In this document: positions 1-64,000 of the stretch, one piece after another | How positions within the stretch are numbered: the stretch's first letter is position 1 | Layout of the letters: every line of letters starts with the position of its first letter | Assembly (NCBI RefSeq): GCF_000317145.1 | Contig: NC_019697.1 | Location: forward strand, 1,612,001 to 1,676,000 | DNA: 64,000 nucleotides | Reading direction: 5' to 3' | From: Chamaesiphon minutus PCC 6605 | GTDB lineage: Bacteria > Cyanobacteriota > Cyanobacteriia > Cyanobacteriales > Chamaesiphonaceae | Notes under the pieces: generated by a model | The model's database searches: none | The model's input: only the letters and a program-made list of their open reading frames with translations | What the model was told of the DNA's origin: nothing | Translations under genes and position numbers: made by a program

Positions 1-31
1 CCTTCCCCCTTCCCCTTTACCCTTTACCCTT
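1..31. repeat. polypyrimidine repeat copy
   Basis: This is a C/T-rich run of CCCCTT and CCTTTA units, the same family as the block at 1575-2127 and the copy at 2525-2560. It overlaps the 3' end of the gene at 17-526, where it encodes the last Lys/Gly-rich residues, so the repeat has probably replaced the original stop region. Confidence 0.7.
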
Positions 32-526
32 CAAAAAACACCCTTGAATCGAGCATTGACTAGGATCGATCCGTACCTGAGCAGCAAACTTCTTAAACCC
101 ATATTCCGTCCCTAACACATCTAAAACCTGGCGTAGATACTCATGCACCTGAGAAGGCAACCACCCCGCACAGTGAACGGGAGCCACCATTGCAATTTTA
201 GTATTCTGCTCCCAAATCTCCACCCCGATTGCGTGAATTGGTGAATCTTCCCTGTTTTCCCGCCACACATGCAGAATCCCATATTTCACATTGGGAGCGG
301 AAACTTGATGTTTAGTTTCGATTCGTTTACGCGATCGTTTTTGGTTGATTCGATCGCGATTATTGATGTAAAATCGTCTGGCAGTACAAAGCTTATCATC
401 CCAACAAGTCGGATGTTTGGCTCTAGCCTCAGCCGGACTCAACGGGGCACATCGCCGACATTTTTCAGGAATCTCTTTCGATCTAGCCACGATCTTGTTT
501 ATACCTTCTCCTGAGATAGCACACAA
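17..526 (-). CDS. hypothetical Cys-rich protein
   Basis: The function is not recognised. The 169-residue protein has a CxxC pair at residues 23/26 and a C-x5-C pair at 41/47, spaced like a small zinc ribbon, followed by a very basic stretch (about residues 50-72) that could contact nucleic acid. The C-terminal half looks like a compact alpha/beta domain. The final Lys/Gly residues come from the polypurine repeat at the gene's end. Nothing downstream is visible because the window ends. It may be a small DNA-binding protein, but this is inference from composition only. Confidence 0.6.
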   Translation of the reverse strand: MCAISGEGINKIVARSKEIPEKCRRCAPLSPAEARAKHPTCWDDKLCTARRFYINNRDRINQKRSRKRIETKHQVSAPNVKYGILHVWRENREDSPIHAIGVEIWEQNTKIAMVAPVHCAGWLPSQVHEYLRQVLDVLGTEYGFKKFAAQVRIDPSQCSIQGCFLKGKG

Positions 527-680
527 ATTTAATCGACTGCATCTGTCGCATCCCGATCTAATGCCTGAGCTAGAGAAATCAGCATAAAACCTCCAAATAC
601 TTGTGTAACTTAGTGAATGTGCTCTAATTAGATATCATACTGTGTCCTCCAAATCCTGCTGAGGCTGATTTTTAGGTGTT

Positions 681-1322
681 TTAAGTCTCGCCCAACCCTC
701 GTAACGACTTCAATGCCGATATTGACTGTTTGCGTTCGATTGCTGGTCGAATAAACGGCTTGAGGTAAGCGTCTAAATGTCCTTTGCTTGGGTCATTCAG
801 TTCGGTCGTTAGTGCTGTCAGATAATTTGCCTTGTGTGTCTGTTTCCACTCGATACTTATTCCCGCTCGATGCGCTAGCTCTGCATGGAGCACCATAATG
901 GTACGTCCATTGCCATCTAGAAATGGATGTGCATGAGCTAGTAGTCCCATTACTTCTCCAGGTAGTTCGCGCACGAACGGCAAATCTTGACCTCGATCTA
1001 AAGCATATTCGCCAGCACGTCTGACATCTCGTGGGTGGGCAAACATCCGCTCGTAGCCACCCTTAGTAATGTTGAGATCGGGAGCCGTTGCCAATCTGTC
1101 TTCACCAGCCCAAGGGTAAATATCCCCGAACAAGGTCTTATGGATGCTCAGAATATGCTTGTATTCGATAAATTGAATCGTTGCCAAAGTATCAATCGCG
1201 CTGTTGAGATTTTTCTTGAATGACTTTTGTTCGAGAGCCTTAACTGCGGCAACGTCTTTACTACCGTATAAATTCCGCAGGTAGCCTCGCTCCTCAAAGT
1301 CTCGAAACGGGTCGAAGGTCAT
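681..1322 (-). CDS. fic: Fic family protein (AMP-transferase type toxin)
   Basis: Fic enzymes transfer AMP or related groups from nucleotides to target proteins. The 213-residue protein carries the full active-site motif HPFLDGNGR at residues 132-140, with the catalytic His, the anion-binding Asp/Gly/Asn and the Arg all intact. The typical upstream IYPWAG segment is at about residue 68. Its ATG shares one base with the stop of the 82-residue gene upstream (TAATG at 1320-1324), so the two are probably translationally coupled, as in Fic toxin-antitoxin pairs. No inhibitory helix motif is obvious inside the Fic protein, which fits inhibition in trans. The family call is secure, but the target is unknown. 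Confidence 0.9.
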   Translation of the reverse strand: MTFDPFRDFEERGYLRNLYGSKDVAAVKALEQKSFKKNLNSAIDTLATIQFIEYKHILSIHKTLFGDIYPWAGEDRLATAPDLNITKGGYERMFAHPRDVRRAGEYALDRGQDLPFVRELPGEVMGLLAHAHPFLDGNGRTIMVLHAELAHRAGISIEWKQTHKANYLTALTTELNDPSKGHLDAYLKPFIRPAIERKQSISALKSLRGLGET

Positions 1323-1570
1323 TATTTTCGCTCGCGCAAGTACTGAAGATGCAGCAATCCGTTGTCTTTGCCCGTAAGAATTCCCGCCCGATCGAGTTCC
1401 AACAATAGCAGCTCTATCTCATCTAATTCGACCTCCGCATCAGAAAGTCGTGAGTATGTATCTGCTAACTCATCAAGTTGTGTTTTCTGGTAGGTAATGT
1501 CATGTTGTGCTGCCAGCAGCTCTATCTGCTGTTGAGCTGTTAAGTCAGCGATCGTGCGAACTGTAGTCAT
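1322..1570 (-). CDS. probable antitoxin partner of Fic
   Basis: This 82-residue protein lies directly upstream of fic and overlaps its start by one base. It is acidic and mostly helical, with a Leu/Glu-rich middle (about residues 44-60). I chose the ATG at 1568-1570, because longer in-frame readings run only through polypurine repeats. Class I Fic antitoxins carry an S/T-x3-E-G/N inhibitory motif. I do not see an exact match here (TGKDNG at residues 66-71 is the nearest, with Asn in place of Glu), so the inhibition mode may differ. The antitoxin role rests on gene context. Confidence 0.6.
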   Translation of the reverse strand: MTTVRTIADLTAQQQIELLAAQHDITYQKTQLDELADTYSRLSDAEVELDEIELLLLELDRAGILTGKDNGLLHLQYLRERK

Positions 1571-1574
1571 ATTT

Positions 1575-2127
1575 AGGGGAAGGGGGAAGGGGTAAAGGGG
1601 AAAGGATAGAGAGAATAGTTGGTGGCTAAGGCAATCCAGAGCGCAACGCGCTAAACCCCTTTCCCCTTTAACCTTTACCCTTTCCCCCATCATACCACGC
1701 GATCGATGCTCGACAATATTGTCTAATTTTGGTCTAACGTATGGAAATGGATCTTTTCCGATGTTCGAGCAGTGGTATAATCTTACTAAGTTGGGGGAAG
1801 GGGGAAAGGGTAAGGGGTAAGGGGCAAAATGAAAATACTCACATCTTGCACCAGATCCAAAATCGTTAGTGAAGTGGGGTAAAGGGGAAAGGTTAAAGGG
1901 GAAAGGAATTCTCACATCTTGCCATCTATCCTTTACCCCTTCCCCTTGAAAGGGTTAAAGGGGAAGGGGTAAAGGGTAAAGGAAGGAACGAGCCGATCGC
2001 CAAAGTGATGTGTTCTCGTTCTTCATTTAACCCAAAAAGATTGCCTGATCGGGTGACTCTTAAAATCCTACCCCTTACCCCTTCTCCTTTAACCCTTGCC
2101 CTAACACAACCCCTTACCCTTTCCCCA
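1575..2127. repeat. polypurine/polypyrimidine repeat block
   Basis: This gene-free stretch between the Fic pair and the gene at 2147 holds at least six copies of a G/A-rich unit built from GGGGAAAGGG and GGGTAAAGGGG words, in both orientations (about 1575-1605, 1655-1688, 1793-1824, 1876-1906, 1930-1985, 2070-2127). Copies at 1930-1947 and 1958-1975 form a perfect 18-bp inverted repeat with a 10-base loop. Open frames here encode only Lys/Gly/Arg low complexity and are not genes. The repeat also occurs at 1-31 and 2525-2560. Confidence 0.8.
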
Positions 2128-2146
2128 GACATCACTAGTATCTATA

Positions 2147-2524
2147 TTGGTGCAAGATGTGAAAATAGAGAGTTTTGAGGATTTGAGAGTTTGGCAAGCT
2201 GGAATACAATTGGTTAAACAGATTTATCTGGTTAGTAGAGAAGGAGAATTAGGTAGAGACTTTGGATTAAAAGACCAATTAAGACGCGCTGCTGTATCGA
2301 TTCCCACAAACATAGCAGAAGGATTTGAAAGGAGATCCCGCAAGGAGTATGTAAATTTTCTCAACATTGCAAAGGGTTCTGCGGGTGAAGTTCGTAGTTT
2401 GTTGAGAGTTGCCCTAGAAATTGGGTATTTGAATGAGCCAACTTATTCTCAATTATCAGATCAGGTTGTTGGGATTTCTAAAATGCTGTTTAAGCAAATT
2501 GAATCTTTAAATGCAAATCTCTAA
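2147..2524 (+). CDS. four-helix bundle protein (23S rRNA intervening-sequence type)
   Basis: The 125-residue protein matches the small four-helix bundle family first seen in 23S rRNA intervening sequences and common in cyanobacteria and Bacteroidetes. The signature is clear: the F-x-DL-x-VW-x-A opening at about residue 10, then PTNIAEGF at about residues 53-60 and the R-x-EY segment after it. Its biochemical role is unknown. The start is uncertain: TTG at 2147, GTG at 2150 and GTG at 2159 are all in frame and none has a clear ribosome site. Polypurine repeats flank it on both sides, so it may move with them. Confidence 0.85.
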   Translation: MVQDVKIESFEDLRVWQAGIQLVKQIYLVSREGELGRDFGLKDQLRRAAVSIPTNIAEGFERRSRKEYVNFLNIAKGSAGEVRSLLRVALEIGYLNEPTYSQLSDQVVGISKMLFKQIESLNANL

Positions 2525-2560
2525 CCTCCTTTCCCCCTTCACCTTTACCCTTTACCCCCA
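2525..2560. repeat. polypyrimidine repeat copy
   Basis: This C/T-rich repeat of the same family as the 1575-2127 block lies between the four-helix bundle gene and the Uma2 gene. Confidence 0.65.
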
Positions 2561-2566
2561 CAACCT

Positions 2567-3277
2567 ATGTATCAGTACCAATTACCCAGATACTTACCGA
2601 CCGCAGACGAACTACCTAATTCGGACGATACCCCAGTGGATAACGAACTCCAAGAAATTATTCCTAGTCTGCTGAAGTCTATTTTACGAATGCTCTGGAA
2701 AGGACGGATGGATTGGTTCTTTGGGATCGATATGGGGATTTATACCGATCCAGAACAACCACCGATCGTTCCTGACGGCTTCTTGAGTCTTGGTGTCGAA
2801 CGCTCCTTCGATGAAAACTTACGACTGAGTTATCTGCTGTGGGAAGAAGAAGTACCACCGATTTTAGTATTGGAAGTAGCCTCCACTAAACCAGGTGGAG
2901 AGTACACTACCAAGCTCGATAAATATGCCGAACTAGGTGTACTTTACTATGTTATCTACAACCCCAAACGTCGCCGCAAACCTCGGTTAGAAATTTATAA
3001 GCTGATTCAAGGCAAATACGAGCTTGCCACCACCAACCCTTTATGGATGCCCGAAATTGGCTTGGGAATTGGTGCCGAATGTGCTGAATATGATGACTTA
3101 ACACGGGAATGGTTGTATTGGTATGACGAAAAAGATCGGCGTTATCCTACCCCATACGAACAAATCGAACGTGCCGATCGCCAAACCGAACTCGAACGCC
3201 AGCGTGCTGATGATGCCGAGATCCGTGCCCAAAAGTTGGCGGCTAAATTACGCACTCTGGGCATCGACCCCGACTAA
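2567..3277 (+). CDS. Uma2 family endonuclease (DUF820)
   Basis: Uma2 proteins have a PD-(D/E)xK restriction-nuclease fold and are greatly expanded in cyanobacteria. The 236-residue sequence shows the family hallmarks in order: P-x-VPDG at about residues 66-72 (catalytic Asp), then ILVLEVAS at about 98-105 (Glu) followed by a Lys-containing YTTKLDKYAELG segment. The C-terminal 40 residues are a charged heptad-like coiled coil rich in Glu, Arg and Ala. Cellular targets are unknown. It is followed closely by a small antitoxin-like gene. Confidence 0.88.
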   Translation: MYQYQLPRYLPTADELPNSDDTPVDNELQEIIPSLLKSILRMLWKGRMDWFFGIDMGIYTDPEQPPIVPDGFLSLGVERSFDENLRLSYLLWEEEVPPILVLEVASTKPGGEYTTKLDKYAELGVLYYVIYNPKRRRKPRLEIYKLIQGKYELATTNPLWMPEIGLGIGAECAEYDDLTREWLYWYDEKDRRYPTPYEQIERADRQTELERQRADDAEIRAQKLAAKLRTLGIDPD

Positions 3278-3315
3278 TTATGTCCAGCCACTTACCAACC
3301 ACTGGAAATAAAGCT

Positions 3316-3540
3316 ATGTTGAAAAGCTATGAAGCGATTTATGAAAATGGTAAGATCGTGTGGTTAGTAGATCGACCATCGGTACATTCTGCCCGTGTTG
3401 TTGTGACAGTGCTTGCAGAGACATTACTACCTACTACCAAATGTCGAACATTTCCAACTGAATTGGCAGGAACGGTTCAAATTTTAGGAGATATCGTCAG
3501 TCCGATTATTGACGGGGAGGATTGGGATCGATCGTGCTAA
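3316..3540 (+). CDS. small AF2212-like (antitoxin-type) protein
   Basis: The protein opens with a K-x-YEAIYENGKI segment typical of the small beta-barrel AF2212/DUF104-like proteins that often precede PIN-domain toxins in cyanobacteria. I chose ATG 3316, which has GGAAA about ten bases upstream. An upstream in-frame ATG at 3280 would add 12 residues unlike the family. The usual PIN toxin partner is missing: the 3' end instead overlaps the start of the tyrosine recombinase. It is probably an orphan antitoxin. Fold and role are inferred from sequence style only. Confidence 0.55.
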   Translation: MLKSYEAIYENGKIVWLVDRPSVHSARVVVTVLAETLLPTTKCRTFPTELAGTVQILGDIVSPIIDGEDWDRSC

Positions 3541-4586
3541 ATACTCCTACTCCCCAGCTTATCAGATTCCAGCAGCCGTCCCCAGCCGAATTAACCACCA
3601 TAGAACGAGATAATCTCTGGGCGGAATTTGGGCAATTGAAGATTGCTGATAGTACTCGCAAACAGTACGTTAAAGCGATTGAGAATTTCTGTCAGTTTGC
3701 TTATAGTGGCTCTGCGACTCCAGAGACGATCTCGGAATTTCTGAAACTCGATCGATATGCGGCAATTGAAATGGTATTAAGGTATCGTCGTCACTCGATC
3801 GATAAAAACCTTGCCCCCAGTACGATTAATGTCCGGCTGGCGGCGATTAAGAGTTTAGTGGACATGGTGCGGAAGCTGGGTAAAACCACGATCGATCTCG
3901 GCGATATCGAGAGCATTCCCGCTGAAACCTATCGCGATACTAGGGGGATTTCGGTCGAACAGTTTAAATTGATGTTGGAGGCAATCGATCCGAGTACGTC
4001 GATCGGGGTAAGAGATTATGCGATCATGCTGTTATTCTGGGGTAATGCGCTCCGGCGGGGGGAAATTGCTAGTGCGAATATTGAGGATTTTTTGCCCCAG
4101 CAGCAGAAGTTGACGATCTTAGGAAAGGGGAAACGAGTGAAGGTGGCGATCGATCTGACTGATAGCGTCAGTTATGCGCTGGAAGAGTGGCTGAATTTTC
4201 ATCCGTGCAATGCGCCAGGACAGCCGCTGTCTTGTCGCACACAACCTGGAGGTTTCCTCCAGGTCGATGCGCCGCTGATTGTTTCTTTGAGCCATAACTG
4301 TTATGGGTCGAGGATTGCTGGGGATAGTATCTATCGAATCGTTCAAGGGTATGCGGAGGCTGCGGGAATCGAGCGGCGGGTGTCGCCGCACCGATTGCGG
4401 CATAGTTCGATTACGGCGTTTTTAGATGCGAGTGGGGGTAATCTGCGGGCGGCGCAAGCTTTGAGTCGGCATAGCAATCAGAATACGTTGAATTTGTACG
4501 ATGATAATCGACGGCAGGAACAAAAAGGTGCTTCTGGGATGTTGGAGGATTTGTTGGTGGGGACTGGAGGGAAAACGAGCGACTAA
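3534..4586 (+). CDS. tyrosine recombinase (XerC/D-like integrase)
   Basis: This is a site-specific recombinase of about 350 residues with an N-terminal SAM-like core-binding domain and a C-terminal catalytic domain. All catalytic residues are visible: Arg in ALRRGEI, Lys in GKGKR, H-x-x-R in HRLRH, His in SRHSN and the nucleophile Tyr in NLYDDNR. The start is uncertain: GTG 3534 is assumed, and TTG 3522 sits too close to the GGGGAGG run at 3514-3520. A hairpin repeat (4222-4277) is inserted in frame between the Lys and H-x-x-R motifs. The enzyme could move this region or resolve plasmid multimers. Confidence 0.88.
   Translation: MLNTPTPQLIRFQQPSPAELTTIERDNLWAEFGQLKIADSTRKQYVKAIENFCQFAYSGSATPETISEFLKLDRYAAIEMVLRYRRHSIDKNLAPSTINVRLAAIKSLVDMVRKLGKTTIDLGDIESIPAETYRDTRGISVEQFKLMLEAIDPSTSIGVRDYAIMLLFWGNALRRGEIASANIEDFLPQQQKLTILGKGKRVKVAIDLTDSVSYALEEWLNFHPCNAPGQPLSCRTQPGGFLQVDAPLIVSLSHNCYGSRIAGDSIYRIVQGYAEAAGIERRVSPHRLRHSSITAFLDASGGNLRAAQALSRHSNQNTLNLYDDNRRQEQKGASGMLEDLLVGTGGKTSD
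4222..4277. repeat. in-frame hairpin repeat, copy 1
   Basis: The stem ACCTGGAGG / CCTCCAGGT (4244-4252 and 4256-4264) has a TTT loop, flanked by TGTCTTGTCGC on the left and GCGCCGCTG on the right. The same architecture occurs, inverted, inside the relaxase (about 50530-50590) and inside a decayed transposase (about 31553-31605). It lies within the recombinase reading frame and keeps it open. Confidence 0.7.
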
Positions 4587-4641
4587 AAGGATAGCTTAAA
4601 ACTCTTCTACTCTTACTTACTCGAAACTTTTCACTGGCATT

Positions 4642-4997
4642 TTAAAGCATGGCAGTGATTTTGGCGGATGTCGTAATCGGCAGATCGGCAAGATCTTGCC
4701 ACGGGAATTCTCCAGTTGGATCGAGATAGACAGTGGCACTGCCAGCCCGTCGCCCAGCTTCGATCTCGAACACATAATCTCCGACCATCACCGATTACCT
4801 ATGGTAGGCTACGCCAACGATCGAAGGATGCGCTCCAACAAGGGTAGCAATTGCCAAATCCCGTCTGGACTTGGCTTTGGCGGACAACAATGGCGACTCA
4901 GGATCGATTCTGTTGGGAAAAATTCAGCTAATCCGCAAGCGAATAAGGTTGCCTGGGCATTGGGTTTACTATTGCGAGTCAAGATGCCGATCCGATG
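4642..4997 (-). pseudogene. relic of HAD family phosphatase
   Basis: The minus strand encodes pieces of a phosphoglycolate-phosphatase-like HAD hydrolase. One frame reads GILTRNS (motif II) and, further on, CCPPKPSPDGI (motif III Lys). After a break the other frame reads VGDYVFEIEAGRRAG (motif IV) and on to a stop at 4642-4644. The break at about 4800-4826 is a short dispersed repeat (GGTAGGCTACGCCAACGATCG). The N-terminal part with the nucleophile Asp is absent. An open frame on the plus strand here is a shadow of this relic. Confidence 0.75.
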
Positions 4998-5059
4998 TCA
5001 ACACCCACCACTGTTTCCACGTTCATCATCTTTTTAGCGTGTTAGACATTACTCGCAAA

Positions 5060-5635
5060 TTAGCTCCAACCGTCTTTTACTTTAACGTTAAATACTTTTC
5101 TAGTTGCACTTTCAAAATAGTGAACTGAAACTTTATTAGTTCCGATGTAGCCATTTCTATAAACCTTGTACCACTTACGTGGTTCGATCTTTCTTAACTC
5201 TCTCGCTAGTTCTCGGTGATTTATCTCCACTTTTTGGGTTCCATTTGGTGCAGACCGAAAGCCTTTAGGAAAATCAGGTGACTTATTAAGAGAAGAATAT
5301 ACATTCCTTCCGGGTATATTTGAAGACTTTGGACTCTGGCTTGGGGTGTTAATTCTGCCACGGCCAACAGCAGCACCACTGCCACCTCCACCAGGCCCAC
5401 TTTCCATTCTCCGCGCTGTCAGCGTTTTTGGGAGCAACCCCGATCGAGCGTCGCTCTGATATTTTGTAGTAGCTAGAACTAATTCACTGGGGAGATTTTG
5501 AAAATGGCGATCTGTTTTTAATGGAGTGAATTTTTGAGTAGCGATCGCTTTGAATAAGGCGATCTGGAGGATTAAAAGCGATGCTCCACCGATCGTCAAT
5601 AAACGCTGAAGAATGAGTTTTTTCATTTTACACAC
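5060..5635 (-). CDS. secreted protein with toxin-like C-terminal domain
   Basis: The 191-residue protein has an N-terminal hydrophobic signal segment (about residues 5-30), a Gly/Pro-rich linker with GPGGGGSG at about residues 80-87, and a conserved-looking C-terminal domain of about 50 residues ending VKVKDGWS. The layout of export signal, linker and small C-terminal domain with a VHYFES segment resembles polymorphic or secreted toxin domains, but I cannot assign a specific family. No immunity gene is evident: the next gene in the same direction is the HAD relic. It could equally be a harmless secreted cyanobacterial protein. Confidence 0.6.
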   Translation of the reverse strand: MCKMKKLILQRLLTIGGASLLILQIALFKAIATQKFTPLKTDRHFQNLPSELVLATTKYQSDARSGLLPKTLTARRMESGPGGGGSGAAVGRGRINTPSQSPKSSNIPGRNVYSSLNKSPDFPKGFRSAPNGTQKVEINHRELARELRKIEPRKWYKVYRNGYIGTNKVSVHYFESATRKVFNVKVKDGWS

Positions 5636-5775
5636 TTCTAAAATTCTTAAGTTTAAGTGATGTAACGCAGTTATTTCAAATGGTTTTAGCTATGGTAATA
5701 AACTACTAATGATTCGGAACTAGACATCGATATTAGCAGACAAGTCAATCTTTCCAGTCTACCTTTTTAAACACT

Positions 5776-5943
5776 CTATTTCATTTGGCTGATGTCTGGA
5801 TGAGATTGGATTAATTGTTCTAGCAATGTTGCGGCGATTACCTCCAGTTGAGGATGGTGAATGAACGAGGCAATCCGAGCATTGGCTGGAATCCCATCGG
5901 GCATCATACTCTCAAGCGATCGATCGAAGATAGTCACTCCCAT
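5776..5943 (-). CDS. small hypothetical protein
   Basis: This 55-residue frame (ATG at 5941-5943, stop at 5776-5778) occupies the gap between two secreted-protein genes. It is amphipathic, with a helical C-terminal half, and has no signal peptide. No family is recognised. It may be the end of a larger decayed gene. Confidence 0.35.
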   Translation of the reverse strand: MGVTIFDRSLESMMPDGIPANARIASFIHHPQLEVIAATLLEQLIQSHPDISQMK

Positions 5944-5984
5944 TAGTTGTTCGCATTACATAGCCAACTGCTTAAATTGAGAGA

Positions 5985-6941
5985 TTACTTACCTGTTTTG
6001 GCTGCAATGCTTTTGTGCTTGCGCCGCTTGAGCATCCAGCCAGTACCGATGCCCAAGAGGATTAAACCTGGGATCGAGGAAGGTTCGGGTACCGCAGTCG
6101 GGGAGATCGGGGCGGCGAGACCAGTCAGATTAAATCCAGCTCCCGTACCGATTTGACCGAGCGAAGTAGCGGCACCCGTACTGAGATCGATCGTATACAG
6201 AGAAGCTGCGGTGCTGCCATTGGGAGCGAATGCTGCAAAAGCAGTATTTACGCCATTACTGGGCGAAAAGATATCAAATCCACCTACCGTCCCAACATTG
6301 ACACCTAAAGAGCCGATCGTGCCTAGAGTGCCATTATTTGGTGGGTTTTGGAGCACCAATGTATCTAGGTTGGAGTCGATATTAAATAGTTGAGTAGTGC
6401 GTCCAGCAGGTACTCCCGCAAAATTGTTGGTGTAGGCAGAAGCCGTAATCGTGGGGCTGACTCCGGCATTAGTGTCTCCAGCAGCATAGGCAAGGTTGCC
6501 ATCGACGTTAGTTGCACCCAGACCACCACCTCCGATGCGAAGATTTTGCCCGTTAGCCCCTGTAATCCGCAGCGCGTCTGCTGCTGGATTGAAGTCTACT
6601 CCTGAAATCGTGCCACTATTAAAAGTAGGGGAGATCGTATTTACAAGAGTGGCGTTACCGCTGGCAGGATCGATCGCGAATACGCCATTATTAGTAATCC
6701 CGTAAAGCTGACCGTTAGCTGGGCGATAGTCGATCCCCAGCAGCGTAGCACTCAGATCGGCTCCAGTCACACCGCGCGTCGTCGTCGAATTAGGAGTAGC
6801 CGAATCGAAGAACACCAGTGTGTTACCGCCCGCTAGACCTGTGAGCGCGACTCCTGCTGCCGATCGAGCGACACTGACAAACTCAAACATCGTAGCTACG
6901 GAGAGTACTGTAATTAAGGTACCGAGCTTACTAAATTTCAT
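5985..6941 (-). CDS. DUF4394 domain protein with PEP-CTERM anchor
   Basis: This exported protein of about 318 residues starts at ATG 6939-6941, preceded by AAAGTGA (an upstream ATG would spoil the signal peptide). It has a signal peptide, a repetitive beta-rich DUF4394 body with several L-x-G-IDYRP and G-VDFNP blades, and a C-terminal sorting signal. That signal is a VPEPSS motif followed by one hydrophobic helix and a KRRKHK tail. Such proteins are processed by exosortase and attached to or released from the cell surface. The body is rich in Asn, Thr and Gly, as usual for this class. Confidence 0.85.
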   Translation of the reverse strand: MKFSKLGTLITVLSVATMFEFVSVARSAAGVALTGLAGGNTLVFFDSATPNSTTTRGVTGADLSATLLGIDYRPANGQLYGITNNGVFAIDPASGNATLVNTISPTFNSGTISGVDFNPAADALRITGANGQNLRIGGGGLGATNVDGNLAYAAGDTNAGVSPTITASAYTNNFAGVPAGRTTQLFNIDSNLDTLVLQNPPNNGTLGTIGSLGVNVGTVGGFDIFSPSNGVNTAFAAFAPNGSTAASLYTIDLSTGAATSLGQIGTGAGFNLTGLAAPISPTAVPEPSSIPGLILLGIGTGWMLKRRKHKSIAAKTGK

Positions 6942-7199
6942 CGTCACTTTCTTATTACTGATGTAGATGGATCTTGACAGCAGATGAGTCGTCAATGCGA
7001 TCGATTTGATTCAGTATACGCAGACGAGATCCAAATGGATCTCTCCAATTGGATAGATTTAATTGGATAGATTTTCGATCTAATACAATTTGCCCAGACT
7101 CTAAATCTACAGTTGTCGATCGAAAACTCGAACGTAAAACCCGATTGCTGATTCAGTAGTACAGTGGATGATAGGTATCTACTCGCTACAGCTAACCAG

Positions 7200-7520
7200 A
7201 TGAAACAAACCCGCTATATTACTACCACAATTCAAGTAGGTAATCGACTAGAAATCGATCTGCCGAATATTCCGATTCCGCAAAGCGGAGGCTACGCCAA
7301 CGAGGTCATCTTGATTATTCCCGATGCTTCAGACTCTAACCTTCAATCCATCGATCGACGATCTTTTATCAAGCTATCGATTCTCGAAACAGATGCTACG
7401 CCAACGAAGAACGCCGTCGCATCTGAGCACAACAAGCCGAAGCCGCCATACCTTACTACCAACAGACCAAAGCAGAATGGGAACAATGGATTAACCTCGA
7501 TTATTCAGCAAGCCCTAAAT
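7200..7520 (+). pseudogene. degraded cyanobacterial antitoxin-like protein
   Basis: The reading frame from ATG 7200 begins as a known type of small cyanobacterial protein (TTTIQVGNRLEIDLPNI, then VILIIPDAS and RRSF) and then leaves frame. The missing end is in another frame at about 7405-7500, reading EERRRI, a stop, then AQQAEAAIPYYQQ and EWEQWINLDY. Two short dispersed repeats, at 7279-7303 and 7389-7407 (both with GCTACGCCAACGA), mark the lesions. The gene is inactive as read. Confidence 0.7.
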
Positions 7521-7534
7521 AACATCCAAAAAAT

Positions 7535-7563
7535 GAGCCAAAGCCCAGATTGGGCTTTGGCTC
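7535..7563. terminator. strong hairpin between convergent genes
   Basis: A perfect 13-bp inverted repeat, GAGCCAAAGCCCA / TGGGCTTTGGCTC with a GAT loop, lies between the plus-strand relic ending at 7520 and the minus-strand gene ending at 7618. There is no clear U-tract, so it may act as a structural barrier or be a repeat rather than a classical terminator. Confidence 0.45.
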
Positions 7564-7617
7564 GACGAGCGAGAAATTTCGCTAGCTGGAGCAGGTTTGT
7601 CGCGATCGATAACGGAG

Positions 7618-8124
7618 CTAGAATCGAAAACCAGCACCGACACTCAAGCCCGTACCTTGACCGCGATCGTTACTCAAAGGTACGATGAGCGAGCCTTTAA
7701 GACGGAGGCTATCGCTGAGATCGACATCGGCACCGCCGACCAAGCTAAAAGTTGTGGCGTTAATGTTGTTTGTGCTGTTGTAGTCTACAGAAGCACCAAC
7801 GAAGGGTGTAATCGCAAGAGTACTGTCATTATTTCTAAGCGGGATATCATAAGTCAACGCAGTACCAAAGTCCGTACCATTGCTCGGAAAGTAGATAAAT
7901 GGCCGTAAAGAGAGATTATCGCTGATGCTAAATTTAGAATCAACCCCAATCGCTGTTTGTCCGTTACCAAACAAAATAGATGGGCCGATCGAACTCTGAC
8001 GTACTTGTACGGGACTTGGAGGAATTGGCGGAGGAGGGTCAATTTGCGCGCTAGCTGGTGTAGTCATGCCGACAGTCAGGATCGAAGATAGCAGTGCGAC
8101 AAATGCAATTAGCTTGGTTTTCAT
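7618..8124 (-). CDS. outer-membrane beta-barrel-like protein
   Basis: The 168-residue protein has a classic signal peptide cut after PASA (about residue 26), a short Pro-rich segment, and alternating hydrophobic/polar beta strands ending in Phe (GAGFRF). A terminal aromatic residue is the usual BAM recognition signal for outer-membrane barrels. The size suits an eight-stranded barrel. The ligand is unknown. Confidence 0.7.
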   Translation of the reverse strand: MKTKLIAFVALLSSILTVGMTTPASAQIDPPPPIPPSPVQVRQSSIGPSILFGNGQTAIGVDSKFSISDNLSLRPFIYFPSNGTDFGTALTYDIPLRNNDSTLAITPFVGASVDYNSTNNINATTFSLVGGADVDLSDSLRLKGSLIVPLSNDRGQGTGLSVGAGFRF

Positions 8125-8401
8125 TCTATTTGCTTTGAGATTTCAAATTTGTTGATTTTGTGAGGTATTTCGAGCACCTGAAAACAAGGATTGTCGTGGT
8201 GCATGAATTAAATATTCATATTGATAACTTAATGATTTTTAATCTATGTTTATATCCATCGATAGTTAGAGATCTCAACTAGGTAGTGCCTAACTAAAGT
8301 AACGATCTCAGCTTAAATTGCTGTGAGTAGATGGTGGAAGCAGCCCAAGTGTTATCGTGACTGGATCTGTCGCAGCAAAAATTCATGTCTATGGAGCTAG
8401 A

Positions 8402-8614
8402 ATGCACAAAATCCACGATCTCCTAGATCGTTCAGTTCAAGTATTCAATCTATCATTCGACAGATTAAGGTTAGCTTCTGACTGGCTCGCCACTCGATTT
8501 AAGATCATAAATACTCAACCGCTCAACCTGAACCAAGCTCTCATCTGTATCGGGGCGGGGATTCCAGTTGTGATTCCAGCTCTACTATTCGATCGATTTG
8601 CACCGATGCGATAA
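8402..8614 (+). CDS. possible small membrane protein
   Basis: This 70-residue frame from ATG 8402 has GGAG at a good distance upstream and a hydrophobic C-terminal segment (about residues 45-62) ending in RFAPMR. No family is recognised, and composition alone does not prove it is a gene. Confidence 0.3.
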   Translation: MHKIHDLLDRSVQVFNLSFDRLRLASDWLATRFKIINTQPLNLNQALICIGAGIPVVIPALLFDRFAPMR

Positions 8615-8869
8615 ATTTGGCGCAATCTATACAATCTTCGATCTAAAGGACGAGGGCTTTGTGTAGATATTCTTCGATCTAAAATAGTATTTAATTACTA
8701 CAAAGATTGCAAACAAAGTATGCCGATCGGCAGATAATTTTGGTAGACAACTTGTTGCAAACTTTAAATTAATAGCACCACTTAAGATTTTCAAAATACT
8801 CGAAATAACAAGCTACAACCGGAATAGTATCTTTATTTTTGGCTAGCTTTTATGTCGAGTTTTTAATAA

Positions 8870-8893
8870 TTTCACTCGTACATACGAGTGAAA
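8870..8893. promoter_or_regulatory. palindromic operator candidate upstream of permease
   Basis: The perfect inverted repeat TTTCACTCGTA / TACGAGTGAAA has a 2-base spacer and lies about 80 bp before the GTG of the permease gene. Its length and near-continuous symmetry suit a homodimeric repressor site. There is no T-run, so a terminator is less likely. Confidence 0.45.
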
Positions 8894-8971
8894 AACCAAT
8901 AAATATCCGATTGTAAATTTGTTGACGATCGAGAGTGCGCCAACTGCCAATCTAGTAGCCAAGGTAAAATT

Positions 8972-10327
8972 GTGACAAAGATCGAGCGACCTCACCTACT
9001 CGAAGCCTCAGAAAATATTACGGCGATACCAAGACACTCGATCGGGCTATTCGATGCAATCGCCTTGATTGTCGGATTAGTTATCGGTGCGGGAATATTT
9101 GAAACACCCGCATTAGTTGCGGCCAATGCTAACAGTGAAACTGACGTTTTACAAGCTTGGGGCTTAGGTGGAGTAATTTCTGTTATTGGTGCATTATGCT
9201 ATGCGGAACTCGCTACCACGTATCCCAATATTGGTGGTAGCTACGACTACTTAAAACGAGCATTCGGTCGATCGATTGCGATTTTATTTGCTTGGGCGCG
9301 ACTGAGTGTGATTCAGACTGGATCGATCGCCTTACTTGTATTTGTATTTGGAGATTATGCTACCCAATTATTCCGGCTGGGTACATTCTCGGCAGGGATT
9401 TATGCAGCACTGGCGATCGCTTTGCTCACAGCTCTCAACATTTTGGGTATCAAGCACAGTAAACGACTCCAAAACTGGCTGACGATTACCACCATCCTGG
9501 GACTACTGGCAATTATTATCATCGGTTTAACCTTTCCTGTAGACCCAATCTCTCCCGCTCCGGCTAATACCTCTGCTACGAGATCCTGGGGATCGGCGAT
9601 GGTATTCGTACTGTTGTCCTACGGTGGCTGGAACGAAGCTGCTCAGATCTCCACCGAGATCGAGAATTACCGCCGCAATATCGTTCGATCGCTTCTATGG
9701 GGGCTGGGCATCATCACCGCTCTCTATTTACTGATTAATTTGGCATATCTCAAGGGCTTAGGGTTGGCTGGGATGGCTCAGTCATCAGCCGTTGCTGCCG
9801 ATTTGATGCGACAGGCATTCGGCGAGCCAGGAGCCAAATTTATTAGTATCCTGGTTGTCGTTTGTACGCTCGATTCGATTAATGCCACCATTTTTACGGG
9901 CGCGCGGACTAACTTTGCGCTGGGGCAAGATGTTGCTACGTTCCGGTGGTTGGGTGTTTGGCAAGACCGTTACAATACGCCAACTTTTGCCTACTTATTC
10001 CAAGGGGCGATCTGCTTAGCATTAGTCGGACTCGGCACTGTCACTCGTGACGGGTTCAAAACGATGGTCGATTATACCGCACCGATCTTCTGGTTTTTCT
10101 TCTTGCTCAGTAGCATCTCGCTGCTGGTACTCCGCGTGCGCGATCCCGCGCGACCGCGCCCGTTTCGGGTACCGCTGTACCCGATTTTACCACTGCTATT
10201 TTGTGCTGCTTGTGGCTATCTGCTTTACTCCAGTTTGGTTTACACCGGGACTGGGGCGATCGTTGGCGTAATTGTCGTGGCATTGGGAATTCCCTTTGTC
10301 CTCCGGCATCGCCAGATCCAGCATTGA
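8972..10327 (+). CDS. APC family amino acid permease
   Basis: The 451-residue inner-membrane transporter has about 12 hydrophobic helices. The diagnostic APC/LAT motif GLVIGAGIFETPA is at about residues 34-46 and a conserved CYAELATTYP segment follows helix 2. The start is GTG 8972 with AAGG just upstream. It probably imports or exchanges an amino acid or amine (substrate not determinable here). It precedes an adaptor-like coiled-coil gene and may be controlled through the palindrome at 8870-8893. Confidence 0.88.
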   Translation: MTKIERPHLLEASENITAIPRHSIGLFDAIALIVGLVIGAGIFETPALVAANANSETDVLQAWGLGGVISVIGALCYAELATTYPNIGGSYDYLKRAFGRSIAILFAWARLSVIQTGSIALLVFVFGDYATQLFRLGTFSAGIYAALAIALLTALNILGIKHSKRLQNWLTITTILGLLAIIIIGLTFPVDPISPAPANTSATRSWGSAMVFVLLSYGGWNEAAQISTEIENYRRNIVRSLLWGLGIITALYLLINLAYLKGLGLAGMAQSSAVAADLMRQAFGEPGAKFISILVVVCTLDSINATIFTGARTNFALGQDVATFRWLGVWQDRYNTPTFAYLFQGAICLALVGLGTVTRDGFKTMVDYTAPIFWFFFLLSSISLLVLRVRDPARPRPFRVPLYPILPLLFCAACGYLLYSSLVYTGTGAIVGVIVVALGIPFVLRHRQIQH

Positions 10328-10380
10328 TGATGTTGCCAAGCAAGTCCGATCTTAATACTCGCTAATTAGGAGGAAATAAT

Positions 10381-10956
10381 GTGAACGTACCATTGAAATT
10401 ATGGCGATTGGGCAAAGCCCACGCTTGGCGAACGATGGCCGGAATGAGCATTGTCGGACTGTTGGCAATTGGATCGATCCAATTGCCAACCAGCAACAGC
10501 CAAAGTATGGATCGGGCGATTGGGCAAAGCCCACGCTTTGCGAAAGACCTGCCGATAGCAATGCCAATTGTGAGTAGCGATCCAGCTTCAGAACGAGCAG
10601 ATCTCAGCACTACTTCTGGGGCGGCTGTAGAGGAAGAGCAACCCGTCCGACTTAACTCCGCTCGAATTGCCCTCAAAGACGCACAAGTAGCCGTTTCGCT
10701 ATCGCAAGCACAGTTGGCTCAAGCGCGGATTAACTTAAGCGAATTTAAAGCCAAGCATGACAAGGCCAAAATCTTGTCCGCGCAAGGTAAAGTCAGTCGC
10801 AAACAAGCAGATCTAGCTTTAGCTTCCTACAAGCTAGCCCAACTACAACATAGTTCGGCAGCGATCGGGTTACGAGATTCTCACACACAACTAATCGCCG
10901 CTAAAGCTGAAGTGAGATCGCTAGGGCGCAAAGCTAATTCTGTCAAGCCGATGTAA
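10381..10956 (+). CDS. HlyD-like coiled-coil protein (partial adaptor)
   Basis: The 191-residue protein starts at GTG 10381 behind a strong AGGAGG (10368-10373). It has one membrane helix (about residues 20-35) and a long Ala/Gln/Lys coiled coil (about 90-185) like the hairpin of membrane-fusion adaptors. The lipoyl and beta-barrel parts of HlyD/EmrA are absent, so it is a truncated or specialised adaptor. Its first third is built largely from inserted repeats: two 32-bp copies (10403-10434, 10515-10546) and a 30-bp perfect palindrome (10461-10490). It may be a remnant. Confidence 0.55.
   Translation: MNVPLKLWRLGKAHAWRTMAGMSIVGLLAIGSIQLPTSNSQSMDRAIGQSPRFAKDLPIAMPIVSSDPASERADLSTTSGAAVEEEQPVRLNSARIALKDAQVAVSLSQAQLAQARINLSEFKAKHDKAKILSAQGKVSRKQADLALASYKLAQLQHSSAAIGLRDSHTQLIAAKAEVRSLGRKANSVKPM
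10403..10546. repeat. two 32-bp repeats flanking a 30-bp perfect palindrome, inside a gene
   Basis: Copies at 10403-10434 and 10515-10546 differ at two positions and contain the hairpin GGGCAAAGCCC. Between them, 10461-10490 is a perfect palindrome (half-site GTTGGCAATTGGATC). All lie in frame within the coiled-coil protein gene. Confidence 0.75.
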
Positions 10957-11016
10957 GCGAAGTCGCGCAAGCCTCGGCGTTCAGTTCGCATTAAACACTA
11001 ACAACATACGGAGAAA

Positions 11017-11736
11017 ATGATGATGATTTCACCTCAACAACAGCTCCCTCGCAGCTTATCCAATCGCATTGCATTGGCGACCATCATCAGCCTGAGCTTG
11101 CTCGGAGCTGGCTGTAGCACGACATCTACGACGAGCGATCGAACAGAGACTGCCGACGCACCAGCGGCTCCAGGGGTCGCCCAGGCTCCAACACTCCGAT
11201 CGCCGGATGTCGTGTATGTGCCCACCCCGCAAGCAGTAGTCGATCGAATGCTGGCGATCGCCAAAGTTAACAGTAAGGATGTCTTATACGACTTAGGCAG
11301 TGGCGATGGGCGGATTCCGATTACCGCCGCTCAAAAATTCGGGATTCGTGCCACGGGCATCGATATCAATCCCGAACGGATTAAAGAAGCCAATACTAAC
11401 GCTCAAACAGCGGGTGTAACCGATCGAGTGCGCTTCCTCAATCAAGATCTATTTCAAAGCAAGTTTAGCGATGCCACTGTGGTGACACTATATCTCTTGC
11501 CCGAACTGAATGTCAAACTCCGACCGCAGTTATTCGCCCAACTCAAACCTGGTACCCGCATTGTGTCTCATGCTTTCGATATGGGCGACTGGAAACCCGA
11601 TCGCACCGAGCAAGTCGGGACGAGCACGATCTACTTCTGGACGGTGCCCAAAAATCCCCCAGCAAATTTACGAGCGGTTCGAGTCGCACAAACAACTCCA
11701 GTTTCGTCTCAAGCAGGCAAGGTTTACGCTCGATGA
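11017..11736 (+). CDS. lipoprotein SAM-dependent methyltransferase
   Basis: The 239-residue protein has a lipoprotein signal with lipobox LGAGC (Cys at about residue 33), a Ser/Thr/Ala-rich linker, and a class I methyltransferase domain with motif I DLGSGDGRIP at about residues 92-101 and the acidic motif II GIDINP at about 114. A lipid-anchored, exported methyltransferase is unusual because SAM is cytoplasmic. Similar proteins annotated as class I methyltransferases exist in cyanobacteria. Its last four bases (ATGA) overlap the start of the NADH dehydrogenase gene, indicating coupled expression. Confidence 0.8.
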   Translation: MMMISPQQQLPRSLSNRIALATIISLSLLGAGCSTTSTTSDRTETADAPAAPGVAQAPTLRSPDVVYVPTPQAVVDRMLAIAKVNSKDVLYDLGSGDGRIPITAAQKFGIRATGIDINPERIKEANTNAQTAGVTDRVRFLNQDLFQSKFSDATVVTLYLLPELNVKLRPQLFAQLKPGTRIVSHAFDMGDWKPDRTEQVGTSTIYFWTVPKNPPANLRAVRVAQTTPVSSQAGKVYAR

Positions 11737-13043
11737 CCGTCCAAAAATTTCCGGTGGTAATTATTGGGGCGGGATTTGGGGGACTACAAGCGGCTCAGTC
11801 ATTGGCACAGTCTGGTAAAGAGGTGCTGCTAATAGATCGGAATAACTATCATACGTTCGTGCCCCTACTGTATCAAGTGGCAACTGCCCAGCTAGAGCCA
11901 GAACACATCATTTATCCAGCTCGAACGATCGTCCGGTGCGATCGTCGTCGCCACTTTTTGTTAGCAGAAGTCGAACAAATCGATTTTGCTGCCCGAACTA
12001 TTAAAACCGACAGAGCCGAGATTGAATACGATTTTTTGATAATCGCAACTGGGAGTAAATCTCAATATTTGGGAGTTCCTGGAGCTGAAGAATTTGCTTT
12101 TTCGATGCGATCGATTGCCCAAGCCGTAACCCTACGCAACCAGATTTTAGCATGTTTTGAAGCCGCTAGTATCGAAGTCAATCCACTCCGCCGTCAACAG
12201 TTACTTACCTTTGTAATTATTGGCGGCGGGGCAACTGGTGCCGAAGTAGCGGGGGCATTTGTCGAACTATTACGCAGTCGGATGCGGCACGAATATCCAA
12301 CTTTAAATTTGCGAGAAGTTAAACTAATTTTGGTACAATCTGGCGATTGCTTACTGAGCGAATTGCCACCAAAATTAGGAATTTATACCCAAAAATATTT
12401 ACAGAAATTAGGGGTTGATGTCCGGTTGTCAACAAAGATCGATCGCATTACACCTGATGCAGTATATCTTCAAGATCGTCAAGTTATTTCTACTAAAACG
12501 GTAATCTGGACGGCAGGTGTCGATGCAGCAGTACCCGATTTGGCTAATGATTGGGAGCGCGGAACCAAAAATAAATTGCGCGTGCGTCCGACCTTACAAT
12601 CGATCGAATATGCCAATGTTTACGCCATTGGTGATGCTGCTTATGTCGATCGAGCTGGTCAAACTTTGAGTGGTGTTGCACCAGAAGCACTGCAACAAGG
12701 TGTAGCTGTCGCTCGAAATATTACCCGCCAGTTACGCGGTCAGTTGCCTCAACCATTTAACTATTTCAATAAAGGTAGATTGGCAATTATTGGCTGTCAT
12801 GCCGGAGTCGGTCAAATTCAAGGCTGGAAGTTTACGGGATTTCTAGCTTGGATAATGTGGCTGGGTGTGCATCTGGTTTACCTACCAGGATATCGCAATC
12901 GCCTGTTTGTGCTATTAACTTGGTTGCAAACTTATTTACTTGGCGATCGTGTTGTCCGCTCGATTTTACCATTCTCAAATCGAGTTGATGCTCGTAGTAA
13001 ATCGGTTGTAAATCAAAAAATTAGGGTAGGCACGAGCGAGTAA
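11733..13043 (+). CDS. type-2 NAD(P)H dehydrogenase (NDH-2 family)
   Basis: The 436-residue flavoprotein should pass electrons from NAD(P)H to quinone without pumping protons. It shows the FAD-binding IIGAGFGGLQAA at residues 9-20, a second dinucleotide motif VIIGGGATGAEVAG at about 165-178, the ATG-type FAD motif and a conserved AIGDAA near residue 300. The C-terminus has amphipathic or hydrophobic segments (about 365-410) for membrane attachment. It overlaps the preceding gene by 4 bp and is followed by a DoxX gene, so the three may form a membrane redox unit. Confidence 0.9.
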   Translation: MTVQKFPVVIIGAGFGGLQAAQSLAQSGKEVLLIDRNNYHTFVPLLYQVATAQLEPEHIIYPARTIVRCDRRRHFLLAEVEQIDFAARTIKTDRAEIEYDFLIIATGSKSQYLGVPGAEEFAFSMRSIAQAVTLRNQILACFEAASIEVNPLRRQQLLTFVIIGGGATGAEVAGAFVELLRSRMRHEYPTLNLREVKLILVQSGDCLLSELPPKLGIYTQKYLQKLGVDVRLSTKIDRITPDAVYLQDRQVISTKTVIWTAGVDAAVPDLANDWERGTKNKLRVRPTLQSIEYANVYAIGDAAYVDRAGQTLSGVAPEALQQGVAVARNITRQLRGQLPQPFNYFNKGRLAIIGCHAGVGQIQGWKFTGFLAWIMWLGVHLVYLPGYRNRLFVLLTWLQTYLLGDRVVRSILPFSNRVDARSKSVVNQKIRVGTSE

Positions 13044-13078
13044 ACTTTCACAATAACTAATTAACTGGAAGATCTAAT

Positions 13079-13555
13079 ATGCAAGTCAATAGTACCGAGA
13101 TTAGCCTCAAGCCACGAGATCTAGCGATCGCCCATTTACTACTCCGAGTGATGGTGGGCGGAATTTTCTTCAACTCTGGATTTAACAAAATTTTTAATAT
13201 TCCAGCTTTCGTCGAACGAATGGTAAAAACGTTGGATGCTTCTTATCTTCCCGATATTCTAATCCGTTTGGGTGCTTATCCCGTTCCCATTATCGAACTT
13301 GTGGTGGGAGTGTTAATTATTTTGGGACTGTCAACTCGGATCGCGTTAATCCTCACATTTACTTTGATGGTAATGTTTACGTTCGGAGCCATGTCCGCTC
13401 AATTGCCAGAGCTGGTAAGCAGTCAACTCATTTATGGCATCGTGCTATTTTTGCTCTTGGCTACTTGTCGATATAATTGGTTCTCGCTCGATTCTTGGCT
13501 GCATCGCAAACAAAGACGGACAGATTCAGTCGTTGGCGAAGCCTGCCGTAGGTAA
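13079..13555 (+). CDS. DoxX family membrane protein
   Basis: The 158-residue protein has four transmembrane helices and the DoxX pattern: a first helix with LLRVMVGGIFFNSGFNK, then a helix with P-x-I-E-L-x-VGVLIILG. DoxX proteins are linked to quinone or thiosulfate redox chemistry in other organisms. Here it follows a type-2 NADH dehydrogenase and precedes the aldehyde oxidoreductase genes. The last residues (about 145-158) come from a short dispersed repeat at 13529-13556 (GGCGAAGCCTGCCGTAGG), so the native C-terminus has been replaced. Confidence 0.85.
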   Translation: MQVNSTEISLKPRDLAIAHLLLRVMVGGIFFNSGFNKIFNIPAFVERMVKTLDASYLPDILIRLGAYPVPIIELVVGVLIILGLSTRIALILTFTLMVMFTFGAMSAQLPELVSSQLIYGIVLFLLLATCRYNWFSLDSWLHRKQRRTDSVVGEACRR

Positions 13556-13673
13556 TCGAGAAGAAGTTCTCAGTTATCGCGAACGATGATAAATTTTGGG
13601 CGATTGAAAGACGATCGTCCGAAAATATTTTTATCGATATTTATCCCGAACTTCGATCGAGGAAATTTAACAG

Positions 13674-14324
13674 ATGAATTTTAGATTTAGACGCAGACGC
13701 TTTGGTCAGTTAATTATTGTGAGTGCAGTTGCAAGTGCGATCGGTGTTATTCCGAAAAAAACAACTGCCCAACCCAGAAGCGATTCTACTACCACACCAG
13801 ACGCGGCAACTAGTAAAATCAAGCTCCGAGTGAATGGAAAAGAGTATTCATTGCAGGTCGAACCGCGTGTGACTTTGCTGGACACTTTGCGCGATCGAAT
13901 CGGTTTGACGGGCACCAAAAAAGGCTGCGGTCGCGGTCAATGTGGGGCTTGCACGGTCTTAGTTAATGGACAGCGGATCAATTCCTGTCTGGCACTATCC
14001 GTCATGTACGACGATGCCGAAATCACCACGATCGAAGGATTGGCACGCGGCACTAAATTGCACCCCATCCAGGCAGCTTTTATCAAAAATGACGGGCTTC
14101 AGTGCGGGTATTGTACGCCAGGTCAAATTTGTTCGGCAGTAGCGGCGATCGCTGAAGCCAAAGCGGGTACAGCTAGTGCAGTGACAGCAGATGTCCGCAA
14201 GCAGGGACAGGTTGAATTGACAGATATAGAAATCCGCGAACGGATGAGTGGCAATCTCTGTCGGTGTGGTGCCTATGCTGGCATTGTGGCGGCAGTCAAG
14301 GAAGGAAGTCAAGCGAACTCTTAA
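13674..14324 (+). CDS. paoA: aldehyde oxidoreductase, [2Fe-2S] subunit
   Basis: The 216-residue small subunit belongs to the xanthine-oxidase family. A Tat-type leader with RRRRFGQ at residues 6-12 precedes a plant-ferredoxin cluster (CGRGQCGAC at about 83-91, then another Cys in NSCLAL) and a second cluster (QCGYCTPGQ and CRC near the end). These place two [2Fe-2S] centres in the electron path from molybdenum to FAD. The order small, FAD, Mo subunit matches paoABC of E. coli, where the whole complex is carried to the periplasm by the signal on this subunit. Confidence 0.9.
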   Translation: MNFRFRRRRFGQLIIVSAVASAIGVIPKKTTAQPRSDSTTTPDAATSKIKLRVNGKEYSLQVEPRVTLLDTLRDRIGLTGTKKGCGRGQCGACTVLVNGQRINSCLALSVMYDDAEITTIEGLARGTKLHPIQAAFIKNDGLQCGYCTPGQICSAVAAIAEAKAGTASAVTADVRKQGQVELTDIEIRERMSGNLCRCGAYAGIVAAVKEGSQANS

Positions 14325-14376
14325 CCGATTTTGCCTTCGACAATTCAGCATTCTGGTTTTTAATTCCCTACTTTAA

Positions 14377-15363
14377 ATGAAACCGTTCACCTACCTCCGA
14401 GTCAACGAACCCAGCACAGCAATTCAAGCAGCAACTAGCGATCGAACAAAATTTATTGCGGGTGGTACCAATCTTCTCGACCTGATGCAAGATGGGATCG
14501 AACAGCCAGATCGTCTGGTTGATATTACTAGGATAAAACTATCGCAAATCGAGTCGATCTCAGGCGGCGTGCGGATTGGAGCATTGGCAAAAAATAGCGA
14601 CGCTGCCAACCATCCATTAATTCGCACCCGCTATCCATTACTGTCACAAGCTTTGCTCGCGGGAGCCTCGCCCCAACTCCGCAACATGGCATCAATGGGT
14701 GGCAATTTGCTACAGAGAACCCGCTGCTACTATTTCACCGATACCACTTCACCTTGCAATAAGCGTCAACCAGGTTCTGGATGTGCCGCCATTGAAGGCT
14801 ACAACCGGATTCATGCCATTTTAGGCACGAGCCAGAGCTGTATTGCCACTCATCCTTCAGATATGTGCGTGGCTCTTGCAGCCCTCGATGCAGTCGTCCG
14901 CGTATCGGGCGCAAACGGCGAGCGCAGCATTCCCTTGACGGAGTTTCATCGGTTGCCTGGAAATACACCCCAAATCGAGACGGTACTGCAACCAGGTGAA
15001 TTAATTACGGCGATCGATCTGCCCGATTCACCCTTTGCCGATCGATCGCATTACCTCAAAGTTCGAGATCGCACCTCCTATGCGTTTGCGGTAGTTTCGG
15101 TGGCTGCTGGTTTGGATATTAATAACGGCACGATTCGGAGTGCGCGGATGGCATTGGGAGGAGTGGCACATAAACCCTGGCGATCGATCGAAGCCGAGAA
15201 AATTTTGATTGGGGCAAAACCGAACGAACAAACGTTTCGAGCGGCTGCGGAGGCAGCTTTACGCGGCGCAAAAGGATACAAAGACAATACTTTCAAGGTG
15301 GAATTAGCCAAACGAGCGATCGTCCGATCGCTCACGATCGCCACAGCGGGGACAGCAGTATGA
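14377..15363 (+). CDS. paoB: aldehyde oxidoreductase, FAD subunit
   Basis: The 328-residue FAD-binding subunit has [12 protein letters not shown] at about residues 26-37 and ASMGGNLLQ at about 105-113 as the nucleotide-binding loops. Cysteines 117, 127, 136 and 155 lie in an inserted loop after the second motif. In PaoB of E. coli the same four-Cys insert binds a [4Fe-4S] cluster, so this is a PaoABC-type enzyme rather than ordinary xanthine dehydrogenase. It overlaps paoC by 4 bp (ATGA at 15360-15363). It has no signal of its own and is probably co-exported with PaoA. Confidence 0.9.
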
Positions 15364-17672
15364 ATCAAGCACAAAATAACGATAACAAAATCATTGGTAA
15401 ACCGATCGATCGCGTTGATGGCTATCTCAAAGTCACGGGCAGTGCGCGTTACTCGGCGGAAATACCGACCGAGCAAGTCGTCCATGCCGTACTCTGCCAA
15501 AGCACGATCGCCCGTGGTCGAATTCGCAGCATCGATACCCAAGCAGCCGAACGTGCGCCTGGAGTACTGGCGGTCATCACCCACTTGAATGCGCCACGTC
15601 TAGCCCAACTTACCTGGCTGCCTGCTGGTCAATCTTTGCCGATCTTACAAAAACCGGAAATTTACTATTACGGTCAAAATATTGGGGTCGTAGTTGCGAA
15701 CACATTGGAGCAAGCCGAGTACGCGGCTGGATTGGTGCGGGCGACCTATGACGAGCAACAGCCTGTAGGGATGATGGCACAGCGGCTGAATGAAGCGTTT
15801 CTGCCGCCGATGGGATTGAGTGGCGGTGGTGGTGGCTCGGTTGACTCGCTGCGCGGCGACGTAGCGCGGGGACTCGATGGTGCCGTGAGCATCCAACAAA
15901 CTTACACGACCCCGATCGAACATCACAATGCGATGGAGCCACACGCAACGATCGCCATGTGGGAAGGTGATAACCTGACGGTCTACGATACCACCCAAAA
16001 TGTTTCTGGTGTGCGTCAGGTACTCGCTTCAGCATTTGGTATCCGCCAGGAAAACGTGCGCGTCGTGTCGCGCTTTCTCGGTGGCGGCTTCGGTAGTAAG
16101 GGACTGAACTGGCCGCATACGACGATCGCGGCGATGGCAGCTCGACAAGTCAAACGTCCGGTCAAACTGGTGCTAGCACGTCCGCAGATGTTTACCTCTA
16201 CCGGACATCGCGCCCCGACGCTGCAACAGATTACGCTAGCCGCAACGCCAGCGGGTAAACTGACGGCGATCCGTCATGCGACGACATCGCACACTTCCAT
16301 GCTCGATGATTTTGTCGAGCCGTCCGGCTTGATGACGCGGATGATGTACTCGTGCCCAAATGTGGAGGTTTCGCACCGTCTGATCCGCGCCAACGTCGGT
16401 ACACCCACCTTCACGCGGGCACCTGGTGAAGCTTCCGGTTCCTTCGCGCTAGAATCCGCCATCGACGAACTCGCCTACAAACTAAATCTAGACCCGATCG
16501 AATTACGCAACCGTAATTATGCCGAGCGGGACGAACATGAAAACCACCCCTGGTCGAGTAAGTCCCTCCGCGAAACATATCGGCTGGGAGCCGAACGCTT
16601 TGGCTGGGCAAAACGCAATCCCGTACCGCGATCGATGCGCGATGGGCGGTACCTAGTGGGTTACGGCGTTGCGTCGGCAACCTATCCAGCCAATTACCGT
16701 GCGGCATCGGCACGAGCGGTCTTTTTCGCTGACGGTCGCGCGTTAGTGCAAACTGGTACCCACGACCTCGGCACGGGTACCTACACCATCATGACCCAAA
16801 TCGCCGCCGAAACCTTGGGCTTACCTGTCGATCGGGTACGGTTTGAGCTGGGCGATACCCGTCTACCCCCTTCACCCGGCGCAGGTGGCTCTACTTCGGC
16901 TGCCAGTGCGGGATCGGCGGTACAGGCAGCAGCGCGGACACTGCGATCGCGTTTGATTGAAATGGCACTCAGAGATGAAAACTCGCCCATCTTTGGACTT
17001 GGCACTAGCGCAGTCACCGTCGAATCCGGTCGCATCTTCGCCCGTGACAACCCATCGCGGGGTGAAACCTATGTCCAAATGCTTACCCGCCTGGGCGAAA
17101 AGGTGGTCGAGGTGGTATCCAGCGTGCAGCCAGGAAGAGAACGCGCCACCCCAGGTACGCCAGCTACCGCCAGTCAGAAACCTGGTACCGAGCAAGATCG
17201 TGGCACTCAAGCTTCAGAGAGTCAGAGCGGTGTCTACTCTTTCCACTCATTCGGCGCGCATTTTTGCGAAGTGCGTGTCGATCCGGATTTAGGTACGGTG
17301 CAAGTAGCCCGCGTCCTCGGTTGTTATGGTGTCGGTCGCGTCCTCAATCTCAAGACAGCTACCAGCCAAATGCACGGCGGGATCGTCTGGGGCATCAGCA
17401 TGGCACTCCAGGAAGAGACGTACATGGATGCTCGTTCTGGACGATACGTCAACGCCAACCTCGGCGAGTATCACCTGGCTGTAAATGCAGACATTCCCGC
17501 GATCGAGACCTACTTTGTTGAGGAAAATGACCCCTATGTCAACCCCATTGGTGCCAAAGGCATCGGTGAAATTGGGATCGTCGGAGTGGCGGCAGCGATC
17601 GCCAATGCCGTCTTTCACGCTACTGGCAAGCGGGTTCGTTCGCTGCCCATCACAATGGATAAATTAATTTAA
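15360..17672 (+). CDS. paoC: aldehyde oxidoreductase, molybdenum subunit
   Basis: The 770-residue catalytic subunit should hold molybdopterin (cytosine dinucleotide form, as XdhC and MocA partners are encoded nearby). Visible motifs are the GGGFGSKG cofactor loop at about residues 241-248, a G-x-GTYT segment, [10 protein letters not shown] at about 507-516, and the near C-terminal GAKGIGEIG with the presumed base Glu at about 737. A Pro/Ser/Thr-rich insert of roughly 40 residues (about 594-633) is not expected in the family and looks like a surface loop. Likely substrates are aromatic or aliphatic aldehydes, giving acids plus H2O2 or reduced ferredoxin. Confidence 0.9.
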
Positions 17673-17719
17673 GAGCCTGTTTTTCAAACTGGCGATCGAC
17701 CGATCGCCACGATGCAAAA

Positions 17720-18598
17720 ATGAATGATGAAAGCAATAAACATGACAGTAGAGAACTCCAAATGAACGAAAAGTTAACCCGTCGCAAGTTTATGGTTACT
17801 GCCTCTCTCGCCACTGGATTTGCGATGGCAGTCCATCCAGTTAGTGCCAAAACCATCACCACCGATTCCAATGGCTTACTTGCAGGGGCGGTAAAAATTC
17901 CCGTCAAAAATGGAGCAATTCCGGCCTACCGCGCCCAACCCGCATCAGGCAGTAATTTTCCGATTATTCTGGTCGTTCAGGAAATTTTTGGAGTCCACGA
18001 GCACATTCAAGATGTAGTGCGCCGTCTTGCCAAACTAGGTTATTTGGCGATCGCCCCAGAGCTATTCGTGCGTCAGGGGGATGTGTTGAAACTGAGCAGT
18101 GTCGAAGAGATTCGGGCAGTTGTCGCCAAGGTGCCCGACGCTCAAGTTTTCGCGGATCTCGATGCCACGCTGGCTTGGGCAGTCAAGTCATCACAGGGAA
18201 ATGTCGATCGAGTCGGCATCACCGGGTTTTGCTGGGGTGGTCGCATCACCTGGCTTTATGCTGCCTACAATCCCAAAGTCAAGGCTGGAGTTGCTTGGTA
18301 TGGCAGACTGGTGGGAGAGTCTACGCCGCTGACCCCCAGGCATCCCGTAGATATCGCAGCCACTTTGAGCGTGCCAGTACTCGGACTCTATGGCGGGAAG
18401 GATACAGGAATTCCCCTAGAGTCAGTGGATAAAGTTCGCACACTACTAGCGTCAGGTCGCAGCAAATCGGAAATTGTCGTGTACCCCGAAGCCCCTCATG
18501 CTTTCTTTGCCGACTATCGCCCATCCTACCGAGAAACAGAGGCCAAGGATGGTTGGGATCGCCTGCAAAAGTGGTTTAAAAGCCAGGGTTTGATGTAG
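17720..18598 (+). CDS. Tat-exported dienelactone hydrolase family protein
   Basis: The alpha/beta hydrolase has a twin-arginine leader (TRRKFM). The ATG at 17762 is a better start than 17720, because it places the RR pair near the N-terminus. The dienelactone hydrolase residues are all present: Glu in VQEIFG, nucleophile Cys in GFCWGG, Asp in GGKDTG and His in APHAFF. It cleaves lactone or ester bonds, and export matches the presumed periplasmic location of PaoABC. It lies between paoC and xdhC in the same direction, so it may process a lactone or acid derived from the aldehyde oxidised by PaoABC (inference). Confidence 0.88.
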
Positions 18599-18711
18599 GG
18601 AAAACCACGCGATCGTCAGTGGATTTTCAATATTGTTATCTCGATACCCATTCAATAAAAAATCGCATTTATCTAAATAGATGAATGTAGATCTTATTCA
18701 TCTCACCTAAA

Positions 18712-19905
18712 ATGAGCAGTGAAATTCAATCGATTCTCAATGCCTTCGATCGCAGCCAACATCGAGGTAAATCGGCTTTTCTCGCCACGGTAGTGGGGAC
18801 TCAAGGCTCAACCTATCGTCGTCCTGGTGCGCGACTGTTCATCGCCGCCGATGGCGAAACTGTCGGTTTAGTTAGCGGTGGTTGTCTAGAACGCGATCTG
18901 GTCGAACACACTCAGCTCATGCCAGACAACCGACCCAAGATCGTTACTTACGACCATACCGCGACCGAAGATATCCTCTGGGGCTTCGGACTCGGTTGCA
19001 CGGGCACAGTGCGAGTCCTAGTCGAACGATTAAGACCGCCTCACGATCCGCTTACCTTTCTCGCTCGGTGTTGGCGCGATCGGACTCCTGGAGTCTTGGT
19101 TAGTATCATTCAAACTGAAGGCAATGCCACCCAATTGGGAGCTTGTCTAACGCTAACAGCGCAGGCGATCGACGTATTGGGTCAAAGCGATCCAGATTTA
19201 ATCGCGGCGATCGTCCCTGATACGCGATCGGTTCTTCGAGCTAGACAGTCTGTGGTTAAGCGATACGACCTTGCCAACTGCCGAATTGAAGTTTTCATAG
19301 AATTTATCGAGCCACCCATCTCCCTGGTGATTTTTGGAGCAGGTCAGGATGCGATCCCACTCGCCCAGTTTGCCAAAGCTTTAGGTTGGCACGTTACGGT
19401 AGTAGACTGTCGCGCCAATCCCCTCAGTCACGAGCGATTTGCCATGTGCGATCGAGTCATCCTCACCCGCCGCGAAAGACTCGATCGAATCGTCATCCCC
19501 GCCGGAGCAGTTGCCGCGATCCTCACTCACAATTACTATGACGATCTAGAAATTCTTAGAGGATTACTACCTGCGGAGCTTGGTTATATCGGCTTACTCG
19601 GATCGAGACAGCGCACCCAACGATTACTTCAGGAATTGCAGCAAGATCTAACCTCCATCACCGAACAATTCGATAAACTTCATGCTCCAGTAGGGCTAGA
19701 TATTGGTGCTGAGACACCAACGGCGATCGCCCTATCGATCGTCGCAGAAATTCAAGCTGTCTTGAGCGATCGTCCCGGCAATTCTCTCAAATATCGCAAC
19801 ACATCAATTCATGACACCCACCAAGATCGGCTTACTCCTGCTCGCGGCTGGAGCCTCGCGGCGGATGGGTACACCCAAACAGTTATTATCCATTCAAGGA
19901 ACTAG
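18712..19905 (+). CDS. xdhC: XdhC family molybdenum cofactor insertion protein
   Basis: The 397-residue protein has an N-terminal XdhC/CoxI segment with GSTYRRPGARL and SGGCLE, and a C-terminal Rossmann domain with IFGAGQDA and the GLLGSRQR loop. XdhC proteins bind Moco, promote sulfuration and hand the cofactor to the apo-enzyme (PaoD is the E. coli counterpart for PaoABC). The stop lies 95 bp inside the next gene. The last 35 or so residues are unlike the family and probably arise because the original stop was lost, so the functional protein likely ends near DRPGNSLKYRN. Confidence 0.87.
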   Translation: MSSEIQSILNAFDRSQHRGKSAFLATVVGTQGSTYRRPGARLFIAADGETVGLVSGGCLERDLVEHTQLMPDNRPKIVTYDHTATEDILWGFGLGCTGTVRVLVERLRPPHDPLTFLARCWRDRTPGVLVSIIQTEGNATQLGACLTLTAQAIDVLGQSDPDLIAAIVPDTRSVLRARQSVVKRYDLANCRIEVFIEFIEPPISLVIFGAGQDAIPLAQFAKALGWHVTVVDCRANPLSHERFAMCDRVILTRRERLDRIVIPAGAVAAILTHNYYDDLEILRGLLPAELGYIGLLGSRQRTQRLLQELQQDLTSITEQFDKLHAPVGLDIGAETPTAIALSIVAEIQAVLSDRPGNSLKYRNTSIHDTHQDRLTPARGWSLAADGYTQTVIIHSRN

Positions 19906-20449
19906 CTTAATCCGACATTTAGTCAAAATAAGTATCGCGTCAACATGCGATCCAGTTGTCGTAGTTTTGGGTGCAAATGCCCACCAAATTCGCACTGAAA
20001 TTGAGGATTTACCTATTCAAATCGTTGACAATCCGCAATGGCGATCGGGTATGGGCACGACTGTCAGCACGGGTTTAGCAGCCTTATTAGAATGGGAACC
20101 AGGATTGAATGCGGTGTTAATTCTGGTTTGCGACCAACCCTTTGTTTCTACCTCGCTAATCGATCGATTAGTTGTTGCTTATCAGTCAGAATGCCATCAA
20201 ATTGTAGCCACCAGTTATTCAGAAACGGTTGGCGTTCCAGCCTTGTTTAGCGATCGCTATTTTGCCGAACTCTTACAGCTCAATGCCGATACTGGAGCTA
20301 GGCGCATCATCCAACAACATTTGCCAGAAACTTACACCATTGATTTTCCCCAAGGCGCGATCGATTTGGATACTCCAGACGAATATCAAGCCTTTCTCGA
20401 TTTTAGCGGTGCGATCGATCTAAGTACTTTTCGGTTAAGCCCAAATTGA
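19811..20449 (+). CDS. mocA: MocA-like molybdenum cofactor cytidylyltransferase
   Basis: The 212-residue nucleotidyltransferase has the GT-A type loop LLAAGASRRMGTPKQLL at residues 9-25, the metal-binding Asp in VCDQPF at about 107-112 and a RSGMGTTVSTG loop. MocA-type enzymes attach CMP to Moco, the form used by PaoC and other xanthine-oxidase-like enzymes. This fits its place directly after xdhC. The start at 19811 is inside xdhC (95-bp overlap), and no alternative internal start preserves the nucleotide loop. Confidence 0.87.
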   Translation: MTPTKIGLLLLAAGASRRMGTPKQLLSIQGTSLIRHLVKISIASTCDPVVVVLGANAHQIRTEIEDLPIQIVDNPQWRSGMGTTVSTGLAALLEWEPGLNAVLILVCDQPFVSTSLIDRLVVAYQSECHQIVATSYSETVGVPALFSDRYFAELLQLNADTGARRIIQQHLPETYTIDFPQGAIDLDTPDEYQAFLDFSGAIDLSTFRLSPN

Positions 20450-20497
20450 ATTCGATTAGACGGCTGAATCCCTTGAAACTTTGTTGGAAAAGATCGT

Positions 20498-20680
20498 TCA
20501 AGATTCCTTAACCGAGAGGTATTGGGTCAGACTTAATTCTTCACCGAGATCTTCGTGAATATAATCTGTGGTTTGCTGGAGTTGGATTGAGGTAAGTTTT
20601 CCAGGCGGCCTACGCAGGTTTCGATCGCGAGTGAGATGAGATTCAATTAGATGTGTTGCCAACGGTTCTCCGCTTTCCAT
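20498..20680 (-). pseudogene. fragment of AraC family regulator
   Basis: The 60-residue frame reads HLIESHL, a basic linker, then LTSIQLQQTTDYIHEDL and ELSLTQ. This is the junction of the effector domain and the first helices of the AraC DNA-binding domain. The rest of the helix-turn-helix region and almost all of the N-terminal domain are missing. It may have regulated the pao or katG genes before decay. Confidence 0.65.
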
Positions 20681-21178
20681 TCAAATCGAAAGATAAGCGA
20701 TCGCTTCTAAGGCTCACGTAAACTCACATTATCTTAAAAAGAATCTGCAAAAATTGCATCTATCGATCGACACAGCAAGCTAACTATTTATGTAATCGTT
20801 CAACTAGAGGAAGGTTGACAAAATGGGCAAACAGATAAAGTAGCTCTACTATCTCAACCTCGTCCGCTCGATATTCAACAAATTAACATAGAGTATGAAA
20901 TGGGTAGAACGATCGACCCGATCGAACAGATTTTGGCTGTTGTTACGCCAAAAAATGTATTTGTATTTTCTAAGCGGGTATTTTAGCTAAGTAATCGCAG
21001 CAAGTCCAATTGACGCACGATCGATTGACATAAATTTATATATCCCGCACATTTACTATTGTTCGATATTTACAACACCCCGCTCAAATTGTTCGTTATA
21101 AATAAAGTATAGACGTTATAAATGTTGGCTGAAATTTTCTGAACTTTAGCCGTAATTATCGGATTTAGGAAGCAAGTC
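20681..21178. other. gap upstream of katG with degraded frame
   Basis: This 500-bp gap contains a frame at about 20791-20985 that reads sensibly (from VIVQLEEG through LDIQQINIEYE to FSKRVF) but is interrupted by a TGA and has no start, so it is probably a relic of unknown family. Closer to katG are two direct repeats (21094-21123). Confidence 0.4.
21094..21123. promoter_or_regulatory. direct repeat upstream of katG
   Basis: The decamer CGTTATAAAT occurs at 21094-21103 and again at 21114-21123, exactly 20 bp (two helical turns) apart and 55-85 bp before the katG ATG. This phasing suits cooperative binding of a regulator. It does not match a textbook PerR or OxyR site well. Confidence 0.4.
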
Positions 21179-23434
21179 ATGACAGATAATGCAACTGTAA
21201 CAGGTGGGTGCCCGTTCCGTGGCACCCGAATTGAAGGTGCTCAGGGCTTGGGGCCAACGCTTGAAGATTGGTGGCCGGATCGCCTGCGCGTGGAGCTGCT
21301 TCACCAACAAACCGATCTGGCCAATCCGCTGGGAGCCGATTTTGATTACGCCAAGGCGTTCGAGACGATCGATCTTAACGAGCTGAAGAACGATATTTTC
21401 GAGATGCTCAAGACATCTCAGGATTGGTGGCCTGCCGATTACGGTCATTACGGCCCGCAGATGATCCGAATGGCGTGGCACGCGGCGGGCACCTATCGGA
21501 TTGCCGATGGTCGCGGTGGTGCGGGTAGTGCGCTCCAGCGGTTCCTACCGATCGATTCATGGGTAGATAATGGTAATACCGATAAGTCGCGTCGCCTGCT
21601 GTGGCCGATCAAACAAAAATACGGTAGTGCCCTGAGCTGGGCAGACCTGATGGTGCTGACTGGCAATTGCGCCCTCGAAGCGATGGGTTTCAAGACCTTC
21701 GGCTTCGGTGGCGGGCGGTTGGACGGGTGGCAAGCCGATAGCGCGACCTACTGGGGTGCCGAAACCGAAATGCAGGGTCGGTCGCGGTGGCACGGCGATC
21801 CTAAGGGCGAGTATTACGACCTCGAAAATCCAGTAGCAGCCTCGGAAATGTCGCTGATCTACGTCAATCCAGAGGGGCCAGGTGGCAACTCCGATCCGCT
21901 CTCTTCCGCTCGTGAAATCCGCGAGACTTTCGCGCGGATGGCGATGAATGACGAGGAAACCGTTGCCCTGATCGCTGGCGGTCACGCCTTCGGCAAGAGC
22001 CACGGTGCCGTGGCTAAGGAACATATCGGCCCAGCTCCAGCAGGCGCATCGATCGAAACGCAGGGTTTTGGCTGGATGAATTCAGCAGGCACTGGGAACG
22101 CCGAGTTCACCATGACCAACGGCATCGAGGGTTCCTGGACATCGGAGCCGACTAAATGGGATGCCGAGTATCTGCATAACCTGTTTAACTTCGAGTGGGA
22201 ACTGACCGAAAGCCCTGCTGGTGCCAAACAGTGGCGACCGACGGTAGCGACTCTTGAAGCCACCACGCCCGACGCGCATATAGAGGGCAAACGCAACCCA
22301 CTGATGATGATGACCTCGGACATCGCCTTGCGCGACGATCCGGCGTATGCCAAAATCTGTCGCCGCTACCTCGATAATATGAGCGAGTTTGAGGACGCGT
22401 TCTCCCGCGCCTGGTATAAGCTCACCCACCGCGATATGGGGCCAAAAGTCCGCTACCTGGGAGCCGAAGTACCAGCAGAGAGTTTAATCTGGCAAGATCC
22501 GATTCCGAAGCTCGACCATGACCCGATCGATTCGACCGATATTGCCGATCTCAAAGCTAAGATCCTGGCTATGGGCTTAAGCGTCTCAGAACTCGTCGGT
22601 ACGGCGTGGGCATCAGCCTCGACTTTCCGCAGCTCTGACAAACGGGGCGGCGCAAACGGAGCGCGCATCCGGCTGGCTCCCCAAAAGGATTGGGAAGTAA
22701 ATCAGCCCCAACAGCTCGCCAAGGTGCTATCGGCACTCGAAGGTGTGCAAAAAATGTTTAATGATGCCCAAACTGGCAACAAGCAAGTCTCCCTGGCCGA
22801 TCTCATCGTGCTGGGCGGCTGCGCGGGTGTCGATCGAGCCGCTCGCGATGCTGGTGTCGAAGTCGATGTGCCCTTCACGCCGGGTCGGATGGATGCCAAG
22901 CCGGAGGACACCGACATCGAGAGTTTCGAGTGGCTCCATCCGGTCGTCGATGGTTTCCGCAATTTTCAGCAGCGACAGTTCAAAGTAGCCTGTGAGGTGT
23001 TCTTGATCGATCGGGCGAACCTGCTAACGCTGACCGCCCCACAACTGACGGCACTAATCGGCGGCTTGCGGGCGATCGGGATTAACTGGGACGGTTCCAA
23101 GCACGGCGCGTTCACCGAGCGACCTGGCGTGTTGAGCAACGATTTCTTCGTCAACCTCTTCGATATGGCAACGGTCTGGACTGCCACCAATAACGAAAAG
23201 ACGGCGTTTGAGGGTCGCGATCGTCAGACGGGTCAGCCGAAGTGGACGGCAACCCGCGCCGATTTGGTGTTTGGCTCCGATCCGCAGCTCCGAGCTGTCG
23301 GTGAGGTTTATGCTGCTAACGATGGCCATCAACGACTGGTGCGCGATTTCGTGGCGGCATGGGACAAGGTGATGATGCTCGATCGATTCGATGTGCCCAA
23401 TCGCGGTCGTGTGGGTCAGCCGCCTCAAGGCTAG
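21179..23434 (+). CDS. katG: catalase-peroxidase KatG
   Basis: The 751-residue bifunctional haem enzyme destroys H2O2. The distal pocket has [11 protein letters not shown] (Arg, Trp, His of the active site) at about residues 98-108. The proximal His is in [13 protein letters not shown], and the Tyr and Met needed for the Met-Tyr-Trp adduct are in the expected regions (Tyr in the VNPEGP neighbourhood). The C-terminal half is the usual non-haem duplicate domain. Length is normal for the family. The start at 21179 follows GGAAG. G/C content and codon choice look higher than in neighbouring genes, suggesting separate acquisition. Next to an oxidase operon it likely protects against peroxide. Confidence 0.96.
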
Positions 23435-23466
23435 TCTGGATAGCGAAGGGCGTTACGCAAAATAGG

Positions 23467-23500
23467 AAATGTCGGGTCGGCTCGTGCCGATCTGACATTT
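23467..23500 (+). terminator. hairpin after katG
   Basis: Arms 23467-23481 and 23486-23500 form a 15-bp stem (two G-T wobbles) around a TCGT loop, starting about 30 bp after the katG stop. There is only a short T-run after it, but position and strength make it the likely katG terminator. Confidence 0.65.
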
Positions 23501-23510
23501 CTAGGATATT

Positions 23511-23725
23511 TAGGGCTTGCTGAAGATCTCAGAAAGTCTTTTACTGCAAGGTTTTTGAGCCTTTTTCCAGAAATTAAGTGCAAGGTTTTGACCTCGTAAG
23601 GCTCAAAAACCTTGCACTCGATCGCTTGCATCTGACGATCGAGCAAAAATCCTGGCAACAGAACTACCCTGTGATAAAGATTTCGGGCTTTAGAGCAGCA
23701 CCTGGGACTAATTCAGCAAGCCCTA
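23511..23725. mobile_element. 215-bp MITE-like element
   Basis: Perfect 14-bp terminal inverted repeats, TAGGGCTTGCTGAA (23511-23524) and TTCAGCAAGCCCTA (23712-23725), bound a non-coding element. The outer TA on each side may be a TA target duplication. Inside is a second perfect 19-bp inverted repeat (TGCAAGGTTTTTGAGCCTT at 23545-23563, complement at 23598-23616) and a third partial copy of TGCAAGGTTTT at about 23579. There is no transposase, so it is a non-autonomous element, probably moved by a transposase encoded elsewhere. Confidence 0.7.
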
Positions 23726-23735
23726 TCTAGTACCT

Positions 23736-24281
23736 CTAAGATCGCCCTTGTTGAAGGAAATCGCGTTCAAAATCTTCATATTCCAAAGGCATCGCGATTT
23801 TGAAGTGCTGGCAGATTGCCTTGACATCACGATAATCGTCCTCATCAAATTGATATGCGGTATGAAACTTCACGACCCATTCTGGTGAAATGCAGTTCAC
23901 AGGATACCCATTGATTGAACCATTTCCAGACAATGATTCCAATGGGTAGGGAATACCATAAATACAATTACCTGCGGCATCAAAAGTATAAGTGTGAAGA
24001 TCGATCTGATGACCTTCACAATCGCCTAAAACAAAGTTGAAATCACTACTATCGGCGCGATGCATGTCACTGTAACCTCGCGCTTTTAGCAAAGCACGGA
24101 CTTGTAGTGAGTCTTTGTGCTCGATCGCAATGTCCAAATCGGCATGAGGACGTGTTTGTTTTCCAAGCAACGCATCGACACCCCATCCGCCATCAACATA
24201 AAACTCAATTCCGTGCCGCTCGAAAAGCTGCACGATTTCACTTACATCATGCAATGTCATTTCAGAAATACTATTTTTCAT
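23736..24281 (-). CDS. lincosamide-type nucleotidyltransferase
   Basis: The protein of about 181 residues belongs to the small nucleotidyltransferase family that includes LinA/Lnu enzymes, which adenylate lincosamides. The catalytic loop DGGWGVDALLG is followed by RPHADLDIAI with the two metal-binding Asp residues, and a third acidic residue lies in HQIDLHTY. The ATG at 24279-24281 was chosen because the longer frame adds only repeat-derived sequence. In environmental bacteria many members act on unknown small molecules, so resistance is possible but not shown. It opens a cluster of drug-modification-type genes. Confidence 0.82.
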   Translation of the reverse strand: MKNSISEMTLHDVSEIVQLFERHGIEFYVDGGWGVDALLGKQTRPHADLDIAIEHKDSLQVRALLKARGYSDMHRADSSDFNFVLGDCEGHQIDLHTYTFDAAGNCIYGIPYPLESLSGNGSINGYPVNCISPEWVVKFHTAYQFDEDDYRDVKAICQHFKIAMPLEYEDFERDFLQQGRS

Positions 24282-24410
24282 TAATCTCTTATATTTTTCT
24301 CGATCGAACGAAACAGACAACCTCAGCGGCAAAAAGGTTCGATCGGGTTGTCTGTAAGTATCCTCGGCATCCATCCCAAAATCTTGCGGTAGTCCGCTCT
24401 GAGCGAATTG

Positions 24411-24980
24411 TTATCCGGCTGTAAACTTGGCTCTTGTTAACATGAATTGCTCCAGATCGTGACGCTCCCCCTTCCAAAAACCATGCTTTTTCAGTACCCT
24501 CTGACTCCTGAAACCCAGCTTTTCCAGCAATCTTCTAGAAGCTATGTTCTCTAACATGATTTCTGCGATCGCAAATTGCGCTCCTGTGCGTTCAAACTCA
24601 TACTGCAAAATGGCATGTAAAGCCTCACTCATAATGCCTTGTCTCCAAAACTGGCTGGCAAGCTCATAGCCAATAACAGCAGCATTTGCTTCTGTATCCC
24701 ATCTGAATCCACAGGAGCCAATTAGGCAGTTATCTTGTTTACGAGCGATTCCCCAACGTATCCTATGTCCACTTTCAAAACCGCTTATCCATCGCTCAAT
24801 TACTCCAATTGCTTCATCAAGATGAGTGAATGTATCGAGATCGTGAAACTGAGTTACCTTGGGATCGGAGAACATGGCAAACACAGCCTCAGTATCTTCC
24901 TGAGTTGCCTGCCGAAGCCAGAGCCGCTTTGTTTCAAGGCATGGGAAAGAAATTGATGAAAAATCTTGGTTTATCAACAT
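24411..24980 (-). CDS. GNAT acetyltransferase (RimJ/RimL type)
   Basis: The 189-residue N-acetyltransferase has the RimJ/L opening ETKRLWLRQATQED at about residues 16-29, the central IGSCGFRWD strand and the acetyl-CoA loop (ASQFWRQGIMSEAL at about 128-141), then NIASRRLLEKLGF at about 163-175. Members modify ribosomal protein N-termini or small molecules. It is divergent from the neighbouring truncated acetyltransferase, whose lost 5' part would have lain under this gene, so an inversion or deletion probably joined them. Confidence 0.88.
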   Translation of the reverse strand: MLINQDFSSISFPCLETKRLWLRQATQEDTEAVFAMFSDPKVTQFHDLDTFTHLDEAIGVIERWISGFESGHRIRWGIARKQDNCLIGSCGFRWDTEANAAVIGYELASQFWRQGIMSEALHAILQYEFERTGAQFAIAEIMLENIASRRLLEKLGFRSQRVLKKHGFWKGERHDLEQFMLTRAKFTAG

Positions 24981-25015
24981 TATGCTGCTTGTCTTTCTTC
25001 TTTCAAAATACTAAC

Positions 25016-25327
25016 AACGATATCGCCCGTGAGGTGGATGATACGCTTTATCTTCAACAAATCGATGTTGAACCCGAACATGGACGCAGAGGAATTGGTT
25101 CGGCATTGGTAAAGACGGTTTGTACTTGGGCACAACAGCAGGGATATCGCATTGTATCGTTATCCACCTTTCGAGATATTCCCTGGAATGCTCCTTCCTA
25201 CGCAAAAATAGGGTTTCACCCTGTTGATGAAACTTTACTGACAACTGGTTTTCAACAGATTAGAATCAAAGAGTTGACAGCGGGATTACCAATATCGGAA
25301 CGGGTAGTTATGTATTGTGAATTTTAG
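25016..25327 (+). pseudogene. N-terminally truncated GNAT acetyltransferase
   Basis: From about 25030 the frame reads as the second half of a GNAT enzyme: DDTLYLQQIDVEPEHGRRGIG (acetyl-CoA loop), then WNAPSYAKIGFHPVDE and a normal end at ERVVMYCEF. The N-terminal third is missing and replaced by unrelated residues from the opposite gene, although the frame stays open upstream to about 24830. Without the N-terminal strands it is probably inactive. Confidence 0.7.
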
Positions 25328-25350
25328 CCGTCTAATAATTGCGAGGATTT

Positions 25351-25836
25351 ATGATAAATACCTACCCGATCGCCTTGAAGTTGATTACAGTAATCGGTTG
25401 TGCCTTAATCGCCGGAGTTTTCTTTGCGTTCTCCACCTTTGTCATGAATGCCCTGTCGCGACTCCCGCCAGCACAAGGGATTGCTGCCATGCAATCCATC
25501 AATATCATAGCCATCAATCCGTTATTTATGACAGCCTTGTTTGGAACGGCGGCGACTTGTCTGTTGCTAGCTGTCTCGACGCTAGCAAAACTGTCTCAAC
25601 CTGATGCTGTTTATGTGTTCATCGGTAGTTTACTCTATCTAATTGGCACAGTGGGAGTAACGATCTCCTTCAATGTACCACTAAATAATGCACTGGCAAT
25701 CGCCGATCCCAGCAGCACCGAGAGCGCAAACCTTTGGGCTAAATACTTAACAGATTGGACTTTCTGGAATCATGTTCGGACAGTAGCGGCACTGATAGCC
25801 GCAGTATTATTCATGCTGGCAAAGCCTCTCTATTAG
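25351..25836 (+). CDS. DUF1772 (anthrone oxygenase-like) membrane protein
   Basis: The protein of about 161 residues has four hydrophobic helices and the DUF1772 features: G-VFFAFSTFVM-x-AL in helix 1, a NVPLNNALA segment after helix 3 and WNHVRTVAA before helix 4. The family contains fungal anthrone oxygenases, but bacterial roles are unknown. ATG 25351 with GAGG upstream is preferred to the TTG at 25339. It lies in a row of small single-gene units of the accessory island. Confidence 0.85.
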   Translation: MINTYPIALKLITVIGCALIAGVFFAFSTFVMNALSRLPPAQGIAAMQSINIIAINPLFMTALFGTAATCLLLAVSTLAKLSQPDAVYVFIGSLLYLIGTVGVTISFNVPLNNALAIADPSSTESANLWAKYLTDWTFWNHVRTVAALIAAVLFMLAKPLY

Positions 25837-25894
25837 AGAATTTCACCGAACATTAAAGACACAAAATTTTTAGTTGTTAACCAAGGAGAAAAAT

Positions 25895-26083
25895 ATGTCT
25901 AATCTAATCGCAGGTCAGGGAAGTTGCCTTTGTGGATCTGTTCGTATTTCCGCAAAAGCAATGAGTAATAAGGCTGGTGCCTGTCATTGCCGTATGTGCC
26001 AAAAATGGGCAGGGGGTTCTTTAATGATGGTTGACTGTGGCAGCGATGTATCATTTCAAGAGCGAGAAAATCAGAAGTGTTGA
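25895..26083 (+). pseudogene. GFA/CENP-V family protein, 5' part split by IS
   Basis: This is the N-terminal half of a zinc-binding GFA-type protein, with SCLCGSVR and CHCRMCQKW holding the Cys ligands. It begins at ATG 25895 behind AAGGAG. The frame enters an IS4-family element at 26072 after coding QEREN. Deleting the element and one copy of its 9-bp duplication joins it in frame to 27257 (VAVFDSSEW), so the gene was intact very recently. Confidence 0.85.
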
Positions 26084-27247
26084 ATGACAGATGAAATCTA
26101 TGAAATCGCCTCCTAATTAGATACAATAGGAGGCGATTAAAACAATAAAACTAGTTAGTATGGTATCAAATTTTCCAGCGATCGTCAAACGATTTCTTAA
26201 AGATTTTCCAACAGATGATTATCCAGTATTGGATACATTTACATTTGGATCATGCTGGATGAGTTTCGTGATGGATCAAAGCCAATCTAGCATGAGAGAT
26301 TTGTTTAAAAGATTAAATATTCGAGGAATAGAAATGGATATATCCACTTTCTCCAAGGCTAGCAAAAATAGAGATCCAATTATATTTCATGATTTATTTT
26401 TAAAATCAAGGAATGAATTGAGAAAAAAGAATAATATCGACTCAAAAGCATTGGTATTATTTCCAATAGATTCGACAATTATATCTTTGACTAGTAAGCT
26501 CTTATGGAAAGAAGGATATCATCAAGTAAAATTATTCAGTGGGATTAATTTATTGACAGCAGAACCAGATGGAATATTAATCCACTTTGGGCAAGGGCAT
26601 GATAGTAAATATGGAGAAGAAACTATAGCGGCAACCCCAAAGAATGGGGTCAGTGTAATGGATAGAGGATTTTGCAAGCTAGAGAGAATTAAGAATCTGA
26701 TTCAGGATCGAGAGAGATATTTTGTCATAAGAATAAAAAATGACATGAGTTTAGAGATGCTAGAGAATGGTAAGTTTTTAGTTGGGACAGGAACAAAGAA
26801 AGTAGAATGCCGAATTGTGAACTATTGTGATTTAGAAGAGCGAACTGAATTCAGATTGGCAACAAACTTACCAGAGACAGGAGAGTTTGCAGTAAGCAAT
26901 AAAGAAATCGGGGAATTTTACCGAAATCGTTGGCAGATTGAGTTGCTATGGAAATTCTTGAAAATGCATTTGAAGCTAGATCGATTAATCACAAAAAATA
27001 CGAATGGAATTGAGATCCAAATCTATTGCTGCTTAATTGCATATATTGTTTTACAATTAGTGGAAACTCCCAAAGAATTCGGAGAGAAAATATTGGATAA
27101 ATTAAGATATTTACAAGCTTTTATGTGTGAAAATATTAGCTATGTACATTGGTTCAGAAAGATGGTGTTTGAACAATAAAAACAGGCTTTTATAGGAATG
27201 CTGTACCTATTTTTAGGAGAAGTGAGATCTAACATTCAACACTTCTG
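26072..27247 (+). mobile_element. IS4-family insertion sequence
   Basis: The element is 1176 bp with perfect 15-bp inverted repeats CAGAAGTGTTGAATG (26072-26086) and CATTCAACACTTCTG (27233-27247), flanked by the 9-bp direct duplication CGAGAAAAT (26063-26071 and 27248-27256). The transposase is intact. Its AT-rich composition differs from the surroundings. The exact duplication and restorable target gene indicate a recent insertion. Confidence 0.95.
26160..27179 (+). CDS. IS4-family transposase
   Basis: The 339-residue DDE transposase has the catalytic Asp residues in FPIDSTI and SVMDRGF. The C-terminal Glu is in the IS4 signature Y-x2-R-x3-E-x6-K (YRNRWQIELLWKFLK). No frameshift or internal stop is present, so it is probably active. 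It is the only gene in the element and reads in the same direction as the gene it interrupts. Confidence 0.93.
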   Translation: MVSNFPAIVKRFLKDFPTDDYPVLDTFTFGSCWMSFVMDQSQSSMRDLFKRLNIRGIEMDISTFSKASKNRDPIIFHDLFLKSRNELRKKNNIDSKALVLFPIDSTIISLTSKLLWKEGYHQVKLFSGINLLTAEPDGILIHFGQGHDSKYGEETIAATPKNGVSVMDRGFCKLERIKNLIQDRERYFVIRIKNDMSLEMLENGKFLVGTGTKKVECRIVNYCDLEERTEFRLATNLPETGEFAVSNKEIGEFYRNRWQIELLWKFLKMHLKLDRLITKNTNGIEIQIYCCLIAYIVLQLVETPKEFGEKILDKLRYLQAFMCENISYVHWFRKMVFEQ

Positions 27248-27256
27248 CGAGAAAAT

Positions 27257-27511
27257 GTGGCTGTGTTCGATTCATCGGAATGGGCTGAACGGGGATTTTG
27301 TAAGCAGTGCGGCAGCCATTTGTTTTATCGATTGAAGGCACAGGATCGATATTTTATGCCTGTGGGTATTTTTGATGGTGTCGAGCAATTTGTTTTTGAC
27401 CATCAAATTTTTATAGACGAAAAACCTGAATATTATTGTTTTGCTAATCAAACGCAAAATATGACTGGAGCAGAAGTCTTTGCGATGTTTGCTCCTGCAA
27501 ATGATTCATAG
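27257..27511 (+). pseudogene. GFA/CENP-V family protein, 3' part split by IS
   Basis: This is the C-terminal half of the GFA gene begun at 25895. It contains GFCKQCGSHL, the final zinc ligands, and ends normally. A GTG directly at the IS border could allow weak translation, but half the metal site would be missing. Confidence 0.85.
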
Positions 27512-27520
27512 GAGAGAGTC

Positions 27521-27592
27521 ATGCGATCTGATGTGGAGATTATAACCAGAAGATTTCTGCTGCGTGATGCCAAGATTATCTACCACCACTAA
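27521..27592 (+). pseudogene. stub of a GNAT acetyltransferase gene
   Basis: A 23-codon frame behind AGGAGAGAG starts MRSDVEIITRRFLLRDA, closely resembling the start of the GNAT encoded at 35436 (MEIVTKRFLLRD). It then loses homology and stops. Only the ribosome site and the first strand of the enzyme remain. Confidence 0.55.
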
Positions 27593-27632
27593 ACTACAAC
27601 TGATATACCCATAAATTGAAGGAGATAGTTGG

Positions 27633-27800
27633 ATGAAAACACCATTTACTGGGGGTTGTATGTGTGGCGCAATCCGCTATGAATGTTCGGCAGAACCGAT
27701 CGCAATGGGGCTATGCCATTGTCAAGATTGTCAGCGAGCCACAGGGAGTGCTTTTGCTGCTGCGGTGATGTTACCTCGCAGTGCTGTCCTCGTTTCTTAG
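27633..27800 (+). pseudogene. truncated second GFA family gene
   Basis: The 55-residue frame behind AAGGAG reads MKTPFTGGCMCGAIRYE and LCHCQDCQRATGSAFA, the N-terminal zinc site of a GFA protein, then stops at 27798. Family members are usually about 130-150 residues, so the C-terminal two thirds are lost. It directly abuts the DUF6151 gene. Confidence 0.75.
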
Positions 27801-27804
27801 TAAC

Positions 27805-28431
27805 ATGAACATGTTAAAAATCACTCACCCACTCCGTTGTAATTGTGGCAAATTAACAGGCACACTAGATCGCACTAAAGACATCAATCGGTGTGTATGC
27901 TACTGTAACGATTGCCAAGCCTTTGCCCGTTTTCTAAAGCGAGAGGATGACATCCTCGATTGAGCTTTGCTCACGCTTCGCGAACGAGTTGGTGGGACTA
28001 GCATCATTCAGACTATTCCTAAACATGTAACTTTTCTCGAAGGCACTGAAAATCTAGCCTGCATCCGTCTCACTGAAAATGGTCTGCTGCGGTGGTATGC
28101 CGCTTGTTGCAATACTCCCATCGGGAACACTTCTCCCAATTTCAAACTGCCCTTCATTGGTTTAATCCACAATTGCTTGAGTGCAGAGCAAGCCTCGTTA
28201 GATGAAACATTTGGATCTGTACGAATGCACGTCAGTACTCAATCTGCGATTGGGGAACACAAGCCAAAATCGACGGGGTTCTTGGCAGGCACCTTGCGAG
28301 TGATGAGTATGGTTTTTCGATCGAGATTTGATGGCAGCTACAAGCAAAACCCCTTCTTCGATCCAGTAACTGGTGTTCCTATAGTTACCCCAAAAGTATT
28401 TAGTAGTCAGGAGTTGAAGGATGCTAGATGA
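27805..28431 (+). pseudogene. DUF6151 family protein with in-frame stop in inserted repeat
   Basis: Two frames in the same phase (27805-27963 and 27967-28431) together make one DUF6151-type zinc protein. The first part has LRCNCGKLTGTL and CVCYCNDCQAFARF, the second LLRWYAACCNTPIGNT and FIGLIHNC. Between DILD and VGGTSI lies a 27-base palindromic insert beginning TGAGCTTTGCTCACGC (27961-27987). It keeps phase but its first codon is a TGA stop. The gene is broken unless read through. Confidence 0.75.
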
Positions 28432-28498
28432 ATGCAATATTTGCAGTGATATCGGCGTGGTTATAATGGATTGAGATCGGTTATTACTAACAAAAATC

Positions 28499-28867
28499 AT
28501 GATTGACCATACAGGCATAAATGTTAGCAATTTTGAGAATAGTAAAGAGTTTTATACCAAGGCTTTAGCTCCGTTGGGTTATCAATTAAGCAAAGAATTT
28601 GGCGATGCTATTGCAGGTTTTGGGATCGAGGGAGAACTAGATTTCTGGATGATCCGGGGAGAAGTTAACACACCGAGAATTCATATTGCTTTTCGTGCTC
28701 AAACCCGCGAAATGGTTCAAGCATTCCATACAGCAGCTTTAGCAATCGGCGGTCGAGATAATGGTGCGCCAGGTTTACGTCCTCAATATCACTCCAATTA
28801 TTATGCTGCCTTTGTTTTAGATCCAGATGGACATAACATTGAGGCTGTTTGTCACATCCCGATTTAA
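28499..28867 (+). CDS. VOC family protein (glyoxalase-like)
   Basis: The 122-residue single-domain vicinal oxygen chelate protein opens with MIDHTGINV (metal His at residue 4), has HIAF in the middle strand and ends with DPDGHNIEAV (metal Glu). The fold serves glyoxalases, dioxygenases and drug-binding proteins such as those for fosfomycin or bleomycin, and the specific substrate is unclear. It is complete, unlike the two VOC fragments further on. Confidence 0.88.
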   Translation: MIDHTGINVSNFENSKEFYTKALAPLGYQLSKEFGDAIAGFGIEGELDFWMIRGEVNTPRIHIAFRAQTREMVQAFHTAALAIGGRDNGAPGLRPQYHSNYYAAFVLDPDGHNIEAVCHIPI

Positions 28868-28932
28868 TCCCACTCTCGCAAATTCATTACATTAGTGGGA
28901 CAAAATTACTAGCAAAATAGCAAAATATCGCC

Positions 28933-29376
28933 ATGAAAATTGTTAATATCGGGCAGGATGATTTTAATGAGTGGCTAGATCTGGCAGTAAAACTTTGGCC
29001 GGATTATTCATCGATCGAAATGCAAGTCATTCTAACTGAAATTTTAGATTCCGATCGTGAGGTAGCATTTCTCGTTCGCGACGAGCTTGGCAAAGCAATC
29101 GCATTTATGAATCTTTCGCTGCGATATGAATACGTTCCAGAGGCAACACGGAGTCCCGTAGGTTATATTGAAGGCATCTACGTCAAAGATGAATATCGCC
29201 ACCAAGGTGTAGGCAAGGCACTGGTTAATTATGCCGAGCAATGGGCATTGGCGCAGGGGTGTATCGAACTTGCCTCGGATGCGTTAGTTGACAACACGGC
29301 AAGTCATGAGTTTCATTCCAAGACTGGATTCCGAGAAGCGGAACGCACCGTGTTTTTTATTAAACAGCTCAAATGA
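28933..29376 (+). CDS. aminoglycoside 6'-N-acetyltransferase-like GNAT
   Basis: The 147-residue GNAT shows the pattern of the AAC(6')-I group: WLDLAVKLWP near the N-terminus, SPVGYIEGIYVK at about residues 75-86, EYRHQGVGKALV as the acetyl-CoA loop, then ELASDALVDN and the HSKTGFREAERTVFF ending. Enzymes of this group acetylate the 6'-amine of aminoglycosides. Environmental homologues may have other substrates. It is separated by about 65 bp from the VOC gene before it. Confidence 0.85.
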   Translation: MKIVNIGQDDFNEWLDLAVKLWPDYSSIEMQVILTEILDSDREVAFLVRDELGKAIAFMNLSLRYEYVPEATRSPVGYIEGIYVKDEYRHQGVGKALVNYAEQWALAQGCIELASDALVDNTASHEFHSKTGFREAERTVFFIKQLK

Positions 29377-29412
29377 ATGAGCGAAGACACAGATACTTAG
29401 ATTGGCGATTTC

Positions 29413-29898
29413 ATGACGGCAACTCTTCACCTCTTACATGGTTTTACAGGAGCAGGTAAAACAACTTTTGCTCGAAAACTCGAACGCGAACTTTCCGCGC
29501 TACGATTTACCCCTGATGAATGGATCGTCCAACTTTATGGGCACAACCCGCCAGAGGAAAACTTTTTAGAATATTACAATCGCGTGACGGATTTAATCTG
29601 GCAATTGACAATGCAAGTCTTACAATCGGATCGAGATGTTATCTTAGATTTTGGCTTTTGGAGTCGCTCCGCTCGCGATGAAGCACGTTCAAAAGCTCAA
29701 GTAGCAGGTGCTAATGTCAAACTCTATTCGATCTCATGCTCTGAAGAAATTATGCACAAACGAGTACTCAAACGTAGTGCCCAATTACCCACAGGTGCCT
29801 TGCTAATTGATGAAAATGCAATTGAACTATTTAAAGCAAGTTTTGAATCACTAGATGAAGATGAGTCGCATACCATCGTTCATTCCGATGCTCGATAA
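29413..29898 (+). CDS. P-loop kinase-like ATP-binding protein
   Basis: The 161-residue protein has a Walker A GFTGAGKTTFA at residues 10-20 and VILDFGFWSRSARDEA as a Walker B-like strand, with an Arg-rich lid (HKRVLKRS). This is the small-molecule or zeta-toxin-like kinase layout, also used by chloramphenicol phosphotransferases. No antitoxin accompanies it. A role in phosphorylating a small molecule is inferred from fold and neighbours. Confidence 0.8.
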   Translation: MTATLHLLHGFTGAGKTTFARKLERELSALRFTPDEWIVQLYGHNPPEENFLEYYNRVTDLIWQLTMQVLQSDRDVILDFGFWSRSARDEARSKAQVAGANVKLYSISCSEEIMHKRVLKRSAQLPTGALLIDENAIELFKASFESLDEDESHTIVHSDAR

Positions 29899-29913
29899 GT
29901 AAAGGACACGCGC

Positions 29914-30828
29914 ATGAGATTACCAACAACATCCGCAAAAACGCTCGATTACCGTCAAGCAAATGCTTCAGATCCATTCGTGCCAAATCCGGCTGTTCTA
30001 GCTAGCTCCGGCTGGGATAGTCTCCATGTCGAACTCCATCATCAACCCCAGTTTGAGGTTGCCGAACATCAACATACGATGCACGTTATCGCTTGTGGGT
30101 TGCCAACTTCACTATCTGCTAGTGAATTTTCCATCGGCGATCGCTGGTTGGCTGGCAAGCGGGAAACAGAGCGGCGACAATTGGGCGATATTGCCATTAT
30201 TCCCGCCGGAATCGCCCATCGCTGCAATTGGAATACCACTGTGCAGTTTGGCATTTTAGCCATCGAACCCACACTACTTCAACATATCGGTCAAGACTGG
30301 ATAAATACCGATAAAATCGAGCTAAGACCTCAGTTTATGAGCGAACGAGACGATCTAATTCAAAGCATGTTTGTTACTTTGAGTGCGGAAGCAGCAACGG
30401 GTGGAATCGGCAGCCATTTACTCATAGATAGCCTCAGAACGACGTTAGCAATTCATTTACTTCGCAACTATTGTACGACATTACCAAGGCTTTCGAGCTA
30501 TGCTGATGGGCTATCTGCTGCCAAATTAGTGTTGGTAAAGGATTATATTAATACACATCTAGATCTAGATTTGAAACTAACTGAGTTGAGTGCAATCGCC
30601 CAAATTAGCCCGTATCATTTCTTACGTTTATTTAAGAAAAATGTGGGAATCACACCACATCAATACATTTTACAGCAGCGGATCGATCGAGCAAAATACC
30701 TATTGCAATCCACCACTCTAGATATTTCCGAGATTGCATTCAGGGTGGGCTTTTGCGATTCCAGTCATCTCACTCGATGTTTTAAAAGCATCCTGGGCAA
30801 GACACCTAGTCAATGGCGACAACTCTAA
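29914..30828 (+). CDS. AraC family transcriptional regulator
   Basis: The 304-residue regulator has an N-terminal cupin-like sensing domain (HQHTMHVIA, then GDIAIIPAGIAHR) and a C-terminal pair of helix-turn-helix units (TELSAIAQISPYHFLRLFKK and ISEIAFRVGFCDSSHLTRCFK, ending TPSQWRQL). It lies 16 bp after the kinase gene and before the MAPEG gene. It may control either, but no operator is evident. Confidence 0.9.
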   Translation: MRLPTTSAKTLDYRQANASDPFVPNPAVLASSGWDSLHVELHHQPQFEVAEHQHTMHVIACGLPTSLSASEFSIGDRWLAGKRETERRQLGDIAIIPAGIAHRCNWNTTVQFGILAIEPTLLQHIGQDWINTDKIELRPQFMSERDDLIQSMFVTLSAEAATGGIGSHLLIDSLRTTLAIHLLRNYCTTLPRLSSYADGLSAAKLVLVKDYINTHLDLDLKLTELSAIAQISPYHFLRLFKKNVGITPHQYILQQRIDRAKYLLQSTTLDISEIAFRVGFCDSSHLTRCFKSILGKTPSQWRQL

Positions 30829-30920
30829 GCGTAAGAATATCCCAAAACTAAGCAACTTTTTTCTAGCGTACTGACTTGCGATTTTTTTAAACTATCGATA
30901 GTTGTTTCGCTTTACTAAAG

Positions 30921-31349
30921 ATGCCATATATTCAAGCAATGACGATTCCGCTTTGGGGATTAGTGGTTTTTATCGGCTGGACGATCGCCATCGTCTGTCT
31001 CCTGCTAACAGTTAGAATTCGACACTTAGCAGCGGGTGGTGCGGCGCAAGATTTCGGCACCCCTCAAAATGAAAAAAATTTATTCTGGCGACTATATCGA
31101 GTTCAATCTAACTTGGTTGAAAATTTGCCGTTGTATTTAGGGGTAGTGTTCTTGTTGACGGTGCGAGGGATTTCTGGAACGGCGATTGATGCTCTAGTTA
31201 TTGCATACATTTTGTTTCGGTTAATCCACTCAGCGATCCATATTGCGGGATTGAATCCAATGTCTAGAGTAATATTTTTAGTGAGTCAGTTCGTTTGTCT
31301 AATTGCATTAACACAGCACTTGGCAAGTTACGATCGAAGAAAAATATGA
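30921..31349 (+). CDS. MAPEG family membrane protein, C-terminus replaced by IS
   Basis: The protein has four hydrophobic helices with the MAPEG pattern, including R-x-QSNLVENLPLYLG, where Asn/Glu line the glutathione site in relatives. The family includes glutathione-dependent enzymes and small detoxification proteins. The current last residues (after IALT) are encoded by the inverted repeat of an IS inserted at 31314. Removing the IS and one TTAACA restores the ending LTTLAII followed by TAG at 32303. Only about five residues are altered, so the protein may still work. Confidence 0.85.
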   Translation: MPYIQAMTIPLWGLVVFIGWTIAIVCLLLTVRIRHLAAGGAAQDFGTPQNEKNLFWRLYRVQSNLVENLPLYLGVVFLLTVRGISGTAIDALVIAYILFRLIHSAIHIAGLNPMSRVIFLVSQFVCLIALTQHLASYDRRKI

Positions 31350-31357
31350 TTGCAGAA

Positions 31358-32220
31358 TTAAGCAGGCATCAGCACCTCCAAAACTTGCTCGCAGCTACGG
31401 TTTTGGCAAAATAGACCTTTTACCAGATGCAGCATTTGGAGGTAGGCTTCACGAGTCAAACTATAAAGTTGCTGTCCGATCGTTTGCTGATTATGAGCAA
31501 ACATAAATCGTTCAGATTTTTGACCTTGACAGGGTAAAGATTGAAGTAACGACTGTCTTGTCGCGCTTTTTACGGCGGGAGACCCGCCGAGCGCGCGCCG
31601 CTGCGATATGCAACTAAGACAGAAGTGGCGTTTAACCGCTTCCTCGTTACGCACCTGAGCCGACTCAAAGCCCGTCACCTGCGCGGGCCTACTCATGAAA
31701 GATCTCGATCGTCCAACGATAACTCCAAGTCTGAATAACTCTCCCGCTCTCCCAATGCAAAGCATCAGTTAATAAAAACCTTGGTTCATCACTTAAATCC
31801 TCCCGTTCGTGAACACCGATTGACATAATCATAACTGCGCTTGACTCCATAGATTTCTAATCCGTATTCATGATGGGATAATGTCCAATCTAAGCTGATT
31901 ATTTCTCTCCCTACTCCTCGGTGCTTTTGCCCTACTATTTGTCGATGCTGTGTCATTAATTTTTCACTACTCCATCCCGCCTCAAAGACAGCGGAGTGCA
32001 TCGCTCTTCTGGTTGCACCTTCTGTTTGGGGGTAAACCTGTTGGGCGTAAATTCCTTGTAGTGTCTTATTTTCACTTAATATCAATCCACTCACATATCG
32101 ACTGATATGCTCGAATCCCTCGGCGCGGAAGAATACCTCTCGGTACGCACTCAGTTGTTTAGCGATAGTTTGGGGTACTCCGACCAATGGAATCATCGCA
32201 CTGCTCCTGGTGTTTGCCAC
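31358..32220 (-). pseudogene. degraded DDE transposase
   Basis: The N-terminal 140 residues (GVPQTIAKQLSAYREVFFRA, then GWSSEKLM and SLDWTLSHHEYG) and a C-terminal piece ending EQVLEVLMPA are recognisable as an IS701/IS4-like transposase. They are in separate frames, the catalytic core between them is missing and a GC-rich hairpin repeat is inserted. It is inactive. Confidence 0.75.
31553..31605. repeat. in-gene hairpin repeat, copy 2
   Basis: The stem CGGCGGG / CCCGCCG (31573-31579, 31583-31589) has an AGA loop and the same outer words CTGTCTTGTCGC and GCGCCGCTG as the copy in the recombinase at 4222-4277. The stem sequence differs but pairs perfectly. Confidence 0.7.
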
Positions 32221-32357
32221 TTGAGGATTACTCTATTTTCCCTCGGTTTCTTTTTCTTCGATCGTAACTTGCCAAGTGCTGTTAACAACCTTAGCAATTA
32301 TCTAGTATAGAGCGCAATTATGAGTTAAAACTCAGCACACTGACAAGGAGCTTTGAG

Positions 32358-33107
32358 ATGAATCGTTTACAAGGAAAGCGGCTACTAATTACGGGTGGTA
32401 CGACAGGAATTGGATTGGAAACAGCCAAGCAATTTTTGTTAGAAGGTGCGCGGGTGGTTATTACTGGACAGAATCCAGATACATTAGCTCAAGCCCAGCA
32501 AGAACTGGGTAAAGAGGTAATTGTTATCGAGAGCGATGCAGGTCGAGTTGACGAACAACAGCGATTAGTAGCAAAAATCGAACGAGTTTTTGGTCAGATT
32601 GATGGTGTATCTATTAATGCTGGAATTGCTATTTTTCAACCGATCGAGCAGTGGGATGAAGCAGCATTCGATCGCCAAATTGCAGTTAACTTCAAAGGCC
32701 CCTATTTTCTGATTCAAAGCTTATTACCAATTTTGGCAAATCCCACATCGATCGTTCTAAATACTTCAATTAATGCTCATATTGGGATGCCCAACTCTAG
32801 CGTCTATAGTGCGAGTAAGGCGGCAATGATTTCACTCGCAAAAACTTTGTCTGGCGAACTAATCGAGCGCGGGATTCGGGTTAACGCAGTCAGTCCAGGG
32901 CCGATAGCTACACCAATACTCGGCAAGTCCGGTTTGCCAGCAGAGGCGATCCTTCAGGTTGCCGAGATGCTTCGCGCTCAGATCCCATTAAAACGGTTTG
33001 GCGATCCGATCGAAATAGCCAAGGCAGTGGTGTTCCTTATCTCTGACGAATCATCTTTCATGCTGGGTAGCGAGATGATTATTGATGGGGGTACGAGCAC
33101 TTTATAG
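32358..33107 (+). CDS. SDR family oxidoreductase
   Basis: The 249-residue classical short-chain dehydrogenase has the cofactor loop GGTTGIG at residues 13-19, NAG at about 88-90, catalytic Ser in NTSINA, Y-x3-K in YSASKAA, and the C-terminal IDGG. Residues after strand 2 (GQNPDT) suggest NADPH use. The substrate is unknown. It has its own short promoter gap after the IS and is not tightly linked to the next gene. Confidence 0.92.
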   Translation: MNRLQGKRLLITGGTTGIGLETAKQFLLEGARVVITGQNPDTLAQAQQELGKEVIVIESDAGRVDEQQRLVAKIERVFGQIDGVSINAGIAIFQPIEQWDEAAFDRQIAVNFKGPYFLIQSLLPILANPTSIVLNTSINAHIGMPNSSVYSASKAAMISLAKTLSGELIERGIRVNAVSPGPIATPILGKSGLPAEAILQVAEMLRAQIPLKRFGDPIEIAKAVVFLISDESSFMLGSEMIIDGGTSTL

Positions 33108-33169
33108 AGACACTGGATACAAGCGATCGATTAAAATCAAAATGTGGCTAAGATAAATATTCTTGGCAG

Positions 33170-34099
33170 ATGGTAAAGAAGATGACCAAAAATATAAAAT
33201 CACAACAAGAAGTACTGGAGTTAGCTAATCAGAACGGTTTGACCATCCAAGAAAATTCACTTGAGTTTAATGAATCTGGTCTTGACTTTCAAGTCGTGTT
33301 GGCAACGGACACTAAGGGAGAACGCTGGATTTTACGTATTCCTCGGCGGGAGGATGTTCTGCTATCGGTAGACAAGGAAAAACGAACGCTGGAAACGATC
33401 GCGCCGCTGCTGAGTGTGGAAGTGCCACGATGGACTATTTGCACAGATGAACTGATTGCTTATCGAGCATTAAATGGTGTGCCAGCAGGCACGATCGATT
33501 CAGTAGCAAAAGCCTATGTATGGGAAATTGATGTGGCGAATGTGCCCGATCGATTCCATACATCACTAGCTAAGGGAATGGCTTCTCTGCATCAGATTAG
33601 TGTTGAGAAAGTACGCGCAGCGGGTCTTCCGGTTAAGACTGCCGAAGAAGTACGTGCCCAGATGAGGCAGAGAATGGATGCAGTCAGGGGCGAGTTTGGC
33701 GTTGGTCGGGCGTTATGGGAGCGATGGCAACACTGGCTTCAAAGTGATGAAATTTGGATGAAAGAAACAGTATTAACCCACGGTGATTTACATGCTGGGC
33801 ATATTCTGATTGATGCCCAGGCTCAAGTGACCGGATTTATCGACTGGACGGAAGCATCTGTCACCGACCCAGCGAGGGATTTTATCGCCCATTACCGCAT
33901 GTTTGGTCGAGCAGCTCTCGATAAGCTGATTTCGGCATACGCGGAGGCTGGTGGGCGTACTTGGCCGAGGATGGCAGAACATGTAATCGAACTGAATGCT
34001 GCTTTTGCGATTGACATTGCGGAATTTGCGCTCAAGTCGGGTTTGGATGAGTACAAACAAATGGCTAGGCAGTCGCTTTGCACGAGCGAATCGAATTAG
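33170..34099 (+). CDS. mph: macrolide 2'-phosphotransferase-like kinase
   Basis: The 309-residue aminoglycoside-phosphotransferase-fold kinase resembles the Mph family: FNESGLDFQVV and ERWILRIPRR near the N-terminus, SVEVPRW, AYRALNGVPAGT, then the catalytic THGDLHAGHIL and the metal-binding FIDWTEASVTDPARDF. Mph enzymes inactivate macrolides by phosphorylating the desosamine 2'-hydroxyl using GTP. ATG at 33170 or 33182. It is followed 9 bp later by an AAC(3)-like gene, so the two may be co-expressed. Confidence 0.88.
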   Translation: MVKKMTKNIKSQQEVLELANQNGLTIQENSLEFNESGLDFQVVLATDTKGERWILRIPRREDVLLSVDKEKRTLETIAPLLSVEVPRWTICTDELIAYRALNGVPAGTIDSVAKAYVWEIDVANVPDRFHTSLAKGMASLHQISVEKVRAAGLPVKTAEEVRAQMRQRMDAVRGEFGVGRALWERWQHWLQSDEIWMKETVLTHGDLHAGHILIDAQAQVTGFIDWTEASVTDPARDFIAHYRMFGRAALDKLISAYAEAGGRTWPRMAEHVIELNAAFAIDIAEFALKSGLDEYKQMARQSLCTSESN

Positions 34100-34108
34100 G
34101 AGATACCA

Positions 34109-34579
34109 ATGAACTCAACCATTCAACAGCTTATGCCAGCGGACATTGCATTAATGTCGGCTCTTTTGACAACCTTTGGTGAGGCGTTCGATGAGGTGGA
34201 AACCTATAGCGGTCGTCGTCCTAGCGAGGACTACCTGCGTCAACTGCTCAAAAGCGACTACTTTATTGCGATCGCGGCATTGAAAGCAGGTGAGGTCGTT
34301 GGTGGACTCACAGCCTACGAGCTGAAAAAGTTCGAGCAGGAGCGCAGTGAGATTTACATCTACGATTTGGCAGTTGCCGCAGCACACCGACGGGAGGGCA
34401 TTGCAACGGCATTAATTCAGAAGCTGAAGGAAGTAGCAGCAGAACGTGGAGCTTATGTTATTTTCGTCCAGGCAGATCTCGATGACGATCCAGCCATCGA
34501 ACTTTATACCAAGCTGGGAATTCGCGAAGACGTGTTGCACTTTGACATTGCAGTCAATCGTGGTAATCACATTGCATAA
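34109..34579 (+). CDS. aac(3)-I: aminoglycoside 3-N-acetyltransferase, AAC(3)-I type
   Basis: The 156-residue GNAT is very like AAC(3)-I enzymes: [20 protein letters not shown] at about residues 23-42, [20 protein letters not shown], the acetyl-CoA loop [14 protein letters not shown], then [21 protein letters not shown] and REDVLHFDI. All conserved blocks are present and the length is normal. AAC(3)-I acetylates gentamicin-class drugs. Similarity by eye looks high enough to suggest the same chemistry, but activity is not proven. Confidence 0.9.
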
Positions 34580-34680
34580 AAACCTGCGGGCGAGTATATT
34601 GCGTGCTTGGCTAATTAAGTAAATTTGACAAGTGATAGGTCACGAAAAAATATCCCATTCTGCACTTTTTTTGCGAGAAA

Positions 34681-35136
34681 ATGGCATCAGGTAAGACAAC
34701 GTTGTCAAAAAAACTGGCCTCAGATCGTAATGCTATTCTTATCAGCGAAGATATCTGGTTGTCGAAGTTATACCCAAAAGAGATTAGTAATTTTGATGAT
34801 TATTTGAGATATTCGTCACGCTTAAAGCCTATAGTTTCACAGCATGTACAAGATATCCTTGGACAGGGTATATCTGTTATTCGAGATTTTCCAGGCAATG
34901 TTTCTTCTCGGCGACAGTGGTTTCGCTCAATATTTGAAGCAAGCAAGGTCAATCATATGCTTCATTACATTGTTGCGCCTGACTCACTATGCAAAGCGCA
35001 ATTGCGTAAACGAAACGCTGAACAGCCGGAAGGTTCAATGATTATGTCTGAGGCAGAATTTGACTATATCACTGGATATTTTCAACCACCAACCGATGAA
35101 GAAGACTTTAACATTACTAGATATGAATCTAGTTAA
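34681..35136 (+). CDS. P-loop kinase-like protein, start uncertain, possibly decayed
   Basis: From ATG 34681 the protein begins inside its own P-loop (MASGKTT). The true family start would include the preceding in-frame HFFCEK (34663-34680), but no ATG, GTG or TTG lies between the stop at 34636 and 34681. The first Gly of the Walker A is replaced by Glu. A run of seven A at 34644-34650 just upstream may be a frameshift. The rest (DIWLSKLYP, VIRDFPGN, LRKRNAEQPEG) fits a small-molecule kinase like the gene at 29413. It is probably inactive or recently broken. Confidence 0.6.
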   Translation: MASGKTTLSKKLASDRNAILISEDIWLSKLYPKEISNFDDYLRYSSRLKPIVSQHVQDILGQGISVIRDFPGNVSSRRQWFRSIFEASKVNHMLHYIVAPDSLCKAQLRKRNAEQPEGSMIMSEAEFDYITGYFQPPTDEEDFNITRYESS

Positions 35137-35192
35137 TTGTGTTGAGTCATAATTATCGATCGAATGCAGTTTATCTTTCATGTAAAAACCCG

Positions 35193-35354
35193 ATGAAAAT
35201 CACCGTTTCTGCACTTTCACTCAATGTTGAGGATGTCAAGGCATCCGCTAATTTTGTCAAGCAATATTTCGGCTTTAGTGAAGAAATGTCAACCGAAGGT
35301 TTAGTGCCACTCTCTAGACCAGATGTTGGTTTTAACCTTATTCCTGAAAACTGA
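35193..35354 (+). pseudogene. N-terminal fragment of VOC protein
   Basis: The 53-residue frame, MKITVSALSLNVEDVKAS then FGFSEEM and VGFNLIPEN, matches the first half of a VOC-fold protein and stops where the second beta module should begin. No continuation is found in any frame directly after it. Confidence 0.65.
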
Positions 35355-35435
35355 ACTGTACACTTTTAAACCGATGCACGTGCGCGGACATCGAGCTGAT
35401 AGTCTACTGGTAGCGATCGATCTGTAACTTTGACT

Positions 35436-35990
35436 ATGGAAATTGTCACCAAGAGATTTTTATTGCGGGACTTTATCGACTCAGATCGCGTTCCATTTTT
35501 GGAGTACCAAGCCGATCCGCGCAACCTAACCTTTTATACTCCAGCCGAGTCTAGCCCAGATCGATCGGCATATTTATTCGAGCTATTTCAGGCTTGGGCT
35601 AGCGAAAATCCCCGTCGCAATTATCAACTGGCAATCGTCCCACAGCAAGCACCTCAGACACTACTGGGCTGCTGCGGCTTGCGGGAATTATCAGGTAAAT
35701 CTGGAGAGATGGAACTAGGAATCGAACTCGCACCGAACTATTGGGGACGTTATGGTTATGCAATTGAAGTCGGACGTTCGCTGCTCGATTATGGGTTTAG
35801 GGAACTCAATCTAGCTGCGATCTCTGGCTCGACTATTAGCGCGAACGTGCGCGTCGAAAGGTTGGCAGCGTGGTTCGGGGCAGAGGTGGTGGCGATCGAT
35901 CCAGGCTCGGCGTGGATGTCAGCCAGAGGGTGGAGTGAGGTGACTTGGCGGATATCGAGAGCGCGATGGGAGAGTCGTGTGGCTGTCTGA
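35436..35990 (+). CDS. GNAT acetyltransferase (RimJ/RimL type)
   Basis: The protein of about 184 residues (ATG 35436, with an in-frame TTG two codons earlier) opens MEIVTKRFLLRDFIDSD, has LLGCCGLREL and MELGIELAPNYWGRYGYAIEV as the cofactor-binding stretch, and NVRVERLAAWFGAE near the end. It is complete. A stub with nearly the same N-terminus lies at 27521, so the island held at least two related copies. The target is unknown. Confidence 0.85.
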   Translation: MEIVTKRFLLRDFIDSDRVPFLEYQADPRNLTFYTPAESSPDRSAYLFELFQAWASENPRRNYQLAIVPQQAPQTLLGCCGLRELSGKSGEMELGIELAPNYWGRYGYAIEVGRSLLDYGFRELNLAAISGSTISANVRVERLAAWFGAEVVAIDPGSAWMSARGWSEVTWRISRARWESRVAV

Positions 35991-36070
35991 CATCTACGTT
36001 TAATCCTTTTGGTAGAGGATCATCCTGTTGGGCGAGTTGTAAGCTAATCGAACAGACCGATACTGCTGAC

Positions 36071-36565
36071 ATGACCTGGAAAACTATTCTCTCTTTCGTG
36101 CTATTTGCGACCATCTTGACATCGATCGTCGGTTGGCTGACAGCGAATGGAATCTTACCACTGCGGCAGGTTATTCAGTACGGTGATGCCGAACGGAATT
36201 TTTTGCGAATTTGGCTGGGACTGGCGATCGTTATCGGTGTACTATTACCTGCGATCGCGTGATTATTTTGGCGCAATCGATTAATTTACCACCAGATTCT
36301 CAGTTTCTATTTAACTGTAATGGTCATCCAAATTGTGACAGAGCAAGTATTTAGCTCGATTATATTCCCTAGTTTAGTAGTGACAATTGGCTCGATTTAC
36401 ACCTTGTTTCGACTGTGGCAAATTTGGCAAGGATACCGACTGATTCAGGCAGTGCCAGAGAATTCCTCAATGAGTGGTTTATTAGGTTTGCTGGGGCTAT
36501 TTTGGTTTAGCAATACGATTTTTTTGGTAACTGTAGGATGGCCGAGTATCTGGATTCGGAATTAG
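36071..36565 (+). pseudogene. small membrane protein gene split by in-frame TGA
   Basis: A frame from ATG 36071 encodes two hydrophobic helices and ends at TGA 36260-36262. The same phase continues without a stop as WRNRLIYHQILSFYLTVMVIQ and further helices to 36565. Together they form one membrane protein of about 164 residues with four or five helices and a single nonsense codon. Restart at ATG 36320 would give an 81-residue C-terminal part. No family is recognised. Confidence 0.55.
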
Positions 36566-36726
36566 TACATGTGGAGCCACGAGATGAATTCTGCGGCGAT
36601 CGATCGGCAGGTGTCAAAGATCCTACTGGGAATCATTGGTGGATTGCGACTCATCAGGAGGATGTCTCATCTACAGAAATAGCAGAGCGCATTAAAACCC
36701 TATTTAGTAATAAAGAACTAGTTTAA
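36566..36726 (+). pseudogene. C-terminal fragment of VOC/PhnB-like protein
   Basis: The frame (open from 36538) reads RDEFCGDRSAGVKDPTGNHW then WIATHQEDV, the final module of a PhnB-like VOC protein with its metal-binding and DPxGN motifs. The N-terminal module is missing. It is not the other half of the fragment at 35193, as the subfamily differs. Confidence 0.65.
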
Positions 36727-36903
36727 GTAGCTAGCTCCGATCGATGAATTTCTCGACCTAGCTCGGATCGAGAGATTCAGTAAGCATTACAAGCGATCGC
36801 TAGACACTTTCGCAGGAGGTCTTTTGTATCCCAACCCTTTCAAAGGTCGATCGTTACTCGAAGTTCGATCGCGAGTAGATTTGCGATCGGGTTATCAAAA
36901 TTC

Positions 36904-37227
36904 CTAACAAGAACGGAGACCGTCGAGCTTTGCCGGAAGGAGAAATTGCTGTTTATATCCACTGTTTGCAGGGAGACTGACACAGGTACCATCACCTCCA
37001 AAAGCAATGATAATTTTTACGCGCACTTGGCGACGGCAACTATTATAGACACGGATCGTTCTGGTGATGTTCCCAGCGCGATCTGCTGTGACTGAAACGC
37101 AGTTTGGTGCGGGCCTTGCATGTGCAGCCGGAGCAATTGCCAGACTGCTGACGAGTGACAACGGTAAAGCTGTAAACCAGGCGGTTGCGGCAATCGAGCT
37201 GGAAACTCGGAAGCGATTTAGATTCAC
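36904..37227 (-). CDS. small secreted protein
   Basis: The 107-residue protein has a signal peptide ending AHA (about residue 37), a mature part of about 70 residues with four cysteines (in PNCVSV, NSCRR, GTCVS and a final Cys) that could form two disulfides, and beta-rich sequence. It resembles small periplasmic cyanobacterial proteins of unknown role. Confidence 0.65.
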   Translation of the reverse strand: MNLNRFRVSSSIAATAWFTALPLSLVSSLAIAPAAHARPAPNCVSVTADRAGNITRTIRVYNSCRRQVRVKIIIAFGGDGTCVSLPANSGYKQQFLLPAKLDGLRSC

Positions 37228-37585
37228 GATTGTCCTCCTGGGGATGAGATGAAGAAAATTTTTGAGTTAATCTCAAGGGATCTATTAATATTTACGATCT
37301 ATGTAAATTTGGTAGCATGTCATTTACAGAGATCGAGCGCACATTGCTGCTTGAGAATTACTTCGTCAGAAGCCAACGCACTGGCAAAATTAGCGGCGAT
37401 AGTTCAAGTATAGATTCGCGTCTAAAAGATTAACAATGTCTTTTTTAGGCAGTACGATCGTGCAAAAAAAACATTAATGAGGTTGGCGCGATCGAACGCT
37501 GTGTCAAGATTGGGTTGTTAATGACTATTTCAGCAAGGCATTCGTAGTAGAATCCCGATCGACCTCAGTACAAGGTTGAATTAAC
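37228..37585. other. non-coding gap
   Basis: This 358-bp gap lies upstream of the small secreted protein gene and downstream of the aldo/keto reductase gene. I see no convincing frame, RNA or repeat beyond scattered CGATCG sites. It should hold the promoter of the secreted protein gene. Confidence 0.4.
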
Positions 37586-38695
37586 CTAAGTTCTAACATT
37601 TTTAGTAGCAGCCAAACCGGGCAGACTGACTAATCCAGCAAATTGCTTACCTGGATATGGGGGCATCTGTGCGAGTTTGTCAAATCCGGGCAGACTCTCC
37701 ATGTGTTTCACCATGCGGGCGCGCATCGCCTTATCTGGCAGCGAGCCTGTCATTGCGCCGATATTTTCAGCGACATGCGCGGGATTGGTGGTAGCGGGAA
37801 TCGCCGCAGTCACCGCCGGATGTGAGATAACGTACTTGAGAAAAAATTGCGCCCAGTTTTCACAGCCGATCTCGCGGGCAAATTCTGGTAGCGGTTGCCC
37901 GCGCACGACTTCAAATAGGCGTGCTTTCTCAAATGGCATATTGACTAATACAGCGGTGCCGTGCTCTGCTGCCGTTGGCAGAATCCGCTCCTCGGCTCTC
38001 CGTTCTAGAATCGAATAGCGAATCTGCACGAAATCTAGATCGCCTTTTTCGATCCAGTTGAGTAGGGCTGGCGAATACAAGGGCATCTCGTGATGCGTCA
38101 CGCCCACATAGCGGATTTTACCAGCTTGTTTCCACTCTTTGAGCAACGGTAGCATGACATCTACATTCACCAAGCTATGTACCTGCATGGCATCTAAACG
38201 ATCGCGTGACAAGCGTTGCAAGGATCGATCGAACTGTTGCTGTGCCTGAGCGCGATCTCCCAAATATTCACCCGTCGCCCACACTTTGTTAGTAATAAAC
38301 AGCTTGTCGGTGATGCCGAGTGCTTTGGCAAATTCGCCTACATTCACCTCTGACATCCCATAGAGCGGAGAAACATCGAGCAGTCGTCCGCCACCATCCC
38401 AAAAGCGACGCATGACTTGCTGGATGTTATCTCGCGATCGATCCGATAATACATCAAACGTTAAAAAGGTGCCCAATCCGATCGCAGGCACTCGCTCTTT
38501 GGTGCGAGGAATCTCTTTGGTAATTAATGGGGCAGTTCGATTAGATGCAGGTGGCGATGCTTGTCCTTGAACTTGGGTAGTACATCCATGTAGAACGGAG
38601 GGAATGGCTGCGCTGGCAGCACTGAGTCCCATCAGTTGAAGTATATTGCGGCGGGAGAGCGATCGATCGGTTACTTCGGGACGATTGGCGTTCAT
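37586..38695 (-). CDS. aldo/keto reductase with Tat/lipoprotein leader
   Basis: The 369-residue protein begins with a twin-arginine motif (SRRNILQLMG) and a lipobox-like LHGC at about residues 35-38, so it is probably exported folded with NADPH bound and may be lipid-anchored. The catalytic domain shows the AKR residues: Asp and Tyr in LDVSPLYG, Lys in FITNKVW and a conserved DAMQVHSL. It is transcribed divergently from the LysR gene, whose product probably controls it. Confidence 0.87.
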   Translation of the reverse strand: MNANRPEVTDRSLSRRNILQLMGLSAASAAIPSVLHGCTTQVQGQASPPASNRTAPLITKEIPRTKERVPAIGLGTFLTFDVLSDRSRDNIQQVMRRFWDGGGRLLDVSPLYGMSEVNVGEFAKALGITDKLFITNKVWATGEYLGDRAQAQQQFDRSLQRLSRDRLDAMQVHSLVNVDVMLPLLKEWKQAGKIRYVGVTHHEMPLYSPALLNWIEKGDLDFVQIRYSILERRAEERILPTAAEHGTAVLVNMPFEKARLFEVVRGQPLPEFAREIGCENWAQFFLKYVISHPAVTAAIPATTNPAHVAENIGAMTGSLPDKAMRARMVKHMESLPGFDKLAQMPPYPGKQFAGLVSLPGLAATKNVRT

Positions 38696-38816
38696 CGCGG
38701 TAGCTCCTATAATTAAGGTTAATAACTGCCTAAATTCATCCTAAAAGCAAAGTAGGGGGTTGTTATTTCCGATCGGCTATGGCTTAATAACTAGCAGTTA
38801 TCACCGGAGCGTACAG

Positions 38817-39638
38817 ATGGAACTCCGTCAACTCGAATATTTCGTTGCCGTGGCGCAGGAGCTACATTTTGGCCGCGCGGCTGAGTCATTACACCTGAGT
38901 CAACCCGCACTGAGCAAGCAAATTCAAGCCTTAGAAGATAGCTTAGACATTCAACTATTCGATCGCACCAAACACTGGGTAAGACTGACGCTCGCCGGAC
39001 AAAAATTTCTCGAAATCGCCCGCAACATTCTCGATGAAGTCGCGGAAGGGATCGCTCTCACCAAACAGGTGGCGGCTGGAGCTAATGGCAAACTCAGGAT
39101 TGGCTTTACCGAATCGACACTATTTAGCCTTGCTCCCAAGATCGTCAGCACTTACCGACAGCAGTATCCCCAAGTCGAATTGACACTCACCAGCGGCGGT
39201 ACCGAAACTCAAGTTGAAGCCTTGCGTACTCACCAAATCGATCTGGGCTTCGTCTACCTGCCAATTCGCGAACCGTCCCTCTCGATTCATCCCTTGTTTG
39301 AAGAAGCTTACATCGCTGCGCTACCTGCGGCTCATCGACTGGCTCGACAACCACAAATCGCGATCGAGTCGTTGGCAACCGAGCCGCTGATTTTTTATCC
39401 GCGATCGCTAGCACCGATTCTTCATGCTAATTTCATCAACTGCTGCGATCGATCGGGGTTTGTGCCTAAGATCGTCCAGGAAGCGGAACTGGCTCAAACT
39501 CGCTTGGGGTTGGCAGCGGCTGGCGTTGGCATTACCTTCGTCCTGGCTAATCTGCAAAATCTAACTGCGAAAGGCGTTGTTTATCGACCTTTAATTGGCG
39601 ATTTTCTGACCCTAAAACTGGCATTGGCATGGTGTTAG
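38817..39638 (+). CDS. LysR family regulator, C-terminus truncated
   Basis: From ATG 38817 the 273-residue protein starts MELRQLEYFVAVAQELHFGR with the full LysR helix-turn-helix (HLSQPALSKQIQALE), then a periplasmic-binding-type effector domain. It ends abruptly at LALAW plus Cys and stop, where family members continue about 15-25 residues. The stop lies in TGTTAGACGACA at 39633, the left end of the IS21-type element. The DNA-binding part is intact, so it may still act. It is divergent from the aldo/keto reductase gene. Confidence 0.85.
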   Translation: MELRQLEYFVAVAQELHFGRAAESLHLSQPALSKQIQALEDSLDIQLFDRTKHWVRLTLAGQKFLEIARNILDEVAEGIALTKQVAAGANGKLRIGFTESTLFSLAPKIVSTYRQQYPQVELTLTSGGTETQVEALRTHQIDLGFVYLPIREPSLSIHPLFEEAYIAALPAAHRLARQPQIAIESLATEPLIFYPRSLAPILHANFINCCDRSGFVPKIVQEAELAQTRLGLAAAGVGITFVLANLQNLTAKGVVYRPLIGDFLTLKLALAWC

Positions 39639-39653
39639 ACGACAATGAGGTTG

Positions 39654-41457
39654 GGTTCTTCCGAGCTTTTGGTGAAAGTGGGCGATCGAGCTACGCCAAC
39701 GATCGGGAAAAGAAGCATTGTTACAGATTCAGAAGAAACCGTTTGGTGAGTAAATCTAGTCCAGCACGTCCATACATCTGTCGCTTTAACATTTTCAAGC
39801 GATTATTCAAACCTTCGACTGGACCATTGCTCACGGTTGTCATCATACTGGCTTTAACAGCAGCATAGTCCTCAAACAAACCTTCAGCAAACTGGACAAT
39901 GGGTTTGAGCGAACTTTTAACAGCCTTAAGCAACCAATCATCAAAAGCATCTGCTCGTTGCTCTCGCAGCAGTCGTAAAAACTCATCTGCTAGCTCAACG
40001 GCTAAGGCTAAGGTTGGATGCTGCGAGACGATCCTAGCGATGAGTTTGGTATCCTCTGCGTCTCGATGCTCCACCCGCTTCAAAATTAAAAAGGCAGCTC
40101 GACTTTTAGTTAATGGCTCAAGTTGAGGATCGATCGCTATCGGTAAACCGAGGGTAGGTTTCACTCGGCTCGGTGGTAAGCCTTGAGCAGCTCTGACCGA
40201 ACCCAGATAACGAGTTAGAGTGCGTTCGCTACCAGTGTATCCTTGCTGTTTTAATAAGACCATCAGGACTTTTGGCTGGCGAATTTCTGCATTCCACCAC
40301 TCTAGCAGTGACTGCTTGTAGGGTTCCAGTAAGCTTCGACCCGATCGGTCGTTCGTCGCAGCTATTTCCGGCAAGTCAGGTGCGGCTAGATGGCGTTGGA
40401 CGGTTCGCACGCTGACCCCAACCGCCTGAGCAATGGCAATCTGTGACCATTGCTGTTCGCTCAGCCGCTTGATTTTTTGTTGTTGTTGCACGCGCTGTTG
40501 ATAGTTCGTTAGCTTTTGGACTTGGAGCTTGGCTGTGGTAGTCGGTCGAGCGGTTACAACCACGACGGTTTCGTTAGGAACAAAAGTCTGCCGTTGCTGT
40601 TGTTCGATTGCTTTGAGTTCGTTGCTATAGCTGCTGAAGACTTTTTCTAGCGTTTCTTCCAGGTTTTGCACCAGATGAAATCTATCGGCTACTTGAATGG
40701 CTGCTGGTGCCCCTTTGTCCATTGCACTTTTGTAAGTTTTCGAGCGATCTCGCGAAAGTATTTCGACCCCAGGATGTTCTATCAACCAATTTGTTAAGGT
40801 TTCTGCTTTGCGGTCTGCTAATAGAGCGATCGGTTGGTTAAGTTCTAAATCAACTAAGATCGTACCGTATCGCTCGCCTTTGCGAAAAGCAAAATCATCC
40901 ACACCCATAATTCTAGGAATCTTAACTGCTGGTAGAGATAACTTCTTGAGGTGATTCAATAGCGTACTTCCGCAAGCTACAATACCGATGTGACCACACA
41001 GGCTAGCACCTGCTGCACCGCCCAGTGCTAATCCGATCGTCTGAATTTTTTGGCTTAATCTACTGGTCTTTCTTGCCCACGGAGCGGTCACTTCCGGTAT
41101 CCGCTCGGTGAAGATTCGCCGAATGCAATCGGTATTATCGCAGAAGAACTTACACACTTGCATCACCAGAGTCAAACTGTAGTTGACACAGGGCAGGTCT
41201 GCTAATGTTCGTTCGTAACGGCTATGAATGCGTGTGGTTGGATTCGCACACACTGGGCACTGGACTGATGCTTGGGTTGAGGAGACGTTTGCGGTAATGT
41301 GATACTCATCTGTGTCGATTTCCTCGTGTTCCAACCGCAGTAGTTGGAAACCTGGGAGTAGGCATTTAAGAAATTGGGTCATATTCTCATGTTACTCACC
41401 GCCTCCGATCGTTGGCGTAGCTCGATCGCCCACTTTCACCAAAAGCTCGGAAGAACC
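39654..41457 (-). mobile_element. ISL3-family insertion sequence
   Basis: The 1804-bp element has perfect 53-bp terminal inverted repeats (39654-39706 and 41405-41457) beginning GGTTCTTCCGAGC, a typical ISL3 end. The inner part of each repeat contains the dispersed word GAGCTACGCCAACGATCG. No clear 8-bp duplication is visible (TGAGGTTG on the left versus GTGTTTTG on the right). Confidence 0.9.
39721..41382 (-). CDS. ISL3-family transposase
   Basis: The 553-residue protein has an N-terminal zinc finger (C-x2-C in QCPVCAN and CDNTDCIRR), a DDE domain with MGVDDFAFRKG and VADRFHLVQNL, an inserted helix-turn-helix of the ISL3 group, and the Glu-containing NGPVEGLNNRLKMLKRQ near the end. The frame is complete, so the element is probably functional. 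Confidence 0.94.
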   Translation of the reverse strand: MTQFLKCLLPGFQLLRLEHEEIDTDEYHITANVSSTQASVQCPVCANPTTRIHSRYERTLADLPCVNYSLTLVMQVCKFFCDNTDCIRRIFTERIPEVTAPWARKTSRLSQKIQTIGLALGGAAGASLCGHIGIVACGSTLLNHLKKLSLPAVKIPRIMGVDDFAFRKGERYGTILVDLELNQPIALLADRKAETLTNWLIEHPGVEILSRDRSKTYKSAMDKGAPAAIQVADRFHLVQNLEETLEKVFSSYSNELKAIEQQQRQTFVPNETVVVVTARPTTTAKLQVQKLTNYQQRVQQQQKIKRLSEQQWSQIAIAQAVGVSVRTVQRHLAAPDLPEIAATNDRSGRSLLEPYKQSLLEWWNAEIRQPKVLMVLLKQQGYTGSERTLTRYLGSVRAAQGLPPSRVKPTLGLPIAIDPQLEPLTKSRAAFLILKRVEHRDAEDTKLIARIVSQHPTLALAVELADEFLRLLREQRADAFDDWLLKAVKSSLKPIVQFAEGLFEDYAAVKASMMTTVSNGPVEGLNNRLKMLKRQMYGRAGLDLLTKRFLLNL

Positions 41458-41569
41458 GTGTTTTGACGTGTCGCGACAGGTTATTGTCAGGTAGGTGTCG
41501 CGAAAGCTGTCCTCAGATCGAAATGACAAGTAACGATCGGTGGCAACAGGGGCACAAAAAATATAGTCG

Positions 41570-42397
41570 TTAGGAAGATTGAGAGTTGTTCAGGCGATCG
41601 TTAGCAGCCTGACGACGATAGCTATCAGACTTGATTTCAAAAATCGTGCCATGATGCACTAATCGATCGACAGCAGCAACCGTCATCATCGAATCCACAA
41701 AGATTGAATCCCATTGGCTGAAAGGCTGATTGGCAGTAATTAGTAAACTTTTACGCTCATAACGATGAGCGATTAATTCAAACAGTACTGAAGTTTCGGC
41801 CTCAGATTTTTTGACATAGCCCAGATCGTCAAGCACCAGCAGATCGTAGCGGTCGAGTTTCCTGAGTAAAGCGGGCAATTGTAATTGCAGCTTGGCATGT
41901 TGCAACTCCTGAACCAAAGCATTAGCAGCAAAGAACTTAGCTCGCTTACCCAACTCCACCATCTTGCGAGTCAATCCAGCAGCCAGATGAGTTTTACCCA
42001 CTCCAGAAGGACCGAAAATCAGACAATTTCCAGCTCGTTCCAGCCAGGTGACATCTTCAGCCAACTGCATCAAGGGAGCAGGATTGAAGTTGGGACAGTG
42101 AGTAAAATCAAAGTTGGAAAAACTTTTTGCGCTGGGAAGTTGAGCCTCGGTGAGTGCCCGTTGCAACCGGAGAGCGTTGCGGCGGTGTGTTTCTTGTTCG
42201 CATAATGCCAACAAGAATTTGGCATAAGACCATTGCTCTTGTATAGCTTGGTGTTCCAGAGATTCCCAGTGGGCGAGCATGTGAGTTAATCGGAGCTGCT
42301 TGAGGTGGAGAATGAGGTGCTGGTGGGGACTGGGGGCTGTAGGGGGACTCGAACTTAGAGCTGTGGTCGGAGGCATTGGCATCAATGAGCTGGTCAT
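41570..42397 (-). CDS. istB: IS21-family ATPase IstB
   Basis: The 275-residue AAA+ helper has Walker A FGPSGVGKTH at about residue 133, Walker B DLLVLDDLGY and the sensor segment ITANQPF. It selects target DNA and activates IstA. Its start lies 290 bp inside the istA frame, more than usual, because istA has lost its expected stop. A possible downstream start would shorten the Pro/Ser-rich N-terminus. Confidence 0.92.
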   Translation of the reverse strand: MTSSLMPMPPTTALSSSPPTAPSPHQHLILHLKQLRLTHMLAHWESLEHQAIQEQWSYAKFLLALCEQETHRRNALRLQRALTEAQLPSAKSFSNFDFTHCPNFNPAPLMQLAEDVTWLERAGNCLIFGPSGVGKTHLAAGLTRKMVELGKRAKFFAANALVQELQHAKLQLQLPALLRKLDRYDLLVLDDLGYVKKSEAETSVLFELIAHRYERKSLLITANQPFSQWDSIFVDSMMTVAAVDRLVHHGTIFEIKSDSYRRQAANDRLNNSQSS

Positions 42398-43868
42398 AGC
42401 TGGAGAGATCGTGTTGTGTGACAGTCACTTGAGGAAAACTTTCAGGACAATCCTGACGAAAGTGCTGTTGAAGTTGCTTGAGCGTCAGGGTTTGAGCCTT
42501 GAGTTCTCGTTCGAGATAGTCGCAGACAGCCGCTTCCTGATTTTGGGTGGCGGCAATGTACAAAGCTTCGACTATCAACACCGCTGCTGTGTCTAAGTCG
42601 AACTGAGCGGTTAGTTCTAACCACCGTTCTCGAAACGCTGGAGTGGGTAATAACTCCTGTTGCCAGGTGCAGTAAATAAAGGCTCTTGGTTTGCGCCGCA
42701 AACCTTCAATTACGTGTCGGTAGTTAATGCACCGTCCCCGTCGCTTATCAGTTTGTGTGACTCGAATTCGGGGCAGCTCGACTACTAGTTGGGTGCCCAA
42801 ATAGCCTAAAATTCGGTCGTGATAAAGATGTAACTCTAATTGCCGTCCAATCAATCGCGATGGCACTGTGTAAAGGACGCACCGAACCTCAACCGTGCTT
42901 CTGGTGCTGACGCAAGCAGTAAGGATTTCATAGTCAGGGATACGATATTTTGGTAAGGATTGAAGATGAAGTTTCTCCTGTTCGTATTTCTGTTGGCACT
43001 GCTGGTTGAGTTTGGCCACTGCGGCTTCAATCAACAACTGATATTCTTCCAGAGTGTCGAAATCATTGCTACCACGCAGGTAAATCGCTTGTTTAATCCG
43101 ATTTTTGAGATGACCGTGGGGCGATTCAATCGCACCATTTTCATGAGCAACACCTGTATTGTTGCGGGTCGGCTGCATCCGATAGTGGTCGCACAGTTCA
43201 TCGTACAAGCGGGTTAGGGATTTATTTCCGCCCAGGTTCCGATAGGCTGCACTCAGGCTGTCGGTACGGTGTTGTTTGGGTACGCCACCACAGGCGGCTA
43301 GGGCATTCTGAAGTCCTTCAGCTAGGGCAATGAAGCTTTCCCCACCTTGGATGATTTGGGCATATTGCCAGCCGCTGTAAGCAAGTCGATAGTGATAAAT
43401 CAAATGCTCGAATGACTTGCCAGCGATCGTTATCTCCATCCCTTTGAGTTGGGTAAAATCGGAGAGTCCCATCATGCCTGGTTCGTGACGTAGTTCAAAC
43501 ATCACTTCTGGACTCGGACCATGCAGCACTTTCCAGGTTTGGACTCGTCTTTGAATCGTTCTTAATACCTGGGGGTATTGTCCTGGATATTTATCCTGAA
43601 GATGCTCGAACAATGTCATCGGTTTGAGCTTGGGTTCTTGTTTGAGCATTGGCTCTAGTTCTTTGTCCCATACATCTCCCAATGGATCTTGGGTATTTTT
43701 ACGCTCTGCTACTTTGCCCCGATTTGGTTGATGTTCTCCTGCTTCGATGCGTTGCCCCGTTCGCTCGGATATTTCAGCTACATAAGCTGCTTCGACTTGC
43801 TTCAAGCCGATTTCTCTTGCGTTCATATACGCTCTTTTCTGATATAAATGGATAGTTTTTCCAGACAC
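42108..43868 (-). CDS. istA: IS21-family transposase IstA (read-through C-terminus)
   Basis: The 586-residue frame has an N-terminal helix-turn-helix region, then the DDE core with GLSDFTQLKGMEI, GGVPKQHRTDSLSA and NGAIESPHGHLKNRI, and a beta-barrel/C-terminal domain. ATG 43826 is an alternative start. The last 100 or so residues are a low-complexity tail followed by sequence read out of frame across istB, so the functional protein probably ends near 42400 or the native stop has mutated. Confidence 0.9.
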   Translation of the reverse strand: MSGKTIHLYQKRAYMNAREIGLKQVEAAYVAEISERTGQRIEAGEHQPNRGKVAERKNTQDPLGDVWDKELEPMLKQEPKLKPMTLFEHLQDKYPGQYPQVLRTIQRRVQTWKVLHGPSPEVMFELRHEPGMMGLSDFTQLKGMEITIAGKSFEHLIYHYRLAYSGWQYAQIIQGGESFIALAEGLQNALAACGGVPKQHRTDSLSAAYRNLGGNKSLTRLYDELCDHYRMQPTRNNTGVAHENGAIESPHGHLKNRIKQAIYLRGSNDFDTLEEYQLLIEAAVAKLNQQCQQKYEQEKLHLQSLPKYRIPDYEILTACVSTRSTVEVRCVLYTVPSRLIGRQLELHLYHDRILGYLGTQLVVELPRIRVTQTDKRRGRCINYRHVIEGLRRKPRAFIYCTWQQELLPTPAFRERWLELTAQFDLDTAAVLIVEALYIAATQNQEAAVCDYLERELKAQTLTLKQLQQHFRQDCPESFPQVTVTQHDLSSYDQLIDANASDHSSKFESPYSPQSPPAPHSPPQAAPINSHARPLGISGTPSYTRAMVLCQILVGIMRTRNTPPQRSPVATGTHRGSTSQRKKFFQL

Positions 43869-44029
43869 TTGACTTTCTCTCTTCCTGGGGAGATTTTCTA
43901 GTGTCTTTCTTTTTGGCTGGCTTTGACTCTATTTTTGGTTCGGTCTTACTTGTCATACCGGATTACTTCTTTTTGTCACCTACCCGCCAATACCCTGTCA
44001 CGACCCGCCATTAACAGTGTCGTCTAATA

Positions 44030-44640
44030 CCCTTTCTCATGCCAGTACCGTTGAGCATGAGGACGATAAGTTTGTCTCTGAGGCGATGACAGGCATCCAC
44101 TAGCGTTGCTACTTGCTCGTCGGTCAAGCAACCTGGAAAGCTCTTCGGCTCCTTGAGCTTGACTAGCTTCTGTCTGGTGGGTTTGCTCTTGGCGATACCC
44201 GTGAGCAATCCTCTGGTGCCAATCCCATAAGGCATGTGAAATCTATCGAACTGTTTGAAGTCTACTCGACCGTTAGCGATGTGATATTCGTAAAAGCCTG
44301 TAATGGCAGTAATCGCTCGATTGACGGTCTTTTCAGACCGGATTGCCTGCACTGGTTGCATGGATACGACTTTGGTTGTATCCCCAACTCTCAACCAGTA
44401 CGCAAAATCTTCCACGTCAGTTAGGTTGATATTGCGCCAGTCTAGAGTTTTAAGTTCGAGAAATTTCCACCAGAATTTGAGATCGTAAGCGTATGCCTCG
44501 ACGGTATTAGGAGACTTACCAGTACTGAGGTATGTGAGATAGCGTTGGATGGGTTCGACTACCTCGTAGCGATCGTCGAGCATCAGCCAGACGATTTCAT
44601 TGGTATGGGGGTCGATTCCTTTCTGAATGTTTAACTTCAT
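44030..44640 (-). pseudogene. tyrosine recombinase, 5' part only
   Basis: From ATG 44638-44640 the frame encodes a phage-integrase-type N-terminal SAM-like domain (PIQRYLTYLSTGKSPNTVEAY) and the start of the catalytic domain up to the first Arg (LNGTGMRKG). There it meets the IS21-type end and stops after five foreign residues. The His, Arg and Tyr of the active site are lost. It was probably the resolvase or integrase of the plasmid backbone. Confidence 0.85.
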
Positions 44641-44905
44641 GGTGTAATCGTACCACAAAACACGTTGTAGAAATAAAACCATGTAACTATCTATCTTTGA
44701 CTTCTGTATAAGAAGAGGGTCGTTGTTGTTGTTGTCTAATTAATAATTCTTGTATGAGATAATTGGCATCTCAGTTACAAGCAGAAGGAACCAGATGGCA
44801 AGTACAAATCGCATACCGTCTCCGTTAGACCCGAACAAGTAGCTGCTGTAAAAGTGTTAATTGCCGGAAATGTACCGCTAGAAGTGGTTTTGAGCTATCT
44901 CCGCA

Positions 44906-44929
44906 GTTCCAAGTAATTACTTGGAACTA
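44906..44929. repeat. 24-bp perfect palindrome, site 1
   Basis: Half-site AGTTCCAAGTAA joined directly to its complement. The same sequence recurs at 45056-45079. Confidence 0.85.
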
Positions 44930-45013
44930 TGTCAAATCGGTTTAATTGAGACTGGTAAGCAGTTTCAGCCATTAATAGCACGATCGAATGGATCTCAATT
45001 TGCGATCGACTAT

Positions 45014-45031
45014 TGACTAAAAGCTTAGTCA
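45014..45031. repeat. inverted repeat between the palindromes
   Basis: TGACTAA / TTAGTCA with an AAGC spacer, lying between the two large palindromes. Confidence 0.55.
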
Positions 45032-45052
45032 GATATGAATTCTGCTAGACCG

Positions 45053-45082
45053 AATAGTTCCAAGTAATTACTTGGAACTATT
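45053..45082. repeat. 30-bp perfect palindrome, site 2
   Basis: Contains the same 24-bp core as site 1, with symmetry extended three bases on each side (AAT/ATT). It lies about 70 bp after the last gene of the partition-like operon. Confidence 0.85.
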
Positions 45083-45148
45083 TGAGTCGCAATAATCGTT
45101 GCCGCATCAGCTTTTGAGCTTTATTCACTCGATCGGACCGCTTCGATC

Positions 45149-45778
45149 TTAAAATAATTCTGGCAGCCTTCGATATTCTGCCAAAATTGCATCCAACGGC
45201 TCGATAAACACTCGGATTATCTCTTTAACGGTACTGCGCGTCTTGGGAGTCAACCGCGTAAAAGCCACCATCAGCGAGCGATGGAGGCTCCGATCTGGCA
45301 AGGTATAGACAAGCGTAGACATCTCCAGCGGTTCGAGGACATCAAGGCGCGTCCCATATTGGTATATAGTCTGCATCGTTTTAGTTTTCATTCCTGTGGC
45401 AAGCATAGAGTACCATTGCTGTTGGGAAATAGTCATTGGCATCAAAAACTGTACCTTGATGTTCTTTGTCATCAAAGGCTCTAATTCCGCTACCACCCGA
45501 TCCGCTTCCCAGGCATCGGTAGGAAGTGGTTGCCAGTAATAGGTGTCGTCGAGCATCCCAATTTCAGCTTCGACCAGATAATCCCACAATTGACTTGGCA
45601 CCACATTCTCGATCACCCCTGGCACGGTCGTTTGTGTGTCGATTAATTTATCTAGATCCCACCTGTCGCATAAAGTAAAGTCTTTAGTATCGTGCCCTAG
45701 ATCGTAAGTCTTCAAGATCGACTCGATCGCTTTAGTACACAAATCCGTATATCTATTGCTGGGGATTAAGTGCAGCAT
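45149..45778 (-). CDS. hypothetical protein, last gene of partition-like operon
   Basis: The 209-residue soluble protein is not recognised. It has no signal or membrane segment and a mixed alpha/beta pattern with a repeated LEPL element (about residues 100 and 150). It lies 29 bp downstream of the ParA-like gene in the same direction and next to the palindromes, so it may be a DNA-binding or adaptor component of the partition system (inference from place only). Confidence 0.65.
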   Translation of the reverse strand: MLHLIPSNRYTDLCTKAIESILKTYDLGHDTKDFTLCDRWDLDKLIDTQTTVPGVIENVVPSQLWDYLVEAEIGMLDDTYYWQPLPTDAWEADRVVAELEPLMTKNIKVQFLMPMTISQQQWYSMLATGMKTKTMQTIYQYGTRLDVLEPLEMSTLVYTLPDRSLHRSLMVAFTRLTPKTRSTVKEIIRVFIEPLDAILAEYRRLPELF

Positions 45779-45807
45779 TCGCTCTTAACTCGCAGGTGTT
45801 TGGTTAG

Positions 45808-46764
45808 CTACTGTTGGGTCTGCTCCGTGCGATCGACTGCTGGCGTAGTACCATCAGCTTCTGCCGTCTGCGGTGGGAGGTACTTAGGATGATAGGGGAT
45901 ATAGCCAGTACTGCCTAATACCTGAGTTGCTTCCCTGAGCCATTTATTGAGCCGTCGCTTCGAGGGATCTGACATCCAGGTATCCGCTAGTGCCGCACCA
46001 AACGGAATATATTCGCTGAGAATCTTATTTTTATCCTCTGGAGCTACCAGCATTTCGGGGAAAACGATCGATTTAAATCCATACTTATCGAGCAGTGCTT
46101 GAATCTTGCCATCGGGGTCAAAATCCCCCCGCTCCCACCGGATATCCGTCGGGGCACCTAAATTCTTAACGAGTACGTGGGGAATCTGCCCCTCAAATCG
46201 CTCCACTGATTCGACAAATAAATCCAATGACTCGCGGGTGCCATTGGTAATGAACAAGAAGACAATATCGATCGTATTTTCGGGATCTTGGAGCATTTCG
46301 ACCGCATCATTTTGTTCGAGCCACTGATTGATATGTGTCGCCACCTGGGACGGCAACACTAGTAGCACATCACGAACTTTCGCCAGTTCAAATATTTTGT
46401 CAGCGTGAAAATAGTTATCTGGGTTGCCCGTAAATACGATCTGCTCTTGTAGCGTCAATCGATCTGACTCGCTACCCTTGCCCTTACGCGAGAGGGTGGG
46501 GGTACTAGCTCGACCGCCTTGGAGTGCCACATCCTTAAACTCTCGATACATCTGGGGTGCATAAGTTAAACCCACATTCGGAGTCGAAACATCAGCATCA
46601 ACTAGAAAAAACGAGCGATTGGCAGCGGTAAGCTGTTCTGCTGCTGTTAACCCCACGATCGTTTTACCCATCCCCCCTTTTTCACTAATGCTGACCAAGA
46701 TCGTCGTTCGTTCGCCCTGGGGGTTGTCAGTTCCATCGAGATGAGCGATTACTTTCTTATTCAC
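45808..46764 (-). CDS. ParA/MinD-type ATPase
   Basis: The 318-residue P-loop ATPase has the deviant Walker A KGGMGKT at residues 29-35 (signature Lys at 29), FFLVDADVSTPNVGL as Walker A', and IDIVFLFITNGT as the Walker B region. ParA ATPases position plasmids on the nucleoid. A short insert (TPTLSRKGKG, about residues 88-97) comes from a dispersed repeat. It follows a ParM-like gene by only 6 bp, which is unusual because type I and type II partition ATPases normally occur in separate systems. Confidence 0.85.
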   Translation of the reverse strand: MNKKVIAHLDGTDNPQGERTTILVSISEKGGMGKTIVGLTAAEQLTAANRSFFLVDADVSTPNVGLTYAPQMYREFKDVALQGGRASTPTLSRKGKGSESDRLTLQEQIVFTGNPDNYFHADKIFELAKVRDVLLVLPSQVATHINQWLEQNDAVEMLQDPENTIDIVFLFITNGTRESLDLFVESVERFEGQIPHVLVKNLGAPTDIRWERGDFDPDGKIQALLDKYGFKSIVFPEMLVAPEDKNKILSEYIPFGAALADTWMSDPSKRRLNKWLREATQVLGSTGYIPYHPKYLPPQTAEADGTTPAVDRTEQTQQ

Positions 46765-46770
46765 GAGCGT

Positions 46771-47946
46771 CTAATTTTTTGAAGTAGATTTAGCTAGAGA
46801 TTTAGGTGTCGATTTGAGTCGGGGTTTGGGCATTAAGTACTCCCACAGGCAGTAAACATCGGCCATCCTCGCTTGGTATCCCTCCGGCACGTCTAGTTGC
46901 GGCAAGTGAAAGCCGATGTTGCTACCATAAATTGCGGCTTTACCACCCAACTCCGCATGTGCGGGTAATCGAGCGTCAAAATAAGCCACAAATTCAGCTT
47001 GCAGCACATCTGCCGTACCCCCAGACATCATCACCGCTGCTAGATCGCTGGGCAATTGTTCGTCGAGCCAATTAAAGACCGACTCACAATATATTTTATG
47101 GGTCTGCTCGATGACCTCAACTAATCGCACGATTTCTGCTGGATACGATCGCTCGTCCTGCCTTCGCAAAATCGGTTGAAGTGTGGCAACATCTTTGCTC
47201 GTCCAGTATCGAGCTAGTGCTACGCTCAATGTTTCTAACTGATATCCAGCCGTCTTGTTCATTACTTCCTTGACCCAACTGTTAAAGCCTAAGTCGCAAC
47301 TGGCAAACCCAGCTACCATACCATCGGTGGCGATATAGCACGTCAAGTTGCGATGTCCTGCCATTAAGATGCCCACTCTCGACTGGAGATTACTGGGATG
47401 TCGATGTTGATATAGTTCGAGGATGCCCGCGCCCTCTGGATAAAAAGTAGCACTCGTCAAATTGACATTCATCGCACCCATTGGCGAGTCAAACTCGGCT
47501 AAAAACTCGCCCAATCGACCCTGTAATAACTCCTCATCGGCGAGTTCGCTCGGCGGTAACAGACACCCCAGCGACAGATCGAAACTGTGTCCTAAGTCGA
47601 ACCGATCCGCTAAGAGCGATGTCGCCGCTAAAACTTTATAGGCAGCAGATTCGACCTTGAGTGGCTTAAAGCGTTGAAACGCCCCAAACCGTCGCGCCAA
47701 TGCCCCGACAGCATAGTAGCGGTCTGCGACTCCCACAAAAGCGTACTCTCCTGTTGAGTGTCGAGAGCCTTTGCCGATGCTGTATCCGTCTAGCTTCCCC
47801 TCTAGACTCGATCGATCGATTTCAATGACTTCAGGAGACATAATCGACGATACTATTACCCCCTCACAAATACCGATTACTTTGGTCGCACTAGCTCCAA
47901 AGTCAACGGCAATAGACATCAGCTTGCGTCTAGCCATAGTTACCAT
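46771..47946 (-). CDS. ParM/StbA-like actin-type ATPase
   Basis: The 391-residue actin-fold protein has the phosphate-1 motif IAVDFGASATKVIG at about residues 12-25, a second phosphate-type segment SCDLGFNSW and the adenosine motif MMSGGTADVL. Bacterial actins of this kind form filaments that push plasmids apart or act in other cytoskeletal roles. A basic Lys/Ser/Pro tail (about 372-391) is unusual and may bind DNA. The preferred start is ATG 47946 or the Met four codons later. It is preceded by a small gene in the ParR position. Confidence 0.82.
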   Translation of the reverse strand: MVTMARRKLMSIAVDFGASATKVIGICEGVIVSSIMSPEVIEIDRSSLEGKLDGYSIGKGSRHSTGEYAFVGVADRYYAVGALARRFGAFQRFKPLKVESAAYKVLAATSLLADRFDLGHSFDLSLGCLLPPSELADEELLQGRLGEFLAEFDSPMGAMNVNLTSATFYPEGAGILELYQHRHPSNLQSRVGILMAGHRNLTCYIATDGMVAGFASCDLGFNSWVKEVMNKTAGYQLETLSVALARYWTSKDVATLQPILRRQDERSYPAEIVRLVEVIEQTHKIYCESVFNWLDEQLPSDLAAVMMSGGTADVLQAEFVAYFDARLPAHAELGGKAAIYGSNIGFHLPQLDVPEGYQARMADVYCLWEYLMPKPRLKSTPKSLAKSTSKN

Positions 47947-47968
47947 CCGTGTGGCGATCTACAAATAT

Positions 47969-48421
47969 CTACTTCAATCCTGAAAAATTGCTAGATCTTT
48001 GCGGTGGAATCAGTACTACCTCGTCATCATCATCCTCTGGGTCGTCCTCCACATTGTCTTCACCGACCTTTTTGTCCGATCGCTCGACGGCGATTGGCTG
48101 AGACAATTGACCCAAAAATGACACCCTTCTCGCCAATCCATCAATCGGAAATGGCAGACCTTCTAGGCTATAGAGATCGACCAATGAATTGATGTGACCG
48201 AGCAAGCGATCCAACGACTGATACCCGATCGTTAATAATTCTTTGTCTGACAACTTGCCGCGATCGACTAACATCGCGCCTGGTAAATAGTGAGCCACTA
48301 ATGCCTCGATCGTCATCTCTCGCGATAAATTAGCTCTGGTTAAGTAAGCATAGATCGCTTGTAATCGACGATCGTTGCCCGAAAAATCGATGGTAATTCT
48401 CTTCCTTGCTGATTCAGTCAT
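47969..48421 (-). CDS. ParR-like small DNA-binding protein
   Basis: The 150-residue protein starts with a strand-plus-helices pattern (RKRITIDF, then helices to about residue 45) that fits a ribbon-helix-helix type domain, followed by a helical region and an acidic Asp/Glu tail (about residues 118-135). Position directly before the actin-like gene is that of ParR, which binds the centromere and the filament end. Three iteron-like repeats lie just upstream of it. The assignment is by context and style, with no direct match recognised. Confidence 0.6.
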   Translation of the reverse strand: MTESARKRITIDFSGNDRRLQAIYAYLTRANLSREMTIEALVAHYLPGAMLVDRGKLSDKELLTIGYQSLDRLLGHINSLVDLYSLEGLPFPIDGLARRVSFLGQLSQPIAVERSDKKVGEDNVEDDPEDDDDEVVLIPPQRSSNFSGLK

Positions 48422-48490
48422 AATTGACTAATTCGATCGTTTCTCCAAATATAGCCAATTAGGATTATTTCTGGGTCAACTATAAATAAA

Positions 48491-48625
48491 TGGTGACAGA
48501 TTGACAAAAGTTCGATCGAACCACCCAGATTTTACCAATTTCGATTGCTATTTATACCGCCTTTATGGTGGCAATCTGTCACCATAACTCGAAAATACTG
48601 CCATTTTGGAAGCAGTTTGTCACCA
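48491..48625. promoter_or_regulatory. iteron-like repeats upstream of partition operon
   Basis: The 13-mer TGGTGACAGATTG is at 48491-48503. Its complement CAATCTGTCACCA is at 48572-48584, and CAGTTTGTCACCA at 48613-48625 matches with two differences. All lie within 205 bp before the ParR-like gene and are the obvious candidate parC/operator for autoregulation and segregation. Confidence 0.6.
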
Positions 48626-49039
48626 CTAAATTCTATTCTTATCGCTCACAGCGGTAATTGTTGCCCCATGCTCGATATTTCTAGTACTAATTTAAGGATT
48701 TGAGTTAGTATCGATATTAACCCGTATTACTCACCCGCTAATAGCTGTGCCCTGTTGGCTAATTTTAGCCTTAGCCAGCCATGTCATTCGTGGGTACATT
48801 CTTTAATACCTGCGGCACCTTTAACTGACTCATCTGGCAAAAGGATTACCACCCTCTTGACACCCACTAGAACTAATTTTAAAAGTTGTGCGCGAGCGAA
48901 ATTAGCGATCGTCGTTAGACGACGCGCAAGCTTCGAGTCTTGTAATAAAACATCGGTTTTCACACTTCACAAATGTAACCACTTGTCTTGCAAGTTGAAT
49001 CCGACTTTTAGTTAAACGTAGCTTGATGGTAATCGAACA
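48626..49039. other. non-coding gap before mob genes
   Basis: This is about 410 bp between divergent par and mob genes. A weak plus-strand frame (48755-49015) has no family or ribosome site. The region could contain the transfer origin, because relaxosome genes start right after it. A GTCGT-TAG-ACGAC inverted repeat is at about 48913-48925. Confidence 0.4.
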
Positions 49040-49399
49040 ATGACCAAGCCTCATAGTCCCGATGTTAAAGTAAATAGCTTCAAAATCAGAGTCAGCAATG
49101 CCGATCTCGATTTACTACACGATCGAGCAAAGTCGGTAAATATGCCACTGACCCAATATTTGCGATGGAGAGGATTACAACCCATCGGGCAACTCCAAAA
49201 AACTGCCGTTAAAGCCATTTCGGTTGTCGATCCTGCTAAGATTCTCATCCATAAAGAACTCAGACAGCAAGGTCATCACCTCGATCGCATTGCCAAGGGG
49301 ATTAACACGGCTAACCTGACAGGGAGTACATTTAGCAACTATCAGCGGTTGCTTGCCGAAATTAGAGACGAACTAGCTAAGTTAGGAGCCAAGCTATGA
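49040..49399 (+). CDS. mobC: MobC-like relaxosome accessory protein
   Basis: The 119-residue protein has an N-terminal ribbon-helix-helix pattern (KVNSFKIRVSNADLDLLHDRAK) and the MobC-type C-terminus (LRQQGHHLDRIAKGIN, then LLAEIRDELAKLG). Such proteins bind near oriT and help the relaxase open the strand. Its stop overlaps the relaxase start (ATGA at 49396-49399). Confidence 0.85.
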   Translation: MTKPHSPDVKVNSFKIRVSNADLDLLHDRAKSVNMPLTQYLRWRGLQPIGQLQKTAVKAISVVDPAKILIHKELRQQGHHLDRIAKGINTANLTGSTFSNYQRLLAEIRDELAKLGAKL

Positions 49400-50973
49400 T
49401 TAGTCGCACGACACATGGCAGCAATTTTAAAGGACTGCTCGATTATTTGCTCAATCCTGAAAAACGACCAGAAATTATTGCTAACTATATGTTTGGGAAC
49501 AATCCTACCGACTTGGCGCGGGAATTTAATGAGGTTGCCAGTCTCCGACCTACGACCAAACTACCCGTGCGGCATATCTCCCTGTCTTTCGCCCCTGGGG
49601 ATGTTGTAGATCGTCTCGATCGGGAATCGATCGTCAATCGAGTTATGACGCACATGGGTTACGATGACTGTCAATTTATCGGGATCGCCCACCACCGCGA
49701 CGATCCAGGACACGATTTGCCCCACGACCACGACCATCTACATATCGTTGTGAATGCTGTTGATGTCTACGGTCGAAGAGTTTCTGATAGTTGGGATCGG
49801 TTCAAGATTCAACCGATTCTTCGAGGGATCGAGCGCGATTTTGGCTTGCAGCCCGTTAAAAATTCCTGGGAGGTAAAGCAGGAAAAGGTTCATAAGCTAA
49901 ATCCAGACCTAGAGATTTTCCAACTAGTCGATCGATCCCTTGAAAACTGCCCCAATCTAGAGACTTGGATCGATCGCTTGCAGGAGTCCCAAATCGATGT
50001 CCTGTTTGCGCTACGGCAAGATAATCAGGTCAATGGCATCACTTATCTTCAAGGTAGTCGGGCATATAAGGGCAGCGAGATTGGGGTAAGTTGGAATGCG
50101 GTCGCTCGACAAGTCCCGACCACCCCCGACAACCTGCCACTGATTAGGGCGGCTAATGATAAAAGCCAGGAGCATCGCATGGATCTGGGCGAGATCGAGA
50201 GACAGAACTTCGATCGGGCGGTGATGATGGCAAATATGGTAGTCAAGGGGCGCGAACGGATCAAAACCGGACGACTCGACATCAAACGAGATGGCGACAC
50301 TCTGACGGCTTACCGGATGCGTCCGCATCGCCAAATCTTTAAGGCGATCGAGACACTGGGGGGATGGGAACCTGTGGGATTTCCCAATATCGAGCGTATA
50401 GATCTCAATTTATTGACGAAACTATCTGGCTATAAAGACGCGCCAGCTTACATATTAGAAGAGCAGGATCTGACAATCGTTCGCGTAGCGGATGAAATCG
50501 CGCTGAGGGAACCTCAGCGTGCGTTTCACCAGCGACGCATCGACTCGGAGGGAACCTCCGAGTTGTGTGCGTCAAGACAAGCAGCGTTCCCTTTGGGAAA
50601 TCGATCGTCAGAGTTACCACACTCAAGCAGTATCCCAGTGACCTTGAAGCAAATCATCGATCTCAAGAACTACTATGTCAACTCTCCTGAAGGACGCGCT
50701 AAACCAGAGGGCAGCGACGCTCTAGAGAAGTTTGACATCTATAAATTGCAACTATCTCAGCATGGTAAAGCGGCAACTGGCGATCCAAATCTCAAGATGA
50801 CGAATAAGTTTTTTAAGACCTTCGAGTCTGACCGAATAAAGCTTTGTGCCGCAGACCGAGCTAACTTAGACGCGGCTTCGGCGTTTGCTACCGAACAGGC
50901 ACAGATCGCTCTTGAAATCGCCCAAGCATCTTCGCTAGAACTCAGGCAACGCAGCCGTGGATGTTCGAGATAA
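49396..50973 (+). CDS. relaxase (MobA/VirD2 family)
   Basis: The 525-residue conjugative relaxase nicks oriT and leads DNA into the recipient. It starts MISRTTHGSNFKGLLDYLLN (a Tyr nucleophile at residue 17), and the metal-binding three-His motif III is HDHDHLHIVVN at residues 110-120. The central region to about residue 370 is typical of Mob proteins. About residues 371-410 derive from inserted hairpin repeats. Residues 416-506 are a C-terminal module with roughly 60 percent identity by eye to residues 425-515 of the protein encoded at 59795-61408. Confidence 0.92.
   Translation: MISRTTHGSNFKGLLDYLLNPEKRPEIIANYMFGNNPTDLAREFNEVASLRPTTKLPVRHISLSFAPGDVVDRLDRESIVNRVMTHMGYDDCQFIGIAHHRDDPGHDLPHDHDHLHIVVNAVDVYGRRVSDSWDRFKIQPILRGIERDFGLQPVKNSWEVKQEKVHKLNPDLEIFQLVDRSLENCPNLETWIDRLQESQIDVLFALRQDNQVNGITYLQGSRAYKGSEIGVSWNAVARQVPTTPDNLPLIRAANDKSQEHRMDLGEIERQNFDRAVMMANMVVKGRERIKTGRLDIKRDGDTLTAYRMRPHRQIFKAIETLGGWEPVGFPNIERIDLNLLTKLSGYKDAPAYILEEQDLTIVRVADEIALREPQRAFHQRRIDSEGTSELCASRQAAFPLGNRSSELPHSSSIPVTLKQIIDLKNYYVNSPEGRAKPEGSDALEKFDIYKLQLSQHGKAATGDPNLKMTNKFFKTFESDRIKLCAADRANLDAASAFATEQAQIALEIAQASSLELRQRSRGCSR
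50502..50599. repeat. in-frame hairpin repeats in relaxase, copy 3
   Basis: Three perfect stems follow each other: GCTGAGG/CCTCAGC (50502-50518), ACTCGGAGG/CCTCCGAGT (50543-50563) and TTCCC/GGGAA (50587-50599). The second, with its flanks CGCATCGA and TTGTGTGCGTCAAGACA, is the inverted counterpart of the element at 4222-4277. Confidence 0.75.
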
Positions 50974-50987
50974 TTTGGTGAAAATGA

Positions 50988-50993
50988 TATAAT
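50988..50993 (+). promoter_or_regulatory. promoter -10 candidate for HIRAN/HipA-like pair
   Basis: A perfect TATAAT lies 36 bp before the ATG at 51029. The -35 region is weak (TTCGAG at 50964-50969). Confidence 0.4.
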
Positions 50994-51028
50994 TAATCTA
51001 TTCCCGTACGATCCTCATCATCGAAGAT

Positions 51029-51808
51029 ATGAATACGAAATCGGCTGTGACCAGAGTTATTTCTAAGGTGAATGTTCGTGATGTTGGAATTAATGAAGAA
51101 GAGTTTTCTGCCAATATTATTGAAAGTCCAACCGTAAATGGACTGTATTTGGGTTGGGTACGAAAGGATACTCAAAAATGGGAGCCTTTGGCTAAATTAA
51201 CGATCGTCGAAGGTGGGTATACAGCTCAGTACACTAGCAACCATGAGGAAATATCAGCCCTGTATCCAGGCTATAAGGATCTCTTGATTTGGTCGGAGCT
51301 AGATGTTGTAAATCGAGATTTTCCACACATATTTCGGAATAGAATGCCCCTGTTACGAAATGATGTTAAAAATGATTGTGAATTTCTAAAGTTAGATTAT
51401 CCCCAGATCGATAAAATAGCTTATGTCAGTCGATATGGAGGAAGAATTTGTGGCGATAAATTTAGTATTTGCCCGTCGATCGAACCCGATGCGTCAGGCA
51501 ACTATATCTTTTACTGTGCTTTGAGTGGTGTAGAAGAAAGACAAGAACCAAGAAAAATTTGGCAACAGATTAGAGATCGATCTGGGAAGTTTAGCTTAAT
51601 CAAAGCTGAAGATAAATATTGCCTGGAATTTGAAGGTGTAATCCTTGGATATCTCGAACAATACTTTGAACTCATTGATGGCGAAATTATTCAGATCGAG
51701 ATTATCAATTTTACCGATCCTAGCAAACGCCAGGGTCATTCAGTCCTGCTCAAAATTATCATTCATGGTAAAAATGCTTACGCTCATAGATTGTTTCAAG
51801 ACATCTAA
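51029..51808 (+). CDS. HIRAN-like partner of HipA-like kinase
   Basis: The 259-residue soluble protein has an N-terminal beta segment with LYLGWVRKDTQKW and AKLTI, then FPHIFRNRMPLL and YVSRYGGRICGDKFSICP. This layout resembles bacterial HIRAN-domain proteins that occur beside HipA-like kinases and may recognise DNA ends or act as the cognate control protein. It is followed after 10 bp by the kinase gene in the same direction. No ordinary HipB (helix-turn-helix) is present, which makes the pair atypical. The domain call is by resemblance only. Confidence 0.55.
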   Translation: MNTKSAVTRVISKVNVRDVGINEEEFSANIIESPTVNGLYLGWVRKDTQKWEPLAKLTIVEGGYTAQYTSNHEEISALYPGYKDLLIWSELDVVNRDFPHIFRNRMPLLRNDVKNDCEFLKLDYPQIDKIAYVSRYGGRICGDKFSICPSIEPDASGNYIFYCALSGVEERQEPRKIWQQIRDRSGKFSLIKAEDKYCLEFEGVILGYLEQYFELIDGEIIQIEIINFTDPSKRQGHSVLLKIIIHGKNAYAHRLFQDI

Positions 51809-51818
51809 ACTACTTTAA

Positions 51819-52715
51819 ATGTCAAATCTATATCCAATTATTACCGTTCTTAGGGAAACTCTCGATAGAAGTGAAAAGTTTCTAGGTGGAGCCGAAGAAA
51901 AATATAAAATTCCTTGGAGACAGACAGATCTAACTCGCGAACAAATAGCTATCTTCAAGATCGATAACGAACCTAGAGAACTAAGTCGGGTATGGATCGA
52001 AAAACTCGGAGCCGAACTTGCAACTGCGATGGGATTGCCTACGGCTACTTATGAGATGTGCCAAACGGAGCCAGATCTTCGAGCGATTCTTTCTCCCAGT
52101 TATATGAAGCTGGAAGCGCAAGAGCGATCGGGGATGAGGCTAATGCAAGAAGTTCTTGCTGACAACGAACGACTGTATGCGATCGAGAATGTGATTGCTG
52201 TATTCGACCGCCTCGATATCGGGTTGCCTTCTGGATATAATTCGCCACCAGAAATTAGCATGGCAAAAGATTTATTTGTCGGATATTTACTCCACGACTA
52301 CTGGATCGATAATCCCGACCGCCACGACCGTAACTGGGGGATTCAAGTCGATCTAAATGGGAATAAAGAACTCTTACCAAACTATGACTATGGACGTGCT
52401 TTAGTTGATTTTCCACTGACAAATAATCGATTTGAGATCTTTGCCGAACGACTCGGACAAGTGAGAACTTGTGCTTTTGTCAATAATGACGGCGACAAAA
52501 TCAAAATGGATGAAATGGTTCGATTACTAACCAAAATAAATCCAGATGCTACGAAATATTGGAGCGATCGCATCGCCCAAGTGGGGGAAAAAGGACTAAA
52601 TGCTGTATTCGATCGTTTTCCTCTAAATTCGGCAAGTCCAGAAAGAATTGAATTTGCGAAAGTATTTATCGATTACAATTCTTTCCGGTTACAGCAGATC
52701 GTTCAGAGCATATAG
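51819..52715 (+). CDS. HipA-like serine/threonine kinase
   Basis: The 298-residue protein has the C-terminal kinase core of HipA-like proteins: the catalytic loop HDYWIDNPDRHDRNWGIQV (Asp and Asn of the active site) at about residues 163-181, and the metal-binding Asp in NYDYGRALVD at about 191-200. HipA-type toxins phosphorylate tRNA synthetases or other proteins and induce growth arrest. The N-terminal lobe is short and may be completed by the partner protein encoded just upstream, as in split HipBST-type systems (inference). Location beside a relaxase suggests plasmid maintenance or defence. Confidence 0.78.
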   Translation: MSNLYPIITVLRETLDRSEKFLGGAEEKYKIPWRQTDLTREQIAIFKIDNEPRELSRVWIEKLGAELATAMGLPTATYEMCQTEPDLRAILSPSYMKLEAQERSGMRLMQEVLADNERLYAIENVIAVFDRLDIGLPSGYNSPPEISMAKDLFVGYLLHDYWIDNPDRHDRNWGIQVDLNGNKELLPNYDYGRALVDFPLTNNRFEIFAERLGQVRTCAFVNNDGDKIKMDEMVRLLTKINPDATKYWSDRIAQVGEKGLNAVFDRFPLNSASPERIEFAKVFIDYNSFRLQQIVQSI

Positions 52716-52810
52716 AAGCCATTTGAGATCTTTGAGGGCGATCGATCGTAATTTTGTCAACGTTTCTGGCCAGCGGCGGCAGATCGCCTTTGCATCACCA
52801 CCAAGATCTC

Positions 52811-53443
52811 TCAACCGTCTGCTGCACCAGGGTTGTTATACTGCGTCGCTATCGAATTACTCAAGCTACAAGCGTAAGCTTCAATCATTACTGCTGCCGC
52901 TTTTGCTAATTTGATTCCATTATCATGCTTCTTGAATAATCGGCACTCTGCGAAGGCTCCATCAACCAGTATCAATAATGCCGCACTCAGTTCCTTAGCT
53001 TGTTCGATTCCAGCGAGTTCAGCGAGTTCTATCAGGCAACCGCGCATTTTCTGTTTGTGCGCGATCGCCACCTGATGTCCCGGATAATCGGCTTCAGGAA
53101 ACTCAGAAGCGACCATCAGGAATGGACAACCGTGACTATCTGCACTACTCAACAATTCATCAAGCCAGATAAAAATGGCTAGCAACTGTTGCTTGGGTTG
53201 CCTCAGATGCTGGTTAACAACAGTTTCAAACAGTTCCCAAAAGCGTTGATTTCGCCCTTCCAAATAGGCAACAACTAAATCATCTTTAGAAGGAAAATAG
53301 CGGTATAGCGTTGTTTTCGCCACTTCAGACTGGGCAATAATCGTATCCACCCCGATCGCTCGAACCCCTTCGCGATAAAATAATTCGTCCGCCACACCAA
53401 GGATTCGCGCTCTCGCGTCAGTTTGAGTTCTAGACATTTTCAT
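52811..53443 (-). CDS. TetR family repressor
   Basis: The 210-residue repressor has a helix-turn-helix at about residues 30-50 (VDTIIAQSEVAKTTLYRYFPSKDDLV region) and a helical ligand domain with HGCPFL. Two copies of the palindrome ACAGACCTGTCTGT lie between it and the divergent gene at 53552, so it almost certainly represses the reductase pair and itself. The inducer is unknown, probably a small organic or reactive compound. Confidence 0.9.
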   Translation of the reverse strand: MKMSRTQTDARARILGVADELFYREGVRAIGVDTIIAQSEVAKTTLYRYFPSKDDLVVAYLEGRNQRFWELFETVVNQHLRQPKQQLLAIFIWLDELLSSADSHGCPFLMVASEFPEADYPGHQVAIAHKQKMRGCLIELAELAGIEQAKELSAALLILVDGAFAECRLFKKHDNGIKLAKAAAVMIEAYACSLSNSIATQYNNPGAADG

Positions 53444-53477
53444 CTCCCAAAAAATCGATTATTTTTTTATTCTACCC

Positions 53478-53534
53478 TTGACAGCTACAGACCTGTCTGT
53501 TTTAATAAAATAAAAGCAATACAGACCTGTCTGT
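53478..53534 (+). promoter_or_regulatory. promoter with two TetR-type operators
   Basis: TTGACA (53478-53483), a 17-bp spacer and TTTAAT (53501-53506) form a good sigma-70 type promoter. Operator 1, ACAGACCTGTCTGT, fills the spacer (53487-53500). Operator 2 (53521-53534) lies 34 bp downstream near the start of transcription. Binding would block RNA polymerase directly. AAGGAGG (53539-53545) is the ribosome site of the next gene. Confidence 0.8.
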
Positions 53535-53551
53535 TTTAAGGAGGATAGAGT

Positions 53552-54232
53552 ATGAAGATTGGGATTATTGGCAGTGGCAACATGGGGCGATCGCTTGGCA
53601 TTCTCTGGGCAGAGCAAGGGCATCAAGTCTTCTTTGGTGCTCGGACTGCTGAGAAAGGAAAAGCTGTGGCAGAATCGGCAGGACAAGGGACACAAGGTGG
53701 TACTAATGATGAAGCCGCAGCCTTTGGGGATGTAATACTGTACTCGGCGCGGGGTGTCGATCCGGTTGAGGTATTATCCTCAACGGCAGTCTTGACGGGC
53801 AAGATTTTAATTGACCCTAATAATTCAACGATTCCCGCAGAATTTGCCTACGAGCCGATCGAGAAATCCTTAGCTGAAATCTTGGCAGAACAAGTCCCGA
53901 ATGCGATCGTGGTTAAAGCGTTTAACACAATGGCGCAGGAAGTGTTTGAGCTTGCTCCAGAACCGTTAAGAGGGCATCGCGTTTCTGTATTTGTGGCGAG
54001 TGATAATGAGACAGCCCGACAAACCGTAATGCAGTTAGCAGAGGAAATTGGCTTTGTGGCGATCGACAGTGGCAGATTACGCAATGCTCGCATGATTGAA
54101 ACCATTGGCGATTTCATTCGGTTTGTTATCATCGGTCAGCAACAGGGCAGTTACGCGACGATTTCAGTGGACGTTTTACCTGCGGTAGAGACACAACGGC
54201 TAGGTGGGAGACAGGCTTCGGATTTGAAATAG
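53552..54232 (+). CDS. NADPH-dependent reductase (F420 reductase-like)
   Basis: The 226-residue Rossmann protein of the NADP oxidoreductase coenzyme F420-dependent family has IGIIGSGNMGRSLG at residues 3-16, GARTAEKG for NADP phosphate contact, IDPNNS, VKAFNT and FVASDN motifs. Members in organisms without F420 act as NADPH-dependent reductases of unknown substrate. It is driven by the TetR-controlled promoter and followed after about 33 bp by an SDR gene. Confidence 0.87.
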   Translation: MKIGIIGSGNMGRSLGILWAEQGHQVFFGARTAEKGKAVAESAGQGTQGGTNDEAAAFGDVILYSARGVDPVEVLSSTAVLTGKILIDPNNSTIPAEFAYEPIEKSLAEILAEQVPNAIVVKAFNTMAQEVFELAPEPLRGHRVSVFVASDNETARQTVMQLAEEIGFVAIDSGRLRNARMIETIGDFIRFVIIGQQQGSYATISVDVLPAVETQRLGGRQASDLK

Positions 54233-54265
54233 ACTATACAGCTTTCACTTTAGGAGGTTAACCCA

Positions 54266-55000
54266 ATGTTTGATTCACTCTCTGGCAAAAAAGTCGTGAT
54301 TATCGGTGCAAGTTCGGGAATTGGATTAGCGGTTGCCAAGAAGACCGCAGAATTGGGTGCATCGGTGGTGATGTCAAGCCGATCGCAAGACAAATTAGAT
54401 CGAGCAATGGAAGGAATTTCGGGACAGGTTGAAGCGATTGCGGCTGATATTTTGGATGAAAACTCAGTTAACGCACTGTTTGAACGAGTTGGCAATTTCG
54501 ATTATTTAGTGATTACAGCAGTGGCGGATGAAAATCTGCTCCGCGCACCTTTGGCAGAGATTTCAACAGAAACGGCTCAACGGGGTATGGAGAAATTTTG
54601 GGGCACATTCTTTGCGACTCGTGCAGCAACGAAAACGATCGCTCAAAATGGCTCGATCGTCTTAACATCCAGTGTCTCTATCTTCAAACCTGCAAAAACG
54701 GGCGGGGTGTCTGTGATGTCTGCTGCGAGTGGGGCAGTCGCGGTATTTGGGCGATCGCTGGCGGCAGAACTCGCCCCGATTCGCGTCAATGTGATTGCAC
54801 CCGGAGTGGTAGATACCGGGGTGTGGAGCAACACAAGTGAGGTACAGCAATCGGAACTAACACAATGGGCTGAAGAGTCATTGCCTGTAAAGCATCTTGG
54901 GCAAGCAGAAGAACTCGCTCAAGCAATATTGAGCTTGATGACCAATACTTACATCACAGGGGCGATTTTGCCTGTCGATGGTGGCTTAACTGTACTGTAG
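54266..55000 (+). CDS. SDR family oxidoreductase
   Basis: The 244-residue short-chain dehydrogenase has GASSGIG at about residues 13-19, SRSQDK for NADP, Ser in LTSSVS and the C-terminal VDGG. The usual catalytic Y-x3-K is not seen at its normal place: the segment after LTSSVSIF reads MSAASGAVAVFGRSL, with no Tyr and Gly in place of Lys. Reductase activity may therefore be altered. It is the second gene of the TetR-controlled pair. Confidence 0.85.
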   Translation: MFDSLSGKKVVIIGASSGIGLAVAKKTAELGASVVMSSRSQDKLDRAMEGISGQVEAIAADILDENSVNALFERVGNFDYLVITAVADENLLRAPLAEISTETAQRGMEKFWGTFFATRAATKTIAQNGSIVLTSSVSIFKPAKTGGVSVMSAASGAVAVFGRSLAAELAPIRVNVIAPGVVDTGVWSNTSEVQQSELTQWAEESLPVKHLGQAEELAQAILSLMTNTYITGAILPVDGGLTVL

Positions 55001-55132
55001 TCAAAATACTTACAGATAGGCTGCAAACATCTCTCTTCACGAACAGGTTGAGCAGTATAACTATTTATCAGACGGAAAGTTATCCGTATAACACCCCAAA
55101 TTGGGTGAATAGCCCGATAACTGTCCGCATAT

Positions 55133-55149
55133 CCCCTAGCAAATAGGGG
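55133..55149. terminator. hairpin between convergent genes
   Basis: CCCCTA-GCAAA-TAGGGG lies between the SDR gene (plus) and the Rieske gene (minus). A second weak stem CACCC/GGGTG lies about 40 bp before it. Confidence 0.5.
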
Positions 55150-55156
55150 GACTACT

Positions 55157-55651
55157 CTAATTAGATTTAGTGGATGGAGCCGAGATTTTAACTAAGACTT
55201 GGCTGCCAACAATTTTAGCTTGATATGCTGTCAGGGGTTTGGTTGCTGGCCCATTTAATACTCCTCCATTAGCATCAAAATTGGCACCATGACAGGGACA
55301 CGCATATTTCTTCTCTCCTGCTGCCCATTTGACATCACAACCTTGATGCGTACACTTGGGATTGACTGCAATTAATTGTTTGGGATTAGTGGGATTGCGG
55401 ACGATTGCGACTTCTTTAGTTTGCAAGTAGCCATTTTTGTCTAAATCGCCGACCGAACCAATGACTGTAAAACCTTCAGGCTTTTTCCGAGCGGCTGCTT
55501 TAGGGTTATCTTTATCATCGATCCCTAAAACATCGTGATTAGTTATTTTTGCCGTTGCCTTCTGTGAATTTAAGATTGTGAGAATTGCTGGAAAAATACT
55601 AGCGATCGAAGCAATACTGAGATATCCAAGAAATGAGCGACGTTTGAACAT
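55157..55651 (-). CDS. Rieske [2Fe-2S] protein with Tat leader
   Basis: The 164-residue protein opens with a twin-arginine leader (FKRRSFLG) and hydrophobic stretch, then a Rieske domain with CTHQGC at about residues 100-105 and CPCHGANF at about 118-125 (two Cys and two His ligands). It would be exported folded and either anchored by the uncleaved leader or released. It is the last gene of the minus-strand array that begins with transfer genes, and sits near a membrane Fe-S protein that could supply or accept its electrons. Confidence 0.9.
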   Translation of the reverse strand: MFKRRSFLGYLSIASIASIFPAILTILNSQKATAKITNHDVLGIDDKDNPKAAARKKPEGFTVIGSVGDLDKNGYLQTKEVAIVRNPTNPKQLIAVNPKCTHQGCDVKWAAGEKKYACPCHGANFDANGGVLNGPATKPLTAYQAKIVGSQVLVKISAPSTKSN

Positions 55652-55691
55652 GATTTTAATATTCTAAAAAGGATTTGTTTGATGAACTGCT

Positions 55692-55880
55692 TTATTGCTG
55701 TCTTATATCTACCAAGTTATACTGAATATATTCAGCTCTGAGCCAGTGCATGGAAATTTCTTGTGGTGAATCCAATCCTAAATTTAAAGCAGCGAAATAG
55801 CTTTCTCTTTGTGATGGATACAGTTCGATATGTCGGTGTGCTAACATGACATAATCTAAATTTAATTGTAGATAATTCAT
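55692..55880 (-). CDS. small hypothetical protein
   Basis: The 62-residue soluble protein, rich in Tyr, Leu and Gln, lies in the short gap between the membrane Fe-S protein and the Rieske gene (27 and 40 bp spacings). No ribosome site is obvious. Continuity with the operon favours it being real, but function is unknown. Confidence 0.5.
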   Translation of the reverse strand: MNYLQLNLDYVMLAHRHIELYPSQRESYFAALNLGLDSPQEISMHWLRAEYIQYNLVDIRQQ

Positions 55881-55907
55881 AGTTTAAAATTGACGTAATA
55901 TTTAACC

Positions 55908-57362
55908 TTATCGCTTAATTTTTTGACTGTGGTGAGGTGGTAACGATTTAATTAACGCATCGACTTCCTTGTCATTCAGGTCTTCAAGCGAACGCCCTCT
56001 TAATGATTTCTGCCAGTTGACCTCTAATTTTTTAAGTTGTTTGAGTAGAGCGATCGTGACGTTCTCTCGTGCGTAACGATCTTCATTCCGCTTGAGGCTT
56101 TGTAGTAGCCAGACAGAACTCAATCCTAGTAAAATCAGTGTGGGCATAAATCTTATTGACTCTGGGAGAATTTTGAGATTGGGACGTAGAATGAAAGCAA
56201 AGAAGGTATTAAAAGATAGAAAGACCCAAAAACTATAACAGTGATGGCGAATTTCAGTAATGTCGATCGTTTTGCCGCGACTAATTAAATACGACTGGTA
56301 AACTTGCTCGGTCATTTGTCCAGCATAATAACTAATCGACGCACAGATAATCAATGTCAAGGGAGCTGCAACTATTTTCGGAATATCGATCGTGTAACCT
56401 GCGATGTAGAAGCCTGGACTGAATAGGCTACTGAGTTGGTTGGGGTCGTGACTCCATGCCCCAGACAAGTAATAGTCCCAACTGCCCGCATACAGATATT
56501 GATAGACGAAGAATCCTACCATCAAGCCAAAGTAACCATAGAACAGTAGCTCCCGATCCGATTTTTTGGCATGTTGCCAGTAATTGAGTTGCACGTCGAT
56601 ATCGATACAAGCGACCTGACAGCCGACACAGCCGCTCTTTTCGCCTACTTTAGGATCGATCGTCCGACACATCGATTGAGTCAGCTTTGCTGAATCTAAA
56701 TGGGCATCGGTGCTAACCAATCCGCGCGTACCCGTGAAGAATACTTGCACTGGAGCCATCGGACACAAATACTGACACCAGGATTTTCCTTTGAATAGAT
56801 AGCCGACAATAATTGATGCGGTTACAGTGGCGAGTAAAAAAATCCCCATCCCCAAGCCGCTACCATTGGCAAATAGCAACCGGATATTTAGCCCCAGATA
56901 AAACAGGAGTAATTGCAGGTAGAGATAGTTGCGCCCCAACCAGGACTCTTTAGTTACCGCAGCTAGTTCGTACTTGATGCTGCCACTAATCGGGTTGACC
57001 TTCTTAACTTTGCGTCCGCGTCCCAACGAGCGAGGAATTTGGGAGAAGAAAGATAGCGGGCAAATCCGCCGCCAAGTATCATGTCCGCCGATTGTCAGGA
57101 TGATGATACTTGAGGGGACGACTATTCCCCAGAAAATCCGTGGAGCCAACACGTAGGACACTTGCTGCAAGCACTCACCCTGAACTGAGACACAAACGCT
57201 CGGATCGACTCGCCAGGGGCTATCTAAGTTGTCTGGGTGAGTTAGCCACAGTGAGACTGGATCGTAAAAACTCAGGAGGATTAGTAACGACCAACCGATC
57301 GCTAAAACTTGGCGAAACCTGCCGATCTGTCGTTCGGAAAATTTGTTAATCATCGGCTGCAA
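55908..57362 (-). CDS. membrane 4Fe-4S protein (NosR/NapH-like)
   Basis: The 484-residue protein has about eight hydrophobic helices and Cys motifs typical of NapH/NosR/CcoG-like electron-transfer proteins: RICPLSFFS, SWCQYLCPMAP, and a ferredoxin-like CVGCQVACIDID with an upstream Cys (SMCRTID). It should pass electrons across or within the membrane, probably between quinol and a periplasmic partner, for which the Rieske protein downstream is the natural candidate. It starts 1 bp after the preceding gene, so it is in the conjugation-gene operon. Confidence 0.85.
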   Translation of the reverse strand: MQPMINKFSERQIGRFRQVLAIGWSLLILLSFYDPVSLWLTHPDNLDSPWRVDPSVCVSVQGECLQQVSYVLAPRIFWGIVVPSSIIILTIGGHDTWRRICPLSFFSQIPRSLGRGRKVKKVNPISGSIKYELAAVTKESWLGRNYLYLQLLLFYLGLNIRLLFANGSGLGMGIFLLATVTASIIVGYLFKGKSWCQYLCPMAPVQVFFTGTRGLVSTDAHLDSAKLTQSMCRTIDPKVGEKSGCVGCQVACIDIDVQLNYWQHAKKSDRELLFYGYFGLMVGFFVYQYLYAGSWDYYLSGAWSHDPNQLSSLFSPGFYIAGYTIDIPKIVAAPLTLIICASISYYAGQMTEQVYQSYLISRGKTIDITEIRHHCYSFWVFLSFNTFFAFILRPNLKILPESIRFMPTLILLGLSSVWLLQSLKRNEDRYARENVTIALLKQLKKLEVNWQKSLRGRSLEDLNDKEVDALIKSLPPHHSQKIKR

Positions 57363-57363
57363 A

Positions 57364-58017
57364 TTAATTTAGGGTGATTTGGCAAACTAGATTTTTAGTA
57401 CCCTTATTTTGTGCGCCAGCTTTTTTAACGCAAGCTCGTACCGATCGATTGCCCGACCTGAAAGTTCGATCGAGCAACTTACCATCGGGAGTCGCCAGCC
57501 ATTCTAAGATCGCCCCGTCCCCAGCTCTGGCTTGTCGCAGTTGATTGGGGAAGAGGATGAAGAAAGAAATTAAGGTGCCCAGCGTCAGCCCCATCGATAT
57601 CCCGATCGATCCAAAACCCCATTGATGTAGCCGACTCGCTCCCGATTGCCCGATCAGCCGTTTAGTAGCGGTGTCGATAATTTTGGCAGCTTCAGCCGAT
57701 CGCGCTTGCCCCTGGTCTTGTTGCTGGTAGAGGATTTTAATCATTGCCTCATCCCGCTTGTCTTGTTGGGTCTTGATATCTGCTACGGTGCATTCGAGCA
57801 GCTTGGGCATGGCAACAGCAATGCTGTTGAGCGATTCGGCAATTCTAGCCGCATGAGCGTAAGTCCCTGCAATCTCTAGGGCTTCATCATCTAGCCCCAT
57901 CCCTCGCAGAGCAGCGAGTTTGTGGGCGACAGTGGTAAACTCGTCGGGTTTAACTTGCGCTCTTAATTTATCGATCGCTTGCGGCTGGTTGCGGTCTGTG
58001 CATTGATTAGTTCCCAT
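57364..58017 (-). CDS. membrane-anchored hypothetical plasmid protein
   Basis: From ATG 58015-58017 the 217-residue protein has a long helical N-terminal part (about 1-125), one strong transmembrane segment at about 146-162 (SMGLTLGTLISFFILF) and a C-terminal outer domain with two Cys residues (VRACVKK and NLVCQ) that could form a disulfide. The longer frame to 58161 overlaps the previous gene and is less likely. Not recognised; perhaps a transfer or surface-exclusion accessory protein. Confidence 0.7.
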   Translation of the reverse strand: MGTNQCTDRNQPQAIDKLRAQVKPDEFTTVAHKLAALRGMGLDDEALEIAGTYAHAARIAESLNSIAVAMPKLLECTVADIKTQQDKRDEAMIKILYQQQDQGQARSAEAAKIIDTATKRLIGQSGASRLHQWGFGSIGISMGLTLGTLISFFILFPNQLRQARAGDGAILEWLATPDGKLLDRTFRSGNRSVRACVKKAGAQNKGTKNLVCQITLN

Positions 58018-58021
58018 TTTT

Positions 58022-58360
58022 TTAACTATTAATAGTATCTGGTGGTAAATCGATCGAATTAGTGTTGTCGATCGGTTGAGTATGGTTCTCACGGCAGGTA
58101 TTTTTGAGTAAGTTAGATACGGCTTTTGGGCTGACTCCGACTTTTCTAGCAGCTTGGGCAAAGTTCATTCCCTGACTTCGGCATTCGATGATTAGATCGA
58201 TATCTGTTGGTGTCAAATGGCGATCTTCATAAATAGTCCCCGCTAGTTCTGAAAAAGATTTTCGACATTTATCACAAATATAACGCTGGTATTTTTTATC
58301 GCCTCTTTTAGTTTTACCTCGCTTGTGAGTTTTGCTATGACCGCAATACATACAGGGCAT
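58022..58360 (-). CDS. IS1 InsA-like zinc ribbon/HTH protein
   Basis: The 112-residue protein has an N-terminal zinc ribbon (CMYCGH and ICDKCRKSF) and a helix-turn-helix (NFAQAARKVGVSPKAVSNLLK), exactly the arrangement of the N-terminal InsA part of IS1-type transposases. No transposase catalytic domain or inverted repeats are present, and it sits 4-5 bp from operon neighbours. It is probably a DNA-binding regulator domesticated from an IS. Confidence 0.75.
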   Translation of the reverse strand: MPCMYCGHSKTHKRGKTKRGDKKYQRYICDKCRKSFSELAGTIYEDRHLTPTDIDLIIECRSQGMNFAQAARKVGVSPKAVSNLLKNTCRENHTQPIDNTNSIDLPPDTINS

Positions 58361-58365
58361 AATAA

Positions 58366-59808
58366 TTAATTACGATGGGGAATTGGGGTGTAGGGATCGA
58401 GTTGGCGATCGGGTAGAAAATTGCGTTTGCCCGAACTAGCTGGATCGGCTTTATCGACGAGCATATTGCGGATGTCATGGATTTTCTTTTTGTCGCGCTT
58501 GTACATTGAATTGAATGCTAAGGTCGTCTCAATCAAATCGTCGATTGTCACCGTTAAAGTTTGGCGTTCGCGATGAACTCTGGCGATCGTATCTTGAGTG
58601 ACTTGTTGAATTTCTGCACCGATAAATTCAATGGAGCTATCAGCGAGGTATTGCCACTCTTGAGGGGAGAACACCGGATCGTCTGAATTGGCAAACCGTT
58701 TGTCGTAGCGTTTGAGAAATAGTCTAAATAGCTCTACTCGTTGTCCTTCATCGGGCGAATCGATAAAGAACGTTCGATCGAACCGTCCCGAACGGGTCAT
58801 TTCGATCGGCACTTCTGCCATCCGGTTTAATGTCCCGATGACGAATACTTTGGCGAGCTTATCGTTGAGCCAAGTGAGGAATGTTGCCAAAATGCGGCGA
58901 TCGATTCCTTGTCCGAATAATTTCTCAATCTCATCGACAAACAGAATACAGGGGGCGCAACTTTCGATGGTAGTTAGAAGTTTGGGTAGAGCTAACCCAC
59001 CACCTTCGATAACGTAATCGATGCTTAAGGCGAACACTGGAGAGGCTGTTTGAGCGGCAATCGCGTAAGCTGCAAATGTCTTTCCCGTTCCTGGTGCCCC
59101 TGCCAGCAATACTCCTTTCGGGTAGGGCAAACCGATGGCTTCGGCAGCGGCACTGAGCCTGTACTCTAAATCCTCGATCCACCGTACCAATAAGTCCAAG
59201 CCACCGATTTCGGTGTGCTGAGGTGGTGGCATGTACCGGATACCCTTGAGTGCCATTCGTTTCGAGCGAAATCGTTCGACTTGAGCATAAGGATCGCGGT
59301 GGGGGTCGATTTTTCGCAAGCACCCTTCTAGATCCGCATGGGATAGACCCATCGACAACCGGATTAAGCGATCGTCTTGGGGTAGAGCGTACTTTCCCAG
59401 TAACTCATAAATCTCAGTTCCACTCGGCAATTCAACGATCCGCTCTTCAACTAGAAATCCCAGCGCGGAGGGGATGGGGGTGAGATCGGTTTGAAGGATA
59501 TAGATGCTCGTTGGTCGATCGAATTCTTGGAAATAGATCGATCGCAATCTGTCGTAGACGATCTGTTGCTCCATCCGCTCTAGACAAGCTAGGGCACTCA
59601 GGTAATCTGCCCAAATTTGGGTACCACCTGCGGATACTAGATCGATCGGTTGAATCAGCCTGTCTAAGTCGCTCAGTGGGTCTGGACTTCGCGCGATCGA
59701 CCAGGTGGGAAACTTGCCAATTCCTAACCGGAGCGGCACCGCTGGCGCGTCGATGGGGTCGCAGCGCAGGACGACAATTTCGAGTTGATGTGTTTCACAT
59801 GCCAACAC
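58366..59808 (-). CDS. Ycf46-like AAA+ ATPase
   Basis: The 480-residue protein has an N-terminal region of about 200 residues typical of Ycf46-type proteins and a C-terminal AAA+ domain with Walker A GAPGTGKT at residues 237-244, Walker B CILFVDEIEKLF, sensor 1 in VIGTLNRMAEVP and the arginine finger in RSGRFDRTFFID. Ycf46 of cyanobacteria is chromosomal and linked to carbon-use control; a copy within a transfer operon is unusual. It overlaps the upstream gene by 14 bp. It may remodel relaxosome or secretion proteins (inference). Confidence 0.85.
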   Translation of the reverse strand: MLACETHQLEIVVLRCDPIDAPAVPLRLGIGKFPTWSIARSPDPLSDLDRLIQPIDLVSAGGTQIWADYLSALACLERMEQQIVYDRLRSIYFQEFDRPTSIYILQTDLTPIPSALGFLVEERIVELPSGTEIYELLGKYALPQDDRLIRLSMGLSHADLEGCLRKIDPHRDPYAQVERFRSKRMALKGIRYMPPPQHTEIGGLDLLVRWIEDLEYRLSAAAEAIGLPYPKGVLLAGAPGTGKTFAAYAIAAQTASPVFALSIDYVIEGGGLALPKLLTTIESCAPCILFVDEIEKLFGQGIDRRILATFLTWLNDKLAKVFVIGTLNRMAEVPIEMTRSGRFDRTFFIDSPDEGQRVELFRLFLKRYDKRFANSDDPVFSPQEWQYLADSSIEFIGAEIQQVTQDTIARVHRERQTLTVTIDDLIETTLAFNSMYKRDKKKIHDIRNMLVDKADPASSGKRNFLPDRQLDPYTPIPHRN

Positions 59809-61408
59809 TTTTGGTTTGACTCCGTTGGTGCGTGGGTGATTCTGGTTTGTTCTGTTTCTGCTGTGCGGCGATCTGGGCTTGTTCGGCGGCGAAGGTATTA
59901 GCCGCCTCTAAGTTGTCTCGATCTGCGGGTGCCAACTCGACCGCATCAGATTGAAAGGTCTTAAAAAATCCGTTAGTCATTTTGAGATCGGAATTATTGC
60001 TAACTGCCTTACCGTGCTGCGATAGTTGGGCTTTATAGCGATCGAAGTTTGCGACTGCTTCATGGCTTTCTGGTTTGGCTTTGCCTTCTGGGGATTTGGT
60101 ATAAAAGTTTTTGAGGTTAATCAAATCTTTGAGACTTACTCCAGGCTTAGATCCATTCAACGATCGTTCTGCGATCGAAGCTTTTACTGCTGCTGGAGGC
60201 GACTCCCCAGCTACGGATGGCACTGAGTCGGGTTGGTTATTTACGGCTGGCGTGGAGGCGACAATCGGGGCTTTGCCTGGAGCTTCCTTCGCCAGTCCCT
60301 CGTTCTTCACGAATTGGCTGACAGCGGTATAGTGGGGAGCCGTGTATTCCTTACTCAGAATGACATTCCCTTTCTCATCCATCTTGCCGAGGACGACTGG
60401 CTCTGGCGCGTCAACCTCGTACATTTTGATTTGAACGATTCCATCGCCCTCTCGCCCTGAAATCGGCTCGGCTTTGATGGTAGAGCCATTGTCGAGTTTT
60501 ACTTCCCCATCGCGGTCGAGACTACTTTTTAGCCCAATGAGAGCATCCACCTTCTGTTTATTGGCGATCGCGTCTGGCGTTTCTGGAGAAGACCGCGCCA
60601 TTGACGAACCCTTTGCCATGCGTTCAAATTGGCGATCTGGGGGTGCGATGCCCGTCGTTTTCGTGACTTCTAATTCGTCTCTAAGCGATTGCTCGTTGCG
60701 GACGATCGATGTCGCGCGTTGTTGTAAGTCATTAATCGAGTTGACAATTGGAATATTTCGGTTGGCTTTGAACTGCCGATCTCGATCGTTGGCCGAATAA
60801 ATGACCTTTCCTTTGGCATCTGTTTCAAATAGCTTTCGATCGCCAGACTTAATTAGTAGATTCTCGCCATTGTTGATTCTCGATCCCTCCGAACTAGAAA
60901 TTAAATCGATAATGGCTTGCGCTTCGATTCCGGTAATTCCTGGCTTGAATAAAGTTTTAGTCTCCCAAAAGTCGCTAAATTTATAGAGCGTTTCACCAGA
61001 TGATTTCGATGGGGAAAACTCTTCATCTCTAGTAGAATTTGGTAATTCCTCCTCAACGGTCGATGTTGTTAGTTCTGCTTCTTCTCTCCGACCGCCTTGC
61101 GGCGCGCTTACGCGATCGCACTCCGGCTCACCTTCTGGTTCGAGCGTAGCTGTTTTTTTGATTACCTCAAGATCGGCATACTCCAATTTGGCTTCGGGCT
61201 GTGGAGATTCTCTATTAACATTGGCATTGGGACTGTCCGATTTTTTAATTGCTTTAACTGCTGGCTTGCGACGTTCGTAGGCATTGTTCGCCAGCGTTAC
61301 GATAAAATTGACCGCATTTCTAGTGGTATGTTTAAGCTGCTCGTCACCGATAGCTGAAGTCTCTTTGAGATTTCTAATTAATTCATCCAAACTAACTTGA
61401 GCTGTCAT
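59795..61408 (-). CDS. transfer-operon protein sharing the relaxase C-terminal module
   Basis: The 537-residue protein has a helical N-terminus (about 1-50), a long Glu/Pro/Ser-rich linker (about 55-135) that includes residues from a dispersed repeat (RVSAPQGGRR), a middle domain resembling DNA-primase-like or MobA accessory regions (FETDAKGKVIYSANDRDRQF, then EVKLDNGSTIKAEPI), and residues 425-515 that match relaxase residues 416-506 without gaps (for example QLSQHGKA and LKMTNGFFKTF). The shared tail suggests a common partner such as the coupling protein. The specific function is unknown. Confidence 0.75.
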   Translation of the reverse strand: MTAQVSLDELIRNLKETSAIGDEQLKHTTRNAVNFIVTLANNAYERRKPAVKAIKKSDSPNANVNRESPQPEAKLEYADLEVIKKTATLEPEGEPECDRVSAPQGGRREEAELTTSTVEEELPNSTRDEEFSPSKSSGETLYKFSDFWETKTLFKPGITGIEAQAIIDLISSSEGSRINNGENLLIKSGDRKLFETDAKGKVIYSANDRDRQFKANRNIPIVNSINDLQQRATSIVRNEQSLRDELEVTKTTGIAPPDRQFERMAKGSSMARSSPETPDAIANKQKVDALIGLKSSLDRDGEVKLDNGSTIKAEPISGREGDGIVQIKMYEVDAPEPVVLGKMDEKGNVILSKEYTAPHYTAVSQFVKNEGLAKEAPGKAPIVASTPAVNNQPDSVPSVAGESPPAAVKASIAERSLNGSKPGVSLKDLINLKNFYTKSPEGKAKPESHEAVANFDRYKAQLSQHGKAVSNNSDLKMTNGFFKTFQSDAVELAPADRDNLEAANTFAAEQAQIAAQQKQNKPESPTHQRSQTKSVGM

Positions 61409-61439
61409 ATTAATATTGCTTTGCTAACTAAATTTATAA

Positions 61440-61670
61440 CTAAACACACATTGCCATAATTGAATTAACGATTGTCATTAAGGGGATGTTTTCAATTAAT
61501 ACCCGACCCGTATAAGTAGAACGCATATAGGCTAGCTTGCTATCGATTGCGATCGCTCGATAGGTAATCGGTAACTCAAAATCTTCTGACTGCTCCATGA
61601 CGATCGCTCCATTTTGAATTAGAACTAGTGTTTGAAAATCGTTAATTACCGCAATTTCTGGTTGTGACAT
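61440..61670 (-). CDS. small hypothetical protein of transfer operon
   Basis: The 76-residue mostly beta protein lies between the coupling-protein gene (16 bp) and the gene at 61408 (31 bp). The C-terminus is hydrophobic (IVNSIMAMCV). No family is recognised, but position in a tight operon supports it as real. Confidence 0.6.
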   Translation of the reverse strand: MSQPEIAVINDFQTLVLIQNGAIVMEQSEDFELPITYRAIAIDSKLAYMRSTYTGRVLIENIPLMTIVNSIMAMCV

Positions 61671-61686
61671 GTCGATCGCTAAAATG

Positions 61687-63501
61687 TTAAATATTGAGAT
61701 TGAAGATCGGTTCAGCCATGTCTTCGGTGACTTCTTCGGTTTGAGAATTTAAAGGTAAGATGTCATTTAAAATTTGGTAATATTCCCGCATTAATTGGGT
61801 GTAGTCCTGTTGTTGTGCTGGCTTACCGCGTTTGGCAACATCGCAAAGTACTCGATATTTGCGTTTGCACTCTGCTCTGAATTTGGTATTGAGTTTTTTA
61901 CTAAACTTAAAGCTATGCTTGTAAGGCAAACCTACTTCATCTTTATTTCCAACCGTGGGAGACTGAATGACACAAGTACCCTTGGGAAAATTCAGCGGTT
62001 CTTGTGGCTCTAATAGAGAGACTTGATGGAGTTGAGTACCCGTCGTCCGATTGGTACCACTGCCTTTACCCGAACTAGTAGATTTAGAAACAGTGGGCAA
62101 CTCGATTTCTTGTTTATTGAGTAAATCTGAGAGGACTTTGGCCGTCTCTGGGTTGCCAGGGTTGTACCAGATTTTTGTCGCACAACTGGCAAGGAAGCCC
62201 TCTGCTCTTGCCTTACCATATTTTTCTAGTTGACCGAGATACTGAATCCCAATGATGAGGCTGCACCCAGAAGAGCGATAGCGGTTGAGCCAATCGAGAA
62301 CCACTGGCATGTTTAAGGTGTCAAACTCATCGAGAATAATTACTAGCGGGCGATCTCGGTGGTATTTGAGGTTGTAGCTGACGATTTGTTCTAGAGCCGT
62401 CGCAATCAGGGGTAGCGTCGATTGTTCGTTGGCTTGGTTGACTCCAAACACTAACATTTGCTTGCCATCAACTTTGAGTGGTTCTGCTTCATCGAAGCGG
62501 GGAAAAGTACTCGTGCCGCAGAAATTGTCAAGGAAGTTTGGAAGAATCATCGGTGAGAGGAACTTATTGGCGGTCGCCAGTAAGCCGCCCTCGGTATTGT
62601 TTTTCTCGCCTTCACCACTACTGCTAATCAAGATCGAAAACGCACTGTAGCACCAGGGCGGAATCTTCTCTCGGTGCAGCTCAAGCCGTTTGGAGAGGTT
62701 TGGCAGGGAGAGGATTTGGCTTGCCATCAAGATATTGGCATAGCTGGGCACGTTGAGATATTCAGCGACCCATCTTGCCATCAAGAACGCACCTTCAAGG
62801 ATCGCCTTGCCTCCAGGATCGAAGAAGCCATCTGTTTTGGCATCTTTACTGGTGTTATTTCTAACCATGCTGCCAATAGCTTCTCTGGCTCCCGCTAAAT
62901 CCGCAGAATTCTTAATCAGATCGAAGATATTAAACGTCCCCGACAACACGCTCCCAGGCGCGAGAGTGCGGACTTGATAGCCATAATCGATCGCCACAGG
63001 CATCAACGATTCCGCCAAGCCATTATTATCGAATTTGTAATCGAATAACACGAGCGAACATGCTTCTTTAATAGCTGAGATTGCCGCAGGTTCGATGAAG
63101 TTGAGCGTCTTGCCCCAGCCAGCCCCGCCAACGACCAACGTGCCGCAATTGATTTGGGGAAAAAACAGGATATTCTTGGCTTGATTTGGCGATTTCCATT
63201 GTTGGGGTGGCATCCCAATCGGTTCTTGAATATAGTAGGTTGCGTCGTTAAATTGAGAGTTCTTACCGACACAAGCTAGCCCTGCTTTTTTAGAGTTCTT
63301 GAGATCGTCGGCATTTGCCCACCGCGCTCTAGCAGTTTTGCCCTTTTTAGGGATTCTGTTTCTAAGCAAAGTGATAATCGCGATCCCGATTAACATCAAG
63401 CCAATGACTGCGAGCTGCGGGTCGGCTTTGAGTTTGGCAATGATATTATTTAGTGGTTTTACATCGATAGAAAATGTGTTTTTCAATATCCTTGCTCGCA
63501 A
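61687..63501 (-). CDS. type IV coupling protein (VirD4/TraD family)
   Basis: The 604-residue ATPase brings relaxase-DNA to the secretion channel. It has an N-terminal membrane segment (about residues 31-46), Walker A VVGGAGWGKTLNF at about 123-135 and Walker B LVIILDEFDTLN, followed by the SLIIGIQYLGQL segment. The first 19 bp overlap the preceding gene. Together with the relaxase and MobC it indicates a conjugative or mobilizable element, although the VirB-type channel genes are not in this window. Confidence 0.92.
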   Translation of the reverse strand: MRARILKNTFSIDVKPLNNIIAKLKADPQLAVIGLMLIGIAIITLLRNRIPKKGKTARARWANADDLKNSKKAGLACVGKNSQFNDATYYIQEPIGMPPQQWKSPNQAKNILFFPQINCGTLVVGGAGWGKTLNFIEPAAISAIKEACSLVLFDYKFDNNGLAESLMPVAIDYGYQVRTLAPGSVLSGTFNIFDLIKNSADLAGAREAIGSMVRNNTSKDAKTDGFFDPGGKAILEGAFLMARWVAEYLNVPSYANILMASQILSLPNLSKRLELHREKIPPWCYSAFSILISSSGEGEKNNTEGGLLATANKFLSPMILPNFLDNFCGTSTFPRFDEAEPLKVDGKQMLVFGVNQANEQSTLPLIATALEQIVSYNLKYHRDRPLVIILDEFDTLNMPVVLDWLNRYRSSGCSLIIGIQYLGQLEKYGKARAEGFLASCATKIWYNPGNPETAKVLSDLLNKQEIELPTVSKSTSSGKGSGTNRTTGTQLHQVSLLEPQEPLNFPKGTCVIQSPTVGNKDEVGLPYKHSFKFSKKLNTKFRAECKRKYRVLCDVAKRGKPAQQQDYTQLMREYYQILNDILPLNSQTEEVTEDMAEPIFNLNI

Positions 63502-64000
63502 ATTTCAAAGTGACGATCTTCACCGTCTTGACGTTGAATGACTTTGAAGCAGTGGAATTTTGGGGATGCCTTAAACATCTCTTTGCCTACGCCAATATCT
63601 TCTAATTGCAACGAAATCGGCATTCCTTCATCGTCAGGTTTGACGATATACAAACATCCCAATTTGCCGCAAGTTTCGGGAGCGATAATTCTAAATACGG
63701 TATATTTGCGCTCTTGAGATTGAAATTGGGTAACGCTTAACTTGCTGCGAATATAAGCAAGTGTGACCTTCTCATCCAACCTGACCCCCGATTCAATCAC
63801 TTTGTCGATTTTTTCGTTAGTAAGATTAGGAATTTTTGAAGGATGCTTGAAGATTTCTGTCTTTTGCTGGAAAATTAAACGGCTGGCTCCAACTGCTAGA
63901 GTAAGGATGGCTAAAATTGCAGTTGTTGTCAGTAAAAAATTCCAGTTTTTGTTCTTACCGTCGCTTTTGGTTGCCTCGTCTTTAGCTGGTTTCTTAGTTG
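63483..64000 (-). CDS. membrane-anchored transfer protein, cut by window edge
   Basis: The frame continues past the right edge, and about 172 residues are visible. It has a Lys/Asp-rich cytoplasmic start, one transmembrane segment (WNFLLTTTAILAILTLAVGA) and a soluble outer domain with Cys residues in ETCGKLGCLYIV, FHCFKVI and ICEQGY. It may be a pilus or channel component. It overlaps the coupling-protein gene by 19 bp. The shorter reading from 63800 would lose the membrane anchor and is unlikely. Confidence 0.7.
   Translation of the reverse strand, partial: TKKPAKDEATKSDGKNKNWNFLLTTTAILAILTLAVGASRLIFQQKTEIFKHPSKIPNLTNEKIDKVIESGVRLDEKVTLAYIRSKLSVTQFQSQERKYTVFRIIAPETCGKLGCLYIVKPDDEGMPISLQLEDIGVGKEMFKASPKFHCFKVIQRQDGEDRHFEICEQGY

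Follow-up and report, generated by a model that had tools for sequence, protein, structure and literature searches.

A putative ParMR cassette beside a probable TraL/MobD-type ATPase: a candidate partition-and-transfer operon in Chamaesiphon minutus

How plasmids balance inheritance against transfer is an open question, and the StbAB proteins of R388 and the ParMR proteins of R1 each suggest that partition factors steer conjugation. Of the R388 pair, StbA ensures stability, whereas StbB is used in conjugation and is dispensable for stability (PMC3098194, partial text). ParM and ParR of R1 stimulate the relaxase TraI (PMC4949242, partial text). For the SXT/R391 integrative conjugative elements (ICEs), SrpR was reported to bind the srpM-mobI intergenic region, which was probed with oriT and srpC fragments, and deletions of srpMRC also cut transfer 4- to 14-fold (PMC4489591, partial text). 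The partition proteins of NAH7 enhance transfer, and one of them binds the oriT region (PMC12421886, partial text). Finally, VirC1, a ParA-family ATPase of Agrobacterium T-DNA transfer, has been suggested to position the relaxosome (PMC3098194, partial text).

The window, i.e., the whole stretch of 64,000 nucleotides that was analyzed, harbors four consecutive minus-strand ORFs whose recomputed coordinates leave intergenic gaps of 22, 6, and 29 bp, as the original prediction had it. On balance, we take these genes to form a partition-and-transfer operon, carried by an integrated element that is conjugative or mobilizable, in which a ParMR cassette occupies the StbA slot. The titles and abstracts listed in literature searches, with a coverage outside preprints and most subscription papers, contained no description of such an arrangement. 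The features concerned are the following:

45149..45778, minus strand: ORF4, third-slot protein, 209 aa
45808..46764, minus strand: deviant Walker A ATPase, probably of the TraL/MobD type, 318 aa, GTG start
46771..47946, minus strand: ParM/StbA-family actin-like ATPase, 391 aa
47969..48421, minus strand: ORF1, ParR-like centromere-binding candidate, 150 aa, with an acidic C-terminal tail
48422..49039, no strand: divergent intergenic region between the operon and mobC; candidate operon promoter, centromere, and oriT
49040..49399, plus strand: MobC/NikA-like relaxosome protein, 119 aa (PF21983 NikA-like, 2.4e-6, over the cut-off)
49396..50973, plus strand: MOBP-type relaxase, 525 aa (PF03432, 4.9e-26; NCBIfam TraI/MobA(P) model, 3.6e-16, under the cut-off)
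61687..63501, minus strand: type IV coupling protein, 604 aa (TraG-D_C, 3.4e-20; T4SS-DNA_transf, 2.5e-17)

The coupling protein and the operon are taken to belong to one element. No mating-pore gene was recognized with Pfam in seven of the 11 ORFs of at least 150 aa of L030, just past the window, where one weak AAA domain was seen. A plasmid setting had been assumed for these genes; the window lies within a contig of 6,284,095 bp, and this copy of the operon is thus integrated. The same genome contains several copies, including a second complete one (L025), and one operon is found on a 447-kb contig.

How often the actin-like and ParA-like genes are neighbors elsewhere was determined in genomes and in plasmids. 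The genome loci were those of the best 80 of 196 relatives of the ParA-like protein, a sample weighted to window-like sequences. In 36 of these 80 loci an actin gene lies upstream on the same strand, accompanied by a ParR-like gene in 35, a third gene in 34, and an opposite MOBP relaxase gene in 28. Among plasmid records with a ParA-like relative, at least 28 of 39 carry an actin gene in the same orientation at a distance of no more than approximately 4 kb, by a hand tally of the rows listed; 11 are without a visible ParM, five of which were inspected. The adjacency is thus conserved in both collections, and the pairing is shared by many cyanobacteria. Eight annotated plasmid loci that were inspected have the order actin-ParR-MobD-third gene, with a relaxase or MobC gene opposite in seven, MobD-like being the annotation carried by relatives of the 318-aa protein. 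The genome loci keep this order too, with operon-like gaps around ParR (medians of -4 and 27 bp). MobD and the third gene stand farther apart (a median of 159 bp and a maximum of 1140 bp), and in five genome loci they overlap.

The actin-free loci indicate what the ParMR genes might replace. In 17 of them (18 with one overlapping ORF call), again among the best 80 of 196 relatives, a StbA-type gene directly precedes MobD, whereas a StbA-type protein is present in none of the 36 actin loci. The relation to StbA emerged as the comparison was broadened: three sequences gave 20%, 13 sequences against R388 StbA alone 39%, and the 13-sequence family against four StbA proteins 92.5% (E 4.9e-7), with a ParR control at 0.6%. 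In a PDB search with the StbA-like proteins, StbA itself (7pc1) appeared at E 0.6, ranked under unrelated chains, and Pfam returned no family of note for them. Comparison with TraK gave 0.3% for three sequences and a weak 1.5% for 13 sequences against R751 TraK. On a MobD tree, built rapidly, showing long branches and omitting two short-contig loci, one change separates the ParMR from the StbA rows, and three changes separate the ParMR label from all other rows; on this tree L117 is labeled ParMR on the strength of ParR alone, and L144 is labeled 'neither' despite a StbA-like ORF overlapping MobD. From these comparisons, the ParMR cassette appears to fill the StbA/TraK slot of an stbABC/traKLM-type operon.

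The same distribution may be read as that of two independent cassettes, one for ParMR segregation and one for transfer with MobD and the third gene, which would share a leading region and a promoter with no functional exchange between StbA and ParMR. Each can be found alone: a ParM and a ParR-position gene are present without MobD in L005, L006, L026, and L027, and MobD is likewise found without ParM. Moreover, the order ParR-ParM of the Chamaesiphon operon, seen in 2 of 35 loci, departs from the common ParM-ParR order of the other 33. On the other hand, where either ParMR or StbA fills the slot the other is absent, and mutual replacement is not expected of mere neighbors. The operon-like gaps around ParR and the rarity of the swap on the MobD tree also speak against this reading, which we consider rather unlikely.

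Next in standing is the proposal of a hybrid segregation machine, in which the ParA-like ATPase would be a second partition motor acting with ParM on the same DNA. It is favored by the single operon, by 11-bp repeats, which suit partition, and by the deviant Walker A motif, like that of ParA, that had been predicted for the 318-aa protein and is indeed present (SEKGGMGKT); the CobQ/MinD/ParA domain is also weakly matched by 12 of the 15 members of its family. In the form KGGXXK[T/S], which is that of the StbB/TraL/MobD conjugation ATPases, the motif is found in this protein and in 13 of the 15; the other two, which are paralogues, have LGG[SA]GK. However, a profile of the family (15 rows) aligns full-length with TraL of R751 over 224 columns (98.5%, E 3.2e-15). 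The NCBIfam TraL model matches three of four family members scanned, at 3.9e-6 to 5.8e-9, all far below its cut-off, and did not match the window protein, whose own alignment with TraL is limited to the P-loop (E 0.007). Matches of the window protein to the partition ParA models of Pfam and NCBIfam are below cut-off and mostly at the P-loop, and no ParB family was recognized by these collections in ORF1 or ORF4. In all 15 members, the Asp of TraL VIIDNG, at the Walker-B position, is replaced by Asn, Ser, or Val. Against StbB of R388, the MobD family matches at the P-loop only (10.6%); a further point against a second motor is that R388 can do without StbB, the equivalent protein, for its stability (PMC3098194, partial text). 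A hybrid machine is therefore improbable in our opinion, and the 'ParA' of the operon is, judging from its family, probably a conjugation ATPase of the TraL/MobD type rather than a partition ATPase. The proposed union of type I and type II partition is disfavored by this alignment of the ATPase family with TraL, by the relaxase genes that lie opposite, and by the StbA-type partners found where ParM is absent.

The 391-aa protein is, as had been noted, related to actin-like families. It matches Pfam ALP_N at 2e-5, with 25.3 bits falling just short of the 26.3 cut-off, and a profile of its family reaches two solved structures, CorM (2.5e-21) and Cbc-ParM (4e-8). Relatives are encoded in 102 plasmid records identified by tblastn. 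The phosphate-1 motif DxGxSxxK and the adenosine GG are invariant in all 16 family members, and the phosphate-2 Asp is absent from all of them, being Met in 14 and Pro in two. The catalytic residues expected of both ATPases are thus conserved in part: the P-loop residues are kept in both families, but an acidic residue that reference proteins have is missing from each, the phosphate-2 Asp from ParM and the Walker-B Asp from MobD, so that activity is not assured. That the actin was taken over in the host chromosome for a CorM-like cell-shape task is very improbable: CorM, which acts in cell shape (a role for which the literature search found no paper), is the solved protein nearest to it in sequence and the size of the contig makes the window chromosomal, but relaxase and MobC genes are adjacent, a coupling protein gene is nearby, the genome has several copies, one of them on the 447-kb contig, and 76 of the 102 plasmid records are typed conjugative or mobilizable.

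ParR proteins have a ribbon-helix-helix DNA-binding fold, and the first gene of the operon had been assigned to ParR by its position. Single-sequence searches with ORF1 found no relative, and Pfam and NCBIfam gave no match of note. A profile of ORF1 with six positional relatives does match the profile of the small proteins adjacent to ParM (98.6%, E 7e-16, 74 columns), which leads us to infer that this group acts as ParR. The fold lends the assignment no support: the AlphaFold model consists of helices only (residues 18-29, 31-52, and 59-83; block pLDDT 72-93 in helices; pTM 0.49), and neither Foldseek (lowest E 1.5) nor VIA-align (highest Z 7.0, for a channel protein) returned a significant match. 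The model of ORF4, the last protein of the operon, has a pLDDT of 40 and is uninformative.

The third gene of most actin-bearing relatives encodes a DUF6753 protein, and ORF4 holds this position in the window. Candidate relations of ORF4 to DUF6753 (0.1% in a profile comparison) and to the ATPase (0.3%, no sign) were discarded. Among the loci compared, its relatives are L025 (74% identical), the distant L028 and L029 of the same genome, and L129 of another Chamaesiphon (69%), in every case immediately following a MobD-type gene; none was found in plasmids.

The upstream region is where a centromere would be sought. Iteron-like repeats had been predicted on one side of the operon; in the window they do not rise above chance, as TGGTGACA occurs three times, a frequency that some 8-mer also reached in 38 of 300 shuffled sequences, and a scan for periods of 7-24 bp gave nothing significant (p = 1.0). 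Copy L025 has a strong 11-bp array upstream of its operon. Significant periodic repeats precede 18 of 43 actin operons (the 36 actin loci minus two without upstream sequence, plus the window, L024, L025, and six plasmids), 17 of them with a centromere-like period of 11 or 22 bp. Many of the loci sampled are closely related to each other, and the shuffle, binomial, and Fisher values obtained with them are therefore not independent probabilities. Significant periods were also found in 3 of 17 StbA loci (22, 22, and 7 bp), for which the stretches were taken at a fixed offset and partly overlap the gene, so that they do not serve as a valid control. The intergenic region of the window has short blocks in common with five other Chamaesiphon loci. 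The large palindromes noticed on the other side are real, 24 bp long and perfect, but they are members of a nine-copy family that forms four clusters in the genome and are thus not specific to the operon.

The partition-and-transfer reading starts from features of the sequences themselves: the gene content, the recurring adjacency, the kinship of the ATPase family with TraL, the finding that ParMR and StbA never occurred together in the loci examined, and the 11-bp repeats of many relatives. The biochemical steps would be as follows, the position of oriT and shared transcription of the genes being presumed. ORF1 would recognize a centromere within the divergent promoter region. Copies of the element, once excised, or of related plasmids would be moved apart by ParM filaments, as in R1 ParMRC. 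The TraL/MobD-type ATPase would bring the relaxosome at the neighboring oriT to the transfer channel, assisted by the third-gene product. The stability half of an stbABC/traKLM-type operon would thus have been swapped for an actin motor, with the conjugation half retained. Points that sit less well with this reading are the window's upstream region without significant repeats, the P-loop-only matches of the window ATPase to TraL and of MobD to R388 StbB, the weak StbA-like/TraK comparison (1.5%), the missing acidic residues of both ATPases, the wide gap between MobD and the third gene, an ORF4 that is not DUF6753, the lack of a recognized mating-pore gene among the seven ORFs examined past the window, and the 21 loci among the best 80 of 196 in which a MobD relative has no adjacent ParM and no StbA, third gene, or relaxase in view.

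More tentatively, ParM filaments and the TraL/MobD ATPase might work as a single machine on a shared ParR-DNA complex at oriT, ParM segregating copies by default and MobD redirecting the complex to the transfer channel on mating. If this were the case, an actin motor would deliver DNA for conjugation, and actin would have replaced a passive StbA brake across a lineage of cyanobacterial elements. The recurrence of both putative functions in one operon suggests that such elements run inheritance and cell-to-cell transfer together. Related operons with StbA or ParMR in the same slot provide a natural comparison, and make the trade-off between inheritance and transfer testable by swaps.

Among the described systems, VirC1 is one counterpart, its model being touched by only one of 15 members of the ATPase family (E 0.074). 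NAH7 also links partition proteins to transfer, but its system is of type I and without actin (PMC12421886, partial text). As is proposed for the present operon, srpMRC places actin-type partition inside an integrative conjugative element; no ParA/TraL-type ATPase is mentioned for srpMRC in the available text (PMC4489591). With parMRC of R1, the cyanobacterial operons share an actin-like ATPase, a small adjacent ParR-like protein, and, in many relatives, 11-bp upstream periods, but their genes stand in one row with a conjugation-type ATPase and the phosphate-2 Asp is missing. The parC site of R1 itself is made of 11-bp repeats.

The closest layouts are those of R388 and R751, in which stbB or traL is the second gene and the mob genes lie opposite, the names trwA, stbA, and stbC and the places of oriT following in part PMC3098194. 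As the first gene is not of the StbA/TraK type (none of the 36 actin loci has such a gene, and in the window ORF1 and ParM take its place), the operon is not classed as an stbABC operon and can only be likened to one in its working. It differs from stbABC of R388 (IncW) by ParR and ParM in the first slot and by an ATPase family that meets StbB at the P-loop only, and resembles it in its opposite mob genes, in a second gene encoding a deviant-Walker ATPase, and in that StbA, a DNA-binding stability factor, is related to the first gene of its actin-free cyanobacterial relatives. From traKLM of the IncP plasmids (R751, RP4) it differs by ParMR in place of TraK and by the loss of the VIIDNG Asp in 15 of 15 members; in common are the full-length alignment of TraL with the family profile, the KGGVGK motif, and the general layout, with traI-traJ opposite the genes for the TraK family, an ArsA-related ATPase (TraL), and TraM.

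Four consecutive minus-strand ORFs occupy positions 45149-48421 of the window as predicted, with gaps of 22, 6 and 29 bp, and encode the ParR-like ORF1 (150 aa), the actin ParM (391 aa), the TraL/MobD-type deviant Walker A ATPase MobD (318 aa) and ORF4 (209 aa). Facing this operon across 618 bp, genes for a NikA/MobC-like protein and a MOBP relaxase begin on the opposite strand, and a type IV coupling protein gene is found approximately 11 kb beyond the relaxase side; the original prediction says nothing of these mob genes. Its proposed tests were framed in terms of plasmids; the window corresponds to 1.61-1.68 Mb of a 6.28-Mb contig in a three-contig genome, and this copy is therefore integrated rather than a free plasmid. 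The features flanking it include:

44905-44928 and 45056-45079: the two copies, at 151-bp spacing, of a perfect 24-bp palindrome
51029-51808: 259-aa protein, downstream of the relaxase
51819-52715: HipA-like kinase (PF07804 just below cut-off), downstream of the relaxase

The relaxase of another Chamaesiphon locus, L129, is also trailed by ORFs very similar to the 259-aa protein and the kinase, as compared by their N-termini. A 537-aa protein without Pfam family (59795-61408) resembles the relaxase of the same element (4.6e-34). At 44011-44682, a 223-aa ORF has a tyrosine-recombinase N-terminal domain and a short, weak catalytic-domain match; it is possibly the broken integrase of the element. 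The palindrome pair expected beside the operon is real, but the same palindrome is dispersed, with nine genome copies in four clusters at spacings of 133-157 bp, which identifies it as a dispersed paired-palindrome repeat family.

The pairing of actin and ParA-like genes is conserved. Among the best 80 of 196 relatives, ParM is found upstream of MobD on the same strand in 36 of 80 genome loci, accompanied by a ParR-like gene in 35, a third gene after MobD in 34 and an opposite MOBP relaxase gene in 28. Upstream sequence exceeds 2.5 kb in 39 of the 44 ParM-negative loci; the other five lie on short contigs. An StbA-like protein directly precedes MobD in 17 of these 44 (18 counting an overlapping ORF call in L144) and in none of the 36 ParM-positive loci from the same 80. 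A further type, represented by 21 mostly Nostoc loci (L102, L106, L123 and 18 others), has MobD relatives of 234-244 aa with no StbA, DUF6753 third gene or relaxase in view; ParM is not beside MobD in any of them, a ParM-ParR pair lying some 4 kb off on the other strand in L148. The plasmid loci examined agree with the genome loci on the separation of ParM and StbA: nine have ParM without StbA (L001-L004, L018-L021 and L023, with approximately 4 kb between ParM and MobD in L018), three have an StbA-like protein without ParM (L022, L095, L096), L094 has neither, and L093 has a ParR-MobD-DUF6753 row adjoining an IS701, with no ParM. In Leptolyngbya boryana pLBY (L022, 12145-13953), a linear plasmid, a protelomerase gene lies near an actin-free StbA-MobD-third-gene operon and relaxase gene. 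Across 386 genomes sampled from the phylum, a MobD-profile match at 1e-10 was found in 25 and a ParM-profile match in 59, although the weakest ParM matches, with E of about 1e-11 to 1e-18, span just part of the profile.

Elsewhere in this genome, relatives of the actin gene occur at four places and those of the ParA-like gene also at four, to which a profile search adds one partial match on the smallest contig. L025 is a full second copy, with ORF, ParM, MobD and ORF4 in order and mobC and relaxase genes opposite, and L024, on a 447-kb contig, has the operon without ORF4. L026 and L027 have the ORF-ParM pair without MobD, while at L028 (7356-8956) and L029 (7662-9208) an ORF4 relative comes after a MobD paralogue and the stretch examined contains no ParM. 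The operon therefore consists of two pairs that are also found apart.

Chamaesiphon supplies the ATPase's closest relatives, and its plasmid relatives are mostly annotated as MobD-like, mobilization or hypothetical proteins. A profile built from 15 family members gave a 224-column alignment with R751 TraL (98.5%, E 3.2e-15); for the window protein alone the alignment was confined to the P-loop (E 0.007). The NCBIfam TraL model did not match the window ATPase and matched three cyanobacterial relatives, all well below its cut-off. Partition-ParA models also fell below cut-off, mostly at the P-loop, the general CobQ/MinD/ParA domain gave weak matches in 12 of 15 members, and only the P-loop aligned with StbB of R388. 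TraL of RP4, MobD of pTF-FC2 and StbB have been grouped as products of oriT-linked operons with a KGGXXK[T/S] motif (Guynet et al.; PMC3098194).

Catalytic residues, predicted to be conserved in both ATPases, are so in part. In the MobD family the Walker A residues are kept, the signature lysine being missing from the paralogues of L028 and L029 (LGG[SA]GK), but the Asp of VIIDNG in TraL is Asn, Ser or Val in 15 of 15. The actin, whose profile matched CorM (2.5e-21), Cbc-ParM (4e-8) and Alp12 (2.7e-4), belongs to a set of 16 in which the phosphate-1 and adenosine motifs are invariant, but the Asp of the phosphate-2 loop in CorM and Cbc-ParM, a residue with a role in R1 ParM, is replaced by Met in 14 and Pro in two.

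ORF1 alone matched no family, and neither its AlphaFold model nor a Foldseek search confirmed its fold. Profiled with six positional relatives, it matched small ParM-adjacent proteins of other plasmids (98.6%, E 7e-16). Among 35 profile-scored loci the ParR-position gene follows ParM in 33 and precedes it in two, both from Chamaesiphon; in a third Chamaesiphon locus, L098, a 176-aa ORF, not profile-scored, is in place before ParM.

In 13 proteins from the first slot of actin-free operons, a 55-column stretch, inferred to be a helix-turn-helix, is shared with a group comprising StbA of R388 and same-place proteins of three other plasmids (92.5%, E 4.9e-7). ParR-position proteins share no stretch with this group (0.6%), and the first-slot proteins gave no significant match when compared with R751 TraK by itself. 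A quickly built MobD tree (94 rows) implies one change between ParMR and StbA rows, three for ParMR against all others, and eight with the 'neither' rows included. The root is insecure, which makes it a guess, drawn from the very long TraL branch, that StbA came first.

In R388, deletions attribute stability to StbA and transfer to StbB (PMC3098194). In R1, TraI is contacted by both ParM and ParR, ParM also binds TraD and TraC, and relaxase activity rises when they act together (PMC4949242). SXT/R391 ICEs are stabilised by srpMRC (PMC4489591), a case that makes clear why an actin partition system might be found on an integrated element. The simplest reading of these results is that ParMR may be a partition cassette sitting in a transfer operon at the slot for stability. 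Coupling between the partition and transfer halves is likely but unproven, the main rival being their plain co-location without coupling.

Each half, ParMR and the MobD-type transfer genes, is of known kind; among the titles and abstracts that the literature searches listed, no description was found of their union in one recurring operon, exchanged with StbA. Iteron-like repeats had been proposed beside the window operon, where the periodicity test (run on as much as 500 bp ahead of the first gene, p <= 0.02) detected nothing significant. A significant period precedes 18 of 43 actin operons (11 bp in 11, 22 in six, 19 in one), and L025 has arrays of an 11-bp unit, one with 12.4 copies (84%) and one with 4.8 (90%). 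The stbDRs of R388, 9-bp repeats with 2-bp spacing (PMC3098194), likewise step by 11 bp. A hydrophobic stretch, discerned by eye in DUF6753, the commonest third gene, and not in ORF4, is similarly present in R388 StbC.
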